From Chitinophaga polysaccharea (GTDB taxonomy: Bacteria > Bacteroidota > Bacteroidia > Chitinophagales > Chitinophagaceae), in the NCBI RefSeq assembly GCF_902150045.1, contig NZ_CABFVU010000001.1:496001-560000 (forward strand): 64,000 nucleotides of DNA. Direction: 5' to 3'. Position numbers and translations under genes: made by a program. The notes beneath the pieces were generated by a model. That model did no database searches, was not told the origin of the DNA, and was given only the letters and a program-made list of their open reading frames with translations. Each line of letters starts with the position of its first letter. Position 1 is the stretch's first letter. Positions 1 to 64,000 of the stretch are shown piece after piece.

Positions 1-345
1 GATAAACATCGGGTGCTGGATACCATAGAAGAGGAACCCCACACATCCTACTTCCGCATCATGATCAACGATACAGTAAAACTCACGGTTAAACTGCCAT
101 GCTACCAGTTCTTCCGGGCGCTCAAAAGTGAAATGCTGATTAGAAACCAGGGGCAATATACAAGCCCCTGGCATAGTGTAGGTAATTTCGTCGATAACCA
201 CCTTTTGGGCCACCCCGCCATTGTACACGAACGTATTGATAGGGTATGGCGCCGGGTTGCACAGTCCCTTGCCTGCCAGCAATTTGCTATTGGCATGCAT
301 AATAAAACGTGCTGTGGTTGTTTTCTCGTTATATTCCCTGATCAT
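1..345 (-). CDS. AraC-type transcriptional regulator, 5' part only (cut by window start)
   Basis: Reading leftward from the ATG at 345, the frame stays open to base 1 and gives 115 residues that run off the window. The protein starts MIREYN and contains the segment AWQFNREFYCIVDHDAEVGC at about residues 82-101. I recognise this as typical of the N-terminal sensor half of a Bacteroidota AraC-like family; the helix-turn-helix would lie outside the window. No signal peptide is seen. A TACATTTG -7 box sits about 35 bases upstream. The family call is from memory of similar proteins, so it is firm for coding status and moderate for function. What it regulates cannot be told. Confidence 0.7.
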   Translation of the reverse strand, partial: MIREYNEKTTTARFIMHANSKLLAGKGLCNPAPYPINTFVYNGGVAQKVVIDEITYTMPGACILPLVSNQHFTFERPEELVAWQFNREFYCIVDHDAEVGCVGFLFYGIQHPMFI

Positions 346-379
346 TGCTAATCTGTTATAAAAACACCCCTCCCGGTTT

Positions 380-387
380 CAAATGTA
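380..387 (-). promoter_or_regulatory. Probable -7 promoter box for the AraC-type gene
   Basis: The minus strand reads TACATTTG, an exact match to the Bacteroidota -7 consensus TAnnTTTG, 35 bases before the ATG at 345. No good -33 TTG is seen at the expected 17-23 base distance. Confidence 0.45.
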
Positions 388-436
388 TCAAAAAAAATAA
401 AGCTCCATTATTTTCCCGGCCGCAAGCGATACTATG

Positions 437-1129
437 TTACAATTCCTTATAAATTTGCTCAGCCACTACTTTCAGCAGTTCCGGGTTAAGACGTTGCTTA
501 AAATCCGGGTTGATATACTCAAAATGTATTACTCCCTTTCTATCCAGGATAAATACAGAAGGCACCGGGAGAAGAAGATCTGTATCCATTCCTCCTGTAG
601 TTTTAGGCAGCATTTCCCAATAGGCCTTAGGAGCTTTATAGGCAAGACCAAACAGTTTGGATGCCTTCATATCTGCATCCGACAGCAATGTATAACTCAA
701 TTGTTGTTTCATTGCCGCCTGCTTTAATCCTTCCGGTTTGTCTGTGCTTACTGCAATCAGCTGATACCCGCTTTTCTCAAGTACGGGCACTATCTCCTGC
801 AAGCCCGACAGTTGCCTGGAACAGAAAGGGCACCAGCCTCCCCTGTAAAAAATAAGGATAGTAGGCTTATTTGCCACTGCTTTGTTCAGGTCAAATTCTT
901 TCCCTGACGCATCTTTAAGCATTACCATGGGAATAGATTCCCCATTCAGCAAAGGACTGATATCTTCCGGTTGCTGCGGTATAGCATAACTGGTATTTTC
1001 AACTGGTATTAATGCTGTTTTACGCTCCATTTGCTGCCCCCATGCTGTTGCTGCCGATAGTGACAACAACATACCCATAGAAACAGAGATCAACATTCCA
1101 TTGCGGCCAATCATTTTACCTGCTTTCAT
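437..1129 (-). CDS. Exported peroxiredoxin-like protein (AhpC/TSA, redoxin fold)
   Basis: 230 residues. A hydrophobic stretch at about residues 11-31 ending AWGQQ looks like a signal peptide, so the protein probably acts in the periplasm. The thioredoxin-fold core begins near residue 60. The active-site region reads FYRGGWCPFCSRQL, with cysteines at about 100 and 103; this CxxC form belongs to the PRX-like2/AhpC-TSA group, which reduces peroxides or thiols using an upstream reductant. Length fits the family plus a leader. The gene stands alone, leftward, between the AraC fragment and the spondin lipoprotein. Later starts at residue 6 or 12 are possible. The physiological substrate is unknown. 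Confidence 0.8.
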   Translation of the reverse strand: MKAGKMIGRNGMLISVSMGMLLSLSAATAWGQQMERKTALIPVENTSYAIPQQPEDISPLLNGESIPMVMLKDASGKEFDLNKAVANKPTILIFYRGGWCPFCSRQLSGLQEIVPVLEKSGYQLIAVSTDKPEGLKQAAMKQQLSYTLLSDADMKASKLFGLAYKAPKAYWEMLPKTTGGMDTDLLLPVPSVFILDRKGVIHFEYINPDFKQRLNPELLKVVAEQIYKEL

Positions 1130-1198
1130 TATTTCTTTTCTTTACTGTTAATAAAACTTACTACGCCAATTCCTTTGCCGGCGGAAATATTTAAGGGA

Positions 1199-2503
1199 TT
1201 ATTGAAGCGTTACTTTTATGATACCGGTGATAGCAGGCAATGTGGTGAAAGCATTGGGATTGGGCACTTCTTCAATTACTTTGCTTTCTTCCAGCGGGGT
1301 GCCTGCCAGGTTAAATTGCGTGATGCCTGCTCCGGGGAATTGATTCACGGCAGTACCATCATCGTAAAGCGCAACAGAAGAAGATATATCGCCTTTCTGA
1401 GTTGCATCAACGCCGTTATCTTTTGAAGCGAAGAACCAGTCGTTAGAGAACCCATACATAGTAGCAATGGCTATCCTGTCGCCTTTAGCTACTTTCAGTT
1501 GCTGCGAAACACTGCTGCCGGCCTGACCGCCTGCTTTTGGCAACAATACGGTAGAATTAGCTGCCGGTAATATATAGACCTCCTTTACACCACTTACCGT
1601 TTTAAGATATGCCGCGAGCCCGCTGGCATCTCCTTTCTGCGCCAGTTCCTTTAATCCTTTGCCACGGTCATTCTCCCCTGTTTTATAAATGGGATTATCG
1701 ATACCGTTATACACCACTACCAATACCGGTGAAAGGGGCGTAAAAATGCCTGTTTGCCCTTTAATATATTCGCCAAGAATACTGTTATCACCCATTTCGG
1801 CAATGTTTGTCAACCCGTTTGCAGTGGGTTTACCTGCTTCAAATAATGGATTGGGATTTAGCAGGTTTCCCCCGGCGATGTATGAAATGGCCCATACGCC
1901 CGGGCTGAATGGCGTTGGATTGGAAGTGCCCCCGGAAGTATTCTTTATCGTTATCGTAAAGGTGGAATTACCCTCATAGTGAAGCGTTGTTTTCATCAGG
2001 GCAGATGCCGCGGCATAGCTGTTTCCCTGGGCATCCATTCCGGCCACTTCTGTAATATTCTTCGGAGCCGTTTCGCCGGTACCAGGGTGTGTAACAGCGG
2101 CGCCGGGCACCTGGTTAATACGTGTGCCATTATCCCACAGTTTTACCTGGGCGGAAACATCCCCTTCTATCGGCGTGCCATTGTCTTCATATAATTTTAT
2201 CCCCGGGTTAGCCGGTGCAAAGAACAGGTCATTTGACCAACCGTACATGGTAGCAAAAGAGAGGGCTTGCCCTTTTGCTGCTGAAAACCGGAAAGAGATG
2301 GATTCACCGGGCATGATCACAGGCGAGGCGCCCTCATTTTTAAAGGTCCCGGACTCCACCAGCGGTTTTGCATCCAATACATTCTCTACAGTGATAGTTG
2401 CAGGTGTGCCTGTTTGCGGCGCATTATCATTATCCTTACTGCAGGCTGCAATAAAAAGAGGCAATGCCGCTATAGATAACCAGGCCGATTTGTTGCGGTT
2501 CAT
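1199..2503 (-). CDS. Spondin-domain surface lipoprotein with internal duplication
   Basis: 434 residues from the ATG at 2503. This start is chosen because it gives a clean lipoprotein signal (MNRNKSAW... then IAACSKD, lipid-bearing Cys near residue 21); the open frame extends 24 codons further but without a leader. The body resembles spondin_N domains: SFATMYGWSNDLFFAP in the first half is echoed by AIATMYGFSNDWFFAS in the second, each followed by a KLWDNGT/ALYDDGT strand and a QxPGAGxT strand, so two related domains lie in tandem. Spondin_N domains in eukaryotes are matrix adhesion modules; in Bacteroidota their role is not established. It lies head to head with the NTF2-like gene. Confidence 0.78.
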   Translation of the reverse strand: MNRNKSAWLSIAALPLFIAACSKDNDNAPQTGTPATITVENVLDAKPLVESGTFKNEGASPVIMPGESISFRFSAAKGQALSFATMYGWSNDLFFAPANPGIKLYEDNGTPIEGDVSAQVKLWDNGTRINQVPGAAVTHPGTGETAPKNITEVAGMDAQGNSYAAASALMKTTLHYEGNSTFTITIKNTSGGTSNPTPFSPGVWAISYIAGGNLLNPNPLFEAGKPTANGLTNIAEMGDNSILGEYIKGQTGIFTPLSPVLVVVYNGIDNPIYKTGENDRGKGLKELAQKGDASGLAAYLKTVSGVKEVYILPAANSTVLLPKAGGQAGSSVSQQLKVAKGDRIAIATMYGFSNDWFFASKDNGVDATQKGDISSSVALYDDGTAVNQFPGAGITQFNLAGTPLEESKVIEEVPNPNAFTTLPAITGIIKVTLQ

Positions 2504-2608
2504 AAGCAATGTTTTAACTATTTGAACTAATATTGGTAAAGGTAGGCCGGCAGTAATGGGTGGAGGTATCTGCATTTCCCGGTATGTTGACTATATTTCC
2601 CGCCGCGG

Positions 2609-2625
2609 CTTTCCCCCGGGGAAAG
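2609..2625. repeat. 17-base palindrome in a divergent intergenic region
   Basis: CTTTCCCC-C-GGGGAAAG, a perfect 8-base inverted repeat around one base, between the spondin lipoprotein (start 2503, leftward) and the NTF2-like gene (start 2674, rightward). It could bind a dimeric regulator or form a hairpin; nothing more can be said from sequence. Confidence 0.4.
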
Positions 2626-2673
2626 GAGGAGCACCGGTTATCGCCTGTAAAATCAGTATATTACAAAGAAAAA

Positions 2674-3141
2674 ATGCGACCTGTTCTATTCAGCCTTATA
2701 CTGCTAAGCATAGGCACTTCCCTGCATGCCCAAACACAGGAAGATGCTATAAAAGCTACAATTCAACGGCTATTCACTGCTATGCTTCATGCAGACAGCG
2801 CCGGGATTGCCGGCTGTTTCGCGCCGGGCGCGCAATTGCAGTCGGTGACGGAAGATAAAGCCGGCAACGAAACAGTGCATACCATGCCTGTTACTGAATT
2901 TGCATCGCATATTGCCAAACTGCCAGCCAATGCCGCCGACGAGCGTATTGTTTTTGGCTCCCTCCTGCTCGACGGGCGCCTGGCCTCTGTATGGGTACCT
3001 TACCGCTTCTATTTCAAGGGACAGTTTTCACATTGCGGGGTAGACTCCTTTCAAATGGTGAAGTTCCCTGATGGGTGGAAAATACAATACCTGATAGATA
3101 CCCGGCGCAAAGACAGCTGTGAGGAAGCAGCTGCCAAGTAA
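2674..3141 (+). CDS. Exported NTF2-like (SnoaL/DUF4440-like) protein
   Basis: 155 residues. The ATG at 2674 is chosen because it opens directly on a signal peptide (MRPVLFSLILLSIGTSLHAQ) and follows an A-rich stretch; the frame extends upstream without a leader. The mature part has the cone-shaped NTF2-like layout: an N-terminal helix with LFTAMLHADSAGIAGCFAPG, then strands ending in SFQMVKFPDGWKIQYLIDT. Members include small enzymes and ligand-binding proteins, so no reaction can be assigned. It is monocistronic, with the riboswitch-controlled operon following about 50 bases later. Confidence 0.72.
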   Translation: MRPVLFSLILLSIGTSLHAQTQEDAIKATIQRLFTAMLHADSAGIAGCFAPGAQLQSVTEDKAGNETVHTMPVTEFASHIAKLPANAADERIVFGSLLLDGRLASVWVPYRFYFKGQFSHCGVDSFQMVKFPDGWKIQYLIDTRRKDSCEEAAAK

Positions 3142-3191
3142 CTTGTTAATGTGGCTACTTCCCGTCCCGAAATAACTTCCCAAACCCGTTT

Positions 3192-3222
3192 TTTGAATCG
3201 ACCAAATAATAACCTACTTTTG
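3192..3222 (+). promoter_or_regulatory. Promoter of the B12 uptake operon
   Basis: TTTG at 3192-3195, then 19 bases, then TACTTTTG at 3215-3222. This is a near-ideal Bacteroidota promoter (-33 TTTG, -7 TAnnTTTG). Transcription would begin just before the cobalamin riboswitch. Confidence 0.75.
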
Positions 3223-3231
3223 CCCCGCTAT

Positions 3232-3405
3232 GGTTCAGGCATGTCCATCCCGGATAATGCCTGATTAAAAGGGAACTCGGGTGGAAATCCCGGACAGTCC
3301 CGCTGCTGTAAGTCTCATACAATGCCAGGGCATCGCCAGTCAGACCACTGTTGAACATTCAATGGGAAGGTCGCCCAAAGCAGAGATAAGTCAGAATACC
3401 TGCCA
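3232..3405 (+). ncRNA. Cobalamin (adenosylcobalamin/B12) riboswitch
   Basis: The leader carries the hallmarks of the class in the right order: AAAAGGGAA at about 3267; GGTGGAAATCCCGGACAGTC leading into CCCGCTGCTGTAA at about 3280-3310; a GCCAGGGCATCGCCAGTCAG-like arm at about 3324-3343; GGGAAGG at 3364; and the terminal AAGTCAGAATACCTGCC (B12-box side) at about 3388-3404. It sits about 140 bases before the start of a BtuB-like receptor. In Bacteroidota such elements turn off B12 uptake genes when cobalamin is plentiful. The exact ends are approximate. Confidence 0.93.
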
Positions 3406-3542
3406 TACCACTATTTTTTTAAGCTTTCGTGGAATGAAGCTTGGGAATACATTCAATCTGCAGGCATTGCCTGTACTTGTCTCTTTCCAGATTTATTTTT
3501 CTTAGTGCGAAAGCTGTTGATGGAATATTAACAGGCTTGGGA

Positions 3543-5558
3543 ATGATGCGTTTCAAAAAACATGCGGGCGCCGCAATGTTGTTGGTATTGCTCTGCGGAG
3601 GAATTAGTGCGTACGCGCAGCAGGCCGACACTGTAGCTGCCAAAGAGCTCCGGGAGGTATCCGTAACCGCAGCACGGACCGCCAGGGAAGTAAGCCCCGG
3701 GCAGAAAATGCAGGCAAAGGAACTGGAGCGGCTGGGCAGCCACTCCGTAGCGGATGCTATCCGTTTTTTTGCCGGTCTGCAGGTGAAGGACTATGGCGGT
3801 ATAGGCGGGCTTAAAACCGTTGATATCCGCAGCATGGGCACCAACCAGGTAGGCGTATTCTATGATGGCATACAACTGGGCAATGCGCAGAACGGGCAGG
3901 TTGATCTTGGAAAGTTTTCGCTGGATAACATGGAAGAAATCGCCCTGTACAACGGGCAAAAGAGCAATATCTTCCAGCCGGCAAAAGACTTTGGATCAGC
4001 CGGCGCCATCTATCTCACTTCTCTCAAACCTAAATTCACAGCAAACGAAAAAACACATCTCAGGGGCACTATAAAAACCGGTTCTTTCGGCCTGTTTAAT
4101 CCCTCCCTCTTATGGCAGCAAAAGATCAGCAGCAAAGTGTCTGCCTCTTTCAGCACCGAATGGATCAATGCTACCGGCAGGTATAAATTCTCCTACCAGA
4201 AACGCGACGATAACGGGCACCTTGTATATGATACCAGCGCTTACCGTACAAACGGCGATGTGAATGCCGTTCGGGTGGAAGGCGGTTTTAACGGCCTGCT
4301 GAATGGAGGGGAATGGAACACAAAAGTATACTATTACCAATCGGAACGCGGCCTGCCAGGCTTTATTGTAAACGGCGTATTCGGGCATGTAGACCGGCAA
4401 TGGGATCAGGATATCTTTATACAATCCAGCTTCCGGAAAGATATTACCAAACGTTACAGCATCCTGCTGAACGGGAAATACGCGTACGACTATACGCGGT
4501 TCCTGGCCCCGGATACCGCCCGTCTCTATATCGACAATCATTACCGGCAGTATGAAATGTATTGCTCCATGGCGCACCAGTATGCCCTCACCAACTGGTG
4601 GACCATCGCCGCTTCCGGCGATTTCCAGTGGAACCGGCTGGATGCCGATCTTACAAATTTCAGCTATCCTACCCGGTACACCACCCTCGCTGCTGCTGCT
4701 ACCAATATCAGCTTCAACCGGTTCAGCGCACAGGCCAGCATACTTGGCACCTTTGTAAATGAAACCGTAAAGAAGAATGCAGCAGCTCCTTACCAGCAGC
4801 AATTCACACCCGCTGTATTTGTTTCCTGGCAACCCACGCGCTCAGCGGATTTCAGGCTTCGTGGATTTTATAAGCGCATCTTCCGCATGCCTACGTTCAA
4901 CGACCTGTATTATACAGAAATAGGCAACCGCTTCCTGGAACCGGAATTTGCCACACAATACGATGCAGGCTTTACCTGGAACAAAACCTTTACTAACAGC
5001 TGGATCACACAGGCAGGTATAGAAACGGATGCTTACTATAATGAGGTGAAAGATAAGATAGTAGCCGTTCCCGGCGCCAGCATGCTAAGCTGGCAGATGG
5101 AGAACCTGGGATTTGTAAAAATAAAAGGCCTGGATGTAAAAGCCAAAGCCATCTGGCTGATAAAAAAACAAATTCAATTCAGCACAAAGCTTACTTATAC
5201 CTATCAACGTGCGCAGGACTTCACGGATCCATCGGATAGTTTCTATGGCGATCAGATCGTTTATATTCCCCGTCACAGCGGCTCCCTCATACTGGGCGCC
5301 GATTACAAACAATGGGAAGCCAATTACAGCTTCATCTATACCGGTGAAAGATATAACAGTAAAGAAAATAAAGCAAAGAATTATGTGGAGCCCTGGTATA
5401 CCAGCGATATTTCACTGGGCAGGCAATTCACCTCTAAACACACACGCTTTCATGTAACCGCGCAGGTGAATAACCTCGCCAACCAGTTTTATGAAGTGGT
5501 GATCAGCTACCCCATGCCGGGAAGAAATTACCGTTTCATTTTAACCGTAAACATTTAA
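3543..5558 (+). CDS. btuB: TonB-dependent receptor, BtuB-like (vitamin B12 uptake)
   Basis: 671 residues from the ATG at 3543 (a second ATG follows at once, at 3546). The longer open frame reaches back into the riboswitch tail and is not credible. A signal peptide (about residues 1-26, ending AYAQQ) precedes a TonB-box-like segment (LREVSVTAAR), a plug domain with ADAIRFFAGLQVKDYGGIGG and DIRSMGTNQVGVFYDGIQLG, and a 22-strand-type barrel ending in an aromatic-poor VNI terminus. Function as outer-membrane cobalamin transporter is inferred from fold, the cobalamin riboswitch directly upstream and the BtuG-like lipoprotein directly downstream. The TonB/ExbBD partner genes are not in this window. 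Confidence 0.88.
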   Translation: MMRFKKHAGAAMLLVLLCGGISAYAQQADTVAAKELREVSVTAARTAREVSPGQKMQAKELERLGSHSVADAIRFFAGLQVKDYGGIGGLKTVDIRSMGTNQVGVFYDGIQLGNAQNGQVDLGKFSLDNMEEIALYNGQKSNIFQPAKDFGSAGAIYLTSLKPKFTANEKTHLRGTIKTGSFGLFNPSLLWQQKISSKVSASFSTEWINATGRYKFSYQKRDDNGHLVYDTSAYRTNGDVNAVRVEGGFNGLLNGGEWNTKVYYYQSERGLPGFIVNGVFGHVDRQWDQDIFIQSSFRKDITKRYSILLNGKYAYDYTRFLAPDTARLYIDNHYRQYEMYCSMAHQYALTNWWTIAASGDFQWNRLDADLTNFSYPTRYTTLAAAATNISFNRFSAQASILGTFVNETVKKNAAAPYQQQFTPAVFVSWQPTRSADFRLRGFYKRIFRMPTFNDLYYTEIGNRFLEPEFATQYDAGFTWNKTFTNSWITQAGIETDAYYNEVKDKIVAVPGASMLSWQMENLGFVKIKGLDVKAKAIWLIKKQIQFSTKLTYTYQRAQDFTDPSDSFYGDQIVYIPRHSGSLILGADYKQWEANYSFIYTGERYNSKENKAKNYVEPWYTSDISLGRQFTSKHTRFHVTAQVNNLANQFYEVVISYPMPGRNYRFILTVNI

Positions 5559-5568
5559 TGCATCTACC

Positions 5569-6720
5569 ATGATGAAACAGTTAAGGAATATAATATCAGT
5601 GATCATCCTTGCAGGACTGGCCCTCACCGGCTGCCGGAAAGGCGACAGAATTGTTCCGCCGGAAGTAACACCGGTGGACACCGCGAAGCCAGGATCCGCT
5701 TACAATGGCTTTTATCTCCTGAATGAAGGCAATATGGGAAGTAACAAATCCACCCTGGATTATTATGATTATACCGCCGGCATCTACAAAAGCAATATCT
5801 ATGCTACCGCCAATCCTGCAGCAGTGAAAGAACTGGGTGATGTGGGCAATGACCTGGCCATATACGGCTCAAAACTCTATGCGGTGATCAATATTTCCAA
5901 TAAGGTAGAAGTGATGGATGCAGCAAGCACCAAACGGATCAAACAGATCAATATCCTCAACTGCCGTTATATCACCTTTGCTAACGGTAAAGTATATGTG
6001 AGCTCTTATGCAGGCCCTGTGCTGATAGAGCCCAACGCGCCTATCGGCTTTGTAGCAGAAATAGATACCGCTACCCTGGAAATCACACGCAAGGTAATTG
6101 TTGGCTATCAGCCGGAAGAAATGGCAGTAGTAGGCAATAAGCTGTATGTGGCCAATTCCGGCGGGTACCGTGTACCAAACTACGACCATACGGTATCGGT
6201 TATAGATCTAAATACTTTTAAGGAGATAAAAAAGATTGATGTTGCTATTAACCTCGACCGTCTCAAGGCAGACACAGATGGGGATATCTATGTTACTTCA
6301 AGAGGTGACTACTACAATATACCCTCCCGTCTTTTTTTAATAGATACCAAAACAGATGTGGTAAAAAAACAGTTTGATATCCCGGTGAGTAACCTGTGGA
6401 TTTCCGGCGATACAGCTTATGTATATGGCTCCGTTTTCAGCTATAATACCGGCAAATGGACCATCACCTATAATATGGTGAATGTAAAAACAGAAACCGT
6501 ACTGAGCACCAATTTCATTACAGATGGCACAGATAAAACTATCCGCATGCCTTACGGCATCGCGGTAAACCCGGCTACCAGGGAAATTTTCCTGACAGAT
6601 GCGAAAGACTATGTGTCTTCCGGCGTTCTTTGCTGCTTTTCTCCTGCGGGAAAAAAGAAATGGTCAGTTACCACCGGTGAAATACCTGCGCATATTGCCT
6701 TTGTTTCCGGTACCAAATAA
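5569..6720 (+). CDS. BtuG-like surface lipoprotein, YncE-type beta-propeller
   Basis: 383 residues, ten bases after btuB. The N-terminus has a lipobox (AGLALTGCRKG, Cys near residue 22). The remainder consists of repeated blades such as LAIYGSKLYAVINISNKVEVMD, MAVVGNKLYVANSGGYRVP and VSVIDLNTFKEIKKI, the pattern of YncE/DUF5074 propellers. In Bacteroides, BtuG is a surface propeller lipoprotein that captures B12 with very high affinity and caps BtuB; the position and domain here match that. The binding residues cannot be checked by eye, so the substrate call rests on the riboswitch operon context. Confidence 0.8.
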   Translation: MMKQLRNIISVIILAGLALTGCRKGDRIVPPEVTPVDTAKPGSAYNGFYLLNEGNMGSNKSTLDYYDYTAGIYKSNIYATANPAAVKELGDVGNDLAIYGSKLYAVINISNKVEVMDAASTKRIKQINILNCRYITFANGKVYVSSYAGPVLIEPNAPIGFVAEIDTATLEITRKVIVGYQPEEMAVVGNKLYVANSGGYRVPNYDHTVSVIDLNTFKEIKKIDVAINLDRLKADTDGDIYVTSRGDYYNIPSRLFLIDTKTDVVKKQFDIPVSNLWISGDTAYVYGSVFSYNTGKWTITYNMVNVKTETVLSTNFITDGTDKTIRMPYGIAVNPATREIFLTDAKDYVSSGVLCCFSPAGKKKWSVTTGEIPAHIAFVSGTK

Positions 6721-6743
6721 TTATAACCAACTAAAACTATACA

Positions 6744-7685
6744 ATGAAACGTAAATTTTTACCCGCCGTACTGCTTCTCGCAGTGATACTGGGCAGTTGC
6801 TCCAAAGACAAAAAAGAGATCATCGAAGACCCCGAGCCTACCGGTCCTTTCCTGAACAAAGTGACCAAAGTTTTTGAATATTTCCCTGCACCGGGTCAGT
6901 TCACCAACGAATTGCCTGCCTGGAAAACAGGCGACTCCGATAAGGAGATGGCCGATTATGCCCTGGCTGCTTTAGGAAAAGAACAAATGATCTCACTGGG
7001 AGGATTTGGTGGTTATGTAGTGATGGGATTTGACCACACCATCAAAAATGTGCCCGGTGAATATTCCTTTGTTGTATTAGGCAATGCCTTTAACCAGTTC
7101 GCAGAACCGGGCATTATCTCCGTATCAGTTGATGCCAATAAGAATGGCTTACCCGATGATGAATGGTATGAAATTGCCGGTTCTGAATACAATAGTTCCA
7201 AAACTATCAGGAACTACCAGGTCACTTATTATAAACCCAACGAAGCAAAAGACAGGGTAACCAACCCCGATGATCCGTATACCAGCGATACGGAGTATAT
7301 CCGCTGGAAAGACAACAAGGGTAACAGCGGTTACCTGGCCAGGAATGTATTCCACGATCAATCTTATTACCCGCAGTGGAAGGGCGACAGCATCACTTTC
7401 ACCGGCACCAAGCTTACGGATAGCAATATCAAAAATACCTCCAGCGATCCGTTCTCGCCATATTACGTTTCACCTGCTTTCTCCTGGGGTTATGCCGATA
7501 ACCACGCGAATGAAGATACCGACGCAAAAATAAAACTGGATTGGGCTGTAGATAAAAACGGTAGCCCCGTAAAGCTCAAAGGGATCAACTTTATCAAGGT
7601 ACAAACGGCAATCCGCGCAGAAGCCGGGTGGCTGGGAGAGATCTCTACGGAAGTACTTGGAGTAAAAGACCTTAACCTGGAATAA
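6744..7685 (+). CDS. B12-operon cell-surface lipoprotein of unknown function
   Basis: 313 residues, 23 bases after the BtuG-like gene and the last gene before a strong terminator. The leader MKRKFLPAVLLLAVILGSCSKD gives a lipidated Cys near residue 19. The body is rich in aromatic and Gly/Asp turns, with segments such as YSFVVLGNAFNQFAEPG, SVDANKNGLPDDEWYEIAGS and FSWGYADNHANED. I recall similar conserved lipoproteins annotated only as 'cell surface protein' beside BtuB/BtuG in other Bacteroidota, but I cannot equate it with a named B12-binding family such as BtuH. Co-transcription under the cobalamin riboswitch suggests a part in B12 capture or handover. Confidence 0.7.
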   Translation: MKRKFLPAVLLLAVILGSCSKDKKEIIEDPEPTGPFLNKVTKVFEYFPAPGQFTNELPAWKTGDSDKEMADYALAALGKEQMISLGGFGGYVVMGFDHTIKNVPGEYSFVVLGNAFNQFAEPGIISVSVDANKNGLPDDEWYEIAGSEYNSSKTIRNYQVTYYKPNEAKDRVTNPDDPYTSDTEYIRWKDNKGNSGYLARNVFHDQSYYPQWKGDSITFTGTKLTDSNIKNTSSDPFSPYYVSPAFSWGYADNHANEDTDAKIKLDWAVDKNGSPVKLKGINFIKVQTAIRAEAGWLGEISTEVLGVKDLNLE

Positions 7686-7701
7686 TATCCGATGAATATA
7701 A

Positions 7702-7733
7702 AAAGGGTGATCCGTTAACCTGGATCACCCTTT
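7702..7733. terminator. Strong terminator hairpin after the B12 operon
   Basis: A perfect 12-base stem, AAAGGGTGATCC (7702-7713) and GGATCACCCTTT (7722-7733), with an eight-base loop, followed by a T-rich run on the plus strand and preceded by an A run. It can serve both the B12 operon and leftward transcription from the metE remnant. Confidence 0.88.
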
Positions 7734-7742
7734 ACCTTTTAA

Positions 7743-7975
7743 CTATTTCACGCTTACCGGCAATTTATCATCACCAATGGCCACCAGGCTGAAAGTTCCT
7801 GTGATAGCCTTTTCCCGGGAATCGGAATACATGTCCTCAATACAAATTTCTACCAGCACCTTCACGCTGGTATTCCCCACTTCTGTTATTTTACCGATCA
7901 ATTCCACAATAGTACCAGCTGGAATAGGCCTGTTAAAATCTATTTTGCCGAAGCGGCTCTTGTTCTCATTACTTC
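7743..7975 (-). pseudogene. 3' remnant of an acyl-CoA thioesterase (hotdog fold) gene
   Basis: Reading leftward, a frame offset from that of metE gives [20 protein letters not shown], then GKITEVGNTSVKVLVEI and a stop at 7743-7745. This is the C-terminal half of a YciA-like acyl-CoA thioesterase as found in Bacteroidota. No start codon or N-terminal half (with the catalytic Asp/His region) is present. The frame is blocked upstream by a stop inside the metE C-terminal coding sequence, and the two overlap where metE ends. The likely cause is a deletion that fused the 3' end of metE to the middle of a downstream thioesterase gene. Confidence 0.72.
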
Positions 7976-9465
7976 CGCTGCACGTACCATATTAGCCAAA
8001 GCGGCTTTTGTTTCCGGCCACTTGCGGGTTTTCAGCCCGCAATCAGGGTTTACCCACAGGTTCCTTGCCGGCAGCGTAACAGCTGCTTTTTCCAGCAATG
8101 TAATCATTTCTTCCGCAGATGGCTGCCGGGGAGAATGGATATCGTATACGCCGGGTCCTATCTCGTTAGGATATTTAAAATCAGCAAAGGCATCCAGTAA
8201 TTCCATTTGTGAGCGGGAAGTTTCAATGGTAATTACATCTGCATCCATTGCTGCAATATGCTCAATGATATCATTGAATTCGCTGTAGCACATATGCGTA
8301 TGGATCTGCGTTTCGTCTTTCACGCCGCTGGCAGAAATACGGAACGACTGTACTGCCCACTCCAGGTAAGCGGCGTGATTTTCCTTACGCAGAGGTAATC
8401 CTTCGCGGATAGCCGGTTCATCGATCTGTATCACTTTAATGCCTGCCCGTTCCAGTGCCACTACCTCATCACGGATCGCCCATGCGATCTGGTTGGCCGT
8501 AACAGAACGGGGCTGATCATCGCGCACAAACGACCATTGTAAAATAGTAACGGGACCGGTGAGCATTCCTTTCATGAGCTTTCCGGTACACCAATACATC
8601 CAGGCCTATTTCCTCCTGCCAGCGGATCACTTCAATAGTAGCCTTTTCAATGGCTGCTTCATATTGTTCAGTGGTAAGCTCTCCCTTTTTCAGGCGCGCC
8701 CTCAGCTGCCTGATATCATCTGTTTGAGGGAAAGAGCCTTATTCTTCCAGATATTCCTGCCATCCACTATCCCCGGTGAGAGCTGTAAAGAAGTATCCGC
8801 AACGGGTGTTGCCAGGATATCATCCAGCTGGGAAGGACAGCGAACCAGGTCGAGGTGCAGTGTTTGCACAGGCAGCGACAAAACTACCGGCAGGTTCTTC
8901 CCGTAGCACTCAAAATATGAGGCCAGGAAAATATGCAACCGGGGAAATGCCGCATGAAGCTGAGCGTAGGTATCTGAAAATATCTGCAGCGCTGTTTCGT
9001 CGAGGTCCAGCGAGAGGCAGGGCTCATCTATCTGTACCATATCAGCACCGGCTTTGGTAAGCTGCGCCAGCACATCCATGTATACCGGCAGCAATTTACC
9101 GATCAGCGATAAACGATGGAAGCCGGCTGATTTCTCTTTACCCAGCAACAGGAATGATACAGGGCCCAGGATCACTGGTTTCACTGCATAGTTGTCCCTT
9201 TTTGCTTCGAGGAACTGATCAACTACTTTACGGGAAAAGAAGTGAAATGACTGGTTGGCCGTAAATTCCGGAACGATATAATGATAGTTGGTATCAAACC
9301 ATTTTGTCATTTCCATAGCGGTGATATCATCCCCATCGCGCTGGTAACCGCGCGCCATGGCGAACAGCAGGTCCGTTTCATGGATGTTTTTTTCCTGCAA
9401 TGGCGCATAACGAGCTGGTATGGCGCCTACCATAAGAGAGGTATCAAGCACCTGCTTCGTTTTCT
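7940..9465 (-). pseudogene. metE: metE pseudogene: B12-independent methionine synthase with several deletions
   Basis: Three leftward segments match MetE in order. Segment 1 (9451-8730) starts at VLDTSLMVGAIP, includes EMTKWFDTNYHYIVPEF and ends at GIVDGRNIWKN. A frame change then leads to segment 2 (about 8729-8600), SFPQTDDIRQLRARLKKGEL to [11 protein letters not shown] further frame change leads to segment 3 (8599-7940), [15 protein letters not shown] to the C-terminus, with the zinc-site motifs [10 protein letters not shown] and [13 protein letters not shown] intact. By comparison with E. coli MetE (about 753 residues), the N-terminal 90 or so residues, about 80 residues before SFPQ and about 70 residues before KGMLTG are missing. 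The usual starting motif GFPRIG is not found. It cannot make a working enzyme. Confidence 0.9.
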
Positions 9466-9522
9466 TACAATTTCCTGCCTGCCGGAAAACGGAATTTTAC
9501 ATCAGAAAAAAAACATACAGCT

Positions 9523-10395
9523 ATGAAACAGGCAAACATCCTGATCACCGGTGCTACCGGGCATATTGGTACTACATTGGCCAAACATTTATCTTCACAG
9601 GGCATTCCTTTCCGCGCCATGGTACGGAAGGCAGACAATAACACAGGCATCATTGCCGCATTGCCCGGTGCAGAAATAGTGACCGGCGATTTTAACGATG
9701 CAGGCAGTTTGGCTCATGCCCTGCAGGGTATGGGAAAAGCCTTTCTGCTCACTAACTCTTCTGAAGAAGCGGAAACACTGCAAAGCAATTTTGTAGCCGC
9801 CGCCGTTAAAAGCGGATTGCCGCATATCGTGAAACTTTCCCAGCTGCATGCCAGCGTGCATTCGCCGGTGCGTTTCCTGCGGTATCATGCCGTTGTGGAG
9901 GAAAAGATCCGCCGTTCCGGTATGGCATATACTTTTCTGCGGCCCAATTTATTTATGCAGGGATTACTGGGCTTCCGGGAGATCATTAACACGCAGCATC
10001 AATTCTTTGCTACCGCCGGCAACGCTCCGGTAAGCCTGGTAGACACCCGCGATATTGCCGCTGTTGCAGCCGCCACACTCACCGGCAACGGGCATTCAGG
10101 CAAAACATACGATATCACCGGACCGGAAGCGCTTACTCACACCGCGCTGGCCAACATCCTGTCTGAGGCGGTGGGTCGCACTATCCGGTACATTAACGTC
10201 ACTGAAAATGAACTGCTGCCCGCCCTCTTACACGCCGGCTTTCCCGCCTGGCAGGCCGAAGGACTGATTGAAGACTATGCCCACTACGCCCGTGGGGAAG
10301 CGGCGGCCATTTCCTCCACGGTGCAGGATATCACCGGGAAACCGGCGCGGAACTTCGCTTCCTTTGCAGCGGAACATGCAGCGGCGTTTTCCTAG
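9523..10395 (+). CDS. NmrA-like SDR-family NAD(P)-binding oxidoreductase
   Basis: 290 residues. The N-terminal Rossmann signature ILITGATGHIGTTLAKHL (GxxGxxG, residues about 5-22) is followed by FRAMVRKADN, typical of NADP-preferring atypical short-chain dehydrogenases of the NmrA/QOR2 group. The segment HSPVRFLRYHAVVEEKIRRS carries the YHxxxEE-like region that replaces the usual YxxxK. These proteins reduce quinones or sense the NADP state. It reads rightward, directly after the metE remnant, and meets the SusD gene end to end. Cytosolic, no leader. The exact substrate is not predictable. Confidence 0.83.
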   Translation: MKQANILITGATGHIGTTLAKHLSSQGIPFRAMVRKADNNTGIIAALPGAEIVTGDFNDAGSLAHALQGMGKAFLLTNSSEEAETLQSNFVAAAVKSGLPHIVKLSQLHASVHSPVRFLRYHAVVEEKIRRSGMAYTFLRPNLFMQGLLGFREIINTQHQFFATAGNAPVSLVDTRDIAAVAAATLTGNGHSGKTYDITGPEALTHTALANILSEAVGRTIRYINVTENELLPALLHAGFPAWQAEGLIEDYAHYARGEAAAISSTVQDITGKPARNFASFAAEHAAAFS

Positions 10396-10441
10396 ATCGC
10401 CTTCGGCGATGCGGATTTTGTCTGACTCAGACAAAATCCGC
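10396..10441. terminator. Bidirectional terminator; short form of the GCGGATTTTGTCT repeat family
   Basis: Two adjacent hairpins lie between convergent stop codons. The first is ATCGC-CTTCG-GCGAT (10396-10410). The second is GCGGATTTTGTCTGA (10411-10425), one base, then its exact complement to 10441. The second hairpin uses the same arm sequence as the long elements at 57480-57731 and 59642-59856. The TAA of the SusD gene starts two bases beyond it. Confidence 0.8.
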
Positions 10442-10442
10442 G

Positions 10443-12233
10443 TTACCAACCCGGGTTTTGCACCAGCCTTTTATTCCTGTCTATTTCAGACTGCGGGATC
10501 GGGAACAGGTAATGCTTCTTCTGAAACACCCTTGTTTCAAATACAGTTTTCTTATAAAAAGAAAGATCGGTTAAGCTGGTGCCGGCATCTACATCCATTC
10601 CGTAGAAGGGCCCTCCATCCGTTTGTTCCGCAATTTTCCAGCGACGGGTATCAAAGTAACGGTGACACTCAAACGCCAGCTCTACCTGGCGCTCACGACG
10701 GATGCGCGCTCTCATTTCCGCCTGCGGTAAGCCCCCCGGTAAGGCGGGAATGCCTGCACGCTCACGGATGGCATTCACATATTTCAGGATGTCTGCATTT
10801 CCGGGCTGTGACTCATTTAAAGCTTCCGCATAATTGAGATACATTTCAGCCAACCGGAACAATACAAACGGGCGGTATACATAACGGCTCAGGCGGGGAT
10901 ATGTGTCGGGATGATAGTTTTTGCGTACCAGGTAACCGGTGCGGGAATAATCGTAGGTACCCCTCTTGCCCGTATTGCCGGTATTGAACAACTCTACTTT
11001 CTTCTCTCCTTCACTTTTGTTAAACCAGGTCATACCGTTATAGGTAATACATACATAAAACCGTGGCTCCCTTCCCACATACATGTTATAAGTACCGGCA
11101 GTAGTATAGCGGGTATCGGCGGTGGAAAATCCGGAAGACACATATCCTGATCCCGTTTCATCAATCGCTTTCCCATTCTCCATAAAAAACGCATCCACCA
11201 TTTGCTGCGTAGCGGCAACGCCGCTCCAGCCGCCGGCAAAGCGCGGGGAACAGTGTACCTCCCATTGATCCACACCATTACCAGCCCGTGCAAAGATCAC
11301 CTCCTTATTCCAGGGCGACATAATCGCATCGCGGCAGGAAGTGAACGGATCATAAGCCCCGCTGGCGTCATTTACCTTGTAAAGCTGGAACAGGTTGAGG
11401 TCAATAACTGCCTTGGCGGCGTCTGCGGCTTTTTGCCATTTATTCACATCATAGGTAGTGCTCACCAATGCTTTGCCGTCCTGGTTGTTGAAACTGGCGT
11501 AATCAGCATTGCCATTGAACTGCGGGCTGGCTGCATATAGCAGCATCCTTGCCTTTACGGCCATTGCCACGGGTTTGGTGATACGGCCGTATTCCAGTTC
11601 ATCGGATTGTTGCAGGGGCAGATCCTGCCCTGCGCGGTCCAGTTCCGAAGCAATAAAATTCACGCATTCATCATAACTGCTGCGTGGAATCTGTGTTTCA
11701 TCAAACGGCACATCCGGCGCCAGTATACTTTCACCCAGTAATGGCACGGGACCATACTGCCGCAGCAATCCAAAATAAAAATAAGCACGGAGAAAGCGTG
11801 CCTCCGCTTTATATCGCTTAATGATATCTGCACCACCAGGCTGATCGAGTATTTCCTTACATTTATCGGCATTCTCCATAAAGTAAGTAGCAGAGCGGAT
11901 GCCTTTGTAATAATCCATCCAGAAGTCAAAGAAACCGGAAGTAGGGTCCCAGCTGCCGATGTTCATAAAGTAAGAATTGTAGCCACTCCTGGCCCAGGTC
12001 ATGTCCGCCTCGTCGGAAGCGCCCGTCCATGGATTACTTTGCCACTGGTTACTTTCATCTCTTACATAGGAATATACATTGGCGAGGTATTCCTCGGTTG
12101 TTCTCTTCCTGGAAAAAATCTCTTCAATGGTGATACGGTCATCCGGCACCTGGTCGAGAAAGCCTTTTTTACAGCCAGCCACTATTACCAGGATCACTGC
12201 CAGCAAGGTATATTTTACAGTTGTTTTTTTCAT
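10443..12233 (-). CDS. SusD/RagB-family nutrient-binding lipoprotein
   Basis: 596 residues with a lipoprotein leader (MKKTTVKYTLLAVILVIVAGCKKGFLDQ, Cys near residue 21). The body shows the SusD pattern: N-terminal tetratricopeptide helices (FWMDYYKGIRSATYFMENAD, RFLRAYFYFGLLRQYGPVPL) and the C-terminal RERQVELAFECHRYFDTRRW and YLFPIPQSEIDRNKRLVQNPGW. It would sit on the cell surface as the lid of the SusC channel encoded 17 bases upstream. No degradative enzyme is encoded next to this pair, so the sugar or peptide it binds is unknown. It ends in the bidirectional hairpin at 10396-10441. Confidence 0.93.
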   Translation of the reverse strand: MKKTTVKYTLLAVILVIVAGCKKGFLDQVPDDRITIEEIFSRKRTTEEYLANVYSYVRDESNQWQSNPWTGASDEADMTWARSGYNSYFMNIGSWDPTSGFFDFWMDYYKGIRSATYFMENADKCKEILDQPGGADIIKRYKAEARFLRAYFYFGLLRQYGPVPLLGESILAPDVPFDETQIPRSSYDECVNFIASELDRAGQDLPLQQSDELEYGRITKPVAMAVKARMLLYAASPQFNGNADYASFNNQDGKALVSTTYDVNKWQKAADAAKAVIDLNLFQLYKVNDASGAYDPFTSCRDAIMSPWNKEVIFARAGNGVDQWEVHCSPRFAGGWSGVAATQQMVDAFFMENGKAIDETGSGYVSSGFSTADTRYTTAGTYNMYVGREPRFYVCITYNGMTWFNKSEGEKKVELFNTGNTGKRGTYDYSRTGYLVRKNYHPDTYPRLSRYVYRPFVLFRLAEMYLNYAEALNESQPGNADILKYVNAIRERAGIPALPGGLPQAEMRARIRRERQVELAFECHRYFDTRRWKIAEQTDGGPFYGMDVDAGTSLTDLSFYKKTVFETRVFQKKHYLFPIPQSEIDRNKRLVQNPGW

Positions 12234-12250
12234 CCCTTTAGATTTTAGCT

Positions 12251-15200
12251 TTAAAACTGAAATGATGCGCCTACGTTATAGGTAGTGAGCTGCGGGTATT
12301 TGGTACCGCGACCTTCTCCCAGCTCCACATCCCATAGTTTGAAAGGGCTGAGGGTGAGAATATTGTATCCCATCAGGTAAATGCGGGAACGCTGCACACC
12401 CACGCGCTTCAGCCAGGAGTTGGGAAGAGTGTAACTGATTTCAGCGTTTTTCAGTCGCAGGTAACGACCGTTCTTCACCCACCAGGTGCTCGGCTTATAA
12501 TTATCATTCACATCGCCAAACGACAGGCGTGGGTAAAACGCATGGGGATTAGGGTTCTCCGGCGTCCACCGGTCGGTGATCACATCCATCAGGTTACCAC
12601 GGGTACCACCCTGCTGAAAGGGAACAAAACCTTCCCCATAGGCATAGATATCCACATTGGAAATACCCTGGAAGAACAGGCCAATGGAGAAATTCTTATA
12701 AGCTGCGTTTACACCAAAACCGTATACGATTTCGGGAACAGATCCGTAGCCGATGGCCGACTGGTCGTACGCATTAATGATACCATCGCCATTAATATCT
12801 TTGAATTTAAGATCGCCCGGGCGTACGTTACCGTTTTGCACAGGGCTTCTCAATATCTCAGCAGAATCGGCAAACAAACCTTCTGCAATGTAGCCGAAGC
12901 GCTGCCCGATCTTCTGTCCTTTTCTTTCCAGATACGGATAAGCCCATGCCGGTAAATCGTCATCAATTACTTTATTCCTGTTGTAGGTGAAGTTACCTTT
13001 GAGATTAAGTTGTACGGCGCCTATCTTATGATTATAATCTACCGAGATATCAATGCCTTTATTTTCTGTTTTACCAAGGTTACCGTAAGGATTGCTGCGA
13101 AGTCCTATCATAGCAGGTATGGAAGAGCGTCGCAGGAAAATGTTCTTCCTGTTCTCTTTAAAAACATCTACCTGGATATTCAGCTTATCTCTAAAGGTGG
13201 TGATCTCCATCCCGAGATTTGTTTTCTTCGCGGTTTCCCAGGTTACATCAGAGGCGTATTCGCCGATATCATATCCATTGAAATTGTTATTACGGTCTTT
13301 CCCAAAAGTATAACCTGTAGTAGATGCCACAATTGGGATGTAGGCGAAACGGCGGATATTGTCGCCATCCAGGATTTCACCATTACCCACCAGGCCGTAG
13401 GAGAAGCGGAACTTCAGGAACTGTATAACATTAGTGGCGGGCTGGAAAAAGTTTTCACCGGATACTACCCAGCCTAAGCCTGCAGAGGGAAAAAATCCAT
13501 AGCGCCTGTTGGGAGAAAATGTTTCAGAGCCGTTATAACCGAAGTTTACTTCCGCGAGATATTTATCATTCCAGGAATAAGTGCCTCTTCCTGCCAGGCC
13601 ACGCTGCCGGCGGGGGATAGAGCCAATGAAATCATCTTTGAACGCGTCGATCTTATCGCTTTGGTTATACAGCAGCAAACCGCCTACACGGTGTTTGCCA
13701 AAGGTATTGTCGTAGTTAAGGGCCGTTTCCGTATAAAACTGGCGGTTACCACCGTTGCTCCTGGCATACGACAGGTAATTACTTCCGATACGGGTTTGTT
13801 CAAAGATCAGCTTACCATCCGCATCCCTGCCGGTGGCGATCCAGTTATCCACCGTTTTGGTGCGGGCCATTTTATGCAGGTTGTAGCTGTCGAAAGAAAA
13901 CATGGAAGTAAAGGAAAGCCCTTTCACAAGGAAGCCAAGATCCTGCCGCAAACGGATGTTTGAAAAGATCTGGTTCCTGAACTCAGTGGCATAACCTGTT
14001 TGGGTGAGCAGGTCATATGGGTTGGTAACATCGCCGGTACGCTGACCACCGATCTTGCCGTCTGAATATTTCGGGGGATGCACAATGGGCGGCAGTTTGA
14101 TGGCAGCATCAAAGATAGCGTCTGTACCTGTTCCGGGATAGTTACCATTACCGATATATCCCTGTACACCAAATTCGAGCCGGGTGGTTTTCGTCACCTT
14201 CATATTCAGGTTGGAGGTGAAATTATAGCGGGTAAATTTTATGTCGGAATTATATCTGGCAAGATCATCTCTCTTAAACAATCCTATTTCATCGTAATAA
14301 GAAAGAGAAACATAATAGCTGGTAATATCTGTACCACCACGCATATTCAGGTTGGCGCGTTTATTACTGCCATTCTTCCTGAAAATTTCATCAATCCAGT
14401 TCACATTGGGATACAGCTCAGGGTCTTCACCAGAGGCGGTTTTGCGGATGGCTTCATCAGAGTACTGGGCAGTACCGCCACGGGTGGTAGTAGCTTCGTT
14501 GGCCATTTTCATGTACGTTACCCCGTCTGCATAATGAGGCAGGCGGGTAAATTGGGTAATGCCTTTGTTGATGTCGGCATTGATCTGTGTTTTTTGCGCC
14601 TTTCCTCCTTTGGTGGTGATAACGATCACGCCGTTGGCGCCTCTCACGCCATATACAGCGGTAGCGGAAGCATCTTTGAGGATGTTAAAGCTTTCAATGT
14701 CTTCGGGGTCAATATTGGAGAAAGGCCGTTCCACGCCGTCTACCAGTACCAGCGGGCGACTGTCCGTAAAGGTAGAGATCCCGCGGATCCATATCTGTGC
14801 ATCGTCGTAACCCGGCTCACCGCTGCGCTGTACGCCAATAATACCTGCCAGGCGCCCCGCCAGCAGGGTGCTGAGGTTACGTACCGGTTGTTTGAGCTCT
14901 TCAATTTTAATTCCTGTTTGCGCGCCGATGAGACTTATTTTACGTTGCTTACCGTAACCTACTACTACCACTTCATTGAGGCCTCCTTCTTCTGCTTCCA
15001 TGGTAATATCCATTTCCAGGCGGTTACGCACCGGCTGCACCTGTCTTTTATACCCGATAAAAGAAAACTCCAGGGTATCCAGCGGTTCTGCATCGATGGC
15101 ATAATGACCGGCGGTATTGGTGATAACGCCTTTACCGGAGCGACTGAGCTTTACAGTAACACCCGGCAGCGGGTTACCTATACCGTCCCGTACATTGCCG

Positions 15201-15634
15201 GAGATGACCACTGCAGGCTTACGGGGTTGCTCCGCCAGTTGGGCCGCCGGTGCATCTTTTTCTGATAAAGCCACTATCAGGTATTGCTTATTGTTAAGCT
15301 TACTGCAACGCAGCTGATGGCTGGTGAGTATTTTATCAATGGCAGTGATCAACGGCTTTACTTCCAGCTTCAGCAACTGGCTGGGAAAATTGATGCCTTC
15401 TATTTGCCGGTCGTTGTAAATAAACAGGATCCCTTTCACCCTGTATATTTCTTCCAGCGCTACTTTGAGCGTCAGCTGGGTATCTCGGGAGAACCCGCCG
15501 CTTTCCGGCGTATAGGCATTACTGTTATGGCTATTAACAGCGAAATTCTGCCTTAAGCCGTCGTCAGCGGCAAACACGTTGGTAGCCAGGCATAGCAGTG
15601 CCAGTCCCCACTTAAGTGGAAGCAAATTCTTCAT
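12251..15634 (-). CDS. SusC/RagA TonB-linked outer-membrane transporter with STN domain
   Basis: 1127 residues. Domains in order: signal peptide (1-23, NVFAADD); STN domain, about 50-120 (LKVALEEIYRVKGILFIYND...); carboxypeptidase-D-like regulatory sandwich, about 143-210 (GNVRDGIGNPLPGVTVKL); TonB plug with LNEVVVVGYGKQRK and the RGISTFTDSRPLVLVDGVERP region; long barrel ending NVGASFQF. The STN domain normally contacts a FecR anti-sigma factor in the periplasm to signal substrate arrival, and a FecR and an ECF sigma gene lie directly upstream. Substrate unknown. Confidence 0.94.
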   Translation of the reverse strand: MKNLLPLKWGLALLCLATNVFAADDGLRQNFAVNSHNSNAYTPESGGFSRDTQLTLKVALEEIYRVKGILFIYNDRQIEGINFPSQLLKLEVKPLITAIDKILTSHQLRCSKLNNKQYLIVALSEKDAPAAQLAEQPRKPAVVISGNVRDGIGNPLPGVTVKLSRSGKGVITNTAGHYAIDAEPLDTLEFSFIGYKRQVQPVRNRLEMDITMEAEEGGLNEVVVVGYGKQRKISLIGAQTGIKIEELKQPVRNLSTLLAGRLAGIIGVQRSGEPGYDDAQIWIRGISTFTDSRPLVLVDGVERPFSNIDPEDIESFNILKDASATAVYGVRGANGVIVITTKGGKAQKTQINADINKGITQFTRLPHYADGVTYMKMANEATTTRGGTAQYSDEAIRKTASGEDPELYPNVNWIDEIFRKNGSNKRANLNMRGGTDITSYYVSLSYYDEIGLFKRDDLARYNSDIKFTRYNFTSNLNMKVTKTTRLEFGVQGYIGNGNYPGTGTDAIFDAAIKLPPIVHPPKYSDGKIGGQRTGDVTNPYDLLTQTGYATEFRNQIFSNIRLRQDLGFLVKGLSFTSMFSFDSYNLHKMARTKTVDNWIATGRDADGKLIFEQTRIGSNYLSYARSNGGNRQFYTETALNYDNTFGKHRVGGLLLYNQSDKIDAFKDDFIGSIPRRQRGLAGRGTYSWNDKYLAEVNFGYNGSETFSPNRRYGFFPSAGLGWVVSGENFFQPATNVIQFLKFRFSYGLVGNGEILDGDNIRRFAYIPIVASTTGYTFGKDRNNNFNGYDIGEYASDVTWETAKKTNLGMEITTFRDKLNIQVDVFKENRKNIFLRRSSIPAMIGLRSNPYGNLGKTENKGIDISVDYNHKIGAVQLNLKGNFTYNRNKVIDDDLPAWAYPYLERKGQKIGQRFGYIAEGLFADSAEILRSPVQNGNVRPGDLKFKDINGDGIINAYDQSAIGYGSVPEIVYGFGVNAAYKNFSIGLFFQGISNVDIYAYGEGFVPFQQGGTRGNLMDVITDRWTPENPNPHAFYPRLSFGDVNDNYKPSTWWVKNGRYLRLKNAEISYTLPNSWLKRVGVQRSRIYLMGYNILTLSPFKLWDVELGEGRGTKYPQLTTYNVGASFQF

Positions 15635-15718
15635 AACGGGATTTGATTTATCTGATTTTAATTTTGGTTTTCGTTTTCCAGGTTCATTGTTCCTGATTCA
15701 TTCCTTATCGTCTGATCG

Positions 15719-16678
15719 CTATTTTGGTTGAATAATTATTTGTTGTCCATTTTTTATTATCGTTACGTGCATAATCACTTCTATTGCCTTATGCAGGTTT
15801 TCTTCATCACTGATGGCCATATGGCCGCTCATACTGTATTCCTGTAATACCTCCGGCTGGCGGACTGTTACCTGGTAACCATATACCACCTGCAAAATTT
15901 CCGCAATTTCCCGGATGCTGGTATTATTAAAATCAAAGAAGCCTGCTTTCATCATCCGGTAATAACTGCCGTGTACTATCTGCTTACTGCTTTTCCCGTT
16001 TTCAAAAATAACGCCTTCATCGGGTTTCAGCGTCCATTCTTTCCCGGGTAATATCGCCTTAACCATACCATCGGTTACTGCTGCAGCAGCTGTAGTAGGA
16101 CTGCTGTTGGCAATAAAAGAGGTGCCCAGTACCACGATGTCCATCTGTTGTGTTTTCACGGTAAAAGGATACTCTGTATGCTTGCTTACTTCAAAAAAGG
16201 CGGTTCCTTTCAGGATTACTTCCCTTTCTTTTTCCCAACGCGGCGTATAACTCAGCTCACTCCCGTTCAACAGCCATACCTCGCTGCTATCCGGCAGTCG
16301 TACCGCCCTGGGAGCAGCTTCGGTATTGGTGATGGTTACCAATGCAGGACGGGCGGGAAACCATATATATAATACCGCCGTAGTCAGTATCATTAATATA
16401 GCCACCGCAGCAGCCACCCGGTACCATGGATATACTATCTTTCCTTTGGCCGGCGCAGGTGCTAACCTGGCGGCTATCTCCTGCCAGCGCTGGTCTGCTT
16501 CCTCAGCGGTGACACCGGGAGCGGCTGCGTAATCGAGGATATCTTTTACCTGGAAATACAGCTGTTTATGTTGCTCGTTCTGATGCAACCATTCAAGTAC
16601 CTGCGCCTTTTCACCGGCATCTGCTTTTCCTTCAATAAGCGCAACAAGGAGGTTATAATCAAAATCTTGTTCTTCCAT
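15719..16678 (-). CDS. FecR-family anti-sigma factor
   Basis: 319 residues. The cytoplasmic N-terminal part (about 1-88) is followed by one membrane span (VAAAVAILMILTTAVLYIWF, about 89-108), a periplasmic FecR domain (VRLPDSSEVWLLNGSELSYT to SFIANSSPTTAAAAVTDGMV) and a DUF4974-type C-terminal domain (SIREIAEILQVVYGYQVTV) that contacts the STN domain of SusC. It lies between the sigma gene (76 bases upstream) and susC (84 bases downstream). It would hold the sigma factor until the STN-bearing SusC reports substrate. Confidence 0.92.
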   Translation of the reverse strand: MEEQDFDYNLLVALIEGKADAGEKAQVLEWLHQNEQHKQLYFQVKDILDYAAAPGVTAEEADQRWQEIAARLAPAPAKGKIVYPWYRVAAAVAILMILTTAVLYIWFPARPALVTITNTEAAPRAVRLPDSSEVWLLNGSELSYTPRWEKEREVILKGTAFFEVSKHTEYPFTVKTQQMDIVVLGTSFIANSSPTTAAAAVTDGMVKAILPGKEWTLKPDEGVIFENGKSSKQIVHGSYYRMMKAGFFDFNNTSIREIAEILQVVYGYQVTVRQPEVLQEYSMSGHMAISDEENLHKAIEVIMHVTIIKNGQQIIIQPK

Positions 16679-16754
16679 GATAATATAAAGACGGATGAGT
16701 AAATCAATTCTACGTACGTGGATAAAAAAAAATCTGACCAGCCGGGGAGGCGGA

Positions 16755-17342
16755 TCAATACAGCGACCAGATAAGGATCTTTATCTTTTTAATATTTGAC
16801 CTGAGTTGCTTCATAGCTTTATAGAGTTGTGTTTCTACAGTGCGGGCAGATATTCCCATGATACCGGATATTTCCCTGGTCCGCAAACCGTCTTTATACC
16901 GGAGCTCCAATATAGCGCGGCATTTTGGCGGCAGCTGCCCTATGGCCTGCTGCACCTGCTCATCGCCGGCGGTGAACACCAGACTTTGCCGGCCCTTTTC
17001 GGGGTCGTACCAGGCTGCTTCTTCCAGGGAAAGGGTAGTAAGGGCGGCATCTACATAACGGCGATGCACCATCTGGTGCCTTAAATGATCCACACAGCTG
17101 TTGTGAACAGAACGGAAAAGATAGCCCTGCAGGCTTTGCCGTATATCGCCGGCGGAGCCTTTATGCTGTAATTGTATAAATACATCCTGCACAATATCCT
17201 CCGCAGCCTCTTTCGTCACAAATTTACACGCATACCCAAGCAGCCGGGGGTAATACAGGCGGAACAATAAACCCAGCGCCTCCCTGTCGCCGCGTTTCAA
17301 TGCCTCTTTAATAGTGGCTTCATTTATTTCGTTCGTATCCAC
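16755..17342 (-). CDS. ECF RNA polymerase sigma factor (SusCD-linked)
   Basis: 195 residues. Region 2 shows RLYYPRLLGYACKFVTKEAAEDIVQDVF and region 4 shows LPPKCRAILELRYKDGLRTREISGIMGISARTVE, the usual Bacteroidota ECF pattern (sigma-70 family 1). The start at 17342 is the first ATG of the frame and gives a standard N-terminus. It is the first gene of a leftward set: sigma, FecR, SusC, SusD. It probably drives that set and may drive others. No TAnnTTTG box was found directly upstream. Confidence 0.93.
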   Translation of the reverse strand: MDTNEINEATIKEALKRGDREALGLLFRLYYPRLLGYACKFVTKEAAEDIVQDVFIQLQHKGSAGDIRQSLQGYLFRSVHNSCVDHLRHQMVHRRYVDAALTTLSLEEAAWYDPEKGRQSLVFTAGDEQVQQAIGQLPPKCRAILELRYKDGLRTREISGIMGISARTVETQLYKAMKQLRSNIKKIKILIWSLY

Positions 17343-17479
17343 AGGAATGAAATGCTTTGAAGAAAATATTGGTGGTCTAACTTACGCTTATTTATGCTGA
17401 GAATCAACTCCCCCCTGTAAAACAAACCCTTTTATATCTCAATAGATAAACTCTATCCCTATACTGGCCAATATTAACT

Positions 17480-17487
17480 TATTTTTG
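17480..17487 (+). promoter_or_regulatory. Probable -7 box of the PAQR gene
   Basis: TATTTTTG, an exact TAnnTTTG match, 22-67 bases before the possible starts of the downstream gene. No convincing -33 element is present. Confidence 0.45.
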
Positions 17488-17553
17488 CCCCGATACTGCA
17501 TACGGATGCAGGAAGGTGTTAACATCAGAAAACTTAACCGGATGGCAGTTGTA

Positions 17554-18186
17554 ATGAATGAAAAGGGGTATAGCCGTAAACAGGAGATCGTAAACGGGCT
17601 GATACATGGGCTGGGGATCATTTTCGGGGTAAGCGCATTGCCAATGCTGGCCGGGATTGCCGCCACGCACAATAATACACCAGGCATTGTAGGCGCCTGT
17701 ATTTATACGTTCTGTTTTATTCTGCTGTTTACCAGCTCCACTATTTACCACCTCTCACAGGAGCCGGCCATAAAAAAACTGTTCCTGGTATTTGACCATA
17801 TCAGCATTTACTTTTTAATAGCCGGCACGTATACGCCATTCCTGCTGGTATATATGAATAACGCCTTTGGCATTACGCTGCTATCCATCTTATGGGGACT
17901 TACACTGGCAGGCGTATTGTTCAAAATCTGGTTTACAGGGAAATACGATATTGTATCTACCATTATTTACCTGCTGATGGGATGGATCATGGTATTTGGC
18001 GGCCGTCGTTTTTTCGACAGCCTTCCCCTGCCGGTAATTGTTATGCTGGCCATTGGCGGTGGGTTGTATACGATAGGAGTTATTTTTTATATCTGGGACA
18101 AATATACCTATACACATGCCATTTGGCATTTGCTGGTGCTGGCAGCGGCTATCTGTCATTATGTGGCGGTATTGCTGGCCATGTAG
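17554..18186 (+). CDS. PAQR/hemolysin III-family seven-span membrane protein (TrhA-like)
   Basis: 210 residues from the ATG at 17554 (starts at 17509 or 17542 are also possible and would add a short basic leader). Seven hydrophobic helices are visible. Hallmarks are KQEIVNGLIHGLGIIFG at the N-terminus, STIYHLSQEPAIKKLFLVFDHISIYFLIAGTYTPFLL in the middle, and HAIWHLLVLAAAICHYVAVLL at the end. The conserved Ser/His/Asp set matches the metal-dependent site of the alkaline-ceramidase-like superfamily. Bacterial members influence membrane lipid balance; older names call them hemolysin III without good evidence of lysis here. Monocistronic, convergent with the AraC gene. Confidence 0.88.
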   Translation: MNEKGYSRKQEIVNGLIHGLGIIFGVSALPMLAGIAATHNNTPGIVGACIYTFCFILLFTSSTIYHLSQEPAIKKLFLVFDHISIYFLIAGTYTPFLLVYMNNAFGITLLSILWGLTLAGVLFKIWFTGKYDIVSTIIYLLMGWIMVFGGRRFFDSLPLPVIVMLAIGGGLYTIGVIFYIWDKYTYTHAIWHLLVLAAAICHYVAVLLAM

Positions 18187-18200
18187 GTATTCTCAACCGC

Positions 18201-19076
18201 TCATCCCCGGATGATAGTTTTTTCCGCCCACATTTTTTTCCGGTAGTCGGTAGGATTAATGCCGGTATATTTCTTGAATGTCCTGTTCAGATGGCTTTCG
18301 TCTGTAAAGCCCAGTTCATCCACAATTTCACTCATCCGCATATCGCTGTACTGCAGGCGCGTTTCCACCAGTTTCAGCTTGTAATTGGTAACATAGCGCT
18401 GTATGCTTTCTCCCGTTAACTTCTTCACATATTCACTGATATAATTCTGGGAGATATTAAACTGCGCAGCCAGTTTTTCAGTACGCAGTTTTTCCGGGTA
18501 ATAAATATTCTGGTGGATGTAACTGAGAATATCGTTGGATGCCTCACTGCTTACCGGGCTCCTCTCCGGCGTAAGCAGTGATACATTTCTTGCCACGATG
18601 GTGATAATGGTATTTACCAACTGCTGCACCACTTCATTGCGCAGCGATTGCTCCCGCGGGTATTCCAGCATCAGCGCGTTAATGAGCGCCCGTACAATTG
18701 GCTTATCATCTGTATTCCTTAAAATACAACCTGGGAAATGATAATTATTATGGAAGATGAATTCCAGTTTCCTTGCCCAGTCGCCCAGGTTGCTGTACGT
18801 ATTGCCCGTACGCTGCGCTTCCAGGTAGATACCGTTAAAACGGATAAACAGGAAACCGGTCCTGCTTTTTATACGGGTATACTGTATATCCTGCGGCATA
18901 AGCAGGAAAAGGTTTTCCGCCTCATACTCAAATGTATGCTGGTTATTGTGGAAGGCGCCGGTACCCTTCACAATATATACGAGTTCAAAAAAGTTGATAC
19001 GGTGCTGCCCCATGGGGCAGGTATCTTCCTCGATATACATAATATCAAACGGCTTATACAAATTAACTACTTCCAT
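18201..19076 (-). CDS. AraC-family transcriptional regulator
   Basis: 291 residues. The N-terminal cupin-like sensor (INFFELVYIVKGTGAFHNNQHTFEYE) is followed by the two C-terminal helix-turn-helix units: KLAAQFNISQNYISEYVKKL and MSEIVDELGFTDESHLNRTFKKYTGINPTDYRKK. It is transcribed divergently from the quinone oxidoreductase gene at 19176, with 99 bases between the starts. This suggests that it controls that gene, itself, or both. Three GTAC words and an inverted repeat lie in the shared region. Confidence 0.92.
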   Translation of the reverse strand: MEVVNLYKPFDIMYIEEDTCPMGQHRINFFELVYIVKGTGAFHNNQHTFEYEAENLFLLMPQDIQYTRIKSRTGFLFIRFNGIYLEAQRTGNTYSNLGDWARKLEFIFHNNYHFPGCILRNTDDKPIVRALINALMLEYPREQSLRNEVVQQLVNTIITIVARNVSLLTPERSPVSSEASNDILSYIHQNIYYPEKLRTEKLAAQFNISQNYISEYVKKLTGESIQRYVTNYKLKLVETRLQYSDMRMSEIVDELGFTDESHLNRTFKKYTGINPTDYRKKMWAEKTIIRG

Positions 19077-19087
19077 AACCTATGATT

Positions 19088-19154
19088 GTACAAAATGTAC
19101 CCTGATTCATACAAGGGTACAGCTACAAATTTATTGGAATTTTGATTCATCAAA
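19088..19154. promoter_or_regulatory. Shared control region of the AraC gene and the oxidoreductase gene
   Basis: Minus-strand promoter: TTTG (19151-19154), 17 bases, TAAATTTG (19126-19133), giving a leader of about 40 bases before the AraC ATG at 19076. Inside that leader lie GTACCCT (19097-19103) and AGGGTAC (19114-19120), an inverted repeat, plus another GTAC at 19088. They could be binding sites for the AraC protein; this is inference. Confidence 0.5.
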
Positions 19155-19175
19155 TCACAAAAAACAAACAAGGAT

Positions 19176-20132
19176 ATGAAAGCAATCGTATTAAAGCAAA
19201 CAGGCGGTACCGGAAACCTCGGGATAAAGAACATTCCAGACCCCGTTATTAACGACCACGAAGTACTTGTACGTAACCATGCCGCAGCCATTAACCCCGT
19301 AGACGCATTTGTAAGCAACAATGAAGGCGCGCTGAAAGGCATTCTGCAACCGGAAGATGGCGCAGATATTATTCCCGGTTGGGATATTGCGGGAGAAGTA
19401 ACTGCCGTAGGCCGGAAGGTAACACAGTTCAAACCAGGCGACGCTGTATTTGGTATGGTGAATTTTCCCGGTCATGGTAAAGCATATGCACAATATGTAG
19501 CCGCCCCGGAAAACCAGCTGGCGCTGAAGCCTGCCGGCACTTCCTACGAGGCTGCTGCAGCCGCTTCCCTGGCCGCTCTTACTGCATGGCAATCACTGGT
19601 TACCTACGGCAATATAAAGAAAGGCGATAAAGTACTGATCCATGCCGCAGCGGGCGGTGTTGGCCACTATGCCGTACAAATCGCGAAGCACTTCGGCGCG
19701 TATGTAATTGGTACTTCCTCTGCTGCTAAAAGAGAAGCCGTGCTTGGCTTTGGCGCCGATGAGCATATCGACTACAACAGCCAGGCTTTTGAACAGGTGG
19801 TAACAGATGCAGATATTGTACTCGATTCCCTGGGCATACCCGGTCACCTGGACCGCTCCCTTGCTGCAGTAAAGAATGGCGGGCGTGTGATCAGCTTACT
19901 CGTATTTTTCAGCGATGAACAAAAACAGCAGGCAGCAGCGAAAAACGTATATACGCACCGGTTATCCGTAGTTTCCAACGGGGACGACATGAAATCCATT
20001 GCTGCATTGCTGGAGCAGGGCCAGTTGCATTCCGATGTTTCACAGGTATATGCGTTTGAAGAAATTGACAAAGCGCATCAACAAGTGTCTTCCGGGAAAA
20101 CACAAGGTAAAGTAGTGGTAAAAATACCCTGA
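19176..20132 (+). CDS. Zinc-free medium-chain NADP-dependent oxidoreductase (quinone oxidoreductase type)
   Basis: 318 residues. The N-terminal GroES-like domain (LGIKNIPDPVINDHEVLVRN) and the Rossmann part with DKVLIHAAAGGVGHYAVQIAKHFGAYVIGT place it in the MDR superfamily. The zinc-binding cysteines of alcohol dehydrogenases are absent, as in quinone oxidoreductases and enoyl reductases. It would use NADPH to reduce quinones or reactive carbonyls in the cytosol. Divergent from the AraC regulator, which is its likely controller. Confidence 0.9.
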   Translation: MKAIVLKQTGGTGNLGIKNIPDPVINDHEVLVRNHAAAINPVDAFVSNNEGALKGILQPEDGADIIPGWDIAGEVTAVGRKVTQFKPGDAVFGMVNFPGHGKAYAQYVAAPENQLALKPAGTSYEAAAAASLAALTAWQSLVTYGNIKKGDKVLIHAAAGGVGHYAVQIAKHFGAYVIGTSSAAKREAVLGFGADEHIDYNSQAFEQVVTDADIVLDSLGIPGHLDRSLAAVKNGGRVISLLVFFSDEQKQQAAAKNVYTHRLSVVSNGDDMKSIAALLEQGQLHSDVSQVYAFEEIDKAHQQVSSGKTQGKVVVKIP

Positions 20133-20160
20133 TAAAAATAACAAGCAAACAGCAACTACG

Positions 20161-21852
20161 TTACCAGAACCGCACATAAATAACGGACAACAACAGTAAT
20201 ATCGTTACTATCAAAATTACAGAAGAAGGCTTCAGTTTAAACATTTCATAGTCCAGCTCAAAAGCATTGGCGCTTACCTTCGGCCCTGCCAGGCTGATAA
20301 CCACCATTACCAGTACAGTAGTAAGGAAAGACCATCCCAGGCTGATAAAGAAAGGTATTTCATATTCTCCTTTCGCATTGTGGAAGGCGGAATACAAAAT
20401 GGTTTCGGGGCCAAAGATCTTTACGGCAATCTGGTTAAAGAACAGGGAAGCGGCAAAGCCGGTAATGATGCCAGCTATGGCAGCAGCGCCACTGGTCCTT
20501 TTCCAGAACATGCCCAGAATAAACGTGGCAAATACGCCTGGGCTGATAAAGCTGGAATACTTCTGTACAAAAGTATAACCGCCGGCACCGCCAATATCCA
20601 GCACATCGTTCCAGGTAAACAATACGCCTATCATGATAGCTGCAATAATGGTGAGCCGGCCGGTCCATACCAGCTTCTTTTCATCTGCTTTGGAATTGAT
20701 GTATTTCTTATAAACGTCCAGCGTAAATATAGTGGAGATGCTGTTGGACTTACCAGCCAGTGAAGCCACAATGGCAGCGGTAAGCGCAGCAATGGCCAGT
20801 CCTTTTAAACCCGCTGGCAGCAGCGTTAAAATGGCCGCGTAAGCGCCATCTTTTTGCCCCCCTTCCAGCTGCGGCAAATGACCATGCTGATACAACACAT
20901 ACGCCACAATACCCGGCAGCATTACAATTACGGGCATAAGTATTTTAAGTAAGCCGGCAAATAAAATACCCGTGCGCGCGGTTTGCAGATCTGCTCCCAG
21001 CGCACGCTGCGTAATATACTGGTTACATCCCCAGTAGTTAAGATTGCTGATCCACTGCCCCGCAATGTACATACCAAATCCCGGCAGGATGAGATACTTA
21101 TTCACATAGTCCTGTGGCGCGCCGGCAGCAGGCTTCTTCAGCATCATATGAAAATGGTCGGGCGCTTCCCGTACCAGTATATTAAACCCGGCCAGCACAT
21201 CTTTCCCCAATCCGAATTTTTCACTTACCACTGTCAGCGCCATCCAGGTAGTGGCCAGGCCGCCAATGATCAGTACACCCACCTGTATCACATCGGTATA
21301 GCCGATTACTTTCATTCCTCCCAGTGTAATTACTACGGAGAAGATAGCCAGTGCCACCATTACTTCATGAAAATAGGCGCCCCCGAGTAGCCCGTTAATG
21401 GCGAGGGCGCCCAGATACAAAATAGAAGTGAGGTTAACAAATACATATAAAAACAACCAGAATACAGACATAATTAACGCTACCGTTTCATTGTAACGTG
21501 TTTTCAGGAACTGGGGCATGGTGTAGATCTTGTTCCTGATATACACCGGCATAAGGAATACCGCCACAATGATCAGCGCGGCAGCCCCCACCCATTCATA
21601 TACCGATACCGCGATACCCACAAAAAAGCCATCTCCGCTCATCCCAATAAACTGTTCCGCTGAAATATTAGAGGCAATAATGGAAGCGCCGATGGCCCAC
21701 CACGTAAGCGATCCTTCTGCAAGGAAAAAATTCTTTGAAGCAGTTACCGTTCCCTTCTTCTTTCTTTTATAAATCCAATATCCGTAAGCAGCAACAATTA
21801 TAAAATACAACGCGAATACCAGGTAGTCTTTGACAACAAGTTGATTACTCAT
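20161..21852 (-). CDS. Sodium:solute symporter (SSS family, SGLT-like)
   Basis: 563 residues, about fourteen hydrophobic helices. The N-terminal signature GSLTWWAIGASIIASNISAE followed by QFIGMSGDGF is characteristic of sodium/sugar symporters. A second signature, AALTAAIVASLAGKSNSISTIFTLDVYKKYI, contains the conserved sodium-site region. It follows the inositol oxygenase gene on the same strand after 145 bases, so myo-inositol is the probable cargo; SGLT relatives commonly carry inositol or glucose. Located in the inner membrane. Confidence 0.9.
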   Translation of the reverse strand: MSNQLVVKDYLVFALYFIIVAAYGYWIYKRKKKGTVTASKNFFLAEGSLTWWAIGASIIASNISAEQFIGMSGDGFFVGIAVSVYEWVGAAALIIVAVFLMPVYIRNKIYTMPQFLKTRYNETVALIMSVFWLFLYVFVNLTSILYLGALAINGLLGGAYFHEVMVALAIFSVVITLGGMKVIGYTDVIQVGVLIIGGLATTWMALTVVSEKFGLGKDVLAGFNILVREAPDHFHMMLKKPAAGAPQDYVNKYLILPGFGMYIAGQWISNLNYWGCNQYITQRALGADLQTARTGILFAGLLKILMPVIVMLPGIVAYVLYQHGHLPQLEGGQKDGAYAAILTLLPAGLKGLAIAALTAAIVASLAGKSNSISTIFTLDVYKKYINSKADEKKLVWTGRLTIIAAIMIGVLFTWNDVLDIGGAGGYTFVQKYSSFISPGVFATFILGMFWKRTSGAAAIAGIITGFAASLFFNQIAVKIFGPETILYSAFHNAKGEYEIPFFISLGWSFLTTVLVMVVISLAGPKVSANAFELDYEMFKLKPSSVILIVTILLLLSVIYVRFW

Positions 21853-21997
21853 AAGTGGAGCGGTTGATCAGCAGTTTTTTTAACGTGGGTGGAAATACCT
21901 GGATATAATATAACAAATTCCGGCATGCGGAAGAAAAGGATTACCAGGAAAGACCTCAGCAAGTTGCCTCCTTACCGGTAATCCATCATATCACTGT

Positions 21998-22879
21998 CTA
22001 AAACTTTAAAGTGGATGGCAGGTATTTCGCTACCAGGTCTTCATAATAAGGTCTTAATTTTTTCCAGTCCGGTGGAGTGGGACTCTTGGAATACAGATCA
22101 TACGGGTTGAAAAGATTTACCCATTTGAACATTTCGTGATCGTGCGCACTCATCAGGTGATCGTAGGCATGTTCCCGGTGCTGCGGGTAAAAAGAGTGAT
22201 AACGCAGCATATACAGGGCTGGCTCAGGTAAATGATCCTTCATGATCTGGTAAATATATTCATCATGTCCCCAGCTCAGGTGCACATTTTCCAAACCACA
22301 GTTGGGCTCATATACGCCATACTTTGTATTATAATCCGGGTTATTGATATCCGGGTTATTTTTGAAGAATTCCGGGAAAACGATCTTGTCTGAGAAAGCG
22401 CAGCCTACAGGATAGGTATCTCCCACTACCGCCCATTGCGGTTCACCGAAAAGGCATAATACCTTGCCCATGTCGTGAAACAAACCGGTAAGCACCATCC
22501 AGTCGGGATGTCCATCAGCGCGGATGGCCTCAGATGTTTGCAGCAGGTGCTGGAACTGGTCCAGGTCTGTATCCGGATCGGAGTCGTCTACCAGCTGGTT
22601 CAGGAAATCGAAGGCATCCCATACCGACATTTCCCTTTTATTGAAAGACAAAAATTCCTTTTCCTTTTCTTTCACAAAGGCATACGACTGGTAAGTATGA
22701 TTTAACCGGTAAAATTCGCGCACTGTATCACGGGGAGGCGCTTCATAGTTCCGGAATTCGGCAGTGTTTTTTTCCTTGTTGATATTGGCGGGATCCGGAT
22801 ACCTCTCCAGTAAATCATCTTCCCATTGATCCAGTGAAGTAAGTGGTGCAGGATTTGGCTGCCCGTTAACGTTATCCAT
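21998..22879 (-). CDS. Inositol oxygenase (myo-inositol to D-glucuronate)
   Basis: 293 residues, close to the length of eukaryotic MIOX. The di-iron site motifs are visible: GLFHDMGKVLCLFGEPQW (HD pair), VHLSWGHDEYIYQIMKDHLP and MLRYHSFYPQHREHAYDHLMS. The C-terminus has the family ending VNLFNPYDLYSKS. MIOX uses oxygen to cleave the ring of myo-inositol to glucuronate. It is first in a leftward pair with an SGLT-like symporter and lies head to head with a LacI regulator. Together these make a compact uptake-and-oxidation unit; downstream glucuronate genes are not in the window. Confidence 0.95.
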   Translation of the reverse strand: MDNVNGQPNPAPLTSLDQWEDDLLERYPDPANINKEKNTAEFRNYEAPPRDTVREFYRLNHTYQSYAFVKEKEKEFLSFNKREMSVWDAFDFLNQLVDDSDPDTDLDQFQHLLQTSEAIRADGHPDWMVLTGLFHDMGKVLCLFGEPQWAVVGDTYPVGCAFSDKIVFPEFFKNNPDINNPDYNTKYGVYEPNCGLENVHLSWGHDEYIYQIMKDHLPEPALYMLRYHSFYPQHREHAYDHLMSAHDHEMFKWVNLFNPYDLYSKSPTPPDWKKLRPYYEDLVAKYLPSTLKF

Positions 22880-22937
22880 AATATCAGATTTTAAAAAGTT
22901 CGTGGAAATAAAGGAAAATATCCTGCTCTAAATATGC

Positions 22938-22953
22938 GATCTTTTTAAAGATC
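22938..22953. repeat. Palindrome in the MIOX-LacI intergenic region
   Basis: GATCTTT-TT-AAAGATC, an inverted repeat of seven bases per arm, 59 bases before the inositol oxygenase start and bordered by ATGCG (22934-22938) and CGCAT (22957-22961). A possible second regulator site. Confidence 0.4.
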
Positions 22954-22968
22954 TTCCGCATAATAGAA

Positions 22969-22997
22969 TAACTTTATTTACTTAACCGATTAAGTAA
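22969..22997 (+). promoter_or_regulatory. LacI promoter -7 box and overlapping LacI-type operator
   Basis: A TAACTTTA -7-like box (22969-22976) is followed at once by TTACTTAACCGATTAAGTAA (22978-22997). The latter is an inverted repeat with eight perfect bases per arm and a CCGA centre, the form of operators bound by LacI/GalR dimers. It ends 11 bases before the LacI start codon and lies about 100 bases before the inositol oxygenase start, so it could serve autoregulation and control of the divergent genes. Confidence 0.72.
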
Positions 22998-23008
22998 CAC
23001 GGCCGTAT

Positions 23009-24022
23009 ATGGAAAACGTCACCATCAGGATGCTTGCGGAAAGATTGCAGTTATCTACTGCTACCATTTCAAAAGCGCTGAGTAACAGTCATGAAATAAG
23101 CGAAGAAACGAAACAGCGGGTACTGGCGCTCGCCACAGAGCTGAATTATGTGCCCAATCCGTATGCCAGCAGCCTGCGAAAGAAATCCAGTCATACTATT
23201 GCCGTGGTGATCCCTGAAGTAGCCGATAGTTTTTTTGCAGAAGCGATCAACGGCATAGAATCCGTTGCCCAGGAGAAAGGCTACCATGTGCTTATTTACC
23301 TTACCCACGAAAGTTTTGGAAAAGAACAGGCTATTTTAAAAGATTTCCAGAGCGGCCGGGTAGACGGGGTGCTTATTTCAGTAACTACCGAAACTGCTGC
23401 CGCCGCACACGGACTGGCGCAGCTGGTGAAAGAGATTCCCGTAGTATTTTTTGACAGGGTATGTGAAGAAGTAACGGCTGCCAGGGTCACTACCGACGAT
23501 GCCAATGCCGCTTACAACGCCACTGCGCACCTTATTGCCGGCGGATGCCGTAATATAGGCCTGCTATCAGCATCCCGGCATCTTTCCATCAGCAACAGGC
23601 GGGCAGAAGGGTTCCGGCAGGCGCTCGCAGATCACCAGCTCCCGCTTACTGATACCAGCATCCTTTATTGCTCCAATGAGCCTGCCGAAACAAGGCAGTT
23701 ACTGAAAACCGCCTTACAGCAAAATCATTACGACGGTCTTATTGCTACTACCGAAAAACTGGCCACCGCTGTATACCTGGCCTGTGAAGAACTTTCGCTC
23801 GCTATTCCCGGCGATGTACAAGTGATAGGCTTCTCCAACCTGAGCACCGCGAGGTTCCTGCAACCATCGCTCACCACGGTATCACAACCTGCCTTTGACA
23901 TGGGCCATGCTGCGGCCACCGTGCTTTTCAAAGCCTTGAAAAGCAGCAGCTTTCCGCTGCAGGAACAGCAGCAGGTAATTCCATCTTCACTGATCATAAG
24001 AAATTCCACAAAAGCATTATAA
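23009..24022 (+). CDS. LacI-family transcriptional regulator
   Basis: 337 residues. The N-terminal helix-turn-helix reads RMLAERLQLSTATISKALSN, then the hinge VLALATELNYVPNPYASSLRKK. The periplasmic-binding-protein-like sensor starts at SHTIAVVIPEVADSFFAEAI and includes the effector cleft motif RVTTDDANAAYNATAHLI. Located divergently from inositol oxygenase and its symporter, it is the natural candidate for their repressor, with inositol or a breakdown product as inducer (inference). Its 3' end overlaps the convergent DUF1415 gene by six bases. Confidence 0.93.
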   Translation: MENVTIRMLAERLQLSTATISKALSNSHEISEETKQRVLALATELNYVPNPYASSLRKKSSHTIAVVIPEVADSFFAEAINGIESVAQEKGYHVLIYLTHESFGKEQAILKDFQSGRVDGVLISVTTETAAAAHGLAQLVKEIPVVFFDRVCEEVTAARVTTDDANAAYNATAHLIAGGCRNIGLLSASRHLSISNRRAEGFRQALADHQLPLTDTSILYCSNEPAETRQLLKTALQQNHYDGLIATTEKLATAVYLACEELSLAIPGDVQVIGFSNLSTARFLQPSLTTVSQPAFDMGHAAATVLFKALKSSSFPLQEQQQVIPSSLIIRNSTKAL

Positions 24023-24571
24023 ACAGCTGTCACGCAGCATTTTCATATAGGCGCTACCTTTTTCACGGGCGAAATCTATATTTCTCCCGGGGATATTCTC
24101 CGGATGGGGATACTGGCTTAAAGCTTTCGCTATTTCCGCTTCCCGTAAAAGGTGCAGCATTGGGTAGATGGAGCGGTTGGTGTAATTGGCAGCGTCTTCC
24201 GGTGCCGTGCCGGCAAACTGGTACAGCGGATGAAAGCTTGCCAGCTGGTAAATACCTGTATACTTTTTCCGGCGGATCATTTTTTCCGCTGCCGCCACCA
24301 GGTCAAGATAATCATGAAATGCGGCAAAGCCGCCGGGAAAGATCAGCAATGTGGTAGATACAGCAGGATCCCTGTCCAGCAGCAAACATTCCTGCAACAG
24401 CTCCTCCCCTGCGCTGTACAGGGTTGCAGCACCACTTACCTGGTAATGGATACTGTTCTTCTTTACTTCCCTGTTGGCAAAAGGACAGAAGTTACATCCT
24501 ATCACAATTTCCCTGACCCAGTTACGGGTTTGTGAAATTACTGTTGCAGCCTGTTCCGGATCATATACCAT
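24017..24571 (-). CDS. DUF1415 family protein
   Basis: 184 residues from the ATG at 24571. This start is chosen because it precedes the first conserved segment (TRNWVREIVIGCNFCPFANREV) at the usual distance; the frame extends further but through a terminator hairpin. The paired cysteines in GCNFCPFA and the later LDLVAAAEKMIRRKKYTGIY and ASFHPLYQFAGTAPEDAANYTNRS are characteristic of DUF1415. The function is unknown; the CxxC hints at metal or redox chemistry. Convergent with the LacI gene, with a six-base overlap. Confidence 0.83.
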   Translation of the reverse strand: MVYDPEQAATVISQTRNWVREIVIGCNFCPFANREVKKNSIHYQVSGAATLYSAGEELLQECLLLDRDPAVSTTLLIFPGGFAAFHDYLDLVAAAEKMIRRKKYTGIYQLASFHPLYQFAGTAPEDAANYTNRSIYPMLHLLREAEIAKALSQYPHPENIPGRNIDFAREKGSAYMKMLRDSCL

Positions 24572-24625
24572 AGCGGTGAAGATACGGATAACTACCCGGT
24601 AACCAGGGTATTGCTGAAAATGATC

Positions 24626-24663
24626 ACTGCCGGTACCCGCGCATATACGCAGGTACCGGCAGT
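24626..24663 (-). terminator. Terminator hairpin after the SusCD-FAS1 run
   Basis: A perfect 12-base stem, ACTGCCGGTACC (24626-24637) and GGTACCGGCAGT (24652-24663), loop of 14 bases, directly downstream of the stop codon at 24681 in the leftward direction. It lies between that gene and DUF1415. Confidence 0.72.
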
Positions 24664-24680
24664 AACCGGGCATAGTGTTT

Positions 24681-26279
24681 TTAAGGATAAGTAATTCTTA
24701 CAAAACGGTTGGCATCACGGTAGTCGAACTTCGTAAAGGTACCTACTACCAGCAGCGCTTTCTCTCCTGCCACAGGCAGGATCTGTGTAATACCGCCGCT
24801 TTGGGCGTTCTGATCAAGCGTTACACCGCCGATGGTATTATACGAAGGATGGATAGCGCCTTTGTCGGTAAGTACGATCATATTGTTGCGAACCAGCCCG
24901 CTGAACTCTGAAAAGATGCCGCTTACAATTACTTCGCCCCCTGGCATTAAATGCGCATTGAACAAATAACCATTGGAGCCGGCGCCTACATCAAACGTAG
25001 GATCTACCACCCCGTTCTCATTGATACGGGCCACATTAACGCGTTTAAGCCCTCCAAAGGTATTGAAGCGGCCCACAATGATGAGCTTCCCGTCCGGTTG
25101 CCGGGTCATGTTCAGGATATTCTGATCGGGGCCTGCGCCTGCGGAGAAGGAAGGATCAAGCGTACCATCTGCATTTAAGCGCGCAATGCGGTTCACCGCC
25201 TGCCCGTTATATTTGGTGAAGGTGCCGGCAATCAGCAGCTTCCCATCGGGCAAAAGGATAGAACGGTTGATATAACCATTGGGGCCTTCTTTACCCATGT
25301 GTTTTACCAGGTCGTAGTTGTAGGTGCTGTCCAGACTGCCATCCGGCATTAAGCGCACCAATCCGTTGATCTGGATGGAATCAAGGTGAACGGAATCCTG
25401 TCCTACGCTGCCGGTAAGATTATAGTTGGGCTGTACATAAAAACGGAAAACACCGGTAAGCAGTATCTTTCCATCGGCCTGCACATGCATATTGCTCACC
25501 TGCCCGGAAATACCGCCTTTTAAGGAAGAAATGGTGATTTCCTTACCGGAAGGACTGAATATTTTATCTGCCGCCAGGGAACCGTTGTTGTTCAGCAGGG
25601 CAATACTGTTTACAAAATTTACGCCTTCATAATTATTAAAGGCGCCCGCCACCAGATATTTCCGGTCGGGGCCGGGCAACGCCGCGGCAGTGAGCACATA
25701 GGTATTGGTCCCGTTTTTCTTATCGGGCCCAAAACTGCCATCTACTTTACCATCGTGATTAATCCTGGCCACGCGGTTAAGCTTTCCTTCCTTACCGGAG
25801 TTATCGAAGTCCGTAAAATCACCTACCACCAGGTACTTCCCGTCTTCCACAGGAATAATATCCGCGATGCCTCCATTTGCGGCCACTTTACTGGGGAAAA
25901 GGGTATCCATCTGGAAAGTACCTGTTACCCGGAAAAAAGGCCCAAAGAAATACTGCTGGTCCACCTGTGCGGCCACATTGCCAGTGGCTGCCTGCGCAGG
26001 CACCTTTACACGCGCGGTAGTATCTGTAAGCTCCAGTATAGGCGCACTTACCCCGTTAAAGAGGATGGCCAGTTTATCCTTGTTTTTAAGAAATCCTTTC
26101 CCGCTTATCGTCACCTCCTCTCCTACACGGGCACGGTCCGGATTAATACCATTTTTGTTGATATAAATGGCTGGCTGCACCTGTTCTTTGTATGGATCTT
26201 CCCCCTTGGAGCTGATCTTATCTTTGGTACAGGCGCCTAACACTGCCAGGAGTATTATTAAGAACGTATATTTTTTCAT
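24681..26279 (-). CDS. Surface lipoprotein with IPT/TIG domain and delta-60 propeller repeats (DUF5008-like)
   Basis: 532 residues. Leader MKKYTFLIILLAVLGACTKD, lipidated Cys near 17. Residues about 45-120 form an IPT/TIG Ig-like domain (RVGEEVTISGKGFLKNKDKL). The remainder is a string of delta-60-type repeats, for example QPDGKLIIVGRFNTFGG, LPDGKLLIAGTFTKYNG and VNVARINENGVVDPTF, which build a beta-propeller. I believe this is the family catalogued as DUF5008, but that number is from memory. Last gene of an eight-gene leftward run that begins at 38487. It probably sits on the cell surface with the SusCD complex and may bind the ligand or the SusD lid. Confidence 0.82.
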   Translation of the reverse strand: MKKYTFLIILLAVLGACTKDKISSKGEDPYKEQVQPAIYINKNGINPDRARVGEEVTISGKGFLKNKDKLAILFNGVSAPILELTDTTARVKVPAQAATGNVAAQVDQQYFFGPFFRVTGTFQMDTLFPSKVAANGGIADIIPVEDGKYLVVGDFTDFDNSGKEGKLNRVARINHDGKVDGSFGPDKKNGTNTYVLTAAALPGPDRKYLVAGAFNNYEGVNFVNSIALLNNNGSLAADKIFSPSGKEITISSLKGGISGQVSNMHVQADGKILLTGVFRFYVQPNYNLTGSVGQDSVHLDSIQINGLVRLMPDGSLDSTYNYDLVKHMGKEGPNGYINRSILLPDGKLLIAGTFTKYNGQAVNRIARLNADGTLDPSFSAGAGPDQNILNMTRQPDGKLIIVGRFNTFGGLKRVNVARINENGVVDPTFDVGAGSNGYLFNAHLMPGGEVIVSGIFSEFSGLVRNNMIVLTDKGAIHPSYNTIGGVTLDQNAQSGGITQILPVAGEKALLVVGTFTKFDYRDANRFVRITYP

Positions 26280-26297
26280 ACTGAATGCGTTAATGGA

Positions 26298-26996
26298 TTA
26301 TTGATTCTGCAGTTCCTGTTCCGCTGTTCTCAGGAATTCACCCAGGCGGAAACCGAAGTCGTGCCGGAAACTCAGTACATGCAGCACCCCGTTTGTTGGT
26401 TGTATATCCGATGTCATCACCAGTACTTTGGGATTGTTGGCAAAGGTCACCGGGTCGTAGGTGATATCTGTCAGCTGCATTACCCGTGCACCTACTGCTT
26501 CCACGCCGTTATAATTCTGGTAGATCAACCCGATGTTGAGAATATACCCGCTGCTCATTACGTAGTTAATACCCGGGTACGCATATACGTTTACCGGGTC
26601 GATACGTGCAAATTTGTTGGCCGTGTATTTACCCTTCATGATATACATTCCCAGGAATTTCTTCCATACTTTACCGGGTATATCGGCCAGCTTCACGCTG
26701 TCTTCCACCATTATGTGCCGGTATTCGTTCAGCAGGTCAATAGCTTCTACAATGCTCTGGTCTGTTGGCGTGAAGAAAGTAACAGAATCGTTCTGCAACA
26801 TTTCTTTCAGGCCTGCTTTCTCCACCACATATGCCACCGTATCAAAAAGATCGGTATTCTGCACCAGGTAATCATAAATGGTGCCTTTATAATGCGGATC
26901 TGCAAGACCGCTGTCGATATAGTAATCCTTTTTACAGCCGGAAAATATCAGGCCTGTTATCAACAGGATACCGGCTAAGGTTAATAACTTTCGCAT
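26298..26996 (-). CDS. Fasciclin (FAS1) domain lipoprotein
   Basis: 232 residues. Leader MRKLLTLAGILLITGLIFSGCKKDYY, lipidated Cys near 21. One FAS1 domain follows: TIYDYLVQNTDLFDTVAYVVEKAGLKEMLQNDSVTFFTPTDQS with the H1-like FFTPTDQSI, ending in the H2-like NGVLHVLSF. FAS1 domains are adhesion and glycan or matrix binding modules. It lies 18 bases downstream of a SusD gene and 18 bases upstream of the IPT/TIG lipoprotein, and is clearly co-transcribed. A related FAS1 protein occupies the same position in the preceding module. Confidence 0.85.
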   Translation of the reverse strand: MRKLLTLAGILLITGLIFSGCKKDYYIDSGLADPHYKGTIYDYLVQNTDLFDTVAYVVEKAGLKEMLQNDSVTFFTPTDQSIVEAIDLLNEYRHIMVEDSVKLADIPGKVWKKFLGMYIMKGKYTANKFARIDPVNVYAYPGINYVMSSGYILNIGLIYQNYNGVEAVGARVMQLTDITYDPVTFANNPKVLVMTSDIQPTNGVLHVLSFRHDFGFRLGEFLRTAEQELQNQ

Positions 26997-27014
26997 AGTG
27001 AATATTTTTTACAG

Positions 27015-28484
27015 TTATTGTATCCAGTATTGGTTCCTGGTGATCAGCGGATTGTTATTTACTGCGGATGTTGCAATTGGCCAGGTCCATGCACCTTTCT
27101 CCATCAGGTCCGGTGTGAGCGGGTTCTCTGTCAGGTTCTTGTTGCCAATCCTGCCGGTGCGTATCAGGTCATACCACAGATGTCCTTCTCCCATCAGCTC
27201 TTTTTCCCTTTCAAAGAAAATGGCCTCCTTCAGGGGATCGCCACCACCGCCGGCATACACTTTTGCGCCTGCGCGGTCGCGCACCAGGTTCAGCATTTCA
27301 ATAGCTTCTGCATTCCGGTTGCCCAGGTTAGCCAGTGCTTCTGCCCTCAGCAGGATCACGTCTGCATAACGGAACAGGATGAAGTTGGCGTCATAGTCCC
27401 TGGTGATAGGATTGGTAATGGCGGAAAATTTCAGGAACATCGGCTTCTTTTCTCCTTTTTGTGCATAGGGATCATCAAACCAGAGATCCAACCGCTTGTC
27501 TGATTCGCCCCGTGGATAGATCCTGTCCAGGTGCCTTACCATAGGAGTAATTTCACTGTTGCCATTCAATCCGTCGCGGATAATAGGATCATGCAATGTC
27601 CACTGGCAGATGAGGAAGTGGAAAGCGCCTCCATAGTTGGCATCGAGCGACAGTTCAAAGATGCCTTCTTCGGAGCGGCCTTTGAAAATAGCCTGGAAGG
27701 TTTCCTTGGTATAAGGCAGCAGTTTGTACTCATGCAGGTCCATCAATTCTTTGATGAGATCGGCAGTCTGGCTCCAGTACTTTTGCTGGTTCCCCTGGTC
27801 AAAACCGGCGCACCACATATTGATATGCGCCATCAGCGCCAGCGCTGCGCCCTTGGTGCCACGCACGGCCCTGTTGGTGGGATCGTCGTAGGAGATCACC
27901 ATATCGTCTTTGCAGCCTGCGAGATCTTTCAGGCAAAAGTCCAGTACGGTGAGCATTTTTTCGCGGGGCTTCAGCGTGATGTCATACGGGTCTGTTTGTA
28001 AAGGCACATCGCTGTACAGGCGCGTCATGTAGAAGTAAATAAAAGCGCGTATGAACCGGGCTTCTGCCACCAGGGCTTTCTTCTCCTTTGAGCTGAAGGC
28101 AGGATCTTCAATACCGGGTATCCTGTCTATACAAAGATTGGCGGTTGCAATAGCCTGGTAAAATAATCCCCAGTCGGGAATATCTTCAATGCCATCACCG
28201 CCGGCCTGGAGCAGGCGGTTGGCAGCCAGGTTGCGGAACCCGTTCTTATCGAACCAGTTCCAGTTACCGGGCCTGAAATCGCCCACATTATATACCACGC
28301 CGTTGGTAAATTTCTGCAGCAGCTTTGCATAGGCGCCGTTGATGGCCTTCTGCGCATCTCCTTTTGTTTTCCAGAAATCTTTTCCCGAAAGGGTATCCAA
28401 TGGTTTTACTTCCAGGAATTTCTTACAGGAAGCAGCTCCCAGCAACAAGCAGAAAAGCATTCCTATTCTAAACCAGTATTTCAT
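27015..28484 (-). CDS. SusD/RagB-family lipoprotein (module 2)
   Basis: 489 residues. Lipoprotein leader (MKYWFRIGMLFCLLLGAASCKKFLEVKP, Cys near 20). SusD features: FWKTKGDAQKAINGAYAKL, KKALVAEARFIRAFIYFYMTRLYSDVPLQ, and a C-terminal FEREKELMGEGHLWYDLIRTGRI. Partner of the SusC encoded 21 bases upstream. The C-terminal end is ITRNQYWIQ rather than the usual GW/NP ending, which is acceptable for the family. Surface-exposed lid of the transporter; ligand unknown. Confidence 0.93.
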   Translation of the reverse strand: MKYWFRIGMLFCLLLGAASCKKFLEVKPLDTLSGKDFWKTKGDAQKAINGAYAKLLQKFTNGVVYNVGDFRPGNWNWFDKNGFRNLAANRLLQAGGDGIEDIPDWGLFYQAIATANLCIDRIPGIEDPAFSSKEKKALVAEARFIRAFIYFYMTRLYSDVPLQTDPYDITLKPREKMLTVLDFCLKDLAGCKDDMVISYDDPTNRAVRGTKGAALALMAHINMWCAGFDQGNQQKYWSQTADLIKELMDLHEYKLLPYTKETFQAIFKGRSEEGIFELSLDANYGGAFHFLICQWTLHDPIIRDGLNGNSEITPMVRHLDRIYPRGESDKRLDLWFDDPYAQKGEKKPMFLKFSAITNPITRDYDANFILFRYADVILLRAEALANLGNRNAEAIEMLNLVRDRAGAKVYAGGGGDPLKEAIFFEREKELMGEGHLWYDLIRTGRIGNKNLTENPLTPDLMEKGAWTWPIATSAVNNNPLITRNQYWIQ

Positions 28485-28505
28485 CTGAAAATAATTTAAG
28501 TATCA

Positions 28506-31500
28506 TTAAAATTGAGCACCGATACCGAATGTCAGGCTGGTAGCGTTGGGATACCCGTTGATATCATCCCTTCCCAGCGAAGTCACGGTTTCCGGGTTTG
28601 GCCCTGTATATTTTGAGAAGATGGCTACGTTGTATGCAGTAAGATAAGCACGCAATACCCGCAGCTTTAACTTCTTCATAAAATCAAAATCACGGAACTG
28701 GTAGGCCAGTGTGATCTGGTTAATTTTGAAGTAAGAACCATCTTCCATCCAAAGGCTCTGATCCAGCCTGTTGGGCGCTACCTGCGCATCGTGGTCAAAA
28801 GACCCTACGATAGCGGGATGTGAAGATTTATCGCCGGGATTTTTCCAGTAGTCGATCTGGCTGATATCATACAGGTTGATAGGCCCGGCAGCAGTACCAC
28901 TTGATCTCGATAACAGCTCAGGATACTGCAGGCGGAAAATCCTTGCGGCAATGGCGTTGTTCAGAATGCTGCGATCAGCCAGGAAGGTGCAGTTGATATT
29001 GAGCGACAGGTTCCGGTAGCTCAGCGTATTGTTCAACCCGCCGGTGAACATAGGCTCAGGGTTACCCATGATCACATAGTCGGCGCCATCCAAAGCATAG
29101 TCGCCGTTCAGATCCCTCCAGATAGGATCGCCTCCCTGGAAATACTGGGTACCCGGACCTTTAAATGCTTTGTAACGCACTCCCCTGATAGGATCTACCG
29201 GTACATCAGACGTATTGGCATAAATCCCATCTGTCTGGTACATGTAATTGCTCTGTGGATTTCTTCCCACTTTCAGTGCAATGCTCTGGTAAGTGTTCTG
29301 GTCTACGTTAATGAAGAGCTGAGAACCGCCCGGCAATTCGGTGAGCACCCCTTTGTTGTAAGCGCCGTTGATAGAAAAGATCCACTGGAACCCTTTAGGG
29401 TCACGGTTCATAACAGGGCGTGTAGTGATAGACAACTCATGCCCGTAGTTCACAATGGCGCCGCCGTTCACCTGCATTTTGCCATAACCGGTAGAATTAG
29501 GTAACGGGATATCGCGTACCAGGTTGTAGTTGTTCTTGTAATAGGTATCATAAATGATTTCCACGCGTCCTCTCAGCAGCCCCAGGTCTACCCCGAAGTT
29601 AAACTGTGATGATTTCTCCGGCTCCATGTAAGGATTGGCCAGCACACCGTAGTTAGGATTGATGGAAATAGCGTTATTATAGTTCTTCACACTTTCGTAT
29701 GCGCCCAGTGAATTGAGAATGGTGGCGGTAGGGCGACTGTTAACCCCATAGGTTACACGCACCGATCCGTAATCCAGCCAGTTCCAGCGGCGCATAAGGT
29801 TTTCCTTATTGAAGTTCCAGCGGACGCCAACGGATGGATTTTTCGTATAGGGGTTGTTGATACCCGCCGATGAATTTCCGTCCAGCCGGTAAGCCAGGTC
29901 CAGTACGTACTTGGTACGATAGTTATAAGACAGGAACCCTGCCCATGAAGCCGCATGATACACATAAGATACCGGGGTACCATTCACGTTTATTTCACTG
30001 GCATTGTTCCAGGGGTTACCGGGGTAGAAACGCGGCGAGTAACCACGCGGCCCCCAGTAATAATCGTTCGGGCCGTTCCGTATATCCTTCACGTGCTGGT
30101 CGTCCGACTTGATATTCACTTCACTGAACACGCTGGCATAAATATTATGCCCCTTCTCCTGGTCGGAAGGCCGGCTGCTGTAGCTGTAGTTCACACCATT
30201 CCTGGTGTTCAGCTCATCGTGCCGGCCAACGAAACCGTATAAACCGGTTTGGTTGTTATTGGAAAACGATTGGTTAAACCGGTCTCTTGTATCTGTATAA
30301 TAATCGTAAGAAGTGGTGGAGTTAATACGCAACCCTTTTATAATTTCATAATCCACATCCACGAAACCGCGGATATTGAGGGTATTGTTATCATCAATAT
30401 TATTCTCATATCCGCTCAGCTGGGGGTTGCCAACAAAGGTAGAAGGGCCGGGCATCAGGGAAGATGTGAAAGAGTTTCCGGCGCCGTTGTTGGTTAACCC
30501 GCCGCCGTTACCCCGTTGCTTCTGACCCAGCGCGCTGAACAACTGCGCCCCGATACGGAGTTTCTGACTTGGCTGCATATTCAGCTGCATGTTCAGGCTG
30601 TATTTATTAAAGCCGGTATTTTTCAATACGCCCTGGTTCATCTGGTAGGCGAAGTTGGCTTTATAGTTCATCTTCGGGTTACCACCGCTGATCTGGACGT
30701 TGTTATTGGTATTCAGGGTAGTCTGGTAAAATAATCCCTGCCAGTCGGTGGAATTATTATAAAACGCATTCAGGCTGTCTGTCAGGAACTGGGAATTAGG
30801 ATCTCCCAGCATACTGCGGGCTGCCTGCAGATCCCTGGCATTTTTCATGATGGAGCTGATACGATACCTGCGCTCCGCATTACCGCCAATGGTAGGCCGC
30901 AAAGGAGGCGGCAGGTTCACAAACAAACTACTGTTGATATCAATGATCGGGGTAGGTGAGTTACCACGTTTGGTAGTTACCACAATTACACCGTTAGCAC
31001 CACGGGAGCCATACAATGCAGTTGCCTGCGCATCTTTCATTACTACGATCGACTCTACGTCTTCCGGCGGAATTAACGCCAGCGGGCCGGTAGCCGCGCC
31101 GGGCTGCAGCATCGATTGCGAAATACCTCCGTCGAAATCTACCGGCACGTTATCAATTACCAACAACGGGTTATTACTGGTGAGATAGGCGTTATCACCG
31201 CTTCCGCTTACATCCAGCTGGGAAACCCCTCTAACGGACATGGTACCACGAAAACCAGGAGCGCCGGAGTTATTCTGGATATTAAGCCCCGCAATCTTAC
31301 CCTGCAGCAGTTCCTGGATGTTGGACACCGGAACATCCTGCAGCGCCTTTCCATCTATTACGCCGGCAGAACCGGAGGAGGTTTCCTTGGTACGCTTCTG
31401 GTAACCGATGATCACCGTTTCTTTCAGTGATTTATTTTCAGGGCTCATGGTAACATTCAGCGTGGTCACCTTTCCTACTTTAACCGTTTCCAGCCGATAC

Positions 31501-31748
31501 CCGATGTAGCGGAACTGGATGGATTTTTCAGGATCCACCGTAATAGTGAAATGCCCTGTGGGATCGGTAACACCCAGGCCTTTATTATTTTTTATATCGA
31601 TGATCGTTACGCCGGGGATTCCTTCTTTGGAAGCGGCATCCGTAACCCGTCCCTTAACGGTAACAGCCTGTTGGGCAAATACCGTGTTGCCGGCTCCTGT
31701 CAATAACAGGAAGAGAATTACCAGCGTATGTATGTACCGTTTTTTCAT
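28506..31748 (-). CDS. SusC/RagA TonB-linked transporter (module 2)
   Basis: 1080 residues. Signal peptide (ending NTVFAQQ), then directly a carboxypeptidase-D-like domain (VKGRVTDAASKEGIPGVTII, about 30-105), a plug with ETVIIGYQKRTKETSSGSAG and DVPVSNIQELLQGKIAGLNI, and a barrel ending TFGIGAQF. There is no STN domain, in keeping with the absence of a sigma/FecR pair in this run. First gene of the second SusC-SusD-FAS1-accessory module, 39 bases downstream of the DUF5007-like gene. Confidence 0.94.
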   Translation of the reverse strand: MKKRYIHTLVILFLLLTGAGNTVFAQQAVTVKGRVTDAASKEGIPGVTIIDIKNNKGLGVTDPTGHFTITVDPEKSIQFRYIGYRLETVKVGKVTTLNVTMSPENKSLKETVIIGYQKRTKETSSGSAGVIDGKALQDVPVSNIQELLQGKIAGLNIQNNSGAPGFRGTMSVRGVSQLDVSGSGDNAYLTSNNPLLVIDNVPVDFDGGISQSMLQPGAATGPLALIPPEDVESIVVMKDAQATALYGSRGANGVIVVTTKRGNSPTPIIDINSSLFVNLPPPLRPTIGGNAERRYRISSIMKNARDLQAARSMLGDPNSQFLTDSLNAFYNNSTDWQGLFYQTTLNTNNNVQISGGNPKMNYKANFAYQMNQGVLKNTGFNKYSLNMQLNMQPSQKLRIGAQLFSALGQKQRGNGGGLTNNGAGNSFTSSLMPGPSTFVGNPQLSGYENNIDDNNTLNIRGFVDVDYEIIKGLRINSTTSYDYYTDTRDRFNQSFSNNNQTGLYGFVGRHDELNTRNGVNYSYSSRPSDQEKGHNIYASVFSEVNIKSDDQHVKDIRNGPNDYYWGPRGYSPRFYPGNPWNNASEINVNGTPVSYVYHAASWAGFLSYNYRTKYVLDLAYRLDGNSSAGINNPYTKNPSVGVRWNFNKENLMRRWNWLDYGSVRVTYGVNSRPTATILNSLGAYESVKNYNNAISINPNYGVLANPYMEPEKSSQFNFGVDLGLLRGRVEIIYDTYYKNNYNLVRDIPLPNSTGYGKMQVNGGAIVNYGHELSITTRPVMNRDPKGFQWIFSINGAYNKGVLTELPGGSQLFINVDQNTYQSIALKVGRNPQSNYMYQTDGIYANTSDVPVDPIRGVRYKAFKGPGTQYFQGGDPIWRDLNGDYALDGADYVIMGNPEPMFTGGLNNTLSYRNLSLNINCTFLADRSILNNAIAARIFRLQYPELLSRSSGTAAGPINLYDISQIDYWKNPGDKSSHPAIVGSFDHDAQVAPNRLDQSLWMEDGSYFKINQITLAYQFRDFDFMKKLKLRVLRAYLTAYNVAIFSKYTGPNPETVTSLGRDDINGYPNATSLTFGIGAQF

Positions 31749-31787
31749 GGCACTAATGTTTTAATGTTTCAGAATACAGTTACCGGT

Positions 31788-32828
31788 TTAATCGTTGGTA
31801 AACTTGGGATTTACTTTAAACTTGAAGATTACATCCCAGCTGCCTGGCTCAAATACAGCGAACCCATAGCCAATGCCCGCCTGCCTGCGGGTACCATAGG
31901 AAACACGCTCATAGGAGAAAAAGATGCTGGCCTTTTCATTGATACCAACATCCGCCAGCACGGGGTAAGGACTGGTAACATCCCAGGTAACGGTAACACT
32001 GTCTTGTGAAAACTTCCGGTTAAAGCCAAAAAACACGTTCGTACCAATGGTATTGCTATAGTATCTCAGGCTATCCCATTGGGTGACATTAAAATTTGAC
32101 ATTTTAATAGGTAAGGAATCCTTATCAAAAAATTTAAAGGTGAGTGTATTCTTTGCAGTGCCTGTTTTAACAAAGTACACGTTCACCTGGTCGTTGTTGA
32201 TCGTGTTGTTTTGCATATCCTGCACCCCAATAAGCGTAGGATGATTATACACCAGGTTGCCATTGGATTCCTTTTTCTGAAGCCCGGTGATATCATCAAA
32301 CTCATAAGGCTCATATGGGCGCGGGCGGCGGAGATCCAGCTTTCTTTTCTGGAAAGTTTTCTGCCCGCCCTTGTTCTTTACCAGGATATCGAAAGTATAC
32401 ACGCCCTGTTTTATTTTGGAACTGTCGGTAGCCCAGAAAACAAGGTCGCCGGAAGTGGAGCGCATGTCAAGCACTGGTCTTTTCACCTGGAAACGTTTGG
32501 CTTCAATTTCCGCCACAGTTTTCTCGGTACCACTGTAGTATTCCTTCCATTGCCAGGTATTCACTTCTTCCAGCAGCTCCGTTGCAGGCGTGCCATCAGG
32601 CCGGGCAATGTTCTTCATCTCAAAAGTGAGCGGTTGTGTGGAATTGTCTGCGTTGAATTTTCCATAGAACACATTTGTACGTCCAAAATTTGCCTGGTAA
32701 GTATCACCGTCGAAGTTGGCGTTATTACTGAAGTGCTCTTTTTCATCGGGCAGCAGCTGCTTGTAACAGCCTGTTGCCATTGTTGCCAGTGCAGTGGCTA
32801 TAAATAAAGTATATACTTGCCTTTTCAT
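31788..32828 (-). CDS. DUF5007-like surface lipoprotein
   Basis: 346 residues. Leader MKRQVYTLFIATALATMATGCYKQLLPDEK, lipidated Cys near 21. The mature part has mostly beta character, with segments such as NFGRTNVFYGKFNADNSTQPLTFEM, GVYTFDILVKNKGGQKTFQKRKL and GIGYGFAVFEPGSWDVIFKFKV. I recognise it as the DUF5007 type that accompanies FAS1 proteins and SusCD pairs in this phylum, with moderate certainty about the family number. It follows the FAS1-CBM6 gene after two bases. The role is unknown; it is probably part of the surface complex. Confidence 0.7.
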   Translation of the reverse strand: MKRQVYTLFIATALATMATGCYKQLLPDEKEHFSNNANFDGDTYQANFGRTNVFYGKFNADNSTQPLTFEMKNIARPDGTPATELLEEVNTWQWKEYYSGTEKTVAEIEAKRFQVKRPVLDMRSTSGDLVFWATDSSKIKQGVYTFDILVKNKGGQKTFQKRKLDLRRPRPYEPYEFDDITGLQKKESNGNLVYNHPTLIGVQDMQNNTINNDQVNVYFVKTGTAKNTLTFKFFDKDSLPIKMSNFNVTQWDSLRYYSNTIGTNVFFGFNRKFSQDSVTVTWDVTSPYPVLADVGINEKASIFFSYERVSYGTRRQAGIGYGFAVFEPGSWDVIFKFKVNPKFTND

Positions 32829-32830
32829 TG

Positions 32831-33973
32831 CTATGGGTTTATTTTGGTGAAGATGAGACGGTGCAGGTTCAGGTTTGCCTTTTTGATCATCACTTTCATC
32901 AGGTGTTTGCCTGCGGGCAGATCCGCCGTTCCAAAGGCTCCCTGCCAGGTTTGCCAGCCGCCGGTACCCTGTATGGGAATATCTTCACATACCCTTACTT
33001 CATCGATAGTGAGATAAATAAGACCACCGCCATTGCCGGCAATTCTCAGCTCTACTTTATATTTTCCTGCTTCTTTGATATCAACGGTATACCTTACCCA
33101 ATCACCATCACTGGTCCAGCCAATATTGTAATTGCCGCCCGGGCTGGTGGACCCGTCGCCTTCCGAACAGTTTTCTGTGCCAGGGTCATCAGGCCGGTAA
33201 GTATGGCCGCCGTTAGGATTGCGGTAATTATAGGCTACGCCTTTCGGGCCTTCATCGTAATCTGCGGCATTCACTATACCGGGTATTTCAAGCGGGTAAC
33301 CCAGGTAAGGCCCCTGCGGCGGCTCCAGCGATTTTGGATAGGCTTTCCCTACAAAAGAAGTGAACCCGAACACATGCCTGGTTTCCAGGATATGCATCAA
33401 TCCATTGGTGGATTTGATGTCCACGTTCTGGGTAAGCGCAACGGACCAGTCTTTCGTAAACCTGGAATCATTTTTATCACTGTACTGCAACACGGCGGTA
33501 CCTGCGCCAACTGCGCCGGAAGCATTGGTACCGGCGGTTTTCCCGTTCATTTCATGGCCATATAGGGATTCCAGGTCGCTACCGTCTGCATACCGCAGCG
33601 AATCGGCTGTTACCAGGCCGCGTACTATATAACGGCGCAATAAACTGTCCCATACAATAAGCGGTATGCTGTCAATTGTCCAGTTGCCTTTGTCGCCAAG
33701 CCGCTCCCTGGTAAAGTTCACATTACGGATAGCAGTGGTAATACTGTTGTCCTGCGGAACAAAAAAAGTAACCTGCTTACTCTTGAGCGTATCGGTAAGC
33801 TTTACACGGTCTATCAGTAATAACAGGGTATCATACAATCCTCCCTGTTGTTTGAGAAAATCATAGGTACTTACTTTCACTTCCGATAAAGGCTTTGCAT
33901 TCCGGTAATCCTGCATTCCCTTTTCACAGGCAAAGCAAGCCGTGATGACCAGTAGTATTAAATATTTTTTCAT
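32831..33973 (-). CDS. FAS1 domain fused to CBM6/CBM35-like carbohydrate-binding module, lipoprotein
   Basis: 380 residues. Leader MKKYLILLVITACFACEKGM, Cys near 16. The FAS1 domain covers about 30-200 (VSTYDFLKQQGGLYDTLLLL, QVTFFVPQDNSI, TNGLMHILETRHVFGF). From about 225 to the end a beta-jelly-roll module appears: EIPGIVNAADYDEGPKGVAY, then GGHTYRPDDPGTE, YNIGWTSDGDWVRYTVDI, and GTGGWQTWQGAFGTADLPAG. These are the classic CBM6 strands with the ligand-contacting aromatic residues. The fusion ties a matrix-type adhesion domain to a glycan-binding domain. It lies 12 bases after the module 1 SusD gene. Confidence 0.87.
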   Translation of the reverse strand: MKKYLILLVITACFACEKGMQDYRNAKPLSEVKVSTYDFLKQQGGLYDTLLLLIDRVKLTDTLKSKQVTFFVPQDNSITTAIRNVNFTRERLGDKGNWTIDSIPLIVWDSLLRRYIVRGLVTADSLRYADGSDLESLYGHEMNGKTAGTNASGAVGAGTAVLQYSDKNDSRFTKDWSVALTQNVDIKSTNGLMHILETRHVFGFTSFVGKAYPKSLEPPQGPYLGYPLEIPGIVNAADYDEGPKGVAYNYRNPNGGHTYRPDDPGTENCSEGDGSTSPGGNYNIGWTSDGDWVRYTVDIKEAGKYKVELRIAGNGGGLIYLTIDEVRVCEDIPIQGTGGWQTWQGAFGTADLPAGKHLMKVMIKKANLNLHRLIFTKINP

Positions 33974-33985
33974 GGCAGTGATTTG

Positions 33986-35488
33986 TTATTTCCAGAAAGA
34001 GTTTTGAACCAGTGCGCTGTTGTTGGCCAGCGCTTCCTGCGACAATGGCCAGAATGCGGCGCCCCTGTCTACATCCGCCTGCGTAAGCCTGGTATACTGC
34101 GGGATCTTTTTGAAATGTACCAGGTCATACCAGTACCATCCTTCTCCCATCAGCTCCCTTCTGCGTTCCAGCAAAATGGCATCCAGCAGTTCCTGCCCGG
34201 CAGTGGCTACATTTACATTTTTAAGCGCGCGGCTGTTACGGATCTGGTTCAGGTCTTTCTGTGCTTCGGCGGTTTGTCCTAACCGGGCTTTTGCTTCTGC
34301 ACGAAGGAGGTACAGCTCTTCATACCGAAATACGATAATACAGGAGGAATACATTTTCAATACGGGATCTTTTACCGCGCCATTGATCTGTTTCATTTTA
34401 AAGAAGATGGGATAGGCTTCTTCCATTTTTGTGAAGAAATAAGTGGGCCGTTGCTCACGGGATTCATTATAGATCTTCAGTACGCTGTCTTTAGGAACAT
34501 AAATTTCAGATTCCCTTTTTGGAATATAGGGTTCGCGGAGGGTCCAGTCTTCCAGTTGACCGGTGGAAGATATTTCCGCATGGTCAAAGTTCATATCCAC
34601 CTGGAAGATATTTGCCCCGATACGACCACGGAAAGCGCCGTCCAGCCTGGTTAAATCATTCAGGCTTACAAAGCCGTAACCGGTGTTCGACTGGTTATTG
34701 ATAACTGTATTGGCATACTCGAGCGATTTATCATACTCTCCTTTCCAGTTATAGATATGCGCCAGCAATGTATAGGCCATGCCTTTGGTAGCGGTGATGG
34801 AAATGTGATGCGATTCGCCCTGGCCGCGGTAGTCGCCTTGCTGCTCCGGCGATTTCCCATTGTATTTCCAGGGTAATCCATCAATACATGATTTGGCTTC
34901 TTCCGCAGCATAATCCAGTACTTTTTCCCATTTCTCACGGGCAATGGTTTTCACTACGCCATCAGAGGGAGCGGTTACCAGCGGCACATCTCCCCAGATC
35001 CTTACTATATAATAGTAAAGAAATGCGCGGATATAAATAGCCTGTGAACGGTCCAGCTTCATTTCGTTTTGCGAATACCGGTAATCGGTAGCAGTTACCT
35101 GTGGTAATTTTTCTATGGTAAGATTGCATTGCGCAATAGCTGTATAAAATCTTCGCCAGTCGCGCCATTCATCCATGGTGGTATAACTGGCGTTCAGGTT
35201 ATTTTCAACTACTGCGCGCAGGTCGCCACGTTTGGTCGACTGAAAGTCGCCGCCGCGCAGGTCCCCATACACCCAGTGTGCATTTTCGTTTGCCATGGCA
35301 GCGCGCATCAGGGCATAGCAGGCAGATAAGCCCGCGCGTGCATCGTTCTTGGTCTGCCACATATTTTCTTCCGTCAGGGCGCGGTGTGAGGGCACATCCA
35401 GCATTTTTTTACAGGATAGCATACCTCCTGCCAGTAAGAGTATTACCCCAACAACAGCAATATTTCTCATGATCATGTTTTTTAACAT
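33986..35488 (-). CDS. SusD/RagB-family lipoprotein (module 1)
   Basis: 500 residues from the ATG at 35488, which overlaps the susC stop by one base (TGATG), so translation is probably coupled; the ATG at 35470 (MRNIAVVGVILLL) is another possible start. Lipobox GGMLSCKKML. SusD features: MWQTKNDARAGLSACYALM, RSQAIYIRAFLYYYIVRIWGDVPLV, and LLERRRELMGEGWYWYDLVHFKKI. It partners the unusual SusC upstream. Confidence 0.93.
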   Translation of the reverse strand: MLKNMIMRNIAVVGVILLLAGGMLSCKKMLDVPSHRALTEENMWQTKNDARAGLSACYALMRAAMANENAHWVYGDLRGGDFQSTKRGDLRAVVENNLNASYTTMDEWRDWRRFYTAIAQCNLTIEKLPQVTATDYRYSQNEMKLDRSQAIYIRAFLYYYIVRIWGDVPLVTAPSDGVVKTIAREKWEKVLDYAAEEAKSCIDGLPWKYNGKSPEQQGDYRGQGESHHISITATKGMAYTLLAHIYNWKGEYDKSLEYANTVINNQSNTGYGFVSLNDLTRLDGAFRGRIGANIFQVDMNFDHAEISSTGQLEDWTLREPYIPKRESEIYVPKDSVLKIYNESREQRPTYFFTKMEEAYPIFFKMKQINGAVKDPVLKMYSSCIIVFRYEELYLLRAEAKARLGQTAEAQKDLNQIRNSRALKNVNVATAGQELLDAILLERRRELMGEGWYWYDLVHFKKIPQYTRLTQADVDRGAAFWPLSQEALANNSALVQNSFWK

Positions 35489-38487
35489 CAGAATTGAAAA
35501 TTAAAGCCCAGTGTAAACGTGCGGGGAGCGGCCCAGTTATAGTATCCCTCATCATAGCCGAAATAACTCACTGCTTCCGGATCTCCGCCTTTATACTTCG
35601 TCCACGTAAGCAGGTTGTTACCTGTGGCATAAATACGCAGGTGCTCCACACCGGAACGTTTCATCCAGTCTGTTTGCATGTTATAGGCTACTGTTAATGC
35701 ACGGAGCTTTACAAAAGAGCCATCTTCCAGGAACAGGGTCTGATTGGGCTGATAGGCATATACGGCGCTCCATGGATTGTACTGCGGTATTTTGCTGTAG
35801 TCGCCTTCCACTTTAGACCACCAGCTGATCTCCTTGATCGCTTTCGGATCGTCGATGGCTTCCCTGTTGGCAAAATCAAAACGGTCGGCCAGGGCCTGGT
35901 TAATCACTTTGCGGCCAAAAGAATAGTTCAGCAGGATATTCACATCCCATGTGCCGTAGCGGAAAGTGTTGGTAAAACCACCGGTGGCGGCGGGCGACAA
36001 GCGGCCTTTCATTACCCGGTCAGCGTCATTGATATTATAGTCGCCGCTTAGATCTGTCCATTTAGGATCTCCTTTTTTCAGGGTAACACCCTGGTAGGTC
36101 ATTTTCTTTCCTGTTTCCGGATTCACCGGCACTTCCTCATCGGAATTATAAATGCCTTCGTTGAGCAGCAGCCAGTAGCGGTCCACAGGTTTACCTACCA
36201 GGAAGCGCCTGTTGTTGATCACCAGGTCGGTAAGGCCATCCGGCAATGCCATCAGTTTATTCTGATTGGTATAGATGTTAATGCCGGTGGTCCACTGGAA
36301 TTTCTTTCCTTTCACTACATCTGCATCAATAGCCAGTTCATAGCCATAGTTGCGGATATCCATTCCATTCTTTACAATGCCGGTATAGCCTTCTTCTTCC
36401 AGTGTAGGTACCTTCAATACAAGGTTACGGTCTGTTTTGGTGTATACATCCAGTGAAGCGCGCAGACGGTCGTGGAACAGGCCGATGTCAATACCACCGT
36501 TCAGTTGCTCCACTACCGGCCAGGAAGTACCGGGCACCACATAACCGCTGGTATAAGCAGCATTGATCACCGGGAAACCGTTGTAGGTCGACATATTGGG
36601 CACGCCGTTCCATCCTGCATCCACATTGTATACCGGGCCGCCGGTATACATCTGGTCCATCAGCAGCCGGCCTACGCGGCCCCAGCTGGCGCGCACATTC
36701 AGGTTGCTGAGCCAGGAAGATTCTTTCAGGAAATCTTCCTTATGCACTTTCCAGGAAGCGGATAAGGTAGGCGATATCAGCCAGCGGTTGTCGTTACCGA
36801 GGTAGGAGCTGCCATCTCTTCTTACATAAAGGGAAACAAAATATTTCTGATCAAGATTATAACCAATATTGGCATAGAAAGATGCCAGCCTTGATTCTGT
36901 AAAATCCTTGGTATTAAACATCAGGCGGAAATTACCAAAGCGGCCTTCCTTCTGATCATCGGTACCAGGCTGGTAGATCTTCACATAATCGCTGGAGCCT
37001 TTGTAGGCACGGCCGTAATCATAACGCCATTTATCCCATTGGCCATACTGTCCGAGCGTTATTTCCAGGTGATGCTTCCCGGAAAAAGTTTTGGCAAACT
37101 GCAGGGAGTTGTCCAGTATCATCCGCCTGCTCAGGCCATCGTAGTTAGACACATAGCTGTTACCTTCACCGAGTGCAGTAGGCACAAAGAAATCACGGAA
37201 GTTTTGCCCGTAGTCGATGGCAAAGCGCGTGTTCCAGGTGAAGTGCGAAAGAAAGCTGTACTTGGCGTTGGCAATGATGCGGGCGGAGTTATTTTTATTC
37301 CGGTTGATGGTATTATCCAACGCGGTATAATAATCCTGCAGGTATGCTTTGTTGGGTGACAAAGGCGCATCATAGTTAAAGAGATAATCCTCATCGCCGG
37401 CACGGTCGCGGATAAATTCATTACGCTTGCGGTTCTGGTTAGCCACCGAAATGTCTGTGGTAAAGAACAGGTTCCTTACTGGCTGGATGTTGATACCAAA
37501 ATTCACGTCGTAACGCTTGATACCGGTTTTATCATACACACCCTGCTGTGATGCCTGCCCTATGCTGAAACGGAAATTGGCAAAAGGTGTGCCTCCACTT
37601 ACTGCCGCCTGGATGCCTTCCGTAAACCCATTCCGCAGGAACAGGTCGTCCCAGTTGGCCGGGCCATAATAGCGGGCCTGTGAAGAATCAGCCAGGTAAC
37701 GGGGGAAGTTGCGCCACTGTGTTTCATCTGCATATTTTTCATAGAAGGGCAGGCGGAAATCACTTTCATATCTTCCGTTCACCACGTCTACTGCAGGTTT
37801 AAGCGCCAACCCTGCGTAGGCATTCACGGATACTTTCATCTGTCCTACACGGGGCGCTTTGGTAGTGATGGCAATAACGCCGTTAGCCGCATTGGGTCCA
37901 TACTTTGCACTGGCGGCAAAGTCTTTCAGCACTTCAATACTTTCGATATCATTGATATCGAGAAAGCCAAGCAGGTTGGTTTCCGTTCCCATCCTGTTGA
38001 AATCGAAGCGCTGGATGTCGTAGGCAAATGCGTGCTCCATAATAAGCGGCACCCCATCCACCACATAAGTGGGTTGCGCATAAAAGAGATCGCGGTTGCC
38101 CAGCAACAGGGAAGATGTGCCGCGGATAAACACGCTGTTGCGCTTACCCGGTTCCGCGGAAGGAATTCGTACATCCACTCCCGTTACCCTTCCTATCAGC
38201 ATCTGGTCAATACTGGTATAAGGGAGTTTCTTCACTTCATCAATATCCAGCGGGGAAACAGCCCCGCTGGGATTGCGTTTCAGGAAGAGTTCATTGTTGG
38301 GGAAATAGCCCAGCGTGTCGCGGTGGGTAGATGTCACCTTGGAGAAAGCAAGTGAATCTGCATTCACACTGGAGGTATCCTTTTTATTCTTAAACAACAC
38401 ATTCTGTGCTTCTGATGAGGTAGTGACCAGGCACATTGCTGCAAAAAAATAAATACCCCTGTGCAGGAAAAAGTAAAAGTATTTCAT
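35488..38487 (-). CDS. SusC-like TonB-dependent transporter lacking the N-terminal regulatory sandwich (module 1)
   Basis: 999 residues, shorter than the other SusC proteins here. After a signal peptide (ending SSEAQN) there is only a short Ser/Thr/Asp-rich stretch before the plug (VKKLPYTSIDQMLIGRVTGVDVRI, then FIRGTSSLLLGNRDLFYAQP and YVVDGVPLIMEHAF). The carboxypeptidase-D-like domain, the STN domain and the usual VVVVGYG TonB-box segment are absent. The barrel ends ALTVAYNM... and TFTLGFNFQF, with the conserved FLEDGSFVKLRALTVAYNM element. First gene of an eight-gene leftward run; a 750-base non-coding region lies upstream. Confidence 0.92.
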   Translation of the reverse strand: MKYFYFFLHRGIYFFAAMCLVTTSSEAQNVLFKNKKDTSSVNADSLAFSKVTSTHRDTLGYFPNNELFLKRNPSGAVSPLDIDEVKKLPYTSIDQMLIGRVTGVDVRIPSAEPGKRNSVFIRGTSSLLLGNRDLFYAQPTYVVDGVPLIMEHAFAYDIQRFDFNRMGTETNLLGFLDINDIESIEVLKDFAASAKYGPNAANGVIAITTKAPRVGQMKVSVNAYAGLALKPAVDVVNGRYESDFRLPFYEKYADETQWRNFPRYLADSSQARYYGPANWDDLFLRNGFTEGIQAAVSGGTPFANFRFSIGQASQQGVYDKTGIKRYDVNFGINIQPVRNLFFTTDISVANQNRKRNEFIRDRAGDEDYLFNYDAPLSPNKAYLQDYYTALDNTINRNKNNSARIIANAKYSFLSHFTWNTRFAIDYGQNFRDFFVPTALGEGNSYVSNYDGLSRRMILDNSLQFAKTFSGKHHLEITLGQYGQWDKWRYDYGRAYKGSSDYVKIYQPGTDDQKEGRFGNFRLMFNTKDFTESRLASFYANIGYNLDQKYFVSLYVRRDGSSYLGNDNRWLISPTLSASWKVHKEDFLKESSWLSNLNVRASWGRVGRLLMDQMYTGGPVYNVDAGWNGVPNMSTYNGFPVINAAYTSGYVVPGTSWPVVEQLNGGIDIGLFHDRLRASLDVYTKTDRNLVLKVPTLEEEGYTGIVKNGMDIRNYGYELAIDADVVKGKKFQWTTGINIYTNQNKLMALPDGLTDLVINNRRFLVGKPVDRYWLLLNEGIYNSDEEVPVNPETGKKMTYQGVTLKKGDPKWTDLSGDYNINDADRVMKGRLSPAATGGFTNTFRYGTWDVNILLNYSFGRKVINQALADRFDFANREAIDDPKAIKEISWWSKVEGDYSKIPQYNPWSAVYAYQPNQTLFLEDGSFVKLRALTVAYNMQTDWMKRSGVEHLRIYATGNNLLTWTKYKGGDPEAVSYFGYDEGYYNWAAPRTFTLGFNFQF

Positions 38488-39202
38488 ACATGCAATATTT
38501 AGGAATGAGAATCCCAGGGCGTAAAAGAAGCTTTACACCACACAAGTTTTTTTTGACATGAACGGACATAGGTTTCCCTGTTCCCTCCAGGGAAATGTCA
38601 CTGTAAATTAGATTCAGACCTACATCACGGCAGCTACAGCACAATATCTGCTACGCAAAATGTATGTTGCAGCATAAGCAGGTTGCGACAATAATGTTAA
38701 CTGTAAAAAATCGCCTGTGAGTAGTTAGGGACAGCGTGTGCTCCCGCCAGGATGCATTGAACGTTGAGTCATGGAAACAAAGATTAATTAACGTGAAATT
38801 TTCAATCGATCTGTAATTCTGGTTTTCAATACTGTTAGTATTAATGCACAGTGGGGAAACTACAGCAAACACAGGGTCTTACTGGTCACCAATACTATCA
38901 ATGCTCTTTAAATTCTGGTTGTTTATTTAACGCTACTGCACCAAATGTAATTAGCTAAATGGATTTTTCATAGTTTTTTTTGAATTATTTTTTAAAATTT
39001 AATCCGGAGGGGTGATTATGGTGCTTTGATCTCTATGATCCTTTTTTCGATATCCGGTAAGCAAGCATTCGGGCCCGGGCATCTGAGTACTGATCTTTTC
39101 CCGACTATTTTTGCGTTCGTAGGAACCGCCGCTTCAGCTTTTTAACAAAAAAACGCAGCGCGTCGCTCATAACGATATTCCCGGGGAATTTAAGCGTGGA
39201 GT
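38488..39202. other. Long intergenic region upstream of the SusCD-FAS1 run
   Basis: About 715 bases with no convincing gene; short leftward frames (38390-38644, 38651-38872) have no recognisable protein character. Visible elements: a weak hairpin TTTCCCTG/CAGGGAAA (38573-38595), a minus-strand TACATTTG -7-like box (38942-38949) that would give a leader of about 450 bases for the SusC gene, and a plus-strand TATTTTTG box (39106-39113) with no gene after it. The left part probably holds the promoter and leader of the run. Confidence 0.5.
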
Positions 39203-39233
39203 AAAGTCGCCCTCCTCACCGGAGGGCGACTTT
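39203..39233 (-). terminator. Terminator hairpin after the GH127 gene
   Basis: A perfect 13-base stem, AAAGTCGCCCTCC (39203-39215) and GGAGGGCGACTTT (39221-39233), with a five-base loop, beginning seven bases after the leftward stop at 39241. It ends the sigma-FecR-SusCD-GH127 locus. Confidence 0.85.
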
Positions 39234-39240
39234 ATAAATC

Positions 39241-41205
39241 TTATGGTTTAATATTCACTTCCGCAATCTTCTCTGGTAACCATACTTCCATTTCTCCTTT
39301 ACCCCGGTTTGCCCAGGAAAAATAAGGGATGGCAGTAATGGTTTGCTTAACGGTGGTCACAGTTTCGCCATTAGCGCCCACCTTTACTACCGGCACTTCG
39401 CCTTTAAGCGTTACCACGCCATTGAGCAGCGACGGATCATATGCGGCGGTGAACACGGTATTACCCGGTACGATGATGTTACTCACCTCACCGGCATTGT
39501 CCGCATGTTCTACACAATACACCAATGGACCACGTTGCAGTGCAATACGGTTATGGTCCTGCTGAATGCTGTCGATGGCCTGCACCTTTCTTACTTCCAT
39601 AGGCAGTTGCAACTGTACCACGTCGTTCTTTTTCCAGTTACGACGGATCACCGCGTAACCATCTTCCAGGTCATATTTCACCGCGGCGCCATTAACGGTA
39701 ATGGTAAAGGTGGCGCTGGAATTGTCTTTATAAAAGTACGTATTGCCGGGTACCGGCTGTTGTTGCGCCCATCCCGGAATGCGGACATGGAGCGGAAATT
39801 CCTGGCTACGTTTAGGGGACACCGTTATCTTCACATTTCCGCTCCATGGATAATTGGTTTCCTGGCGGAGTTGCACGGCGCCATTTTCCAGGGTGATGCT
39901 GGTATTGCTACCCACGAACAGGTTCACCCAGATATCGCGTTGGGATTTACCATAGATATAATCACCCAGTGAAGCAATCAGGCGGGCGATATTGGAAGGG
40001 CAGCAGGCCGTGCCAAACCATTCCTGCCGGGCATGCTGGCCACCTGAGGCCAGTGGGTTCCCGTAAAAGAACCGGTCGCCGCTGAGGGAAAGGCCATCGA
40101 GCGCACCGTTATACAAACTTCTTTCCAGCACATCTATGTATTTGCTGTTACCGGTAAGACCATTCATCCGCTGGTTCCAGAATACCATGCCTACCGATGC
40201 ACAGGTTTCGCAATAGGCGTTGGCGTTAGGCAGGTCGTAATCGGTGGTGAAGCCTTCGTTATGACCGGAAGAGCCGATACCACCGGTGATGTACATATTA
40301 CGGTATACCACATCTTCCCATACTGCTTTCATGGCTTTCATATAGCCCTCATCGTTACGTGCGGCGCCTACGTCTGCCACACCGGTATACAGATACATGG
40401 CGCGTACGGCATGCCCCGTAATCTGCCGCTGCTGTTCAACAGGCAGACTATCCTGGCAATAGTCGGCGTTTTTCCAGTTGTCCCATATTACTCCACGGCC
40501 ATGTCCTTTGCCGCGTTGTTGCAGGAACCAGTTGGCCAGGTCCAGGTATTTCTGCCGGCGGGTGGTTTTGTAGAGTTTTACCAGCGCCAGCTCCACTTCC
40601 TCATGGCCTGAAACCCAGGGCCGGTTGGGAATACGGAAGGTGCTGTCGATATGGTCTGCAAAACGGGTAGCTACGTTAAGCAGTTTTTTCTTACCTGTTG
40701 TATTGTAATAGGCAACTGCCGCTTCAAAGAGATGGCCGGCGCAATAGTCCTCATGCTTTTCCATATCTGTCCAGCGCTTGCCGGGCGCATTGAGGGTATA
40801 GTAAGTATTGAGATAACCATCCGGTTGCTGCGCTGCTGCAATTTTGTCGATCCATTCATCGGCCTTCTTTTCCAGGGAAGCATCCGGATAATTCTTTAAA
40901 GAATAGGCAATGGCTTCGATGGCTTTGTATACATCTGAGTCATCATAGTAGATGCCTTCATGTTTTTCGCCATCCTGCCGCGCTACTTTTTCAAAGTTGC
41001 GGATACGTGGTGTTTTCACCTCTGTCTGGTCAATGCAAACAGGGATCGTCACTTTGCTGACGGTTTGTATCCACGGGCTCCAGAAGCTATCGGTGATCTG
41101 TACCTGTGAATAGCTTACCGGCTGAATGGCCTGCAGGGACTGCGCCTGGGCATTGGCGCCGAATGCGGCGCAAAGCAATACCGCTAAAGATCTTTTCTTA
41201 TTCAT
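39241..41205 (-). CDS. Glycoside hydrolase family 127 beta-L-arabinofuranosidase
   Basis: 654 residues. Signal peptide (ending ANAQAQS), so periplasmic or exported. The (alpha/alpha)6 barrel motifs are clear: YLNTYYTLNAPGKRWTDMEK, HEDYCAGHLFEAAVAYY, PWVSGHEEVELALVKLY and ITGHAVRAMYLYTGVAD. The zinc/cysteine catalytic set known from HypBA1 (Glu338, Cys340, Cys417, Cys418) is matched by Glu333, Cys335 (AYCETCASVG) and Cys401, Cys402 (WFGTACCPSN), with the same spacing within each pair. It removes terminal beta-L-arabinofuranose from plant glycans or glycoproteins. Nine bases after the SusD gene; the only enzyme of this locus. Confidence 0.92.
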   Translation of the reverse strand: MNKKRSLAVLLCAAFGANAQAQSLQAIQPVSYSQVQITDSFWSPWIQTVSKVTIPVCIDQTEVKTPRIRNFEKVARQDGEKHEGIYYDDSDVYKAIEAIAYSLKNYPDASLEKKADEWIDKIAAAQQPDGYLNTYYTLNAPGKRWTDMEKHEDYCAGHLFEAAVAYYNTTGKKKLLNVATRFADHIDSTFRIPNRPWVSGHEEVELALVKLYKTTRRQKYLDLANWFLQQRGKGHGRGVIWDNWKNADYCQDSLPVEQQRQITGHAVRAMYLYTGVADVGAARNDEGYMKAMKAVWEDVVYRNMYITGGIGSSGHNEGFTTDYDLPNANAYCETCASVGMVFWNQRMNGLTGNSKYIDVLERSLYNGALDGLSLSGDRFFYGNPLASGGQHARQEWFGTACCPSNIARLIASLGDYIYGKSQRDIWVNLFVGSNTSITLENGAVQLRQETNYPWSGNVKITVSPKRSQEFPLHVRIPGWAQQQPVPGNTYFYKDNSSATFTITVNGAAVKYDLEDGYAVIRRNWKKNDVVQLQLPMEVRKVQAIDSIQQDHNRIALQRGPLVYCVEHADNAGEVSNIIVPGNTVFTAAYDPSLLNGVVTLKGEVPVVKVGANGETVTTVKQTITAIPYFSWANRGKGEMEVWLPEKIAEVNIKP

Positions 41206-41213
41206 CCTGTCTA

Positions 41214-42824
41214 TTATTTTAGTTTTGGATTAGCATTGATGGCCTCCTGTGGGATCGGGAAGATGCGGCGTTCGTCGCCATTAGGTTTATGTGATAACCA
41301 GCTTTTTTTGGTGTAGGTGCCAAAGCGGATCATATCGCGGCGGCGATAGGATTCCCAGACAAATTCCCAGCCCAGTTCGTCGAGAAAACGGCCATATTGT
41401 ACGGGAGCCGCATCCCCTGTATCCGTGATCTTATAATTTTGTACATAGCCGTAATGATAAACCGTATTTTTTTGCAGGTCGGCGCCGGTTACGGTAGCTT
41501 TGGCCGGATCGGTTTTGAAATTGCGGTTGCGTACCTGTGTTACCAGCAGGGCGGCATCGTCGGGATGACCGGTGCGCAACAGGCATTCCGCTTTCATCAT
41601 CAGCACCTGTGCATAACGAAAGAAGGGGAAGTCGTTGCTCAGATCGGGTTTGGCGCCTACTTTTACTTCAAATTTGTTCATACGGTAACCTTCCGATTCG
41701 CCGGTATATAAGCCATCCGGCAGGTCTTTCGTCAGTACCAGCTGTTTACCTGCCTTATCGTACGAACCGAGCAGCGGTTGTCCGTCCATACCTCTTTGTG
41801 GCCCCATGAGCCAGGTATCCGGCAAACGCTGATCGGAAGGATCATAAGTATCTATGAATTGCGATATGGCCATGGCGGAACCGGAGCCCCAGGGCGTGGC
41901 CTGCATGTTGGATCTGGCTTTGAAAGCGCCGTGCCATGAAAACATCTCATAATAAAATCCACCCGCTACATTTTCATCAAAAGGGATGGCGAAGATAATC
42001 TCCGGGCTGTGATCATTATTGGTTTTGAAAATATCCCTGTACACTGGTTCCAGCGAATATTTGCCGGTGATATCATTGCATTGCGCCAGGCAGGCTTCCC
42101 ATTGTGGTGTGCCGGTATATACTTCCGCATTCAGGTAGATGTTTGCGATCAGCGCTTTAGCAGCCCATTTGTTGAAACGGCCATAGGTCTGTGGATCGAT
42201 ATCTTCACTAAGATCAGGCATAGCGGCCAGGATCTCGTTCACCACAAACTGGTATACCTCTTTTCGTGGTGTTTTGCCGGGATAGCTCTCCTGGCTGGCA
42301 AGGCCGTGCAGGGGAGTCGTCACTAAGGGCACATCTCCAAAATTATCGAGCAATAACCAATAAAAGAACGCGCGTGCCACCCGCATTTCCGCTACAAAGT
42401 TCTTTTTATCCAAGCCGGCAGGCATTTGAATCTTGCCGGTATCCAGCTGTTCTATCACCCTGTTGGCGTTAGACACGCCAACGTACATGCTATTCCACAT
42501 ATTGGCCATCTGCGGGTTTTCAGAATTCCAGGTATGCAGGTGCATCCTTTTGTAAATGCCACCGTCGTCCCAGCCGGAAGCATTGGCCGGCATCACCAGT
42601 TCATCTGTAGATGCTTCCTGGGCAATGCTATAGGTTGTATGCCCGAAAAGCCCACGCATATTGGCATACACGATGCCCATGGCTTTGTAGGGATCGGTAT
42701 ATTTATAGGCATCTTCCTTTACCTCGGAATAGGTGATTTCATCGAGATTATTATTACAGGCGATCCCTGTTGTAAGCAGCACCAGTAAGCCGCTGATATA
42801 TATACAACTGTTAAGTTTTTTCAT
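41214..42824 (-). CDS. SusD/RagB-family lipoprotein (arabinofuranoside locus)
   Basis: 536 residues. Lipoprotein leader (MKKLNSCIYISGLLVLLTTGIACNNNLDE; lipid Cys in GIACNN). SusD features: MGIVYANMRGLFGHTTYSIA, EMRVARAFFYWLLLDNFGDVPLVT, and WEFVWESYRRRDMIRFGTY with RIFPIPQEAINANPKLK at the end. Eighteen bases downstream of susC and nine bases upstream of the GH127 gene, so its ligand is probably an arabinofuranose-bearing oligosaccharide (inference from the enzyme). Confidence 0.93.
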   Translation of the reverse strand: MKKLNSCIYISGLLVLLTTGIACNNNLDEITYSEVKEDAYKYTDPYKAMGIVYANMRGLFGHTTYSIAQEASTDELVMPANASGWDDGGIYKRMHLHTWNSENPQMANMWNSMYVGVSNANRVIEQLDTGKIQMPAGLDKKNFVAEMRVARAFFYWLLLDNFGDVPLVTTPLHGLASQESYPGKTPRKEVYQFVVNEILAAMPDLSEDIDPQTYGRFNKWAAKALIANIYLNAEVYTGTPQWEACLAQCNDITGKYSLEPVYRDIFKTNNDHSPEIIFAIPFDENVAGGFYYEMFSWHGAFKARSNMQATPWGSGSAMAISQFIDTYDPSDQRLPDTWLMGPQRGMDGQPLLGSYDKAGKQLVLTKDLPDGLYTGESEGYRMNKFEVKVGAKPDLSNDFPFFRYAQVLMMKAECLLRTGHPDDAALLVTQVRNRNFKTDPAKATVTGADLQKNTVYHYGYVQNYKITDTGDAAPVQYGRFLDELGWEFVWESYRRRDMIRFGTYTKKSWLSHKPNGDERRIFPIPQEAINANPKLK

Positions 42825-42842
42825 CTGTCAGAATTTTAATGA

Positions 42843-45800
42843 TCAAAAAGTAAAGAACGCGCCCAGTGTATACGTGGCCGTAGCCGGGTAGCGATTACGA
42901 TCGTCTACACCCGGTACCAACGCACTACCTCCATAATAGGTACTGATTTCAGGGTCTATCCCTTTATACTTTGTGAACGTGATCAGGTTGGAACCGGAAG
43001 CGTATACCCTTATCCGTTTGATGAACGGATTCTTCACCGTCATGTTATAGCCAAGGGTAATGTTGTCTATTTTCCAGTAGTTACCGTTCTCTACATAGTA
43101 GCTGACATAGTTGAGCGACTGATCATCTGCCAATGGTCTTTTGCCGTAGATGTTGTCATAGGTGGTCGTTAATACATTACCCCGGGTCAGCATTACCGGT
43201 TGCTCGTACCACATACGCGCCGTGTTGAGGATCTGGAAGCCGAAAGCACCGCGCATAGTAATGTTCAGGTCCAGTTTCTTATAGGTGAACGTATTGTTCC
43301 ATGCCAGGAAATGTTTAGGAAGACCGTTCCCGATCACCTGTTTGTCATCTGCCTGCTGATCATTGATGGGCTTGGGCTTACCATCTTTTCCTTCGATGAT
43401 CCAATGGCCATCTTTATCAATATCTACTGTTTTGAATCCCCAGAAATTACCGATAGGATTACCGATCTGAATACGCGCAAATTGCGTTTGTATGGGTTCG
43501 CCGCTATTCCCATCGTCGAAATATCCACTGGCAATGGAGAAGTTCTTATCGGAGAGAGATACCAGTTGATTTTTATTGGTGGAATAATTGACGGTAGTAC
43601 TCCACATAAAGCTTTTTGTCTTTACAGGGATGCCATTCACCTGTACCTCTATTCCTTTGTTGTCCATAGTGGCGGCGTTGGCCGTCATTTTGTTATACAG
43701 GTAAGGAGGCGTTGGTACGGTATAATCCATGAGCAGGTCGGTGGTATGGCGTTTGTAGATGTCGATGGAACCGGTGATGCGATCTTCCAGGAAACCGAAA
43801 TCAATGCCGGCATTTGTTTCCTGTTTCTTTTCCCAGCGCAGGTCTGGATTGGGATTGGTCGACTGACTAACACTCTGTATCCATTGCCCGTTGTAGTACA
43901 CATAGGTATTGAAGTTGAGCAGGTTGAGGGAACCATAGTTGGTGCCTGGCTCTGTACCGGTAATTCCAAAGCCGCCGCGCAGTTTCAGGCTGCTGATGAC
44001 ATGCACGTTTTCCATGAAGCTCTCTTTCCTGATATTCCATCCTGCGGAAATGGCCGGGAAGTTGCCCCATTTATGATTCGCGCCAAACCGGGAGGAGCCT
44101 TCATGACGCACGCTGGCCATCAACATATATTTCCCTTTGAACGCATAGTTCAGGCGGAAGAAATAGCCTACCAGCTTATTTTCCATGGTACTGGAATTTT
44201 CCGGCGCTTCCCCTCTTTTCAATGCAAGGCCCGATTGCATTTTATTATAGGTGTAATCGTCAGTGGGGAAATCCCAGTTCTGCATCCAGTAATCGTCTGA
44301 CAGGAATTTGCGCCAGCTGTATCCTACCAGTGCGGTAAATTCGTGTTCCCTGATTTTTTTCTGGTAATTAGCGGTTAGTTCCAGCAGATTTTCTTCATTA
44401 CGCGTGGTGCCTCTGCTGGCATAACCATTGCGGCCATCATGTATGGTAGAATAATGCTGCTTGCTTTCATAATAGCCACGGGTGCTGTTAAATACATCCC
44501 TTGAACCGAGGAGACTGATCGTAAGATCATTTATCGGGATAAAGGTAATGGTGCCATAGGTTCTCAGATCCGTGTTTTTGTTTTGTCCCTGTGTTTCCTG
44601 GAGCAGGGCAACGGGATTGGCATAATCTGTTTTATCGATATGCTCCGTCCACTTGCCGTTGGGATCTTTCAGCGGATCAGTAGGATTATAGGTAAGGGCG
44701 TTGCGATATACATCGGTACGATAGCTGTTACCGTCCGCGCCTGCAAAAAACTGCTGCTGATAGCCGCTTACGTTGGCGTTGAATTTCAGGCGGCCGTCGA
44801 ACATCTGGTGGTTGATTTCTATCCGCGGAAAAAATACCTGGTTGTCGGAGCGCTTCATGAGTCCCTGTAAGCTGCGATAATTGAGATTGGCAATGTAGCT
44901 GGTATTTTTGTTGCCACCTTTCAGGCTCAGGTTATAAACCTGGGAGATGGGTGTTTGCGTTACTTCATCCAGCCAGTTGGTATTGGCGCCATAGTCCGTG
45001 GCGCCGGGCTTACCTTCCTGTACCAGTTTACGGTATTGTTCCGCATTCATGAAGTTCAGCTTTTTGGTAATTTTCTGGGTAGATACATATGCGCTGAGAT
45101 CTACGGTGGGAGGAGTTTCGCCCTGTACCTGCTTAGTGGTAATGAGGATCACGCCGTTGGTACCACGGGTACCATAAATCGCGGCTGCCGAGCCATCCTT
45201 CAGCACATCGATCGATTCAATATCCTCCGGTGCCACGCTGATAAGAGAGCCGGGTACACCGTCTATCAGTACCAGTGGAGATACGCCTGCTTTCAGGGTA
45301 CTGATGCCCCGGAGACTTATCTGGGAGGTGCTGGTGGGATTACCATCGGGAACGGTAATGCTCAGTCCTGCTACCTTTCCACGGATCAATTGCCCCGCAT
45401 CAGTAGCGGCTCCTTTTACGAAGTCTTCCGCCTTTACGCTGGCAATAGCAGTGGTGATCCGTTCGCGGCGTTGCGTGCCATAGCCTACCACTACCACTTC
45501 ATTTAAACCGCTGTTATCCGTTTCCAGTGCGATGGTTAGCGTTCCCTGGTTACCTGCCGGCATTTCACGGGGTTTGTAGCCAATGAAGCTAAAAGTAAGG
45601 ATTGCGTTATCAGGCACCTGTAGTTCAAAATCCCCGAGCGCATTCGTTACAGTGCCCTGGGCAGTCCCTTTAATACGGACCGTGACGCCCGGCAACGGTT
45701 GCCCCATTTCATTTACCACGTGGCCTTTGAGCCGGAAATCCTTTAGCACTTCATTTCTTGGTGCTACCAGCACAACGCCGTTTTCCATGATCCGGTATTG

Positions 45801-46103
45801 CAGATCGGGGAGGTAGTTGTCCATAATTTCAGATAGGGTGGCATCGGCTACGTGGATGTTCACCTTCTTCTTTTGCAGGCTGCTGTTATTGAACATAAAC
45901 CGGAAATTGCTTCCGGCAGCTATCTTTTCAAACAATTTCTCAACAGGTAGATCATCGTAGCGCAGCGTGAACCGCTGCTGGGAGTATACACTGGCGGAAA
46001 CCTGCAATAACGCGCCCAGGATGCAAATGGCGGTAAGGTTCATAAAAAGCAGTATTTTTTTGATCCGCCTGTATCCTGGCGAATCGTTTTGGTTGTTTTT
46101 CAT
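42843..46103 (-). CDS. SusC/RagA transporter with STN domain (arabinofuranoside locus)
   Basis: 1086 residues. Basic N-terminal stretch then signal helix (ILLFMNLTAICILGALLQVSA); STN domain about 45-115 (YDDLPVEKLFEKIAAGSNFRFM); carboxypeptidase-D-like sandwich about 125-200 (LKGHVVNEMGQPLPGVTVRI); plug with LNEVVVVGYGTQRRERITTA and ISTLKAGVSPLVLIDGVPGS; barrel ending TYTLGAFFTF. The STN domain pairs with the FecR protein encoded upstream. The likely cargo is the product or substrate of the GH127 enzyme. Confidence 0.94.
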   Translation of the reverse strand: MKNNQNDSPGYRRIKKILLFMNLTAICILGALLQVSASVYSQQRFTLRYDDLPVEKLFEKIAAGSNFRFMFNNSSLQKKKVNIHVADATLSEIMDNYLPDLQYRIMENGVVLVAPRNEVLKDFRLKGHVVNEMGQPLPGVTVRIKGTAQGTVTNALGDFELQVPDNAILTFSFIGYKPREMPAGNQGTLTIALETDNSGLNEVVVVGYGTQRRERITTAIASVKAEDFVKGAATDAGQLIRGKVAGLSITVPDGNPTSTSQISLRGISTLKAGVSPLVLIDGVPGSLISVAPEDIESIDVLKDGSAAAIYGTRGTNGVILITTKQVQGETPPTVDLSAYVSTQKITKKLNFMNAEQYRKLVQEGKPGATDYGANTNWLDEVTQTPISQVYNLSLKGGNKNTSYIANLNYRSLQGLMKRSDNQVFFPRIEINHQMFDGRLKFNANVSGYQQQFFAGADGNSYRTDVYRNALTYNPTDPLKDPNGKWTEHIDKTDYANPVALLQETQGQNKNTDLRTYGTITFIPINDLTISLLGSRDVFNSTRGYYESKQHYSTIHDGRNGYASRGTTRNEENLLELTANYQKKIREHEFTALVGYSWRKFLSDDYWMQNWDFPTDDYTYNKMQSGLALKRGEAPENSSTMENKLVGYFFRLNYAFKGKYMLMASVRHEGSSRFGANHKWGNFPAISAGWNIRKESFMENVHVISSLKLRGGFGITGTEPGTNYGSLNLLNFNTYVYYNGQWIQSVSQSTNPNPDLRWEKKQETNAGIDFGFLEDRITGSIDIYKRHTTDLLMDYTVPTPPYLYNKMTANAATMDNKGIEVQVNGIPVKTKSFMWSTTVNYSTNKNQLVSLSDKNFSIASGYFDDGNSGEPIQTQFARIQIGNPIGNFWGFKTVDIDKDGHWIIEGKDGKPKPINDQQADDKQVIGNGLPKHFLAWNNTFTYKKLDLNITMRGAFGFQILNTARMWYEQPVMLTRGNVLTTTYDNIYGKRPLADDQSLNYVSYYVENGNYWKIDNITLGYNMTVKNPFIKRIRVYASGSNLITFTKYKGIDPEISTYYGGSALVPGVDDRNRYPATATYTLGAFFTF

Positions 46104-46194
46104 ACATTTGTTTTGAGTTGTTAAATATCAGGGCAAAGAAAATCCCCTTCAGGTCGCTGATCCTTATGTGGATTCAATCCTGATTTGACATCCA

Positions 46195-46226
46195 GGGAAA
46201 GTGGAGCAACACTTTCCCTTTTTTTT
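46195..46226 (+). terminator. Hairpin with T-tract between fecR and susC, pointing against the genes
   Basis: GGGAAAGT (46195-46202) and ACTTTCCC (46211-46218) form an eight-base stem followed by eight T residues on the plus strand. It has the form of an intrinsic terminator for rightward transcription, yet the flanking genes read leftward. It may stop antisense RNA or act as a structural element in the leftward leader. Confidence 0.5.
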
Positions 46227-46305
46227 GCCCATTACGTGAAATGAAATTGGTGCGCCTTTTCCTTGGTTGATTACATGGCAATTACATTAAAGGTGAAGAA
46301 ATCTA

Positions 46306-47322
46306 TTATCTGATCATAACGGTGTCTTTGTTGATCTGGAAACGGAAAGGAGTGGTGAATTGCAGCGAGGTGAGGGCCTGCTGAATGCTTTCGTTGGAAA
46401 ACTCCCCACTCATTAACTGGTTGTGCAGACTATCGTTTTCTACAATGATCCTTATATTATACCATCTTTCCATTTTCCTGATAACATCATCAAAAGGCTC
46501 TTTTTTGAAAGACAAGCGGTTGTATACCCAGGCAGTTTCCGGGGCTTCCATTTCAGCTACTTTTTTTATGGTTATTGGCGGTGCTGCTGCTTTGTTTGGA
46601 TAGATCTTCTGGCTGAGGGAGAACTTTTCCAGTGGTTTCAGGATCACTGTTTCCCGGCCTGGAACGGCAACTGATATTTTCCCGCTAACCAGTGTCGCCT
46701 CTGCCAGCAGGTCTTCCGCATAGGCCTTTACATTAAAGCGGGTGCCCAGCACGGTAATTTTCATGTTGCGGGTATGTACGATCAGTGGATGTTCTGCCGC
46801 TCCGCTTACTTCAAAATAAGCTTCCCCTACAAGCGTTACCTCCCGTTTGCCATTCAAAAAACCATCTGCATACGTTAATTTACTGCCCGCGTTCAGGCTC
46901 ACCTTTGTGCCATCCGGCAATTCTATTTTTGTTTTGCTGCCTGGGCGGGTACTTACCTGGTTTTGGTGGGCGAGTATGGCAGGTGGCTGTTTATGGCCCT
47001 GCCATAGCCAGAACAGCGCGCCAAGTACAGCGGCGGCGGCCAGCCATGGAATTTCCCGCAGCCGGCGTTTTGCCGGCCGCCCCATCTGTGCACTTACCTT
47101 TTTCCAGCCCTTGTCCCGCATTTCCTGTCCTGCTTCCACTTCCACAAACGTGGTGTCGGCCGGCTGCAGAGCCGCCATCAGGGCCTCCAGCCCATCCGCC
47201 TCCCCATGCAACTGCTGCAATGCCTGCAATTCCGCCAGCTCTTCACTGCTGGCATCACCGGAAATCTTTTTGCCAAGTAAAATCAATAGTCTTTCAGGAA
47301 GCATGAAAATGAGTATCTGCAT
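46306..47322 (-). CDS. FecR-family anti-sigma factor (arabinofuranoside locus)
   Basis: 338 residues from the ATG at 47322, chosen because an AAAGG ribosome site lies ten bases upstream and because the open frame further up overlaps the sigma gene; an ATG at 47304 (MLPERLLILLGKK) is an alternative. Cytoplasmic helices (about 1-95), a membrane span (IPWLAAAAVLGALFWLW), a FecR domain (RPGSKTKIELPDGTKVSLNA; VTLVGEAYFEVSGAAEHPLI), and a DUF4974-type end (FKKEPFDDVIRKMERWYNIR). It relays the signal from the STN domain of SusC to the sigma factor. Confidence 0.92.
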   Translation of the reverse strand: MQILIFMLPERLLILLGKKISGDASSEELAELQALQQLHGEADGLEALMAALQPADTTFVEVEAGQEMRDKGWKKVSAQMGRPAKRRLREIPWLAAAAVLGALFWLWQGHKQPPAILAHQNQVSTRPGSKTKIELPDGTKVSLNAGSKLTYADGFLNGKREVTLVGEAYFEVSGAAEHPLIVHTRNMKITVLGTRFNVKAYAEDLLAEATLVSGKISVAVPGRETVILKPLEKFSLSQKIYPNKAAAPPITIKKVAEMEAPETAWVYNRLSFKKEPFDDVIRKMERWYNIRIIVENDSLHNQLMSGEFSNESIQQALTSLQFTTPFRFQINKDTVMIR

Positions 47323-47371
47323 AGAAGACACACCTTTCCTGCTTTTACCCTGAAAAGCACGCAAACTTTTT

Positions 47372-47923
47372 TTAAGATTGTTGGGATCTGATATGTTCCA
47401 GTACCTCCGATAAACGACGCAACGCAATCGTCATCTGGGTTTCGACCGTTTTTACCGAAATATCCAGCAGCTCCGCCACCTCACGGTACCGGAGGCCATC
47501 TTCCTTCACGAGCTTGAAGATGAGTTTACATTTGGGGGGTAACTGATCAATGCTGCGGGTAATCATCCCTATAAATTCCTTTGAAATAGATAAACGCTCA
47601 GGAGAGAGCTCAAAACGGATATGTGCCGCGCTTATCTGGTCCAGGTCAATAAACTGATGCAGGCTACGCAGGTAATTACTGGCGCCATTCCTGGCAGATC
47701 TTAACAAGTAAGCCCTTAAATGCCTGATGCCGGCAAGCGTTTCGCGTTGTTGCCATAATTTGACAAAAATATCGTTGACGATTTCCTCCGCAGGTGGTTT
47801 GTCACGGATAATGGAGTAAACGAAATGAAATACAGGGAGCGCATGATGGTTATACAACCACTCAAATGCGGCTTCATCGGCAAAACTGGCTACGCGCTGC
47901 TTGCAGTGCTCTTCTGTCATCAT
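47372..47923 (-). CDS. ECF RNA polymerase sigma factor (arabinofuranoside locus)
   Basis: 183 residues (start at 47923, or 47920). Region 2: FHFVYSIIRDKPPAEEIVNDIFVKLW; region 4: LPPKCKLIFKLVKEDGLRYREVAELLDISVKTVETQ. The architecture matches sigma factors that head SusCD loci. A TACATTTG box lies about 47 bases upstream. The gene begins the leftward order sigma, FecR, SusC, SusD, GH127. Confidence 0.93.
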   Translation of the reverse strand: MMTEEHCKQRVASFADEAAFEWLYNHHALPVFHFVYSIIRDKPPAEEIVNDIFVKLWQQRETLAGIRHLRAYLLRSARNGASNYLRSLHQFIDLDQISAAHIRFELSPERLSISKEFIGMITRSIDQLPPKCKLIFKLVKEDGLRYREVAELLDISVKTVETQMTIALRRLSEVLEHIRSQQS

Positions 47924-47969
47924 CCCGTGGAAGAATTGAGGTACAATATAGGGAAAAATGTCTTAGATG

Positions 47970-47977
47970 CAAATGTA
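47970..47977 (-). promoter_or_regulatory. Probable -7 box of the sigma gene
   Basis: The minus strand reads TACATTTG, an exact TAnnTTTG match, giving a leader of about 40 bases. A TTTG at 48004-48007 is 26 bases upstream, a little far for a -33 element. Confidence 0.45.
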
Positions 47978-48012
47978 TCCGGAGAATAAGCAGCCCTCCC
48001 GGCCAAATCTTA

Positions 48013-48342
48013 TCATTCCAAAAAATAATCCAGCCCTATCTTCCCTCCACCATATATAAACAGGGCAAACAACATAATTAAATAATATAAAGGGATCTCA
48101 AACCCATTATCTCCTGCTGCAAAACCATTGCTCCAATGCACTGTTGCAATGGCCACCAGGTAAGCGCTCACATACGGCAACGGCATATGCAGTTGCACAA
48201 ACCAATCACCAATACTATGTATGTCGCTCCATTTCATTTTTGCCGGCAGGTAAAACCCATACGCCAGCACCAGCCGCATAAACAGCAGCGGAATATCCCT
48301 GCACGCCTGCAAACGGCGTGCTAATACAGCGTAGGTACGCAT
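48013..48342 (-). CDS. hvfX: DoxX-family membrane protein of the Hvf operon, apparently shortened inside
   Basis: 109 residues. The N-terminal span and loop (FMRLVLAYGFYLPAKMKWSD, then GDWFVQLHMPLPYVSAYLVA) and the C-terminal part (VHWSNGFAAGDNGFEIPLYY, then LIMLFALFIYGGGKIGLDYF) match DoxX proteins that accompany MNIO maturases in Bacteroidota. In such proteins, as I recall them, about 30 residues with a transmembrane helix (LGVVLLxLGLxTRxxSIPL-type) lie between AYLVA and the VHWSNGF segment; here the two abut in frame. So only about three of four spans remain. It is the last gene of the operon, three bases after the DUF2063 gene. It may be non-functional. Confidence 0.75.
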   Translation of the reverse strand: MRTYAVLARRLQACRDIPLLFMRLVLAYGFYLPAKMKWSDIHSIGDWFVQLHMPLPYVSAYLVAIATVHWSNGFAAGDNGFEIPLYYLIMLFALFIYGGGKIGLDYFLE

Positions 48343-48345
48343 ACG

Positions 48346-49095
48346 TTATGATTGAAAACCCAGCACGAAATGCAGTTCCTGCATGTGCTTTAAAAAAGCA
48401 ATTGAATCCAGCTCCAGTGTATCCGTTTGCGTTATATTCAGCTCAGGAGCATAATCCAGTATATCCCTTACCGTTATACCCATTGCCAGTTGCTCGGTTA
48501 AGAAAGCCAGCCAGGGCGACAGGTCCGTAAATTCCACATGCCCGGTTTCCGGGTGCCGGAACAACAGTACAAAATAAACGCCCTTATTTTTCAGTAATTC
48601 CTTTGGTTTGGCCAACAGGTGAACGGGATAACTGAAACGCAGCAACCTGTACTCAGGATTCAGCACCAACGGCGTTTCCAGCCAGTTGCCGGAAAGGCTG
48701 TAAGCGGGCGCAGGTATATCTTCCATATTATACACTTCCATTTCAGCCCATTCAAAGGCAAGGAGGTCGTTGAGGAAAGGAAGAGCGTAAACTTCTTCCC
48801 AGTTATGCTCTACCGCGTAGGTATAAAACTCCAGGGGGAGCTTCCATACCTGGTACGACCGGCACGCATGCCTGGAAAAAAATTCCTTCACCATTTTATT
48901 CCATTTCGTTGCAGGAATATGCCGGAACGCGATGGGAAACGCATGCTCCATGGTATCATGGATCATGTTAAATACCAGCTGCCGGTAGTGCTTCAGCCGC
49001 TGCGGCTTTACGCCAGGCAGCTTTACTTTTTCACCGGTTCTGCAATAAGCAGAAAAAGTTTGCTGGATATGATAGGTGTCAGGCAACAAGTTCAT
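48346..49095 (-). CDS. hvfC: DUF2063-type RiPP maturation partner (HvfC/BufC-like)
   Basis: 249 residues. The N-terminal DUF2063 domain contains LKHYRQLVFNMIHDTMEHAFPIA and KWNKMVKEFFSRHACRSYQV. The C-terminal part has FVLLFRHPETGHVEFTDLSPWLAFL and an end helix rich in Leu/Asp. In characterised Hvf and bufferin operons this protein binds the DUF692 enzyme and presents the precursor. The gene overlaps the 3' end of hvfB by 17 bases, which implies translational coupling and a complex in fixed ratio. Confidence 0.87.
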   Translation of the reverse strand: MNLLPDTYHIQQTFSAYCRTGEKVKLPGVKPQRLKHYRQLVFNMIHDTMEHAFPIAFRHIPATKWNKMVKEFFSRHACRSYQVWKLPLEFYTYAVEHNWEEVYALPFLNDLLAFEWAEMEVYNMEDIPAPAYSLSGNWLETPLVLNPEYRLLRFSYPVHLLAKPKELLKNKGVYFVLLFRHPETGHVEFTDLSPWLAFLTEQLAMGITVRDILDYAPELNITQTDTLELDSIAFLKHMQELHFVLGFQS

Positions 49096-49906
49096 CTTTC
49101 AAATTCCATTGTTTGTGACAAATGTTTTTCAGCTTCGTTAATTCACCCTGCAACTCCGCCATTTCCGGGATATTAAAATCCCTTTCCAGCAGAACCGGTA
49201 CCGGGTGCAGGCGCTGGATCGTCCATTCAAACAGATCGTATACCGGGTCTATGATCGGTTCCCCATGGGTATCAATAATGAGGTCCGGCGCTACCTGCTC
49301 ATGACCGGCCATATGTATATAAGCTACTTTATCGAGGGGGAGTTGCTGTATAAACGCTTTGGCATCGTACCGGTGATTAAAAGCATTTACATAGATGTTA
49401 TTCACATCCAGCAGCAGCTGGCAACCGGATTGCTTTACCACTTCATTGATAAAATCCACTTCGCTCATCTCTGCGGCAACCGGTGTGTAATAAGACACAA
49501 TTTCCATTACCAGCGGCCGTTGCAGGTAATCCTGCACCTGTTGTATGCGGCTGGCAATATGCTTTACAGCATCCATCCGGAAAGGAATGGGGAGCAGGTC
49601 GTACATATGTGCATTATCACATTTGGAGTAGCTGAGATGCTCTGAATAGATCTGCACGTTATACTCCCTGAGAAACGTTTTTATATATTGCAGGAACGGC
49701 TTGTCCAGCTCCTCCGGGCTACCGATAGACAATGAGAGACCGTGGCACAGCACCGGATATTTTTCCACTACTCTGTGCAATACCTTCTTCCAGTACCCAC
49801 CGATGTTCATCCAGTTCTCAGGAGCAAACTCGATAAAGTCGGGCCGGATATGCTCACCGCTGATCATTTCTTCCGCAAATTCCCTGCGAAAACCTACACC
49901 TACCAT
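49079..49906 (-). CDS. hvfB: DUF692/MNIO multinuclear iron enzyme, RiPP maturase (HvfB/BufB-like)
   Basis: 275 residues from the ATG at 49906, the start that gives the usual beginning MVGVGFRREFAEEMI; the open frame runs further up through a hairpin. TIM-barrel metal-site motifs are present: DFIEFAPENWMN, HGLSLSIGSPEELD, YSEHLSYSKCDN, LLDVNNIYVNAFNH, YIHMAGHEQVAPD and DTHGEPIIDPVYDLFEW. MNIO enzymes oxidise cysteine in precursor peptides; with EGKCG precursors the known product is an oxazolone-thioamide pair that binds copper. The neighbouring precursor carries exactly that motif. Confidence 0.93.
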   Translation of the reverse strand: MVGVGFRREFAEEMISGEHIRPDFIEFAPENWMNIGGYWKKVLHRVVEKYPVLCHGLSLSIGSPEELDKPFLQYIKTFLREYNVQIYSEHLSYSKCDNAHMYDLLPIPFRMDAVKHIASRIQQVQDYLQRPLVMEIVSYYTPVAAEMSEVDFINEVVKQSGCQLLLDVNNIYVNAFNHRYDAKAFIQQLPLDKVAYIHMAGHEQVAPDLIIDTHGEPIIDPVYDLFEWTIQRLHPVPVLLERDFNIPEMAELQGELTKLKNICHKQWNLKDELVA

Positions 49907-49933
49907 GACTATACGTTTTAGGAGGTTAAGATA

Positions 49934-49976
49934 AAAGTAAAGACCGGCTTGTGCGTACCTCACCGGCCTTTACTTT
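49934..49976 (-). promoter_or_regulatory. Hairpin between the precursor gene and the maturase gene
   Basis: AAAGTAAAGACCGG (49934-49947) and CCGGCCTTTACTTT (49963-49976) form a 14-base stem with one G-U pair in the leftward RNA, followed by a U-rich stretch. It starts ten bases after the precursor stop. Such intercistronic hairpins often end part of the transcripts, so that the precursor is made in excess over the enzyme; they may also protect the 3' end of the precursor RNA. Confidence 0.75.
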
Positions 49977-49985
49977 ACCTGGAAA

Positions 49986-50324
49986 TTAATTACCGGATTT
50001 GGTGGTGTCTTTTTTATGCTTGTCTCCTTTCTTACCTTTTTTATCACCACATTTTCCTTCACCGCATTTTCCCTGTCCGCATTTGCCTTCTTTTGACTTA
50101 CCGGCAGATGCGCTGTCTTTTTTTGCGCCGCAGGCCAGTTCAATAGCGTTGGCTGTATTATCTGAAGCGCCGGTTAATGCGTTTCTCACCGCAGCGCCGG
50201 AACCGAGGTTAGTATAGCCTGCTGGTTTTGCATTTACCTGTAATGCAGCCATACCAAGGATAGCACCGGCAACAAGAGAGCCGGAAAAAAGTACTTTTTT
50301 GCTGATAGGATTGTTGTTTTTCAT
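49986..50324 (-). CDS. hvfA: HvfA/bufferin-like metal-binding RiPP precursor with EGKCG repeats
   Basis: 112 residues. A long signal sequence (about 1-32: VLFSGSLVAGAILGMAALQVNA) precedes a middle leader region (GYTNLGSGAAVRNALTG...ELACGAKK) and a core with EGKCG-QGKCG-EGKCG in tandem at about 79-93. The tail is very rich in Lys, Asp and Gly. Four cysteines are present: one in LACG and three in KCG repeats. In the Hvf system of Haemophilus the EGKCG cysteines become copper-binding oxazolone-thioamide groups. The product would be exported across the inner membrane and sequester copper in the periplasm. First structural gene after the sigma/anti-sigma pair. Confidence 0.9.
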   Translation of the reverse strand: MKNNNPISKKVLFSGSLVAGAILGMAALQVNAKPAGYTNLGSGAAVRNALTGASDNTANAIELACGAKKDSASAGKSKEGKCGQGKCGEGKCGDKKGKKGDKHKKDTTKSGN

Positions 50325-50407
50325 CTTTTTAAATTTAAAAAACTGGTGAAAAAATATGTATTTGAGAGGTAGACGTGGTGATTAAAGAATCCTTACAGGA
50401 AATTCAA

Positions 50408-50671
50408 TTATTTTTCCATTTCCGCTGCTATCATCACCTCCCACTGCCGTTTCACGGATTCATCCAATGCAGCATCTTCAGCCGCCATCCAGCGCATGTG
50501 TGCGTCTATGGCCCTGCTTTGTTTCACATACCGCCGGCAGAAGTGGCAATATAACAGGTGAAACTGCAATCCTATGCGCTGCCACCGGGACAACGGTTGC
50601 TGTAGTTGTTTTTCCGCCAGCAGGGTGGCTTCTTTACAACAAGGCAGTAAAGTATGTAAGTGATGTTGCAT
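50408..50671 (-). CDS. Small zinc-finger-like anti-sigma factor of the Hvf operon
   Basis: 87 residues, no leader. It shows CCKEATLLAEKQLQQPLSRW followed by FHLLYCHFCRRYVKQS, the His-x3-Cys-x2-Cys pattern of ZAS-type anti-sigma factors common in Bacteroidota. It lacks a membrane span, so it would be a cytosolic, possibly metal- or redox-responsive, inhibitor. The gene starts one base after the stop of the sigma gene, so the two are co-translated. Confidence 0.8.
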   Translation of the reverse strand: MQHHLHTLLPCCKEATLLAEKQLQQPLSRWQRIGLQFHLLYCHFCRRYVKQSRAIDAHMRWMAAEDAALDESVKRQWEVMIAAEMEK

Positions 50672-50672
50672 G

Positions 50673-51281
50673 TCAGTTACTGAACCAGTTTTTTTCCAGG
50701 CAGGCCCTTAATTGTAATTTGGCCCGGTGAATAATAACCCAGTAGTTGGACGTAGTGATCGCCATATCCTTACAGATGTCTGCCGATTTTTTTTCTTCCA
50801 GATATTTCTGCTGAAAGATGGTTTTTCCTATGCCGCTCAGTTTAGCTATACAGGTGCGTAAGATCCTGGAAAATTCCCGCTGTTCTGATGGGTCGTTAAT
50901 GTCCTGCTTCCAGGCTTTGGGGGCCATTTCCCGGCGCCAGTGCCCTTTTTTGTCAAAATAGATATCGTGTGGATCAGGATCGTTGCTATGCGCCGTTATA
51001 CTATCTAATGTTAAAACAGTTTTGCCGGACTTACGGTAGTGGTCCGTTATTTTATTTTTCAGGATGGCAGTCAGCCAGGTCTTCTCGCTGCTATCTCCGC
51101 GGAAGCCGGACATAGCCTGCAACCCGCTGAGGAAGGTATCCTGTACCAGGTCCTGTGCCAGTACGGTATCTGGTACTTTGCTACACGCAAATTTAAATAA
51201 ATCTTCCGCGTATAACTTCACCCATTCTTTTGGATTACAGGTCGTCATTGGTACCGTTATATGAAAAGCCTCTGTCTGCAT
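50673..51281 (-). CDS. ECF-like sigma factor heading the Hvf RiPP operon
   Basis: 202 residues. Region 2: LYAEDLFKFACSKVPDTVLA and QDLVQDTFLSGLQAM, then RGDSSEKTWLTAILKNKITDHYRKS; region 4: LSGIGKTIFQQKYLEEKKSADICKDMAITTSNYWVIIHRAKLQLRA. A Bacteroidota-specific ECF type usually followed by a short anti-sigma gene, as here. It probably drives the precursor and maturation genes downstream; in Caulobacter a bufferin operon is controlled by the ECF factor SigF, so such coupling has a precedent. Confidence 0.92.
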   Translation of the reverse strand: MQTEAFHITVPMTTCNPKEWVKLYAEDLFKFACSKVPDTVLAQDLVQDTFLSGLQAMSGFRGDSSEKTWLTAILKNKITDHYRKSGKTVLTLDSITAHSNDPDPHDIYFDKKGHWRREMAPKAWKQDINDPSEQREFSRILRTCIAKLSGIGKTIFQQKYLEEKKSADICKDMAITTSNYWVIIHRAKLQLRACLEKNWFSN

Positions 51282-51431
51282 AGCGTGTTTTTACGTATAT
51301 AGTAGAAAGCTTACGGAAATTTACCTGTTTTAGTTTTCCCGGCGACCCAAAAAAATGTTAAAGGGGGATAACCGGTAGATACCCGATGGTAAATGGTGCG
51401 GAACCGTTGTCTACTATTCAGCATTTTATCC

Positions 51432-51439
51432 TATTTTTG
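51432..51439 (+). promoter_or_regulatory. Probable -7 box of the orphan gene at 51475
   Basis: TATTTTTG, an exact TAnnTTTG match, 36 bases before the ATG, with TTG (51407-51409) 22 bases further upstream as a possible -33. Confidence 0.5.
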
Positions 51440-51474
51440 GCCCTGTACCCAATGAAATATGAAATACTCGGCCC

Positions 51475-52203
51475 ATGAAAAATGAAATGTCGCCTGTAAC
51501 GTCCGTTTACTTTGTAACATTATTGAAGGCATATTTACGTGGTACTAAAACAAGACAGGAAGTAATAGATGAATTACGCAGCGTATCCCCGCTGCAGCAA
51601 AAGGCCGGAGAAGATTCAAACACTGAAGTGAGCAGGTTGCTGTTCCAGACTGCCAGTGAAATCAATGAACATTATTACCAGGATATTGTAACTGCTATTT
51701 CCCATGCTTCCGATACCACCCCTACCCGTGAAGGAGTTATGCACCAGCTGGAAGCAATGCTTACCGGCTATATCACAACGGAGCAGCTGATCCAATGGGC
51801 CACCTGGCACAATGAGCCGGGAGCCGATGAAGGAGCCGGCTTCTTTGACGATATAGCGGTGGATTATTTCTGTACACAATTGTTACCTTCATCTGCTGAA
51901 GAAATGACAATAGCGCATTACAAACAGGCGCTGAAGATTTTCCGGTCGGGCCAGCACAACAGCCTGAAAGATAAGGTAGCGCTGGTGTTATTGTCTGAAA
52001 AGGAAAGACAACGCTTCCTTTTTTACCTGGGCGATTATATACAGGGGCATACTTCCCCCGAACAACTGGATGTGTACCTGCTGCATAAATTCGGAATGGA
52101 TCATCACTCCTTCCCCTATATGTCGTCCCTTTCCGCTATCATGCACGATCCCGGGAAACTACCGGCACTCCTGCATCTCGCCGCTATGGACGATAACATA
52201 TAA
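51475..52203 (+). CDS. Hypothetical all-helical cytosolic protein
   Basis: 242 residues; I do not recognise the family. No signal peptide or membrane span. The sequence is rich in amphipathic helices. Related-looking pairs recur: LLKAYLRGTKTRQEVIDEL near the start, QLEAMLTGYITTEQLIQWA in the middle and YLGDYIQGHTSPEQLDVYL near the end. Each reads hydrophobic-x-Y-hydrophobic-x-G-x-T-x-x-(Q/E), about 75-100 residues apart, which suggests three degenerate repeats. It has its own promoter and lies between the Hvf sigma gene (divergent) and the LuxE-like gene (convergent). An ATG at 51487 is an alternative start. Confidence 0.75.
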   Translation: MKNEMSPVTSVYFVTLLKAYLRGTKTRQEVIDELRSVSPLQQKAGEDSNTEVSRLLFQTASEINEHYYQDIVTAISHASDTTPTREGVMHQLEAMLTGYITTEQLIQWATWHNEPGADEGAGFFDDIAVDYFCTQLLPSSAEEMTIAHYKQALKIFRSGQHNSLKDKVALVLLSEKERQRFLFYLGDYIQGHTSPEQLDVYLLHKFGMDHHSFPYMSSLSAIMHDPGKLPALLHLAAMDDNI

Positions 52204-52218
52204 TATAAATTTAACACT

Positions 52219-53202
52219 CTAGCTAACCATCAGGCTGCAGCCTCTGAGGGCAGAATTATCGAGGCGGCCCAGTACTTCAAACCGGCCATCGGCATGCATA
52301 CGGCCAATGTCTTCGGTGGCAATGAATGCACAGGAATAAATATTGGCGAGGTCAATGACGTTCATTACGCCGGCGCCTTTGCCGGCAGTAAGCTGGAAAG
52401 GGTCATTTTCATCCCTCAGCAGCACTTTCATCCAGGCAGGCGTTTCAAACAGGCCATCACACCTGGAATAGGCTTGCGATAACAGTTCTGTCATGCCGTA
52501 TTCCGCGTGGATGCAGGCAGGGCCCAGCCGTTCTTTCAGGAAAGCATGCACTTCATCGCGGGTCCATTCCTCCCTTCTTCCCTTCATTCCTCCTGTTTCC
52601 ATGACTATCGTATTTTTCAGGGAAAGGGTATACTGCTCCGCGAAATCCAGGAGGCCGAAGGTAACGCCGATCAGCAATACCTTCTGGCCCCGCGCTTCCA
52701 GGGCTTGCAGCTGCCGGAACAAGTTATCATGCTCATACAGGTAAAAGCCGCTTTCCTCATGTCCGCTGCGGATGGTCATTTCCTGCACCATCCGTACCAG
52801 CGAGGAATGCTGCCGCTCCAGGTAGGAAGGTAACAGGCCCAGCACCACATAGTCGCTCACCGGGCCGTAAAACTGCTCAAAGGCCGTCATAAAGCTTTGG
52901 GTATAGACAGCGGAATGCTTTACCAGGTGACGGCTGTTCACCGTTTGGGTGGTGCCACTGCTTTCGAAGATCAGTTCAGGGGTAAACTGCCCGCTTACCA
53001 CGGTATGTGATTTGAAAAACTGTATGGGGAGATAGGGAATTTCAAGAATGTTTTTCACCGAAGCAGGCCGGATGCGCAGAGCATCCGTATAGGCCCTGTA
53101 CAGGTCATTTTCCCGGTACTGGTACTGAAACAGCTCAAGGGCAGCGGCTTCCAGCCCACTTTCGGTTAATGAAAATATATATTCCGGTGATACGGCAGTC
53201 AT
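52219..53202 (-). CDS. LuxE/PaaK-like acyl-protein synthetase family (adenylate-forming)
   Basis: 327 residues. Motifs include IPYLPIQFFKSHTVVSGQF, FESSGTTQTVNSRH (the SGTT adenylate-binding loop), METGGMKGRREEWTRDEVH and HAEYGMTELLSQAYS (YGMTE). This is the arrangement of the LuxE acyl-protein synthetases, which activate a fatty acid as an acyl adenylate and transfer it to a cysteine. No luciferase or reductase genes are nearby; in Bacteroidota such genes occur alone and their partner is unknown. A TAACTTTG -7 box lies 24 bases upstream (53226-53233). Confidence 0.85.
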   Translation of the reverse strand: MTAVSPEYIFSLTESGLEAAALELFQYQYRENDLYRAYTDALRIRPASVKNILEIPYLPIQFFKSHTVVSGQFTPELIFESSGTTQTVNSRHLVKHSAVYTQSFMTAFEQFYGPVSDYVVLGLLPSYLERQHSSLVRMVQEMTIRSGHEESGFYLYEHDNLFRQLQALEARGQKVLLIGVTFGLLDFAEQYTLSLKNTIVMETGGMKGRREEWTRDEVHAFLKERLGPACIHAEYGMTELLSQAYSRCDGLFETPAWMKVLLRDENDPFQLTAGKGAGVMNVIDLANIYSCAFIATEDIGRMHADGRFEVLGRLDNSALRGCSLMVS

Positions 53203-53225
53203 GTAAAGCTCAGTTTAAAATCGCA

Positions 53226-53233
53226 CAAAGTTA
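53226..53233 (-). promoter_or_regulatory. Probable -7 box of the LuxE-like gene
   Basis: The minus strand reads TAACTTTG (TAnnTTTG), 24 bases before the ATG at 53202. No -33 element at the usual distance. Confidence 0.45.
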
Positions 53234-53351
53234 GGGAGAAGAATAAATCTATGCGCAGTAAGTAACAATTGTCACAAAAAAACGTTTTGGTATAGATGGA
53301 TAGCGATAACTGAATATTTGTATATTTCCTAAATTAATGTAGGTTTGTTTT

Positions 53352-53783
53352 ATGAAGAAAATTCTGTTTTTGTTCCTGCTGGCCGGGGTGTTTTATGCCT
53401 GTAAAAAGGATAAAATAGGTACCAAGCCCATTCTCAGCTTTAAAGGATATTCGGTTGACAGCGTGGTGACCAGTACCCAGCTGATGTTTGTTACACTCGA
53501 TGTACAGGACGGCGACGGTGATATAGAAGATACCCTGCAGATAGCCCCTATCTATGATACCAAGATCCAGGACACCTTCTATATTGTAAGACGTATGCCT
53601 GAAATTGGCGCCAACAGGGGAAACAGCGTTAAAGCAGAAGTAGCGATCCGGCTGGAAACACAGGACTTCAGGACCTACCAGAGTCCGAACGACAGTATCC
53701 ATTTCCTGGTATTTATCCGCGATAATGCCGGGAATTTCAGCGATACCATCGCTACCCCCAAAATACCATACAACATTCCCTGA
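53352..53783 (+). CDS. Small lipoprotein of unknown function
   Basis: 143 residues. Leader MKKILFLFLLAGVFYACKKD, lipidated Cys at 17. The mature domain looks like an Ig-like beta sandwich: VTSTQLMFVTLDVQDGDGDI, then EVAIRLETQDFRTYQSPNDS and FLVFIRDNAGNFSDTIATPK. Proteins of this size with a DGDGDI segment are frequent in Bacteroidota but have no assigned role. Monocistronic, closed by a terminator at 53816. Confidence 0.78.
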   Translation: MKKILFLFLLAGVFYACKKDKIGTKPILSFKGYSVDSVVTSTQLMFVTLDVQDGDGDIEDTLQIAPIYDTKIQDTFYIVRRMPEIGANRGNSVKAEVAIRLETQDFRTYQSPNDSIHFLVFIRDNAGNFSDTIATPKIPYNIP

Positions 53784-53815
53784 CAAACATTTACATTCTA
53801 AAATATCATACATTT

Positions 53816-53843
53816 AAGGATTCCTTTTCTGAAAGGGATCCTT
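53816..53843 (+). terminator. Intrinsic terminator
   Basis: AAGGATTCC (53816-53824) and GGGATCCTT (53835-53843), nine pairs including one G-T, followed by TTATTTTTA. Ends the lipoprotein gene before the carboxylase gene. Confidence 0.75.
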
Positions 53844-53875
53844 TTATTTTTAGCTTTACTCTTGATTTTTAGCAT

Positions 53876-55414
53876 ATGGATAAACTAGAAGAACTACAGG
53901 CAAAGATCGCCGAAGCAATGCTTGGCGGAGGAGAGGTACGTATCGCTTCCCAGCATAAGAAAGGTAAGCTCACCGCCCGCGAAAGGATACAGCTGCTGAT
54001 GGATGAAGGCTCTTTTGAAGAACTGGATATGCTGGTCACCAACCGCAACCGCGGGCTCACGGCAGATCAGGAACAGTTCCTCGGCGACGGCGTGGTAACG
54101 GGTTACGGCACTATCCATGGCCGGCTCACCTACGTTTTTTCACAGGACTTCACTGTATATGGCGGTAGTTTATCCGAACCACATGCCCGCAAGATCTGCA
54201 AGATCATGGACCTCGCCATGGAAAATGGCGCCCCTCTTATTGGCCTGAACGACAGCGGTGGCGCACGTATCCAGGAAGGAGTGGTAAGTCTTGGCGGCTA
54301 TGCCGATATCTTTTACCGCAACACCAGGGCCTCCGGCGTGATCCCGCAGATCTCTGCTATTATGGGCCCCTGCGCCGGCGGCGCTGTATATTCCCCTGCT
54401 ATCACCGACTTCATCATGATGGTGGAACAAACCTCCTATATGTTTGTGACCGGCCCCAACGTGGTAAAAACCGTTACCCATGAGGAAGTAACTTCAGAAG
54501 AACTGGGCGGCGCACAAACACATGCATCCAAAAGCGGCGTAACCCATTTTGCCTGTGCCAACGAAATAGAATGTATACAGTATATCAAACAGCTCCTCAG
54601 CTATGTGCCGCAAAACTGTGAAGAAACAGCGCCGGTATACCCTTACGAGCCAGGCAATGAAATAAGGGAAGCCCTTAACACGCTGATCCCCGACCACCCC
54701 AACCAGCCATATGATATGAAAGAAGCGATTGAGCAGATCACTGATGCCGGCAGCTTCTTTGAAGTACATAAAAATTTTGCGGAAAACATGATCGTGGGCT
54801 TTGCCCGCATTGCCGGCAGAAGCATCGGGATAGTAGCCAACCAGCCGGCTCACCTGGCCGGTGTACTGGACATCCACGCCTCTGTAAAGGGCGCCCGGTT
54901 TACCCGCTTCTGCGACGCTTTCAATATTCCCCTGCTGGTACTGGTAGATGTGCCCGGTTTCCTGCCGGGAACAGACCAGGAATGGAATGGTATCATCACC
55001 AACGGCGCCAAGCTGTTGTATGCGCTCAGCGAAGCCACCGTGCCCAAGCTCACCGTTACCACCCGCAAAGCCTACGGCGGCGCTTACTGCGTAATGAATT
55101 CCAAACACATCGGCGCCGATCTTAACTTCGCTTTCCCACAGGCCGAAATTGCTGTAATGGGCGCCAGGGGCGCCGTGGAGATCATCTTCAAAAGGGAAAT
55201 TGATGCCGCATCCGACCCGGAAGCCCGTATGAATGAACTGGTGGCCGATTATACGGAAAGGTTCGCAAACCCCTACCTGGCAGCAGAAAAAGGGTATATC
55301 GATGAAGTGATCAAACCGGAAATGACCCGTATCAAACTGATCAAGGCTTTCAAAATGCTTGAAAATAAAGTGGTAAATATGCCGCGAAAAAAACATGGCA
55401 ATATACCTTTGTAG
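53876..55414 (+). CDS. Acyl-CoA carboxylase carboxyltransferase (beta) subunit
   Basis: 512 residues, standard length for the PccB/MccB group. Features: [20 protein letters not shown] at the N-terminus, the acyl-CoA site [40 protein letters not shown], and the carboxybiotin site [20 protein letters not shown] followed by [20 protein letters not shown]. It transfers CO2 from carboxybiotin to propionyl- or another acyl-CoA. The biotin carboxylase and carrier subunits are not next to it. A biotin synthase gene lies about 3 kb downstream. Cytosolic. Confidence 0.93.
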
Positions 55415-55424
55415 CAAATGGCGT

Positions 55425-55458
55425 CCGCCTTTTAGTACCCTTATTTACTAAAAGGCGG
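55425..55458. terminator. Terminator hairpin after the carboxylase gene
   Basis: A perfect 13-base stem, CCGCCTTTTAGTA (55425-55437) and TACTAAAAGGCGG (55446-55458), loop of eight bases. It ends just before the first possible start of the next gene, so the second gene is likely expressed from reduced read-through or its own promoter. Confidence 0.75.
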
Positions 55459-55477
55459 AATGCTAAAAGCTAAACAT

Positions 55478-56311
55478 ATGTTCCGCAACCTTTTTAATCT
55501 TATTCTTTTTACCTCCGTCTATATTTCCGGGTGCGCCATCCTGATGATCTGGCAAACCAACCAGTTACTGGCCCTCCATTATCCGCAAAACACCTTTTAT
55601 CTTTTTGTTTTCTTTTCCACGATCTGCAGCTATAATTTTCACTGGTACCTTACACCCGGCACCTATTCGGCTTCAGAAAGGATACTTTGGGGTAACCGTC
55701 ACCGTACCCTGATGCTTATTTTATGTGGCGTAGGACTGGCCGGCTCTTTATGGTTCTTCTGGCAGCTGCGGGAACATTGGCTGGTACTGAGCGGCAGCGC
55801 GGTGCTCACCTTTTTATATTCAGCCCCCAAAGTGCCGCACAAAGCCTTCCGCTGGCTTAGTAAAATAGCCATCGGTAAAACCTTATTCCTCACCTTTGTA
55901 TGGACCTATGTAACTACAGTACTTCCGGCGCTGGTTGCAGGCAATGCAGCCACCCAGCCACTCGTATACCTTACCATACACCGCTTCGGCCTTATCTATG
56001 CGATCTGTATCCTGTTTGACTACCGCGACCTGGAATCAGATAAAAAGGAAGGTATCCGCAGCCTGATCACTGCCCTGGATGTGAAGAACCTGATGCGGCT
56101 TTACTACGGCTCCCTGCTGGTAGCAACAGTAAGCGCGGCTTTGATGTGGCCTTACACCACGCTCCCCGCCATCGTTACGCTGCTGGCGCCGGTGATGGCT
56201 ACGGCGCTCATTACCCGCAAAGCGCAGCAGACCAGCTCTGATTACCTGTTCTACTTTGTGCTGGACGGATTCATGGCGCTGTCGGCGGTATTACATCTTA
56301 TGATCGTTTAA
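55478..56311 (+). CDS. Multi-span membrane protein, UbiA-prenyltransferase-like
   Basis: 277 residues from the ATG at 55478; the ATG at 55460 abuts the terminator stem and is less likely. About eight hydrophobic helices (for example LFNLILFTSVYISGCAILMI and TLMLILCGVGLAGSLWFFW). A loop reads LFDYRDLESDKKEGIRSLIT, which resembles the second Asp-rich motif of UbiA enzymes. The first motif (NDxxDxxxD) is not seen; the matching loop reads NFHWYLTPGTYSASER. It may be an altered or inactive relative, so a prenyl transfer role is only a possibility. Located in the inner membrane. Confidence 0.68.
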   Translation: MFRNLFNLILFTSVYISGCAILMIWQTNQLLALHYPQNTFYLFVFFSTICSYNFHWYLTPGTYSASERILWGNRHRTLMLILCGVGLAGSLWFFWQLREHWLVLSGSAVLTFLYSAPKVPHKAFRWLSKIAIGKTLFLTFVWTYVTTVLPALVAGNAATQPLVYLTIHRFGLIYAICILFDYRDLESDKKEGIRSLITALDVKNLMRLYYGSLLVATVSAALMWPYTTLPAIVTLLAPVMATALITRKAQQTSSDYLFYFVLDGFMALSAVLHLMIV

Positions 56312-56371
56312 CACTACGCAGCACAATCCCTCGTTTTCCTTACATTTGTCAAGTCACAATCTGGAAATATT

Positions 56372-57472
56372 ATGTCTAAAAAACAGAAATCAATATTCAA
56401 CAAGGAATCACTGGCATTCCTCGAAAGCTACCTGAATAACCCCTCTCCTACCGGTTTTGAGAAAGAAGGACAGAAGCTCTGGCTGAAATACCTTACTCCC
56501 TACATCGATGAATATTTTGTAGATGCATACGGATCAGCAGTGGGTGTTATCAATCCCAAAGCGGAATTTAAAGTGGTGATAGAAGCCCATGCCGACGAGA
56601 TCTCCTGGTTTGTGAACTACATCTCCCCTGAAGGACTGATCTATGTAATCCGCAATGGCGGCTCCGATCAGCAGATCGCTCCTTCCAAAAGAGTGAATAT
56701 CCATACCGAAAAAGGCATCGTGAAAGCGGTATTCGGCTGGCCGGCCATTCACACCCGTATCCGCAGCGGCGATGGTAAAGAGCCGCAGCCAAAGGTGGAA
56801 AACATTTTCCTCGATTGCGGCGCACGCTCCCGCAAAGAAGTGGAAGAACTGGGCATACACGTAGGTTGCGTATGTACTTTTGAAGATGGTTTTGAAGAGC
56901 TGAACTACGACTATTACATCTGCCGCGCTATCGACAACCGTATCGGCGGTTTTATGATTGCCGAAGTAGCCCGTCTGCTGAAAGAAAAGAAACAACAGTT
57001 ACCTTTTGGTCTTTATATTGTAAATGCCGTACAGGAAGAAGTGGGTTTACGCGGTGCGGAAATGATTGCCAAGCGCATTAAGCCCAATGTGGCCATCATC
57101 ACGGATGTAACCCATGATACCACTACCCCCATGATCAACAAGAATATTGAAGGGGAAATAAAATGCGGCGGCGGTCCCAGTATCACTTACGGCCCTGCAG
57201 TACATAACATCCTCCGTGATCTCATCATCAAAACTGCCAAGAAGAACGATATCCCTCACCAGCTGCATGCAGTAAGCCGCAGTACCGGCACCGATACCGA
57301 CGCCTTCGCCTACAGCAACGACGGTACGCCTTCAGCGCTGATCAGTTTACCATTGCGCTATATGCACACCACCGTGGAAATGGTAAAGAAAGATGATATT
57401 GAAAACACCATCCAGCTGATTTACCAGACATTGCTGAGCATTACACCGAAAACGAATTTCCAGTATTTGTAG
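56372..57472 (+). CDS. M42-family metal-dependent aminopeptidase/endoglucanase-type peptidase
   Basis: 366 residues. Zinc and catalytic motifs: VIEAHADEISWFVNYI (HxD), CRAIDNRIGGFM, NAVQEEVGLRGAEMIA (catalytic Glu and Glu ligand), ITDVTHDTTTP and SRSTGTDTDAFAYSNDGTPS, ending with the conserved LPLRYMHTTVEMV. M42 enzymes form dodecameric tetrahedral aminopeptidases in the cytosol and trim peptides. The gene stands alone; a long nested repeat begins eight bases after its stop. Confidence 0.92.
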   Translation: MSKKQKSIFNKESLAFLESYLNNPSPTGFEKEGQKLWLKYLTPYIDEYFVDAYGSAVGVINPKAEFKVVIEAHADEISWFVNYISPEGLIYVIRNGGSDQQIAPSKRVNIHTEKGIVKAVFGWPAIHTRIRSGDGKEPQPKVENIFLDCGARSRKEVEELGIHVGCVCTFEDGFEELNYDYYICRAIDNRIGGFMIAEVARLLKEKKQQLPFGLYIVNAVQEEVGLRGAEMIAKRIKPNVAIITDVTHDTTTPMINKNIEGEIKCGGGPSITYGPAVHNILRDLIIKTAKKNDIPHQLHAVSRSTGTDTDAFAYSNDGTPSALISLPLRYMHTTVEMVKKDDIENTIQLIYQTLLSITPKTNFQYL

Positions 57473-57479
57473 GATCGCA

Positions 57480-57731
57480 GCGGATTTTGTCTGACTCAGG
57501 ATTATGATGATTTTGCTGATTAATTTGATTTTATTTTTTTAAATTTTTATAAAATATTGAGGGAGATGAAAGCGGATATATCCGTTCTCATCTCCCTTAA
57601 CAGTAACAATAAAAATCTAAAAATAAAATCAGCGAAATCATCATAAAAAGGCAAATCCGCTCTGATCTGCTATAAATCTAAAAAACTATAATCAGCAAAA
57701 TCATCATAATCCTGAGTCAGACAAAATCCGC
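57480..57731. repeat. Long nested inverted-repeat element, copy 1, in a convergent gap
   Basis: 252 bases filling the space between two convergent stop codons. The left arm starts GCGGATTTTGTCTGACTCAG and continues with GATT words. The right end is its exact complement, finishing at 57731 (over about 45 bases). In the middle lies a hairpin GGGAGATGA (57561-57569) / TCATCTCCC (57588-57596). A second, partial right arm (57627-57660) ending AAATCCGC precedes the true one. In the right half AATC words fall at 57627, 57636, 57654 and at 57690, 57699, 57708, that is in steps of nine or eighteen bases. The TAA of the leftward lipoprotein gene starts two bases after the element. Confidence 0.88.
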
Positions 57732-57732
57732 G

Positions 57733-58509
57733 TTAGTTCTTAAAGAAGTCCGCCGCCCTGTTCACCTTCTCCACCCAGGCGCCGGAAGAGGCTTGCATTA
57801 CGTATTCGCTTAAACCCACTTTGCTGGCGCCTGGCGCCCAGTCGTACGTATAACCCAGCCTGGTCCACGGGTAGTGAGCATCCGTAGCCGATGTTAAAGG
57901 GCGGTAATAAGCGAAAATGATGTAGTTATTAAACCATGTGGAAAAATCCGCCGGTACCCCACTGATAGGCACTGCACCGGTGGTTTTGGTAGTGATGGCG
58001 GGATTGCCGGCCGGCCGGTACAGCCTCGAGGCATTTACCCACATGGTAGCAATATGGGTATTTGTTTTTGCATTTACAGGAGGCAGTCCCAATAACTGGC
58101 AGATGCGCTGAATGGTATCTGATGTAGCAGTAAAAGAAGGCCCTATGCGGTCTTTCATCTGTTTGGGAATAAACAGCCAGGATTCACCCCAAACGGTGTT
58201 GATGGAGTCTCCTGCCGGATAGCTGCCCGGGAAGCGCATAAAGGTACCCATTAAAACATACTGCTGACCATTGATGGTTTTCCATTGCAGGTCGGGGTTA
58301 TCCGGGGTGATGGGCCATAGTGCTGTGCTGATTTCGCTGCTGTCTGCGATCATAGCGTCATCAACAGCCTGGTTGTACAGCTGATCCAGCGTGTACACAG
58401 GTGGTGGCGGTACAATCGGGTCATCATCATTCTTACTGCAACTGGAAAATGCCATAACGGCAAAAAGAAAAAGTACGGACAGCCTGCTGCCGTTAGGGAA
58501 ATGTTTCAT
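57733..58509 (-). CDS. Lipoprotein of unknown function
   Basis: 258 residues; family not recognised. Leader MKHFPNGSRLSVLFLFAVMAFSSCSKNDD with lipidated Cys near 24, then a Pro-rich linker (DPIVPPPPVY). The mature part is rich in Trp, Tyr and Pro, with WPITPDNPDLQWKTINGQQY, VWGESWLFIPKQMKDRI and HYPWTRLGYTYDWAPGAS. It may be an enzyme or binding domain on the cell surface. The gene is convergent with the M42 peptidase and divergent from bioB. Confidence 0.75.
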   Translation of the reverse strand: MKHFPNGSRLSVLFLFAVMAFSSCSKNDDDPIVPPPPVYTLDQLYNQAVDDAMIADSSEISTALWPITPDNPDLQWKTINGQQYVLMGTFMRFPGSYPAGDSINTVWGESWLFIPKQMKDRIGPSFTATSDTIQRICQLLGLPPVNAKTNTHIATMWVNASRLYRPAGNPAITTKTTGAVPISGVPADFSTWFNNYIIFAYYRPLTSATDAHYPWTRLGYTYDWAPGASKVGLSEYVMQASSGAWVEKVNRAADFFKN

Positions 58510-58612
58510 AGAAATGGTTTTCTGGATGCTGGTTATTTAAATTGAGTCCCGCAATTAAATGTATTTCAACAGAATAATCAAATTTCCTTCTAAAACGCTC
58601 CTGTAATTGGTC

Positions 58613-58642
58613 ATTGTATTTCGTAATAATTTGCTACGTTTG
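58613..58642 (+). promoter_or_regulatory. Promoter of bioB
   Basis: ATTG at 58613-58616, 18 bases, then TACGTTTG at 58635-58642. This fits the Bacteroidota promoter and fixes the translation start downstream, at 58665 rather than at the earlier in-frame ATG at 58614. Confidence 0.72.
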
Positions 58643-58664
58643 CTATTCAAACAAAATCAGATCT

Positions 58665-59639
58665 ATGATCCGTCATGACTGGACGTTAGAAGAAATTAAA
58701 GCTATTTACAACACTCCCTTGCTGGAATTAGTGTACCGTGCTGCTTCTATTCACCGTGAATACCAGGATACAGCAGAAGTGCAGGTTTGCACCCTCTTAT
58801 CGATCAAAACAGGCGGATGCCCTGAAGATTGCGCTTATTGCCCGCAGGCTGCCAGATATAATACTGATATCAATGTGCATGGCCTCCTGAAAAAAGAGGA
58901 CGTGATGAGTTATGCACAGAAAGCGAAAGAAGCGGGTTCCACCCGTTTCTGCATGGGCGCCGCATGGCGTGAAGTGCGCGACAACCGCGACTTTGACCGG
59001 GTGCTGGATATGGTAAAAGGCGTTAATGAACTGGGTATGGAAGTATGCTGCACATTAGGCATGCTGAACGAGGAACAGGCAAAAAAACTGGCCGATGCCG
59101 GGTTGTTTGCCTATAATCACAACCTCGATACCTCCCGCGACCACTACGAAGAAATTATCACTACCCGCACTTACGACGACCGTTTACAAACACTGGAAAA
59201 TGTAAGAAAAGCCGGTGTAAGCGTATGCTGTGGCGGTATTATCGGCCTGGGCGAATCGCATGAAGACCGTATCGCCATGCTGTGGACACTCAGCAGCCTT
59301 CCTTCCCATCCCGATTCCGTACCCATCAATGCGCTCACACGCGTGAAAGGCACTCCCCTGGAGCACCTTCCAAAAGTAGAGTTCTGGGATATGGTACGCA
59401 TGATTGCCACCACACGCATCCTGATGCCCAAAGCCATGGTACGCCTGAGCGCCGGCCGTGCAGAAATGAGTATGTCCGACCAGGCTTTGTGCTTTATGGC
59501 GGGCGCCAACTCCATCTTCACCGGTGAAAAGCTGCTCACTACGGGCAACCCTTCCTTTGAAGAAGACCACATGATGTTCGAATTGCTGGGACTGAAGCCA
59601 AGAGAAGCTTTCAAGGAACAGGAAGCCGGTTGTTGCTAG
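58665..59639 (+). CDS. bioB: Biotin synthase
   Basis: 324 residues from the ATG at 58665, chosen because the promoter lies between 58613 and 58642. Radical-SAM cluster motif [12 protein letters not shown] (Cys 52, 56, 59), then [16 protein letters not shown] and [32 protein letters not shown], and the C-terminal [20 protein letters not shown] that helps bind the auxiliary [2Fe-2S] cluster. Inserts sulfur into dethiobiotin to make biotin. Other bio genes are absent from the window. Its product is needed by the carboxylase subunit encoded upstream. Confidence 0.96.
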
Positions 59640-59641
59640 CA

Positions 59642-59856
59642 GCGGATTTTGTCTTGGAACACTGATTACGCTGATTTTGATGATTAGCTTGATTTTTACT
59701 TTTTGATTTTATGAAATAATGAGGGGAGATAGAAGCAGTTATGCTTTTATCTCCCCTTTATCTTTTCAAAAAATAAAATCAAAAAACAAATTCAAAAAAC
59801 AAAAATCAAGCTAATCATCAAAATCAGCGTAATCAGTGTTCCAAGACAATTTCCGC
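59642..59856. repeat. Long nested inverted-repeat element, copy 2, in a convergent gap
   Basis: 215 bases between the bioB stop (59639) and the aroQ stop (59858). The left arm GCGGATTTTGTCTTGGAACA is followed by GATT words at 59664, 59673, 59682 and 59691 (every nine bases). The right arm mirrors this with AATC at 59804, 59813, 59822 and 59831, also nine apart. The outermost right tip reads ATTTCCGC where AAATCCGC is expected. The central hairpin is GGGGAGAT (59723-59730) / ATCTCCCC (59749-59756), similar to that of copy 1. Confidence 0.88.
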
Positions 59857-59857
59857 G

Positions 59858-60283
59858 CTACAAATCATTCATAGCAAAATACTCCACCCCCAGCTGGTAA
59901 CCTTTCAGCCCAAGCCCGCAGATACAGCCGATACATTTGGGCGCAATCAGGGAAGTATGCCGGAATTCCTCCCTGGCATATACATTACTGATATGAATTT
60001 CCATTACCGGCGTTTTAATGCCTGCAATGGCATCACGGATGGCAATAGAGGTATGTGTATAAGCGCCCGCATTCAGCAAAACGCCGTCATATGAAAAGCC
60101 CACTTCATGCAGATAGTTCACCAGCTCACCTTCCACATTGCTCTGGAAATAGGTAAAAGTTACTGCCGGGAATTGCTTTTGCAGGTGCTTGAAATAATGT
60201 TCGAAAGATTCACTGCCATAAATGCCTGTTTCACGCTTGCCCAGCAGGTTCAGGTTAGGTCCGTTAATGATTGCTATTTGCAT
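59858..60283 (-). CDS. aroQ: Type II 3-dehydroquinate dehydratase
   Basis: 141 residues, standard length. Motifs: INGPNLNLLGKRETGIYGSE, with the active Tyr in the lid; VLLNAGAYTHTSIAIRDAI, and MEIHISNVYAREEFRHTSLI with the catalytic His. Third step of the shikimate pathway, dehydroquinate to dehydroshikimate, in the cytosol as a dodecamer. It lies 32 bases downstream of the ubiX-like gene on the same strand. Its 3' end meets repeat copy 2. Confidence 0.95.
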   Translation of the reverse strand: MQIAIINGPNLNLLGKRETGIYGSESFEHYFKHLQKQFPAVTFTYFQSNVEGELVNYLHEVGFSYDGVLLNAGAYTHTSIAIRDAIAGIKTPVMEIHISNVYAREEFRHTSLIAPKCIGCICGLGLKGYQLGVEYFAMNDL

Positions 60284-60315
60284 GATAATGGTTATAGAAT
60301 GAAGTTCTAAGATAA

Positions 60316-60897
60316 TTAATCCTCTCTATTATTACTATCGCCTCCCCAGCGGTAAGTTTGCTGTTCCAGGCCTGCAAGGTCTATGATGCGGTCCACTACG
60401 GTAGCGGCCATTTCTTCGAGATTGGCAGGTAAACTGTAAAAGGAAGGCGTGGCCGGGCAAATGATACCACCAGCCAGGGTAACGGCTTCCATATTTTTAA
60501 TGTGAATAAGATTGTAGGGAGTTTCCCTTACCACGCAGATCAGTTTTCTTCGCTCTTTCAGCACTACATCTGCCGCACGGGTGATGAGGTCGTTGGAAAT
60601 ACCGGTAGCAATGCGCCCCAGCGTGCCCATAGAACAGGGGCAGATGATCATGGTGTTAAAGCGGCCGGACCCGGAGGCAAACGGCGCATGAAAATCCTGT
60701 TGGGTATAAAAACGAAAAGGGAGTTGTTTATAATCTTCGTCTCTGAGCTCTGTTTCCCAGACGGTTTTGGCGTTTTCGGTCATCACCACGGCTACCTGGT
60801 CCAGCTGTTCATGCGCTGCGCTGAGCTTCTGCAACAACTGGCGGGCGTAGATGGAACCACTCGCCCCTGTAACTGCTACTACTATACGATGTTTCAT
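60316..60897 (-). CDS. ubiX: UbiX-family flavin prenyltransferase
   Basis: 193 residues. N-terminal FMN/phosphate motif AVTGASGSIYARQLLQKL, then CPCSMGTLGRIATGISNDLI and VLKERRKLICVVRETPYNLI with the conserved Arg/Glu, and GGIICPATPSFY. UbiX makes prenylated FMN for UbiD-type decarboxylases by joining dimethylallyl phosphate to FMN. No ubiD is in the window. A TAGCTTTG -7 box precedes the gene at 60918-60925. Likely co-transcribed with aroQ. Confidence 0.93.
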   Translation of the reverse strand: MKHRIVVAVTGASGSIYARQLLQKLSAAHEQLDQVAVVMTENAKTVWETELRDEDYKQLPFRFYTQQDFHAPFASGSGRFNTMIICPCSMGTLGRIATGISNDLITRAADVVLKERRKLICVVRETPYNLIHIKNMEAVTLAGGIICPATPSFYSLPANLEEMAATVVDRIIDLAGLEQQTYRWGGDSNNRED

Positions 60898-60917
60898 TGG
60901 CTATGCTGTTGAATTTA

Positions 60918-60925
60918 CAAAGCTA
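60918..60925 (-). promoter_or_regulatory. Probable -7 box of ubiX-aroQ
   Basis: The minus strand reads TAGCTTTG (TAnnTTTG), 21 bases before the ATG at 60897; a short leader would result. Confidence 0.45.
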
Positions 60926-60939
60926 GCCTATTTGGATGG

Positions 60940-61272
60940 TTATACGCCAGCCCGGGCAACTATTTCATCCATTACAATGCCGCTGTGACTTTCATTGTAA
61001 ACACATTCGCCGTTACGGATCACCAGTACCTGGGGAGACTCGTGCTGAACATGGTATATTTCCGCAATTTTATTGGATACCGGGCGGTAAGCGATCAGGT
61101 CCAGGTAATAAAACGTTAACCCTTCCGGTACAGCCGACCGTTCCAACCTGGCCTTGGCCATTGAGCTGATAGAGCATCGCGTGCTGTGCTTGTAAATCAC
61201 TACCGGCTGATGCGCTGATGCCGCATTGATTTCAGATAGTTGTTCCTCACTGGTTAACGTTTTCCAATTCAT
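60940..61272 (-). CDS. ytxJ: YtxJ-like bacillithiol-system redox protein
   Basis: 110 residues with a thioredoxin-like fold: VVIYKHSTRCSISSMAKARL (single active Cys in TRCSISS), FYYLDLIAYRPVSNKIAEIY, and the cis-Pro region HESPQVLVIRNGECVY. These match YtxJ (DUF2847), a monothiol bacilliredoxin that removes bacillithiol from proteins. It suggests that the cell uses bacillithiol as its low-molecular-weight thiol. The ATG follows directly after the stop codon of the small lipoprotein gene upstream, so translation is coupled. Confidence 0.9.
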   Translation of the reverse strand: MNWKTLTSEEQLSEINAASAHQPVVIYKHSTRCSISSMAKARLERSAVPEGLTFYYLDLIAYRPVSNKIAEIYHVQHESPQVLVIRNGECVYNESHSGIVMDEIVARAGV

Positions 61273-61422
61273 TTAACATGCTTTGTTATGTTCCATTGCA
61301 GGCGACTTGGCCATGCCCTTCATTGGACAGCCCAATTTCTGATGGCTTGCGCAGGACGTTAAGAAAGCGGCAAAGATACAAACCATAGCGGTGTAGCCCA
61401 AAATTCTTACATAAGATTGCAT
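61273..61422 (-). CDS. Very small lipoprotein, 49 residues, upstream of ytxJ
   Basis: A short leftward frame from the ATG at 61422 to the TAA at 61273-61275. It encodes MQSYVRILGYTAMVCIFAAF, then LTSCASHQKLGCPMKG and a His/Lys-rich end finishing in Cys. The lipobox LTSC places the lipidated Cys at about 24; only about 25 residues would remain on the membrane, including GCPMKGMAKSP and a terminal KAC. The TAA is followed at once by the ytxJ ATG (TAAATG). I recall short lipoproteins with GCPMK endings in other Bacteroidota, but no function. Confidence 0.72.
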   Translation of the reverse strand: MQSYVRILGYTAMVCIFAAFLTSCASHQKLGCPMKGMAKSPAMEHNKAC

Positions 61423-61507
61423 ACTGGCAGTTTTATTAATTTATGACTAAAACGAATTTTCAAAGGAAATATGATACGACTACTTTTTTAATCGTCTTTT
61501 GTAACGT

Positions 61508-61523
61508 TATATTTGCAAATATA
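61508..61523. promoter_or_regulatory. Palindromic double promoter between ytxJ and mpl
   Basis: TATATTTGCAAATATA is a perfect 16-base palindrome made of two TAnnTTTG boxes, one on each strand. On the minus strand a TTG lies 19 bases upstream (61543-61545) and fits a -33 for the small lipoprotein-ytxJ pair. The plus-strand box would start mpl (ATG 61583); its -33 is less clear. Confidence 0.68.
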
Positions 61524-61582
61524 GAAAATACATTAAAAAAAACAACAATGTAATTTTCGGCTGGCCGAAAATATTCAGCGTT

Positions 61583-62956
61583 ATGACAAAAGTACATTTT
61601 ATTGCCATAGGCGGCAGCGTAATGCATCAGTTGGCCATTGCGCTTAAAAATAAAGGTTACCAGGTAACCGGCAGCGACGACGAAATTTTCGAACCGGCAC
61701 TGTCGAACCTGCAACAGGCAGGCATTTTACCGGCCGGCACCGGCTGGGACCCTGCCCGGATAACGCCGGATCTGGATGCCGTTATCCTGGGCATGCATGC
61801 CCGGGACGACAATCCCGAGCTGATAAAAGCCAGGGAACTACAGCTGAAGATTTATTCTTTCCCGGAATATATCTACCAGGAAAGTAAAAATAAAACAAGG
61901 GTAGCCATCGGGGGAAGTCATGGTAAAACCACTACTACAGCCATGGTCATGCACGCATTGCAGCTGAACCATCAATCGTTCGACTACCTGGTAGGCGCAA
62001 GGCTGGAAGGGTTCGCACAATCCGTAAATATTACAGATGCCCCTGTAATTGTTTGCGAGGCCGATGAATATCCTGCATCCGCCATTGAAAAGCGGCCCAA
62101 GTTCCACTTCCTGCATCCGCAAATTGCTGTATTAACGGGGATTGCCTGGGATCATATCAATGTATTTCCTACTTACGAAATATATAAAGAACAGTTTGCC
62201 ATTTTTATCAGGCAGATGGAACCCGGAAAGGTGCTCATCTACAACAGTACGGATAAAGAGCTGGTAAGCCTGGTAACAGCAACCGGCACCCACCTTAAAC
62301 TGGTGCCCTATGCGCTGCCGGAACATACCATCACCAATGGCATCACCCGGGTTATTTTCGGGGAAAACCAGGCCAGCCTGGAAGTTTTCGGGGATCATAA
62401 CCTGCTGAACCTCCATGCCGCCAAACTGGTTTGTAATGAACTGGGCCTCTCTGATGCGGAATTCCTGGCGGCAATTGCTACCTTTAAGGGCGCTGCAAAA
62501 CGGCTGGAACTGGTAGCTAAAAACGACCATTGCGTTATTTACCGTGATTTTGCACACGCACCTTCCAAAGTGAAGGCTACTATGGAAGCCACGAGGAACC
62601 AGTTTCCGGACAGAAAACTGATCGCCGTACTGGAATTACATACCTATAGTAGTTTAAATGCAGATTTCCTGGAACAATATCAGGGCGCTCTCGATACAGC
62701 AGATATCGCCGTTGTATTCTACAGCAAACATGCGCTCGAAATAAAGAGAATGCCAGACCTTGCGCCCGGGCTGATTGCAGAACGCTTCGGCCGTAATGAC
62801 CTCCATGTTTTCCACAACCGGGAAACACTGGAAGCATTCCTGGCAGCACAGCAATACCAGGATACCAACCTGCTGCTGATGAGCTCCGGTACTTACGATG
62901 GCCTCGATTTTAGCAAACTGAAAGCATTATTGCCGTCAGACAAACAAATACATTAA
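61583..62956 (+). CDS. mpl: Murein tripeptide ligase (UDP-MurNAc:L-Ala-gamma-D-Glu-meso-DAP ligase)
   Basis: 457 residues. N-terminal Rossmann part HFIAIGGSVMHQLAIALKNK, nucleotide-binding loop VAIGGSHGKTTTTAMVMHAL, VCEADEYPASAIEKRPKFHF, and ITGIAWDHINVFPTY-like Mur ligase core motifs, then RDFAHAPSKVKATMEATRNQ in the C-terminal domain. Mpl reuses the tripeptide released during wall turnover by joining it to UDP-MurNAc in the cytosol. Length agrees with the family. The exonuclease gene follows after 22 bases. Confidence 0.95.
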   Translation: MTKVHFIAIGGSVMHQLAIALKNKGYQVTGSDDEIFEPALSNLQQAGILPAGTGWDPARITPDLDAVILGMHARDDNPELIKARELQLKIYSFPEYIYQESKNKTRVAIGGSHGKTTTTAMVMHALQLNHQSFDYLVGARLEGFAQSVNITDAPVIVCEADEYPASAIEKRPKFHFLHPQIAVLTGIAWDHINVFPTYEIYKEQFAIFIRQMEPGKVLIYNSTDKELVSLVTATGTHLKLVPYALPEHTITNGITRVIFGENQASLEVFGDHNLLNLHAAKLVCNELGLSDAEFLAAIATFKGAAKRLELVAKNDHCVIYRDFAHAPSKVKATMEATRNQFPDRKLIAVLELHTYSSLNADFLEQYQGALDTADIAVVFYSKHALEIKRMPDLAPGLIAERFGRNDLHVFHNRETLEAFLAAQQYQDTNLLLMSSGTYDGLDFSKLKALLPSDKQIH

Positions 62957-62978
62957 ACAAAATTATAAATTATTCATA

Positions 62979-63752
62979 ATGCCTTCCTTGCTCCTCAAAA
63001 GGCCGCTGGCCGTAATCGATCTTGAAACCACCGGAACCAACGTGGCTTCAGATCGTATCATTGAAATTGCTATCATTAAAGTGTTTCCGGATAAAACCAC
63101 ACAGTCGAAAGTGAAACGCATAAACCCCGGAATGCCGATCCCTGCCGGATCTACAGCAATTCATGGTATTAAGGACGAGGATGTAAAAGACGCACCTTCC
63201 TTTAAACAGGCCGCACACGAGCTGAAACAGTTCATGGAAAACTGCGACCTGGCAGGTTATAATTCCAACCGCTTCGATATTCCCTTACTGGTAGAGGAAT
63301 TCCTGCGGGCAGATATCGAATTCGATGTCTCCAAACGCAAATTTGTGGATGTACAGCGCATCTTCCACCTGATGGAGAAACGTACCCTGGGCGCCGCCTA
63401 CAAGTTCTACTGCGATAAACAGCTGGAAAATGCGCACAGCGCCGAAGCCGACGCACTGGCCACCTATGAGATCCTGGAAGCCCAGCTGGGCCGGTATGAA
63501 CAGCTGCAGCAGGATATCGACTCTCTGGCCGATTTCACCAAAGAAGAAGATTATATCGACTTTGCACGCCGGCTGGTGATGCAGGGCGGTCAGGAAGTGT
63601 TTAACTTTGGCAAATACAAAGGCCGCTCCGTGAGAGAGGTGTTAAAGGCAGAGCCCCAGTACTACGACTGGATGATGAAAGCGGATTTTCCACTCAATAC
63701 CAAACAAAAACTGACTGAGATCTTCCATAATATGATGTTAAAAAAAATGTAA
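62979..63752 (+). CDS. DnaQ-like 3'-5' exonuclease with a C-terminal DUF3820/ExoX-type domain
   Basis: 257 residues. ExoI motif AVIDLETTGTNVASDRIIEI, ExoII region GYNSNRFDIPLLVEEFL, and ExoIII motif NAHSAEADALATYEIL supply the DEDDh catalytic set (Asp, Glu, Asp, His, Asp). The C-terminal part, about 200-250 (FNFGKYKGRSVREVLKAEPQ, then YYDWMMKADFPLNTKQKL), matches the small domain that follows exonuclease X-type proteins. It may act in DNA repair or RNA trimming; substrate not known. Probably co-transcribed with mpl. Confidence 0.9.
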   Translation: MPSLLLKRPLAVIDLETTGTNVASDRIIEIAIIKVFPDKTTQSKVKRINPGMPIPAGSTAIHGIKDEDVKDAPSFKQAAHELKQFMENCDLAGYNSNRFDIPLLVEEFLRADIEFDVSKRKFVDVQRIFHLMEKRTLGAAYKFYCDKQLENAHSAEADALATYEILEAQLGRYEQLQQDIDSLADFTKEEDYIDFARRLVMQGGQEVFNFGKYKGRSVREVLKAEPQYYDWMMKADFPLNTKQKLTEIFHNMMLKKM

Positions 63753-63824
63753 TGTTATCGGGGAACATCATATCTTGCGCCGGAATTGAATTATTTTCGC
63801 AGTCCAAAAATATCTTCTGCTGAA

Positions 63825-64000
63825 TTGGAAAAGCTTGTCATCATTCCTACGTACAATGAAAAGGATAATATCCGTAACATCATTGACGCTGTATTTTCCT
63901 TACAGCAGGATTTTCATGTTCTTATTGTGGATGACGGATCGCCCGACGGCACCGGCGCTATCGTAAAATCGCTGCAGCAACAACATCCCGGCGAATTGTT
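63825..64000 (+). CDS. Polyprenol phosphate mannosyltransferase-like GT2 glycosyltransferase, 5' part
   Basis: Open to the window end. From a TTG at 63825 it reads (M)EKLVIIPTYNEKDNIRNIID, then VLIVDDGSPDGTGAIVKSLQ. This is the N-terminal GT-A signature of dolichol/polyprenol-phosphate mannose synthases (family GT2), including the VDDGSPDGT metal and nucleotide site. No ATG is available at the right place; TTG at 63825 is favoured, and a TTG at 63786 lies in frame upstream. A TATTTTCG box precedes it. The function is to load a lipid carrier with a sugar for glycan or glycoprotein assembly. Confidence 0.85.
   Translation, partial: MEKLVIIPTYNEKDNIRNIIDAVFSLQQDFHVLIVDDGSPDGTGAIVKSLQQQHPGEL

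Follow-up and report, generated by a model that had tools for sequence, protein, structure and literature searches.

Genes and proteins of the locus

The DNA analysed here (the window) is a 64,000-nt stretch of the soil bacterium Chitinophaga polysaccharea (GCF_902150045.1, NZ_CABFVU010000001.1, positions 496,001-560,000). On sequence grounds its segment 48,013-51,281 is an HvfABCX-type (oxazolin) operon, led by genes for an ECF sigma factor and a soluble ZAS anti-sigma protein (Table 1). All six leftward genes claimed in the initial annotation were found as open reading frames on the minus strand of this segment. By ORF coordinates, the tight order ascribed to them holds for the sigma and anti-sigma genes (1 nt apart), the MNIO and DUF2063 genes (overlapping by 17 nt) and the DUF2063 and doxX genes (3 nt apart). 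It does not hold around the precursor gene, which has 83 nt before it and 79 nt between it and the MNIO start codon.

Table 1 Features of the oxazolin locus, in window coordinates
Feature	Position	Strand	Basis
ECF sigma gene, 202 codons	50673..51281	-	PF04542 and PF08281 over cut-off; conserved in relatives
Putative internal promoter TGTAAGG-N15-CGTCCA, in sigma HTH codons, facing the anti-sigma gene	50747..50774	-	Motif match, codon lock
Soluble ZAS anti-sigma gene	50408..50671	-	NF052368; Cys12-X25-His38-X3-Cys42-X2-Cys45; four-helix model
Putative promoter TGTAAGG-N15-CGTCTA of precursor and following genes	50370..50397	-	Motif match
EGKCG-type precursor gene (HvfA-like), 112 codons	49986..50324	-	ORF, profile scan, relatives
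MNIO gene (HvfB family)	49079..49906; open frame back to 49963	-	NF003818 over cut-off; 3bww alignment
HvfC-like DUF2063 partner gene	48346..49095	-	PF09836, PF22106; 3dee match
DoxX/HvfX-like gene, 90-bp in-frame deletion, junction near 48157	48013..48342	-	Pfam/NF profiles, relatives
Conserved stretch 5' of the sigma gene (close relatives, by eye), without a TGTMAGG-type site	51300..51370	-	

The sigma factor scored 51.2 bits against PF04542 (region 2) and 26.6 bits against PF08281 (region 4); its score against TIGR02943 (152.3 bits) is under the curated cut-off of 162.2, and a named subfamily is not claimed. Translation may start at the second methionine (MTTCNP). The anti-sigma protein, described earlier as short, soluble and bearing His and Cys, scored 50.5 bits against NF052368 (cut-off 50), carries the ZAS motif Cys-X23-26-His-X3-Cys-X2-Cys and shows no membrane helix by hydropathy (highest 19-residue value 0.36). 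The ZAS motif was present in 39 of 39 anti-sigma proteins scanned, and its four residues were invariant across 29 sequences. A structure model has four helices (pLDDT 89.3), and a fold search with it placed the zinc anti-sigmas RsiW and RslA at ranks 1-4, at weak E values of 0.7-1.4, while a profile comparison with PDB sequences found no credible relative. Because the ZAS motif is present, it is plausible that this small soluble protein is a sensor in its own right.

The precursor reads EGKCG-QGKCG-EGKCG, with an ACG at Cys65, which agrees with the three tandem GKCG units and one further CG cysteine of the initial annotation; its signal peptide was judged by eye. The Lys/Asp-rich tail had been called unusual, but a Lys-rich tail is common among the precursors of relatives. 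The MNIO scored 337 bits against PF05114 and 388.8 bits against the HvfB model NF003818 (cut-off 360), and aligned with 3bww (E 6e-69); ATG 49906 is a more likely start than 49963. A profile search had been proposed at the outset, and it identified the MNIO (NF003818) and the anti-sigma protein (NF052368) but not the precursor, which stayed below the cut-off of the HvfA domain model NF050137 (14.3 bits, cut-off 19.5) and scored 10.3 bits against NF050188 (cut-off 95). The DUF2063 protein matched PF09836 and PF22106 over cut-off and 3dee at E 1e-4, with 122.6 bits against HvfC NF050145 (below the cut-off of 142). DoxX was just over the PF07681 cut-off (23.8 against 23.6 bits) and below that of HvfX NF050144 (60.7 against 80). 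It has 109 residues, compared with at least 139 in the 27 relatives listed, 30 residues being missing through the in-frame deletion; as doxX is damaged in this strain, the operon may be decaying here.

This MNIO (at least 63% identity) was found in 36 of 79 genus genomes, that of the window included. All 38 such loci examined (36 from the genus and 2 from other genera) have a precursor gene of this type as its neighbour, whereas six loci with remote MNIOs, examined in the same way, showed no such gene. The arrangement thus goes beyond chance. The earlier assignment to the Hvf/oxazolin type is supported. A Buf1 bufferin operon with NrsF was considered and rejected, as the precursor had no Pfam match and the anti-sigma protein no NrsF match at E 1. 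The oxazolone-thioamide groups that had been expected on the EGKCG cysteines are outdated: a passage by the Haemophilus authors states that they and others reassigned the modification as 5-thiooxazole (PMC13419390). The precursor cysteines of this locus would likewise carry 5-thiooxazole and bind metal.

A motif shared by the precursor and methionine sulfoxide reductase genes

The motif TGTAAGG-N15-CGTCTA has two matches in the window, both exact, against 0.08 expected when up to one mismatch is allowed. One is upstream of the precursor gene and the other is inside the sigma HTH codons, roughly 100 nt ahead of the anti-sigma gene. The motif is likely the target promoter of the adjacent sigma factor. 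At the same tolerance, the precursor site was present in 15 of the 18 sigma-intact loci and in 2 of the 19 that lack a sigma gene (Fisher p 1e-5; p-values here treat related sequences as independent), a sigma gene being scored absent when the window protein had no tblastn match at E 0.01 within about 10 kb. The exceptions are three sigma-intact loci with an absent or weak site (L069, L073, L082) and two loci with a site and no sigma gene (L049, L080); one further locus with a degenerate sigma gene has a precursor site with three mismatches. The nearest relative by MNIO identity (G136) is without sigma, anti-sigma, doxX and msrB site. The earlier link between the operon and the adjacent sigma/anti-sigma pair is thus supported by a shared putative promoter motif that tracks the sigma gene.

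In a 54-locus set, Chitinophaga genomes already in the sample were not recounted (including L124 and L127, which have sigma genes) and L110, with a sigma match of 17 bits, was excluded. The 27 remaining loci among L107-L137 comprised 16 with a linked sigma gene and 11 in which none was found, several on short contigs; the strict pattern located the precursor site in 7 of the 16 linked loci outside Chitinophaga. From a later search of 395 genomes 12 loci were taken, of which the six over the HvfB cut-off, from six further genomes, were counted, and all four linked sigma loci among these carry both sites. Among the other six only L280 has a sigma gene; it adjoins the precursor gene, and the motif is absent.

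Over the genus, the bare pattern had 63 matches and its reversed control about 109. Twenty-one of the 63 are one recurrent, unrelated-looking sequence, and 24 fall inside the sigma gene (9), at the precursor site (9) or at msr genes (6). Since the pattern is not enriched, genome-wide counts were dropped as evidence and the case rests on the positions of the sites. A sigma-autoregulated promoter 5' of the sigma gene was also rejected: despite the resemblance of a conserved CCGTAAGC block there, every site in the 19 loci examined had at least three mismatches.

The motif also occurs 5' of msrB, msrA or an msrP-msrB operon in relatives, and 5' of methionine sulfoxide reductase genes in the genome of the window. 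In the 30 of 79 genomes in which msrB was looked at (loci listed), its site (at most one mismatch) was present in 6 of the 9 genomes with an intact sigma gene and in none of the other 21 (p 1.4e-4), G174, G180 and G166 being the three without it. The msrA site was seen in one genome, and a further site lies at the MsrP-MsrB operon. These reductases, which have signal or lipoprotein leaders, would be further targets, and the peptide would then belong to an envelope stress regulon, probably of oxidant type and with built-in negative feedback, close to those of Haemophilus RpoE2-HrsE and Neisseria SigE-MseR.

The signal is most likely an oxidant or electrophile. According to passages of PMC7907618, HOCl and H2O2 induce H. 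influenzae RpoE2, whose anti-sigma factor HrsE is small and cytoplasmic; under RpoE2 control are msrAB and a doxX operon, identifiable as hvf from its gene content. Against an oxidant, N. meningitidis sigE expression is reported as unaltered by oxidative stimuli (PMC2893595, in part). The initial annotation favoured copper or another thiophilic metal, releasing the sigma factor and inducing the peptide. In such a reading the metal would displace the anti-sigma zinc, and the induced peptide would buffer copper. Oxazolin and bufferins do bind copper, bufferins help under copper stress (PMC13419390, PMC12452194, passages), and heavy metals elicit a response from Caulobacter SigF, the regulator of two MNIO operons (PMC3511200, in part). 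We nevertheless consider a metal signal possible but rather unlikely, as the motif-bearing genes looked at (exact matches only) include no copper transporter or oxidase; where their role is clear, they encode methionine sulfoxide reductases and a peroxiredoxin.

The site inside the sigma helix-turn-helix codons

In 34 oxazolin-linked sigma genes (degenerate L051 excluded), the codons under the internal site are nearly fixed. AAG encodes Lys171 in 28 of 29 cases, compared with 155 of 562 for other lysines; Cys170 is TGT in 33/34 (against 53/97), Ser178 is TCN in 31/31 (251/435) and residue 177 is NCG in 30/33 (224/1219). Locked codons rank 1, 2 and 4 among 111 columns in the 18-gene set. The full internal motif was found in 28 of 34 MNIO-linked sigma genes and in none of seven unlinked ones. 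This intragenic site probably turns on the gene of the inhibitor, the anti-sigma protein. The codon lock could instead reflect another cause, such as an mRNA element that translation of the anti-sigma gene requires, or a slow-evolving helix conserved by chance, with no internal promoter, and six of the 34 linked genes do lack part of the motif. We judge this improbable: the precursor and msrB sites have the same letters as the locked codons, at identical spacing, nearby conserved codons are not locked likewise (Lys164 AAA 19/19, Lys188 AAA 17/25), and unlinked relatives keep the amino-acid helix but not the letters.

Six of seven unlinked related sigma genes have TGTAAGG-N15-CGACT 10-96 nt 5' of their own start, which supports the proposed sigma specificity. 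These sites in the genus, and motif sites around such an unlinked sigma gene in G124, would also suit a reading of the operon sites by another ECF factor of the same specificity, which is very unlikely, as a sigma search of the window's own genome at E 1e-12 finds the linked gene only and the sites decay where that gene is lost.

With the linked sigma factor as reader, the internal site overlaps its own HTH codons, so that protein and promoter would constrain each other. More speculatively, and with considerable doubt, the sigma's site may be permanently coded in its own HTH: a change from Lys171 (AAG) to Gln171 (CAG) would alter helix and site at once, and may have steered TGTAAGG to TGTCAGG across the regulon. 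In all 22 loci where both were found, sigma gene and precursor site share the fourth motif letter (18 A and 4 C, hand count). TGTCAGG sites were seen in five of the six CAG-type genomes and in none of the three AAG-type ones. A perfect covariation of Lys/Gln with the -35 letters is weakened by G158 and G176, where a TGTAAGG site stands beside a TGTCAGG site, and the C-letter cases may be a single event.

A proposed self-regulated oxazolin operon and its known counterparts

We infer, with good confidence, a self-regulated operon. The soluble ZAS protein would hold the sigma factor and let it go once its own Cys/His zinc site is perturbed; an oxidant or electrophile is the most likely cause, a thiophilic metal a possible one. 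The freed sigma would read TGTAAGG-N15-CGTCTA at two places. From the site before the precursor gene, precursor, MNIO, DUF2063 protein and DoxX would be made and the peptide modified and exported; from the site near the end of the sigma gene, within its 3' part, the anti-sigma gene would be transcribed and the sigma gene not. The response would therefore yield effectors and inhibitor with no positive loop on sigma, that is, negative feedback.

The precursor of the N. meningitidis operon NMB2140-2145 is, we presume, of bufferin type. This operon holds the genes of SigE and the ZAS protein MseR with a DoxX gene and three hypothetical genes; MseR has the spacing Cys-X25-His-X3-Cys-X2-Cys, and msrAB is a second SigE target, whereas the sigma and anti-sigma genes stand at the other operon end and the operon is autoregulated (PMC2893595, PMC3240639, passages). 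H. influenzae RpoE2-HrsE is similar in its ECF sigma factor, its small cytoplasmic ZAS anti-sigma and its control of msrAB and an hvf-like doxX operon, and RpoE2 hardly controls its own gene (PMC7907618, PMC13419390, passages). There, however, the sigma pair is located close to msrAB and away from the doxX operon, whereas in Chitinophaga it leads the operon, and the passages of PMC7907618 do not mention a promoter inside the sigma gene.

Such a promoter is described in C. glutamicum, where the anti-sigma gene rshA is transcribed from a SigH-dependent promoter within sigH, with starts 62 and 66 nt before the rshA ATG, and the authors propose a quick shut-down; promoter letters and regulon differ, and there is no RiPP (PMC3489674, in part). 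Caulobacter SigF-NrsF also controls MNIO operons together with YedY, from a promoter (GTAACC-N16-CGAA) resembling GTAAGG-N15-CGTC of Chitinophaga, but with a DUF1109/NrsF regulator of six membrane segments and DUF2282 precursors (PMC3511200, PMC12452194, passages). In the parts of the bufferin survey drawn on, sigma and NrsF genes appear in Buf1, and EGKCG clusters are described mostly as core genes (PMC12452194). In Azospira suillum, SigF-NrsF places the Met-rich MrpX and the methionine sulfoxide reductase YedY1 under an ECF factor against reactive chlorine, a peptide and reductase set that motif-bearing genes in G158 and G176 resemble; its anti-sigma is of another type, and oxazolin is unmentioned in the passages (PMC5748585). 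A literature search, largely at listing and abstract level, found no description of the motif or of an intragenic promoter in an MNIO-linked sigma gene.

The putative internal promoter predicts feedback on the inhibitor only. A promoter in a sigma factor's DNA-binding codons would give a clear example from nature of a regulator gene with its coding sequence bound by target-site letters, and, if the more speculative proposal is true, one DNA stretch encodes the reader together with a copy of its target. The family of copper-binding peptides is widespread, and its phylum here is hardly treated in the literature found. The analysis links this family to a concrete, testable regulon, with a motif at hand, the precursor, anti-sigma and msrB genes as named targets, and sister genomes where the system is in decay. 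Oxazolin may accordingly work alongside the repair of oxidised methionine, a pairing known in Haemophilus and, for the DoxX operon, in Neisseria.

Operon composition and distribution

The genome carrying the window measures 7.6 Mb, and its nearest named relatives by MNIO (the DUF692-type enzyme of the HvfB family) are Chitinophaga species. The MNIO aligns over its full length with the solved DUF692 protein 3bww, and the His, Glu, Asp and Asn positions that serve as metal ligands are conserved. The expected peptide modification is 5-thiooxazole (PMC13419390); for bufferins, an absorbance close to 305 nm is reported. Directly 3' of the operon, a further ECF sigma gene, assigned to the Bacteroidetes type TIGR02985, and a gene that looks FecR-like by eye make up a separate system.

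Features of the operon and its flanks (window coordinates)
Feature	Position	Strand	Remarks
Operon	51281 to 48013	minus	six genes
ECF sigma gene	within 51281-48013	minus	first of six
Anti-sigma gene		minus	87 codons
Precursor gene		minus	112 codons, EGKCG-QGKCG-EGKCG
MNIO gene		minus	above curated HvfB cut-off
DUF2063 partner gene		minus	NGO1945 (3dee) found at E 1e-4
DoxX-like gene	48013-48342	minus	90 bp fewer than relatives: in-frame deletion, junction near 48157, about one membrane helix
Site within sigma gene	50774-50747		about 100 nt before anti-sigma ATG
Conserved segment 5' of sigma gene	51300-51370		TTTAACATTTTTTTGGG to CCGTAAGCTTTCTAC
Sigma/FecR-like pair	46306-47923		directly 3' of operon

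HvfB-type MNIOs were found in 36 of the 79 genomes of the genus. Together with two loci from other genera of the family these gave 38 loci, in which the sigma gene is intact in 18, degenerate in one and absent from 19. doxX was found in 28 of the 38; none was found beside the operon in G136, the genome nearest by MNIO identity, and in nine other loci. C. arvensicola is a laboratory strain whose operon is intact. A scan of named genomes yielded 54 loci; their sources are Chitinophaga and other Bacteroidota, one Ignavibacteria MAG, and some Pseudomonadota and further MAGs. In 16 of the loci outside Chitinophaga a sigma gene is linked to the operon. Of 395 genomes drawn evenly from the phylum, 26 gave a match to the HvfB model and seven, our own genome included, a score above the cut-off. 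The operon is thus widespread but uncommon.

By eye, the precursors of loci L062-L064, L066-L068, L070-L072 and L075 have another residue in place of the glycine that follows each core cysteine (KCS, KCA, KCT, KCV); such replacement occurs in 10/19 loci lacking a sigma gene vs 0/18 with one. Judged from these sequences, sigma gene loss and an altered core motif seem to go together. The genome also encodes another MNIO, distantly related and about 317 residues long (G000:C1:2620643-2621452; L046 6620-7573); the gene after it, for 217 residues, may encode its partner. Several sister genomes have similar MNIOs (33-36% identity).

A shared motif before the precursor gene and within the sigma gene

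Sigma-bearing loci carry the putative promoter TGTAAGG-N15-CGTCTA 5' of the precursor gene, in the form TGTCAGG-N15-CGNCTA in one group. With at most one mismatch, this site is present in 15/18 sigma-intact loci vs 2/19 without sigma (p 1e-5, kinship ignored); one of the latter two is that of G136, where the -10 letters are changed. The site is similar in build to the Caulobacter SigF promoter as cited, GTAACC-N16-CGAA (PMC3511200). The letters of the precursor site also stand 5' of the sigma gene itself in six of seven related sigma genes that are unlinked to an MNIO; no comparable site was found 5' of the linked sigma genes, with at least three mismatches in 19/19. The segment 5' of the window's sigma gene shows strong conservation among close relatives but departs from the motif. 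Motif-like TGTAAGG...CGACT sites were also seen in two loci (L281, L283) near HvfB-like MNIOs that score under the family cut-off.

Exactly two motif matches occur in the window (0.08 expected, one mismatch allowed), and the second coincides with sigma codons 170-179 (Cys-Lys-Asp-Met-Ala-Ile-Thr-Thr-Ser-Asn). Counted over 34 linked sigma genes, Cys170 is TGT in 33/34 (background 53/97), Lys171 is AAG in 28/29 (155/562 for other Lys), residue 177 is NCG in 30/33 (background 224/1219) and Ser178 is TCN in 31/31 (background 251/435). In an 18-gene set, the locked codons rank 1, 2 and 4 of 111 columns by departure from background use. The full internal motif is found in 28/34 linked vs 0/7 unlinked sigma genes. 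Among the six further above-cut-off genomes of the phylum draw, sigma is linked in four, and all four have both sites.

The simplest reading of these patterns is that the internal site is a putative sigma-dependent promoter of the anti-sigma gene, its letters locked into codons of the DNA-binding domain. This would resemble Corynebacterium, where a sigma-dependent promoter of the anti-sigma gene rshA lies inside sigH (PMC3489674), though with the letters here locked into DNA-binding-domain codons. Four of the elements are already known singly: the operon type, control by a soluble zinc-type anti-sigma factor (ZAS), the link of such operons to methionine sulfoxide reductase (Msr), and anti-sigma promoters inside sigma genes. 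No description of their combination in Bacteroidota, with a putative promoter codon-locked into the sigma factor's own helix-turn-helix, was found in the literature searched.

Motif sites before Msr and other genes

A strict form of the motif matches our genome twice: at the precursor site, and at a point 67 nt 5' of a gene for an MsrB lipoprotein. Across the genus it gave 63 matches vs about 109 (summed) for a reversed control pattern, so match number alone proves nothing; nine of the 63 lie inside sigma genes, nine before precursors and six before msrB or msrA. Among the 30 msrB loci listed, a site with at most one mismatch precedes msrB in 6/9 sigma-intact genomes vs 0/21 others.

In one genome (G176) a TGTCAGG site precedes genes for a cytochrome-like membrane protein (by eye), an MsrP/YedY-fold molybdopterin oxidoreductase (PF00174) and MsrB, and a divergent TGTAAGG site has genes for a secreted, Met-rich peptide and for an AhpC/TSA protein downstream. 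G158 shares both sites and the first gene, and MsrB is matched there in the equivalent position. This gene set recalls the Met-rich peptide and YedY under SigF in Azospira, as cited (PMC5748585).

Elsewhere, an unlinked sigma/ZAS pair (L178 3808-6009; G124:C19) is flanked by motif sites. Upstream of the pair they precede a SnoaL-like gene and one for a secreted, Met-rich protein; on its other side they precede a monooxygenase-like gene (all named by eye). TGTAAGGTCATTAATAGCTACCACGTCTA, seen for example at L185 near 2360, is found without change in 21 genomes of the genus and probably represents some other type of conserved sequence.

The anti-sigma factor and a proposed self-limiting response

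The anti-sigma protein of the operon has the ZAS motif, here Cys-X25-His-X3-Cys-X2-Cys; the motif is present in all 39 proteins scanned, related unlinked ones included, and Cys12, His38, Cys42 and Cys45 are invariant across 29 sequences. The Cys-to-His spacing equals that of meningococcal MseR (Cys4, His30), as cited (PMC2893595). AlphaFold2 predicts four helices with confidence; in the PDB, zinc anti-sigma factors take the four top places among matches to this model, though with weak E-values.

The type of signal is inferred from related systems. In the sources as cited, rpoE2 expression of H. influenzae rises with HOCl and H2O2 (PMC7907618), sigE of N. meningitidis does not respond to oxidants (PMC2893595), and copper is bound by bufferins and oxazolin (PMC12452194, PMC13419390). 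Both kinds of stimulus, oxidant and metal, may act through the same cysteines. In the most likely working, stress would upset the zinc site of the anti-sigma factor and set sigma free; free sigma would then transcribe the gene of its own inhibitor along with the peptide and Msr genes, and the response would end itself.
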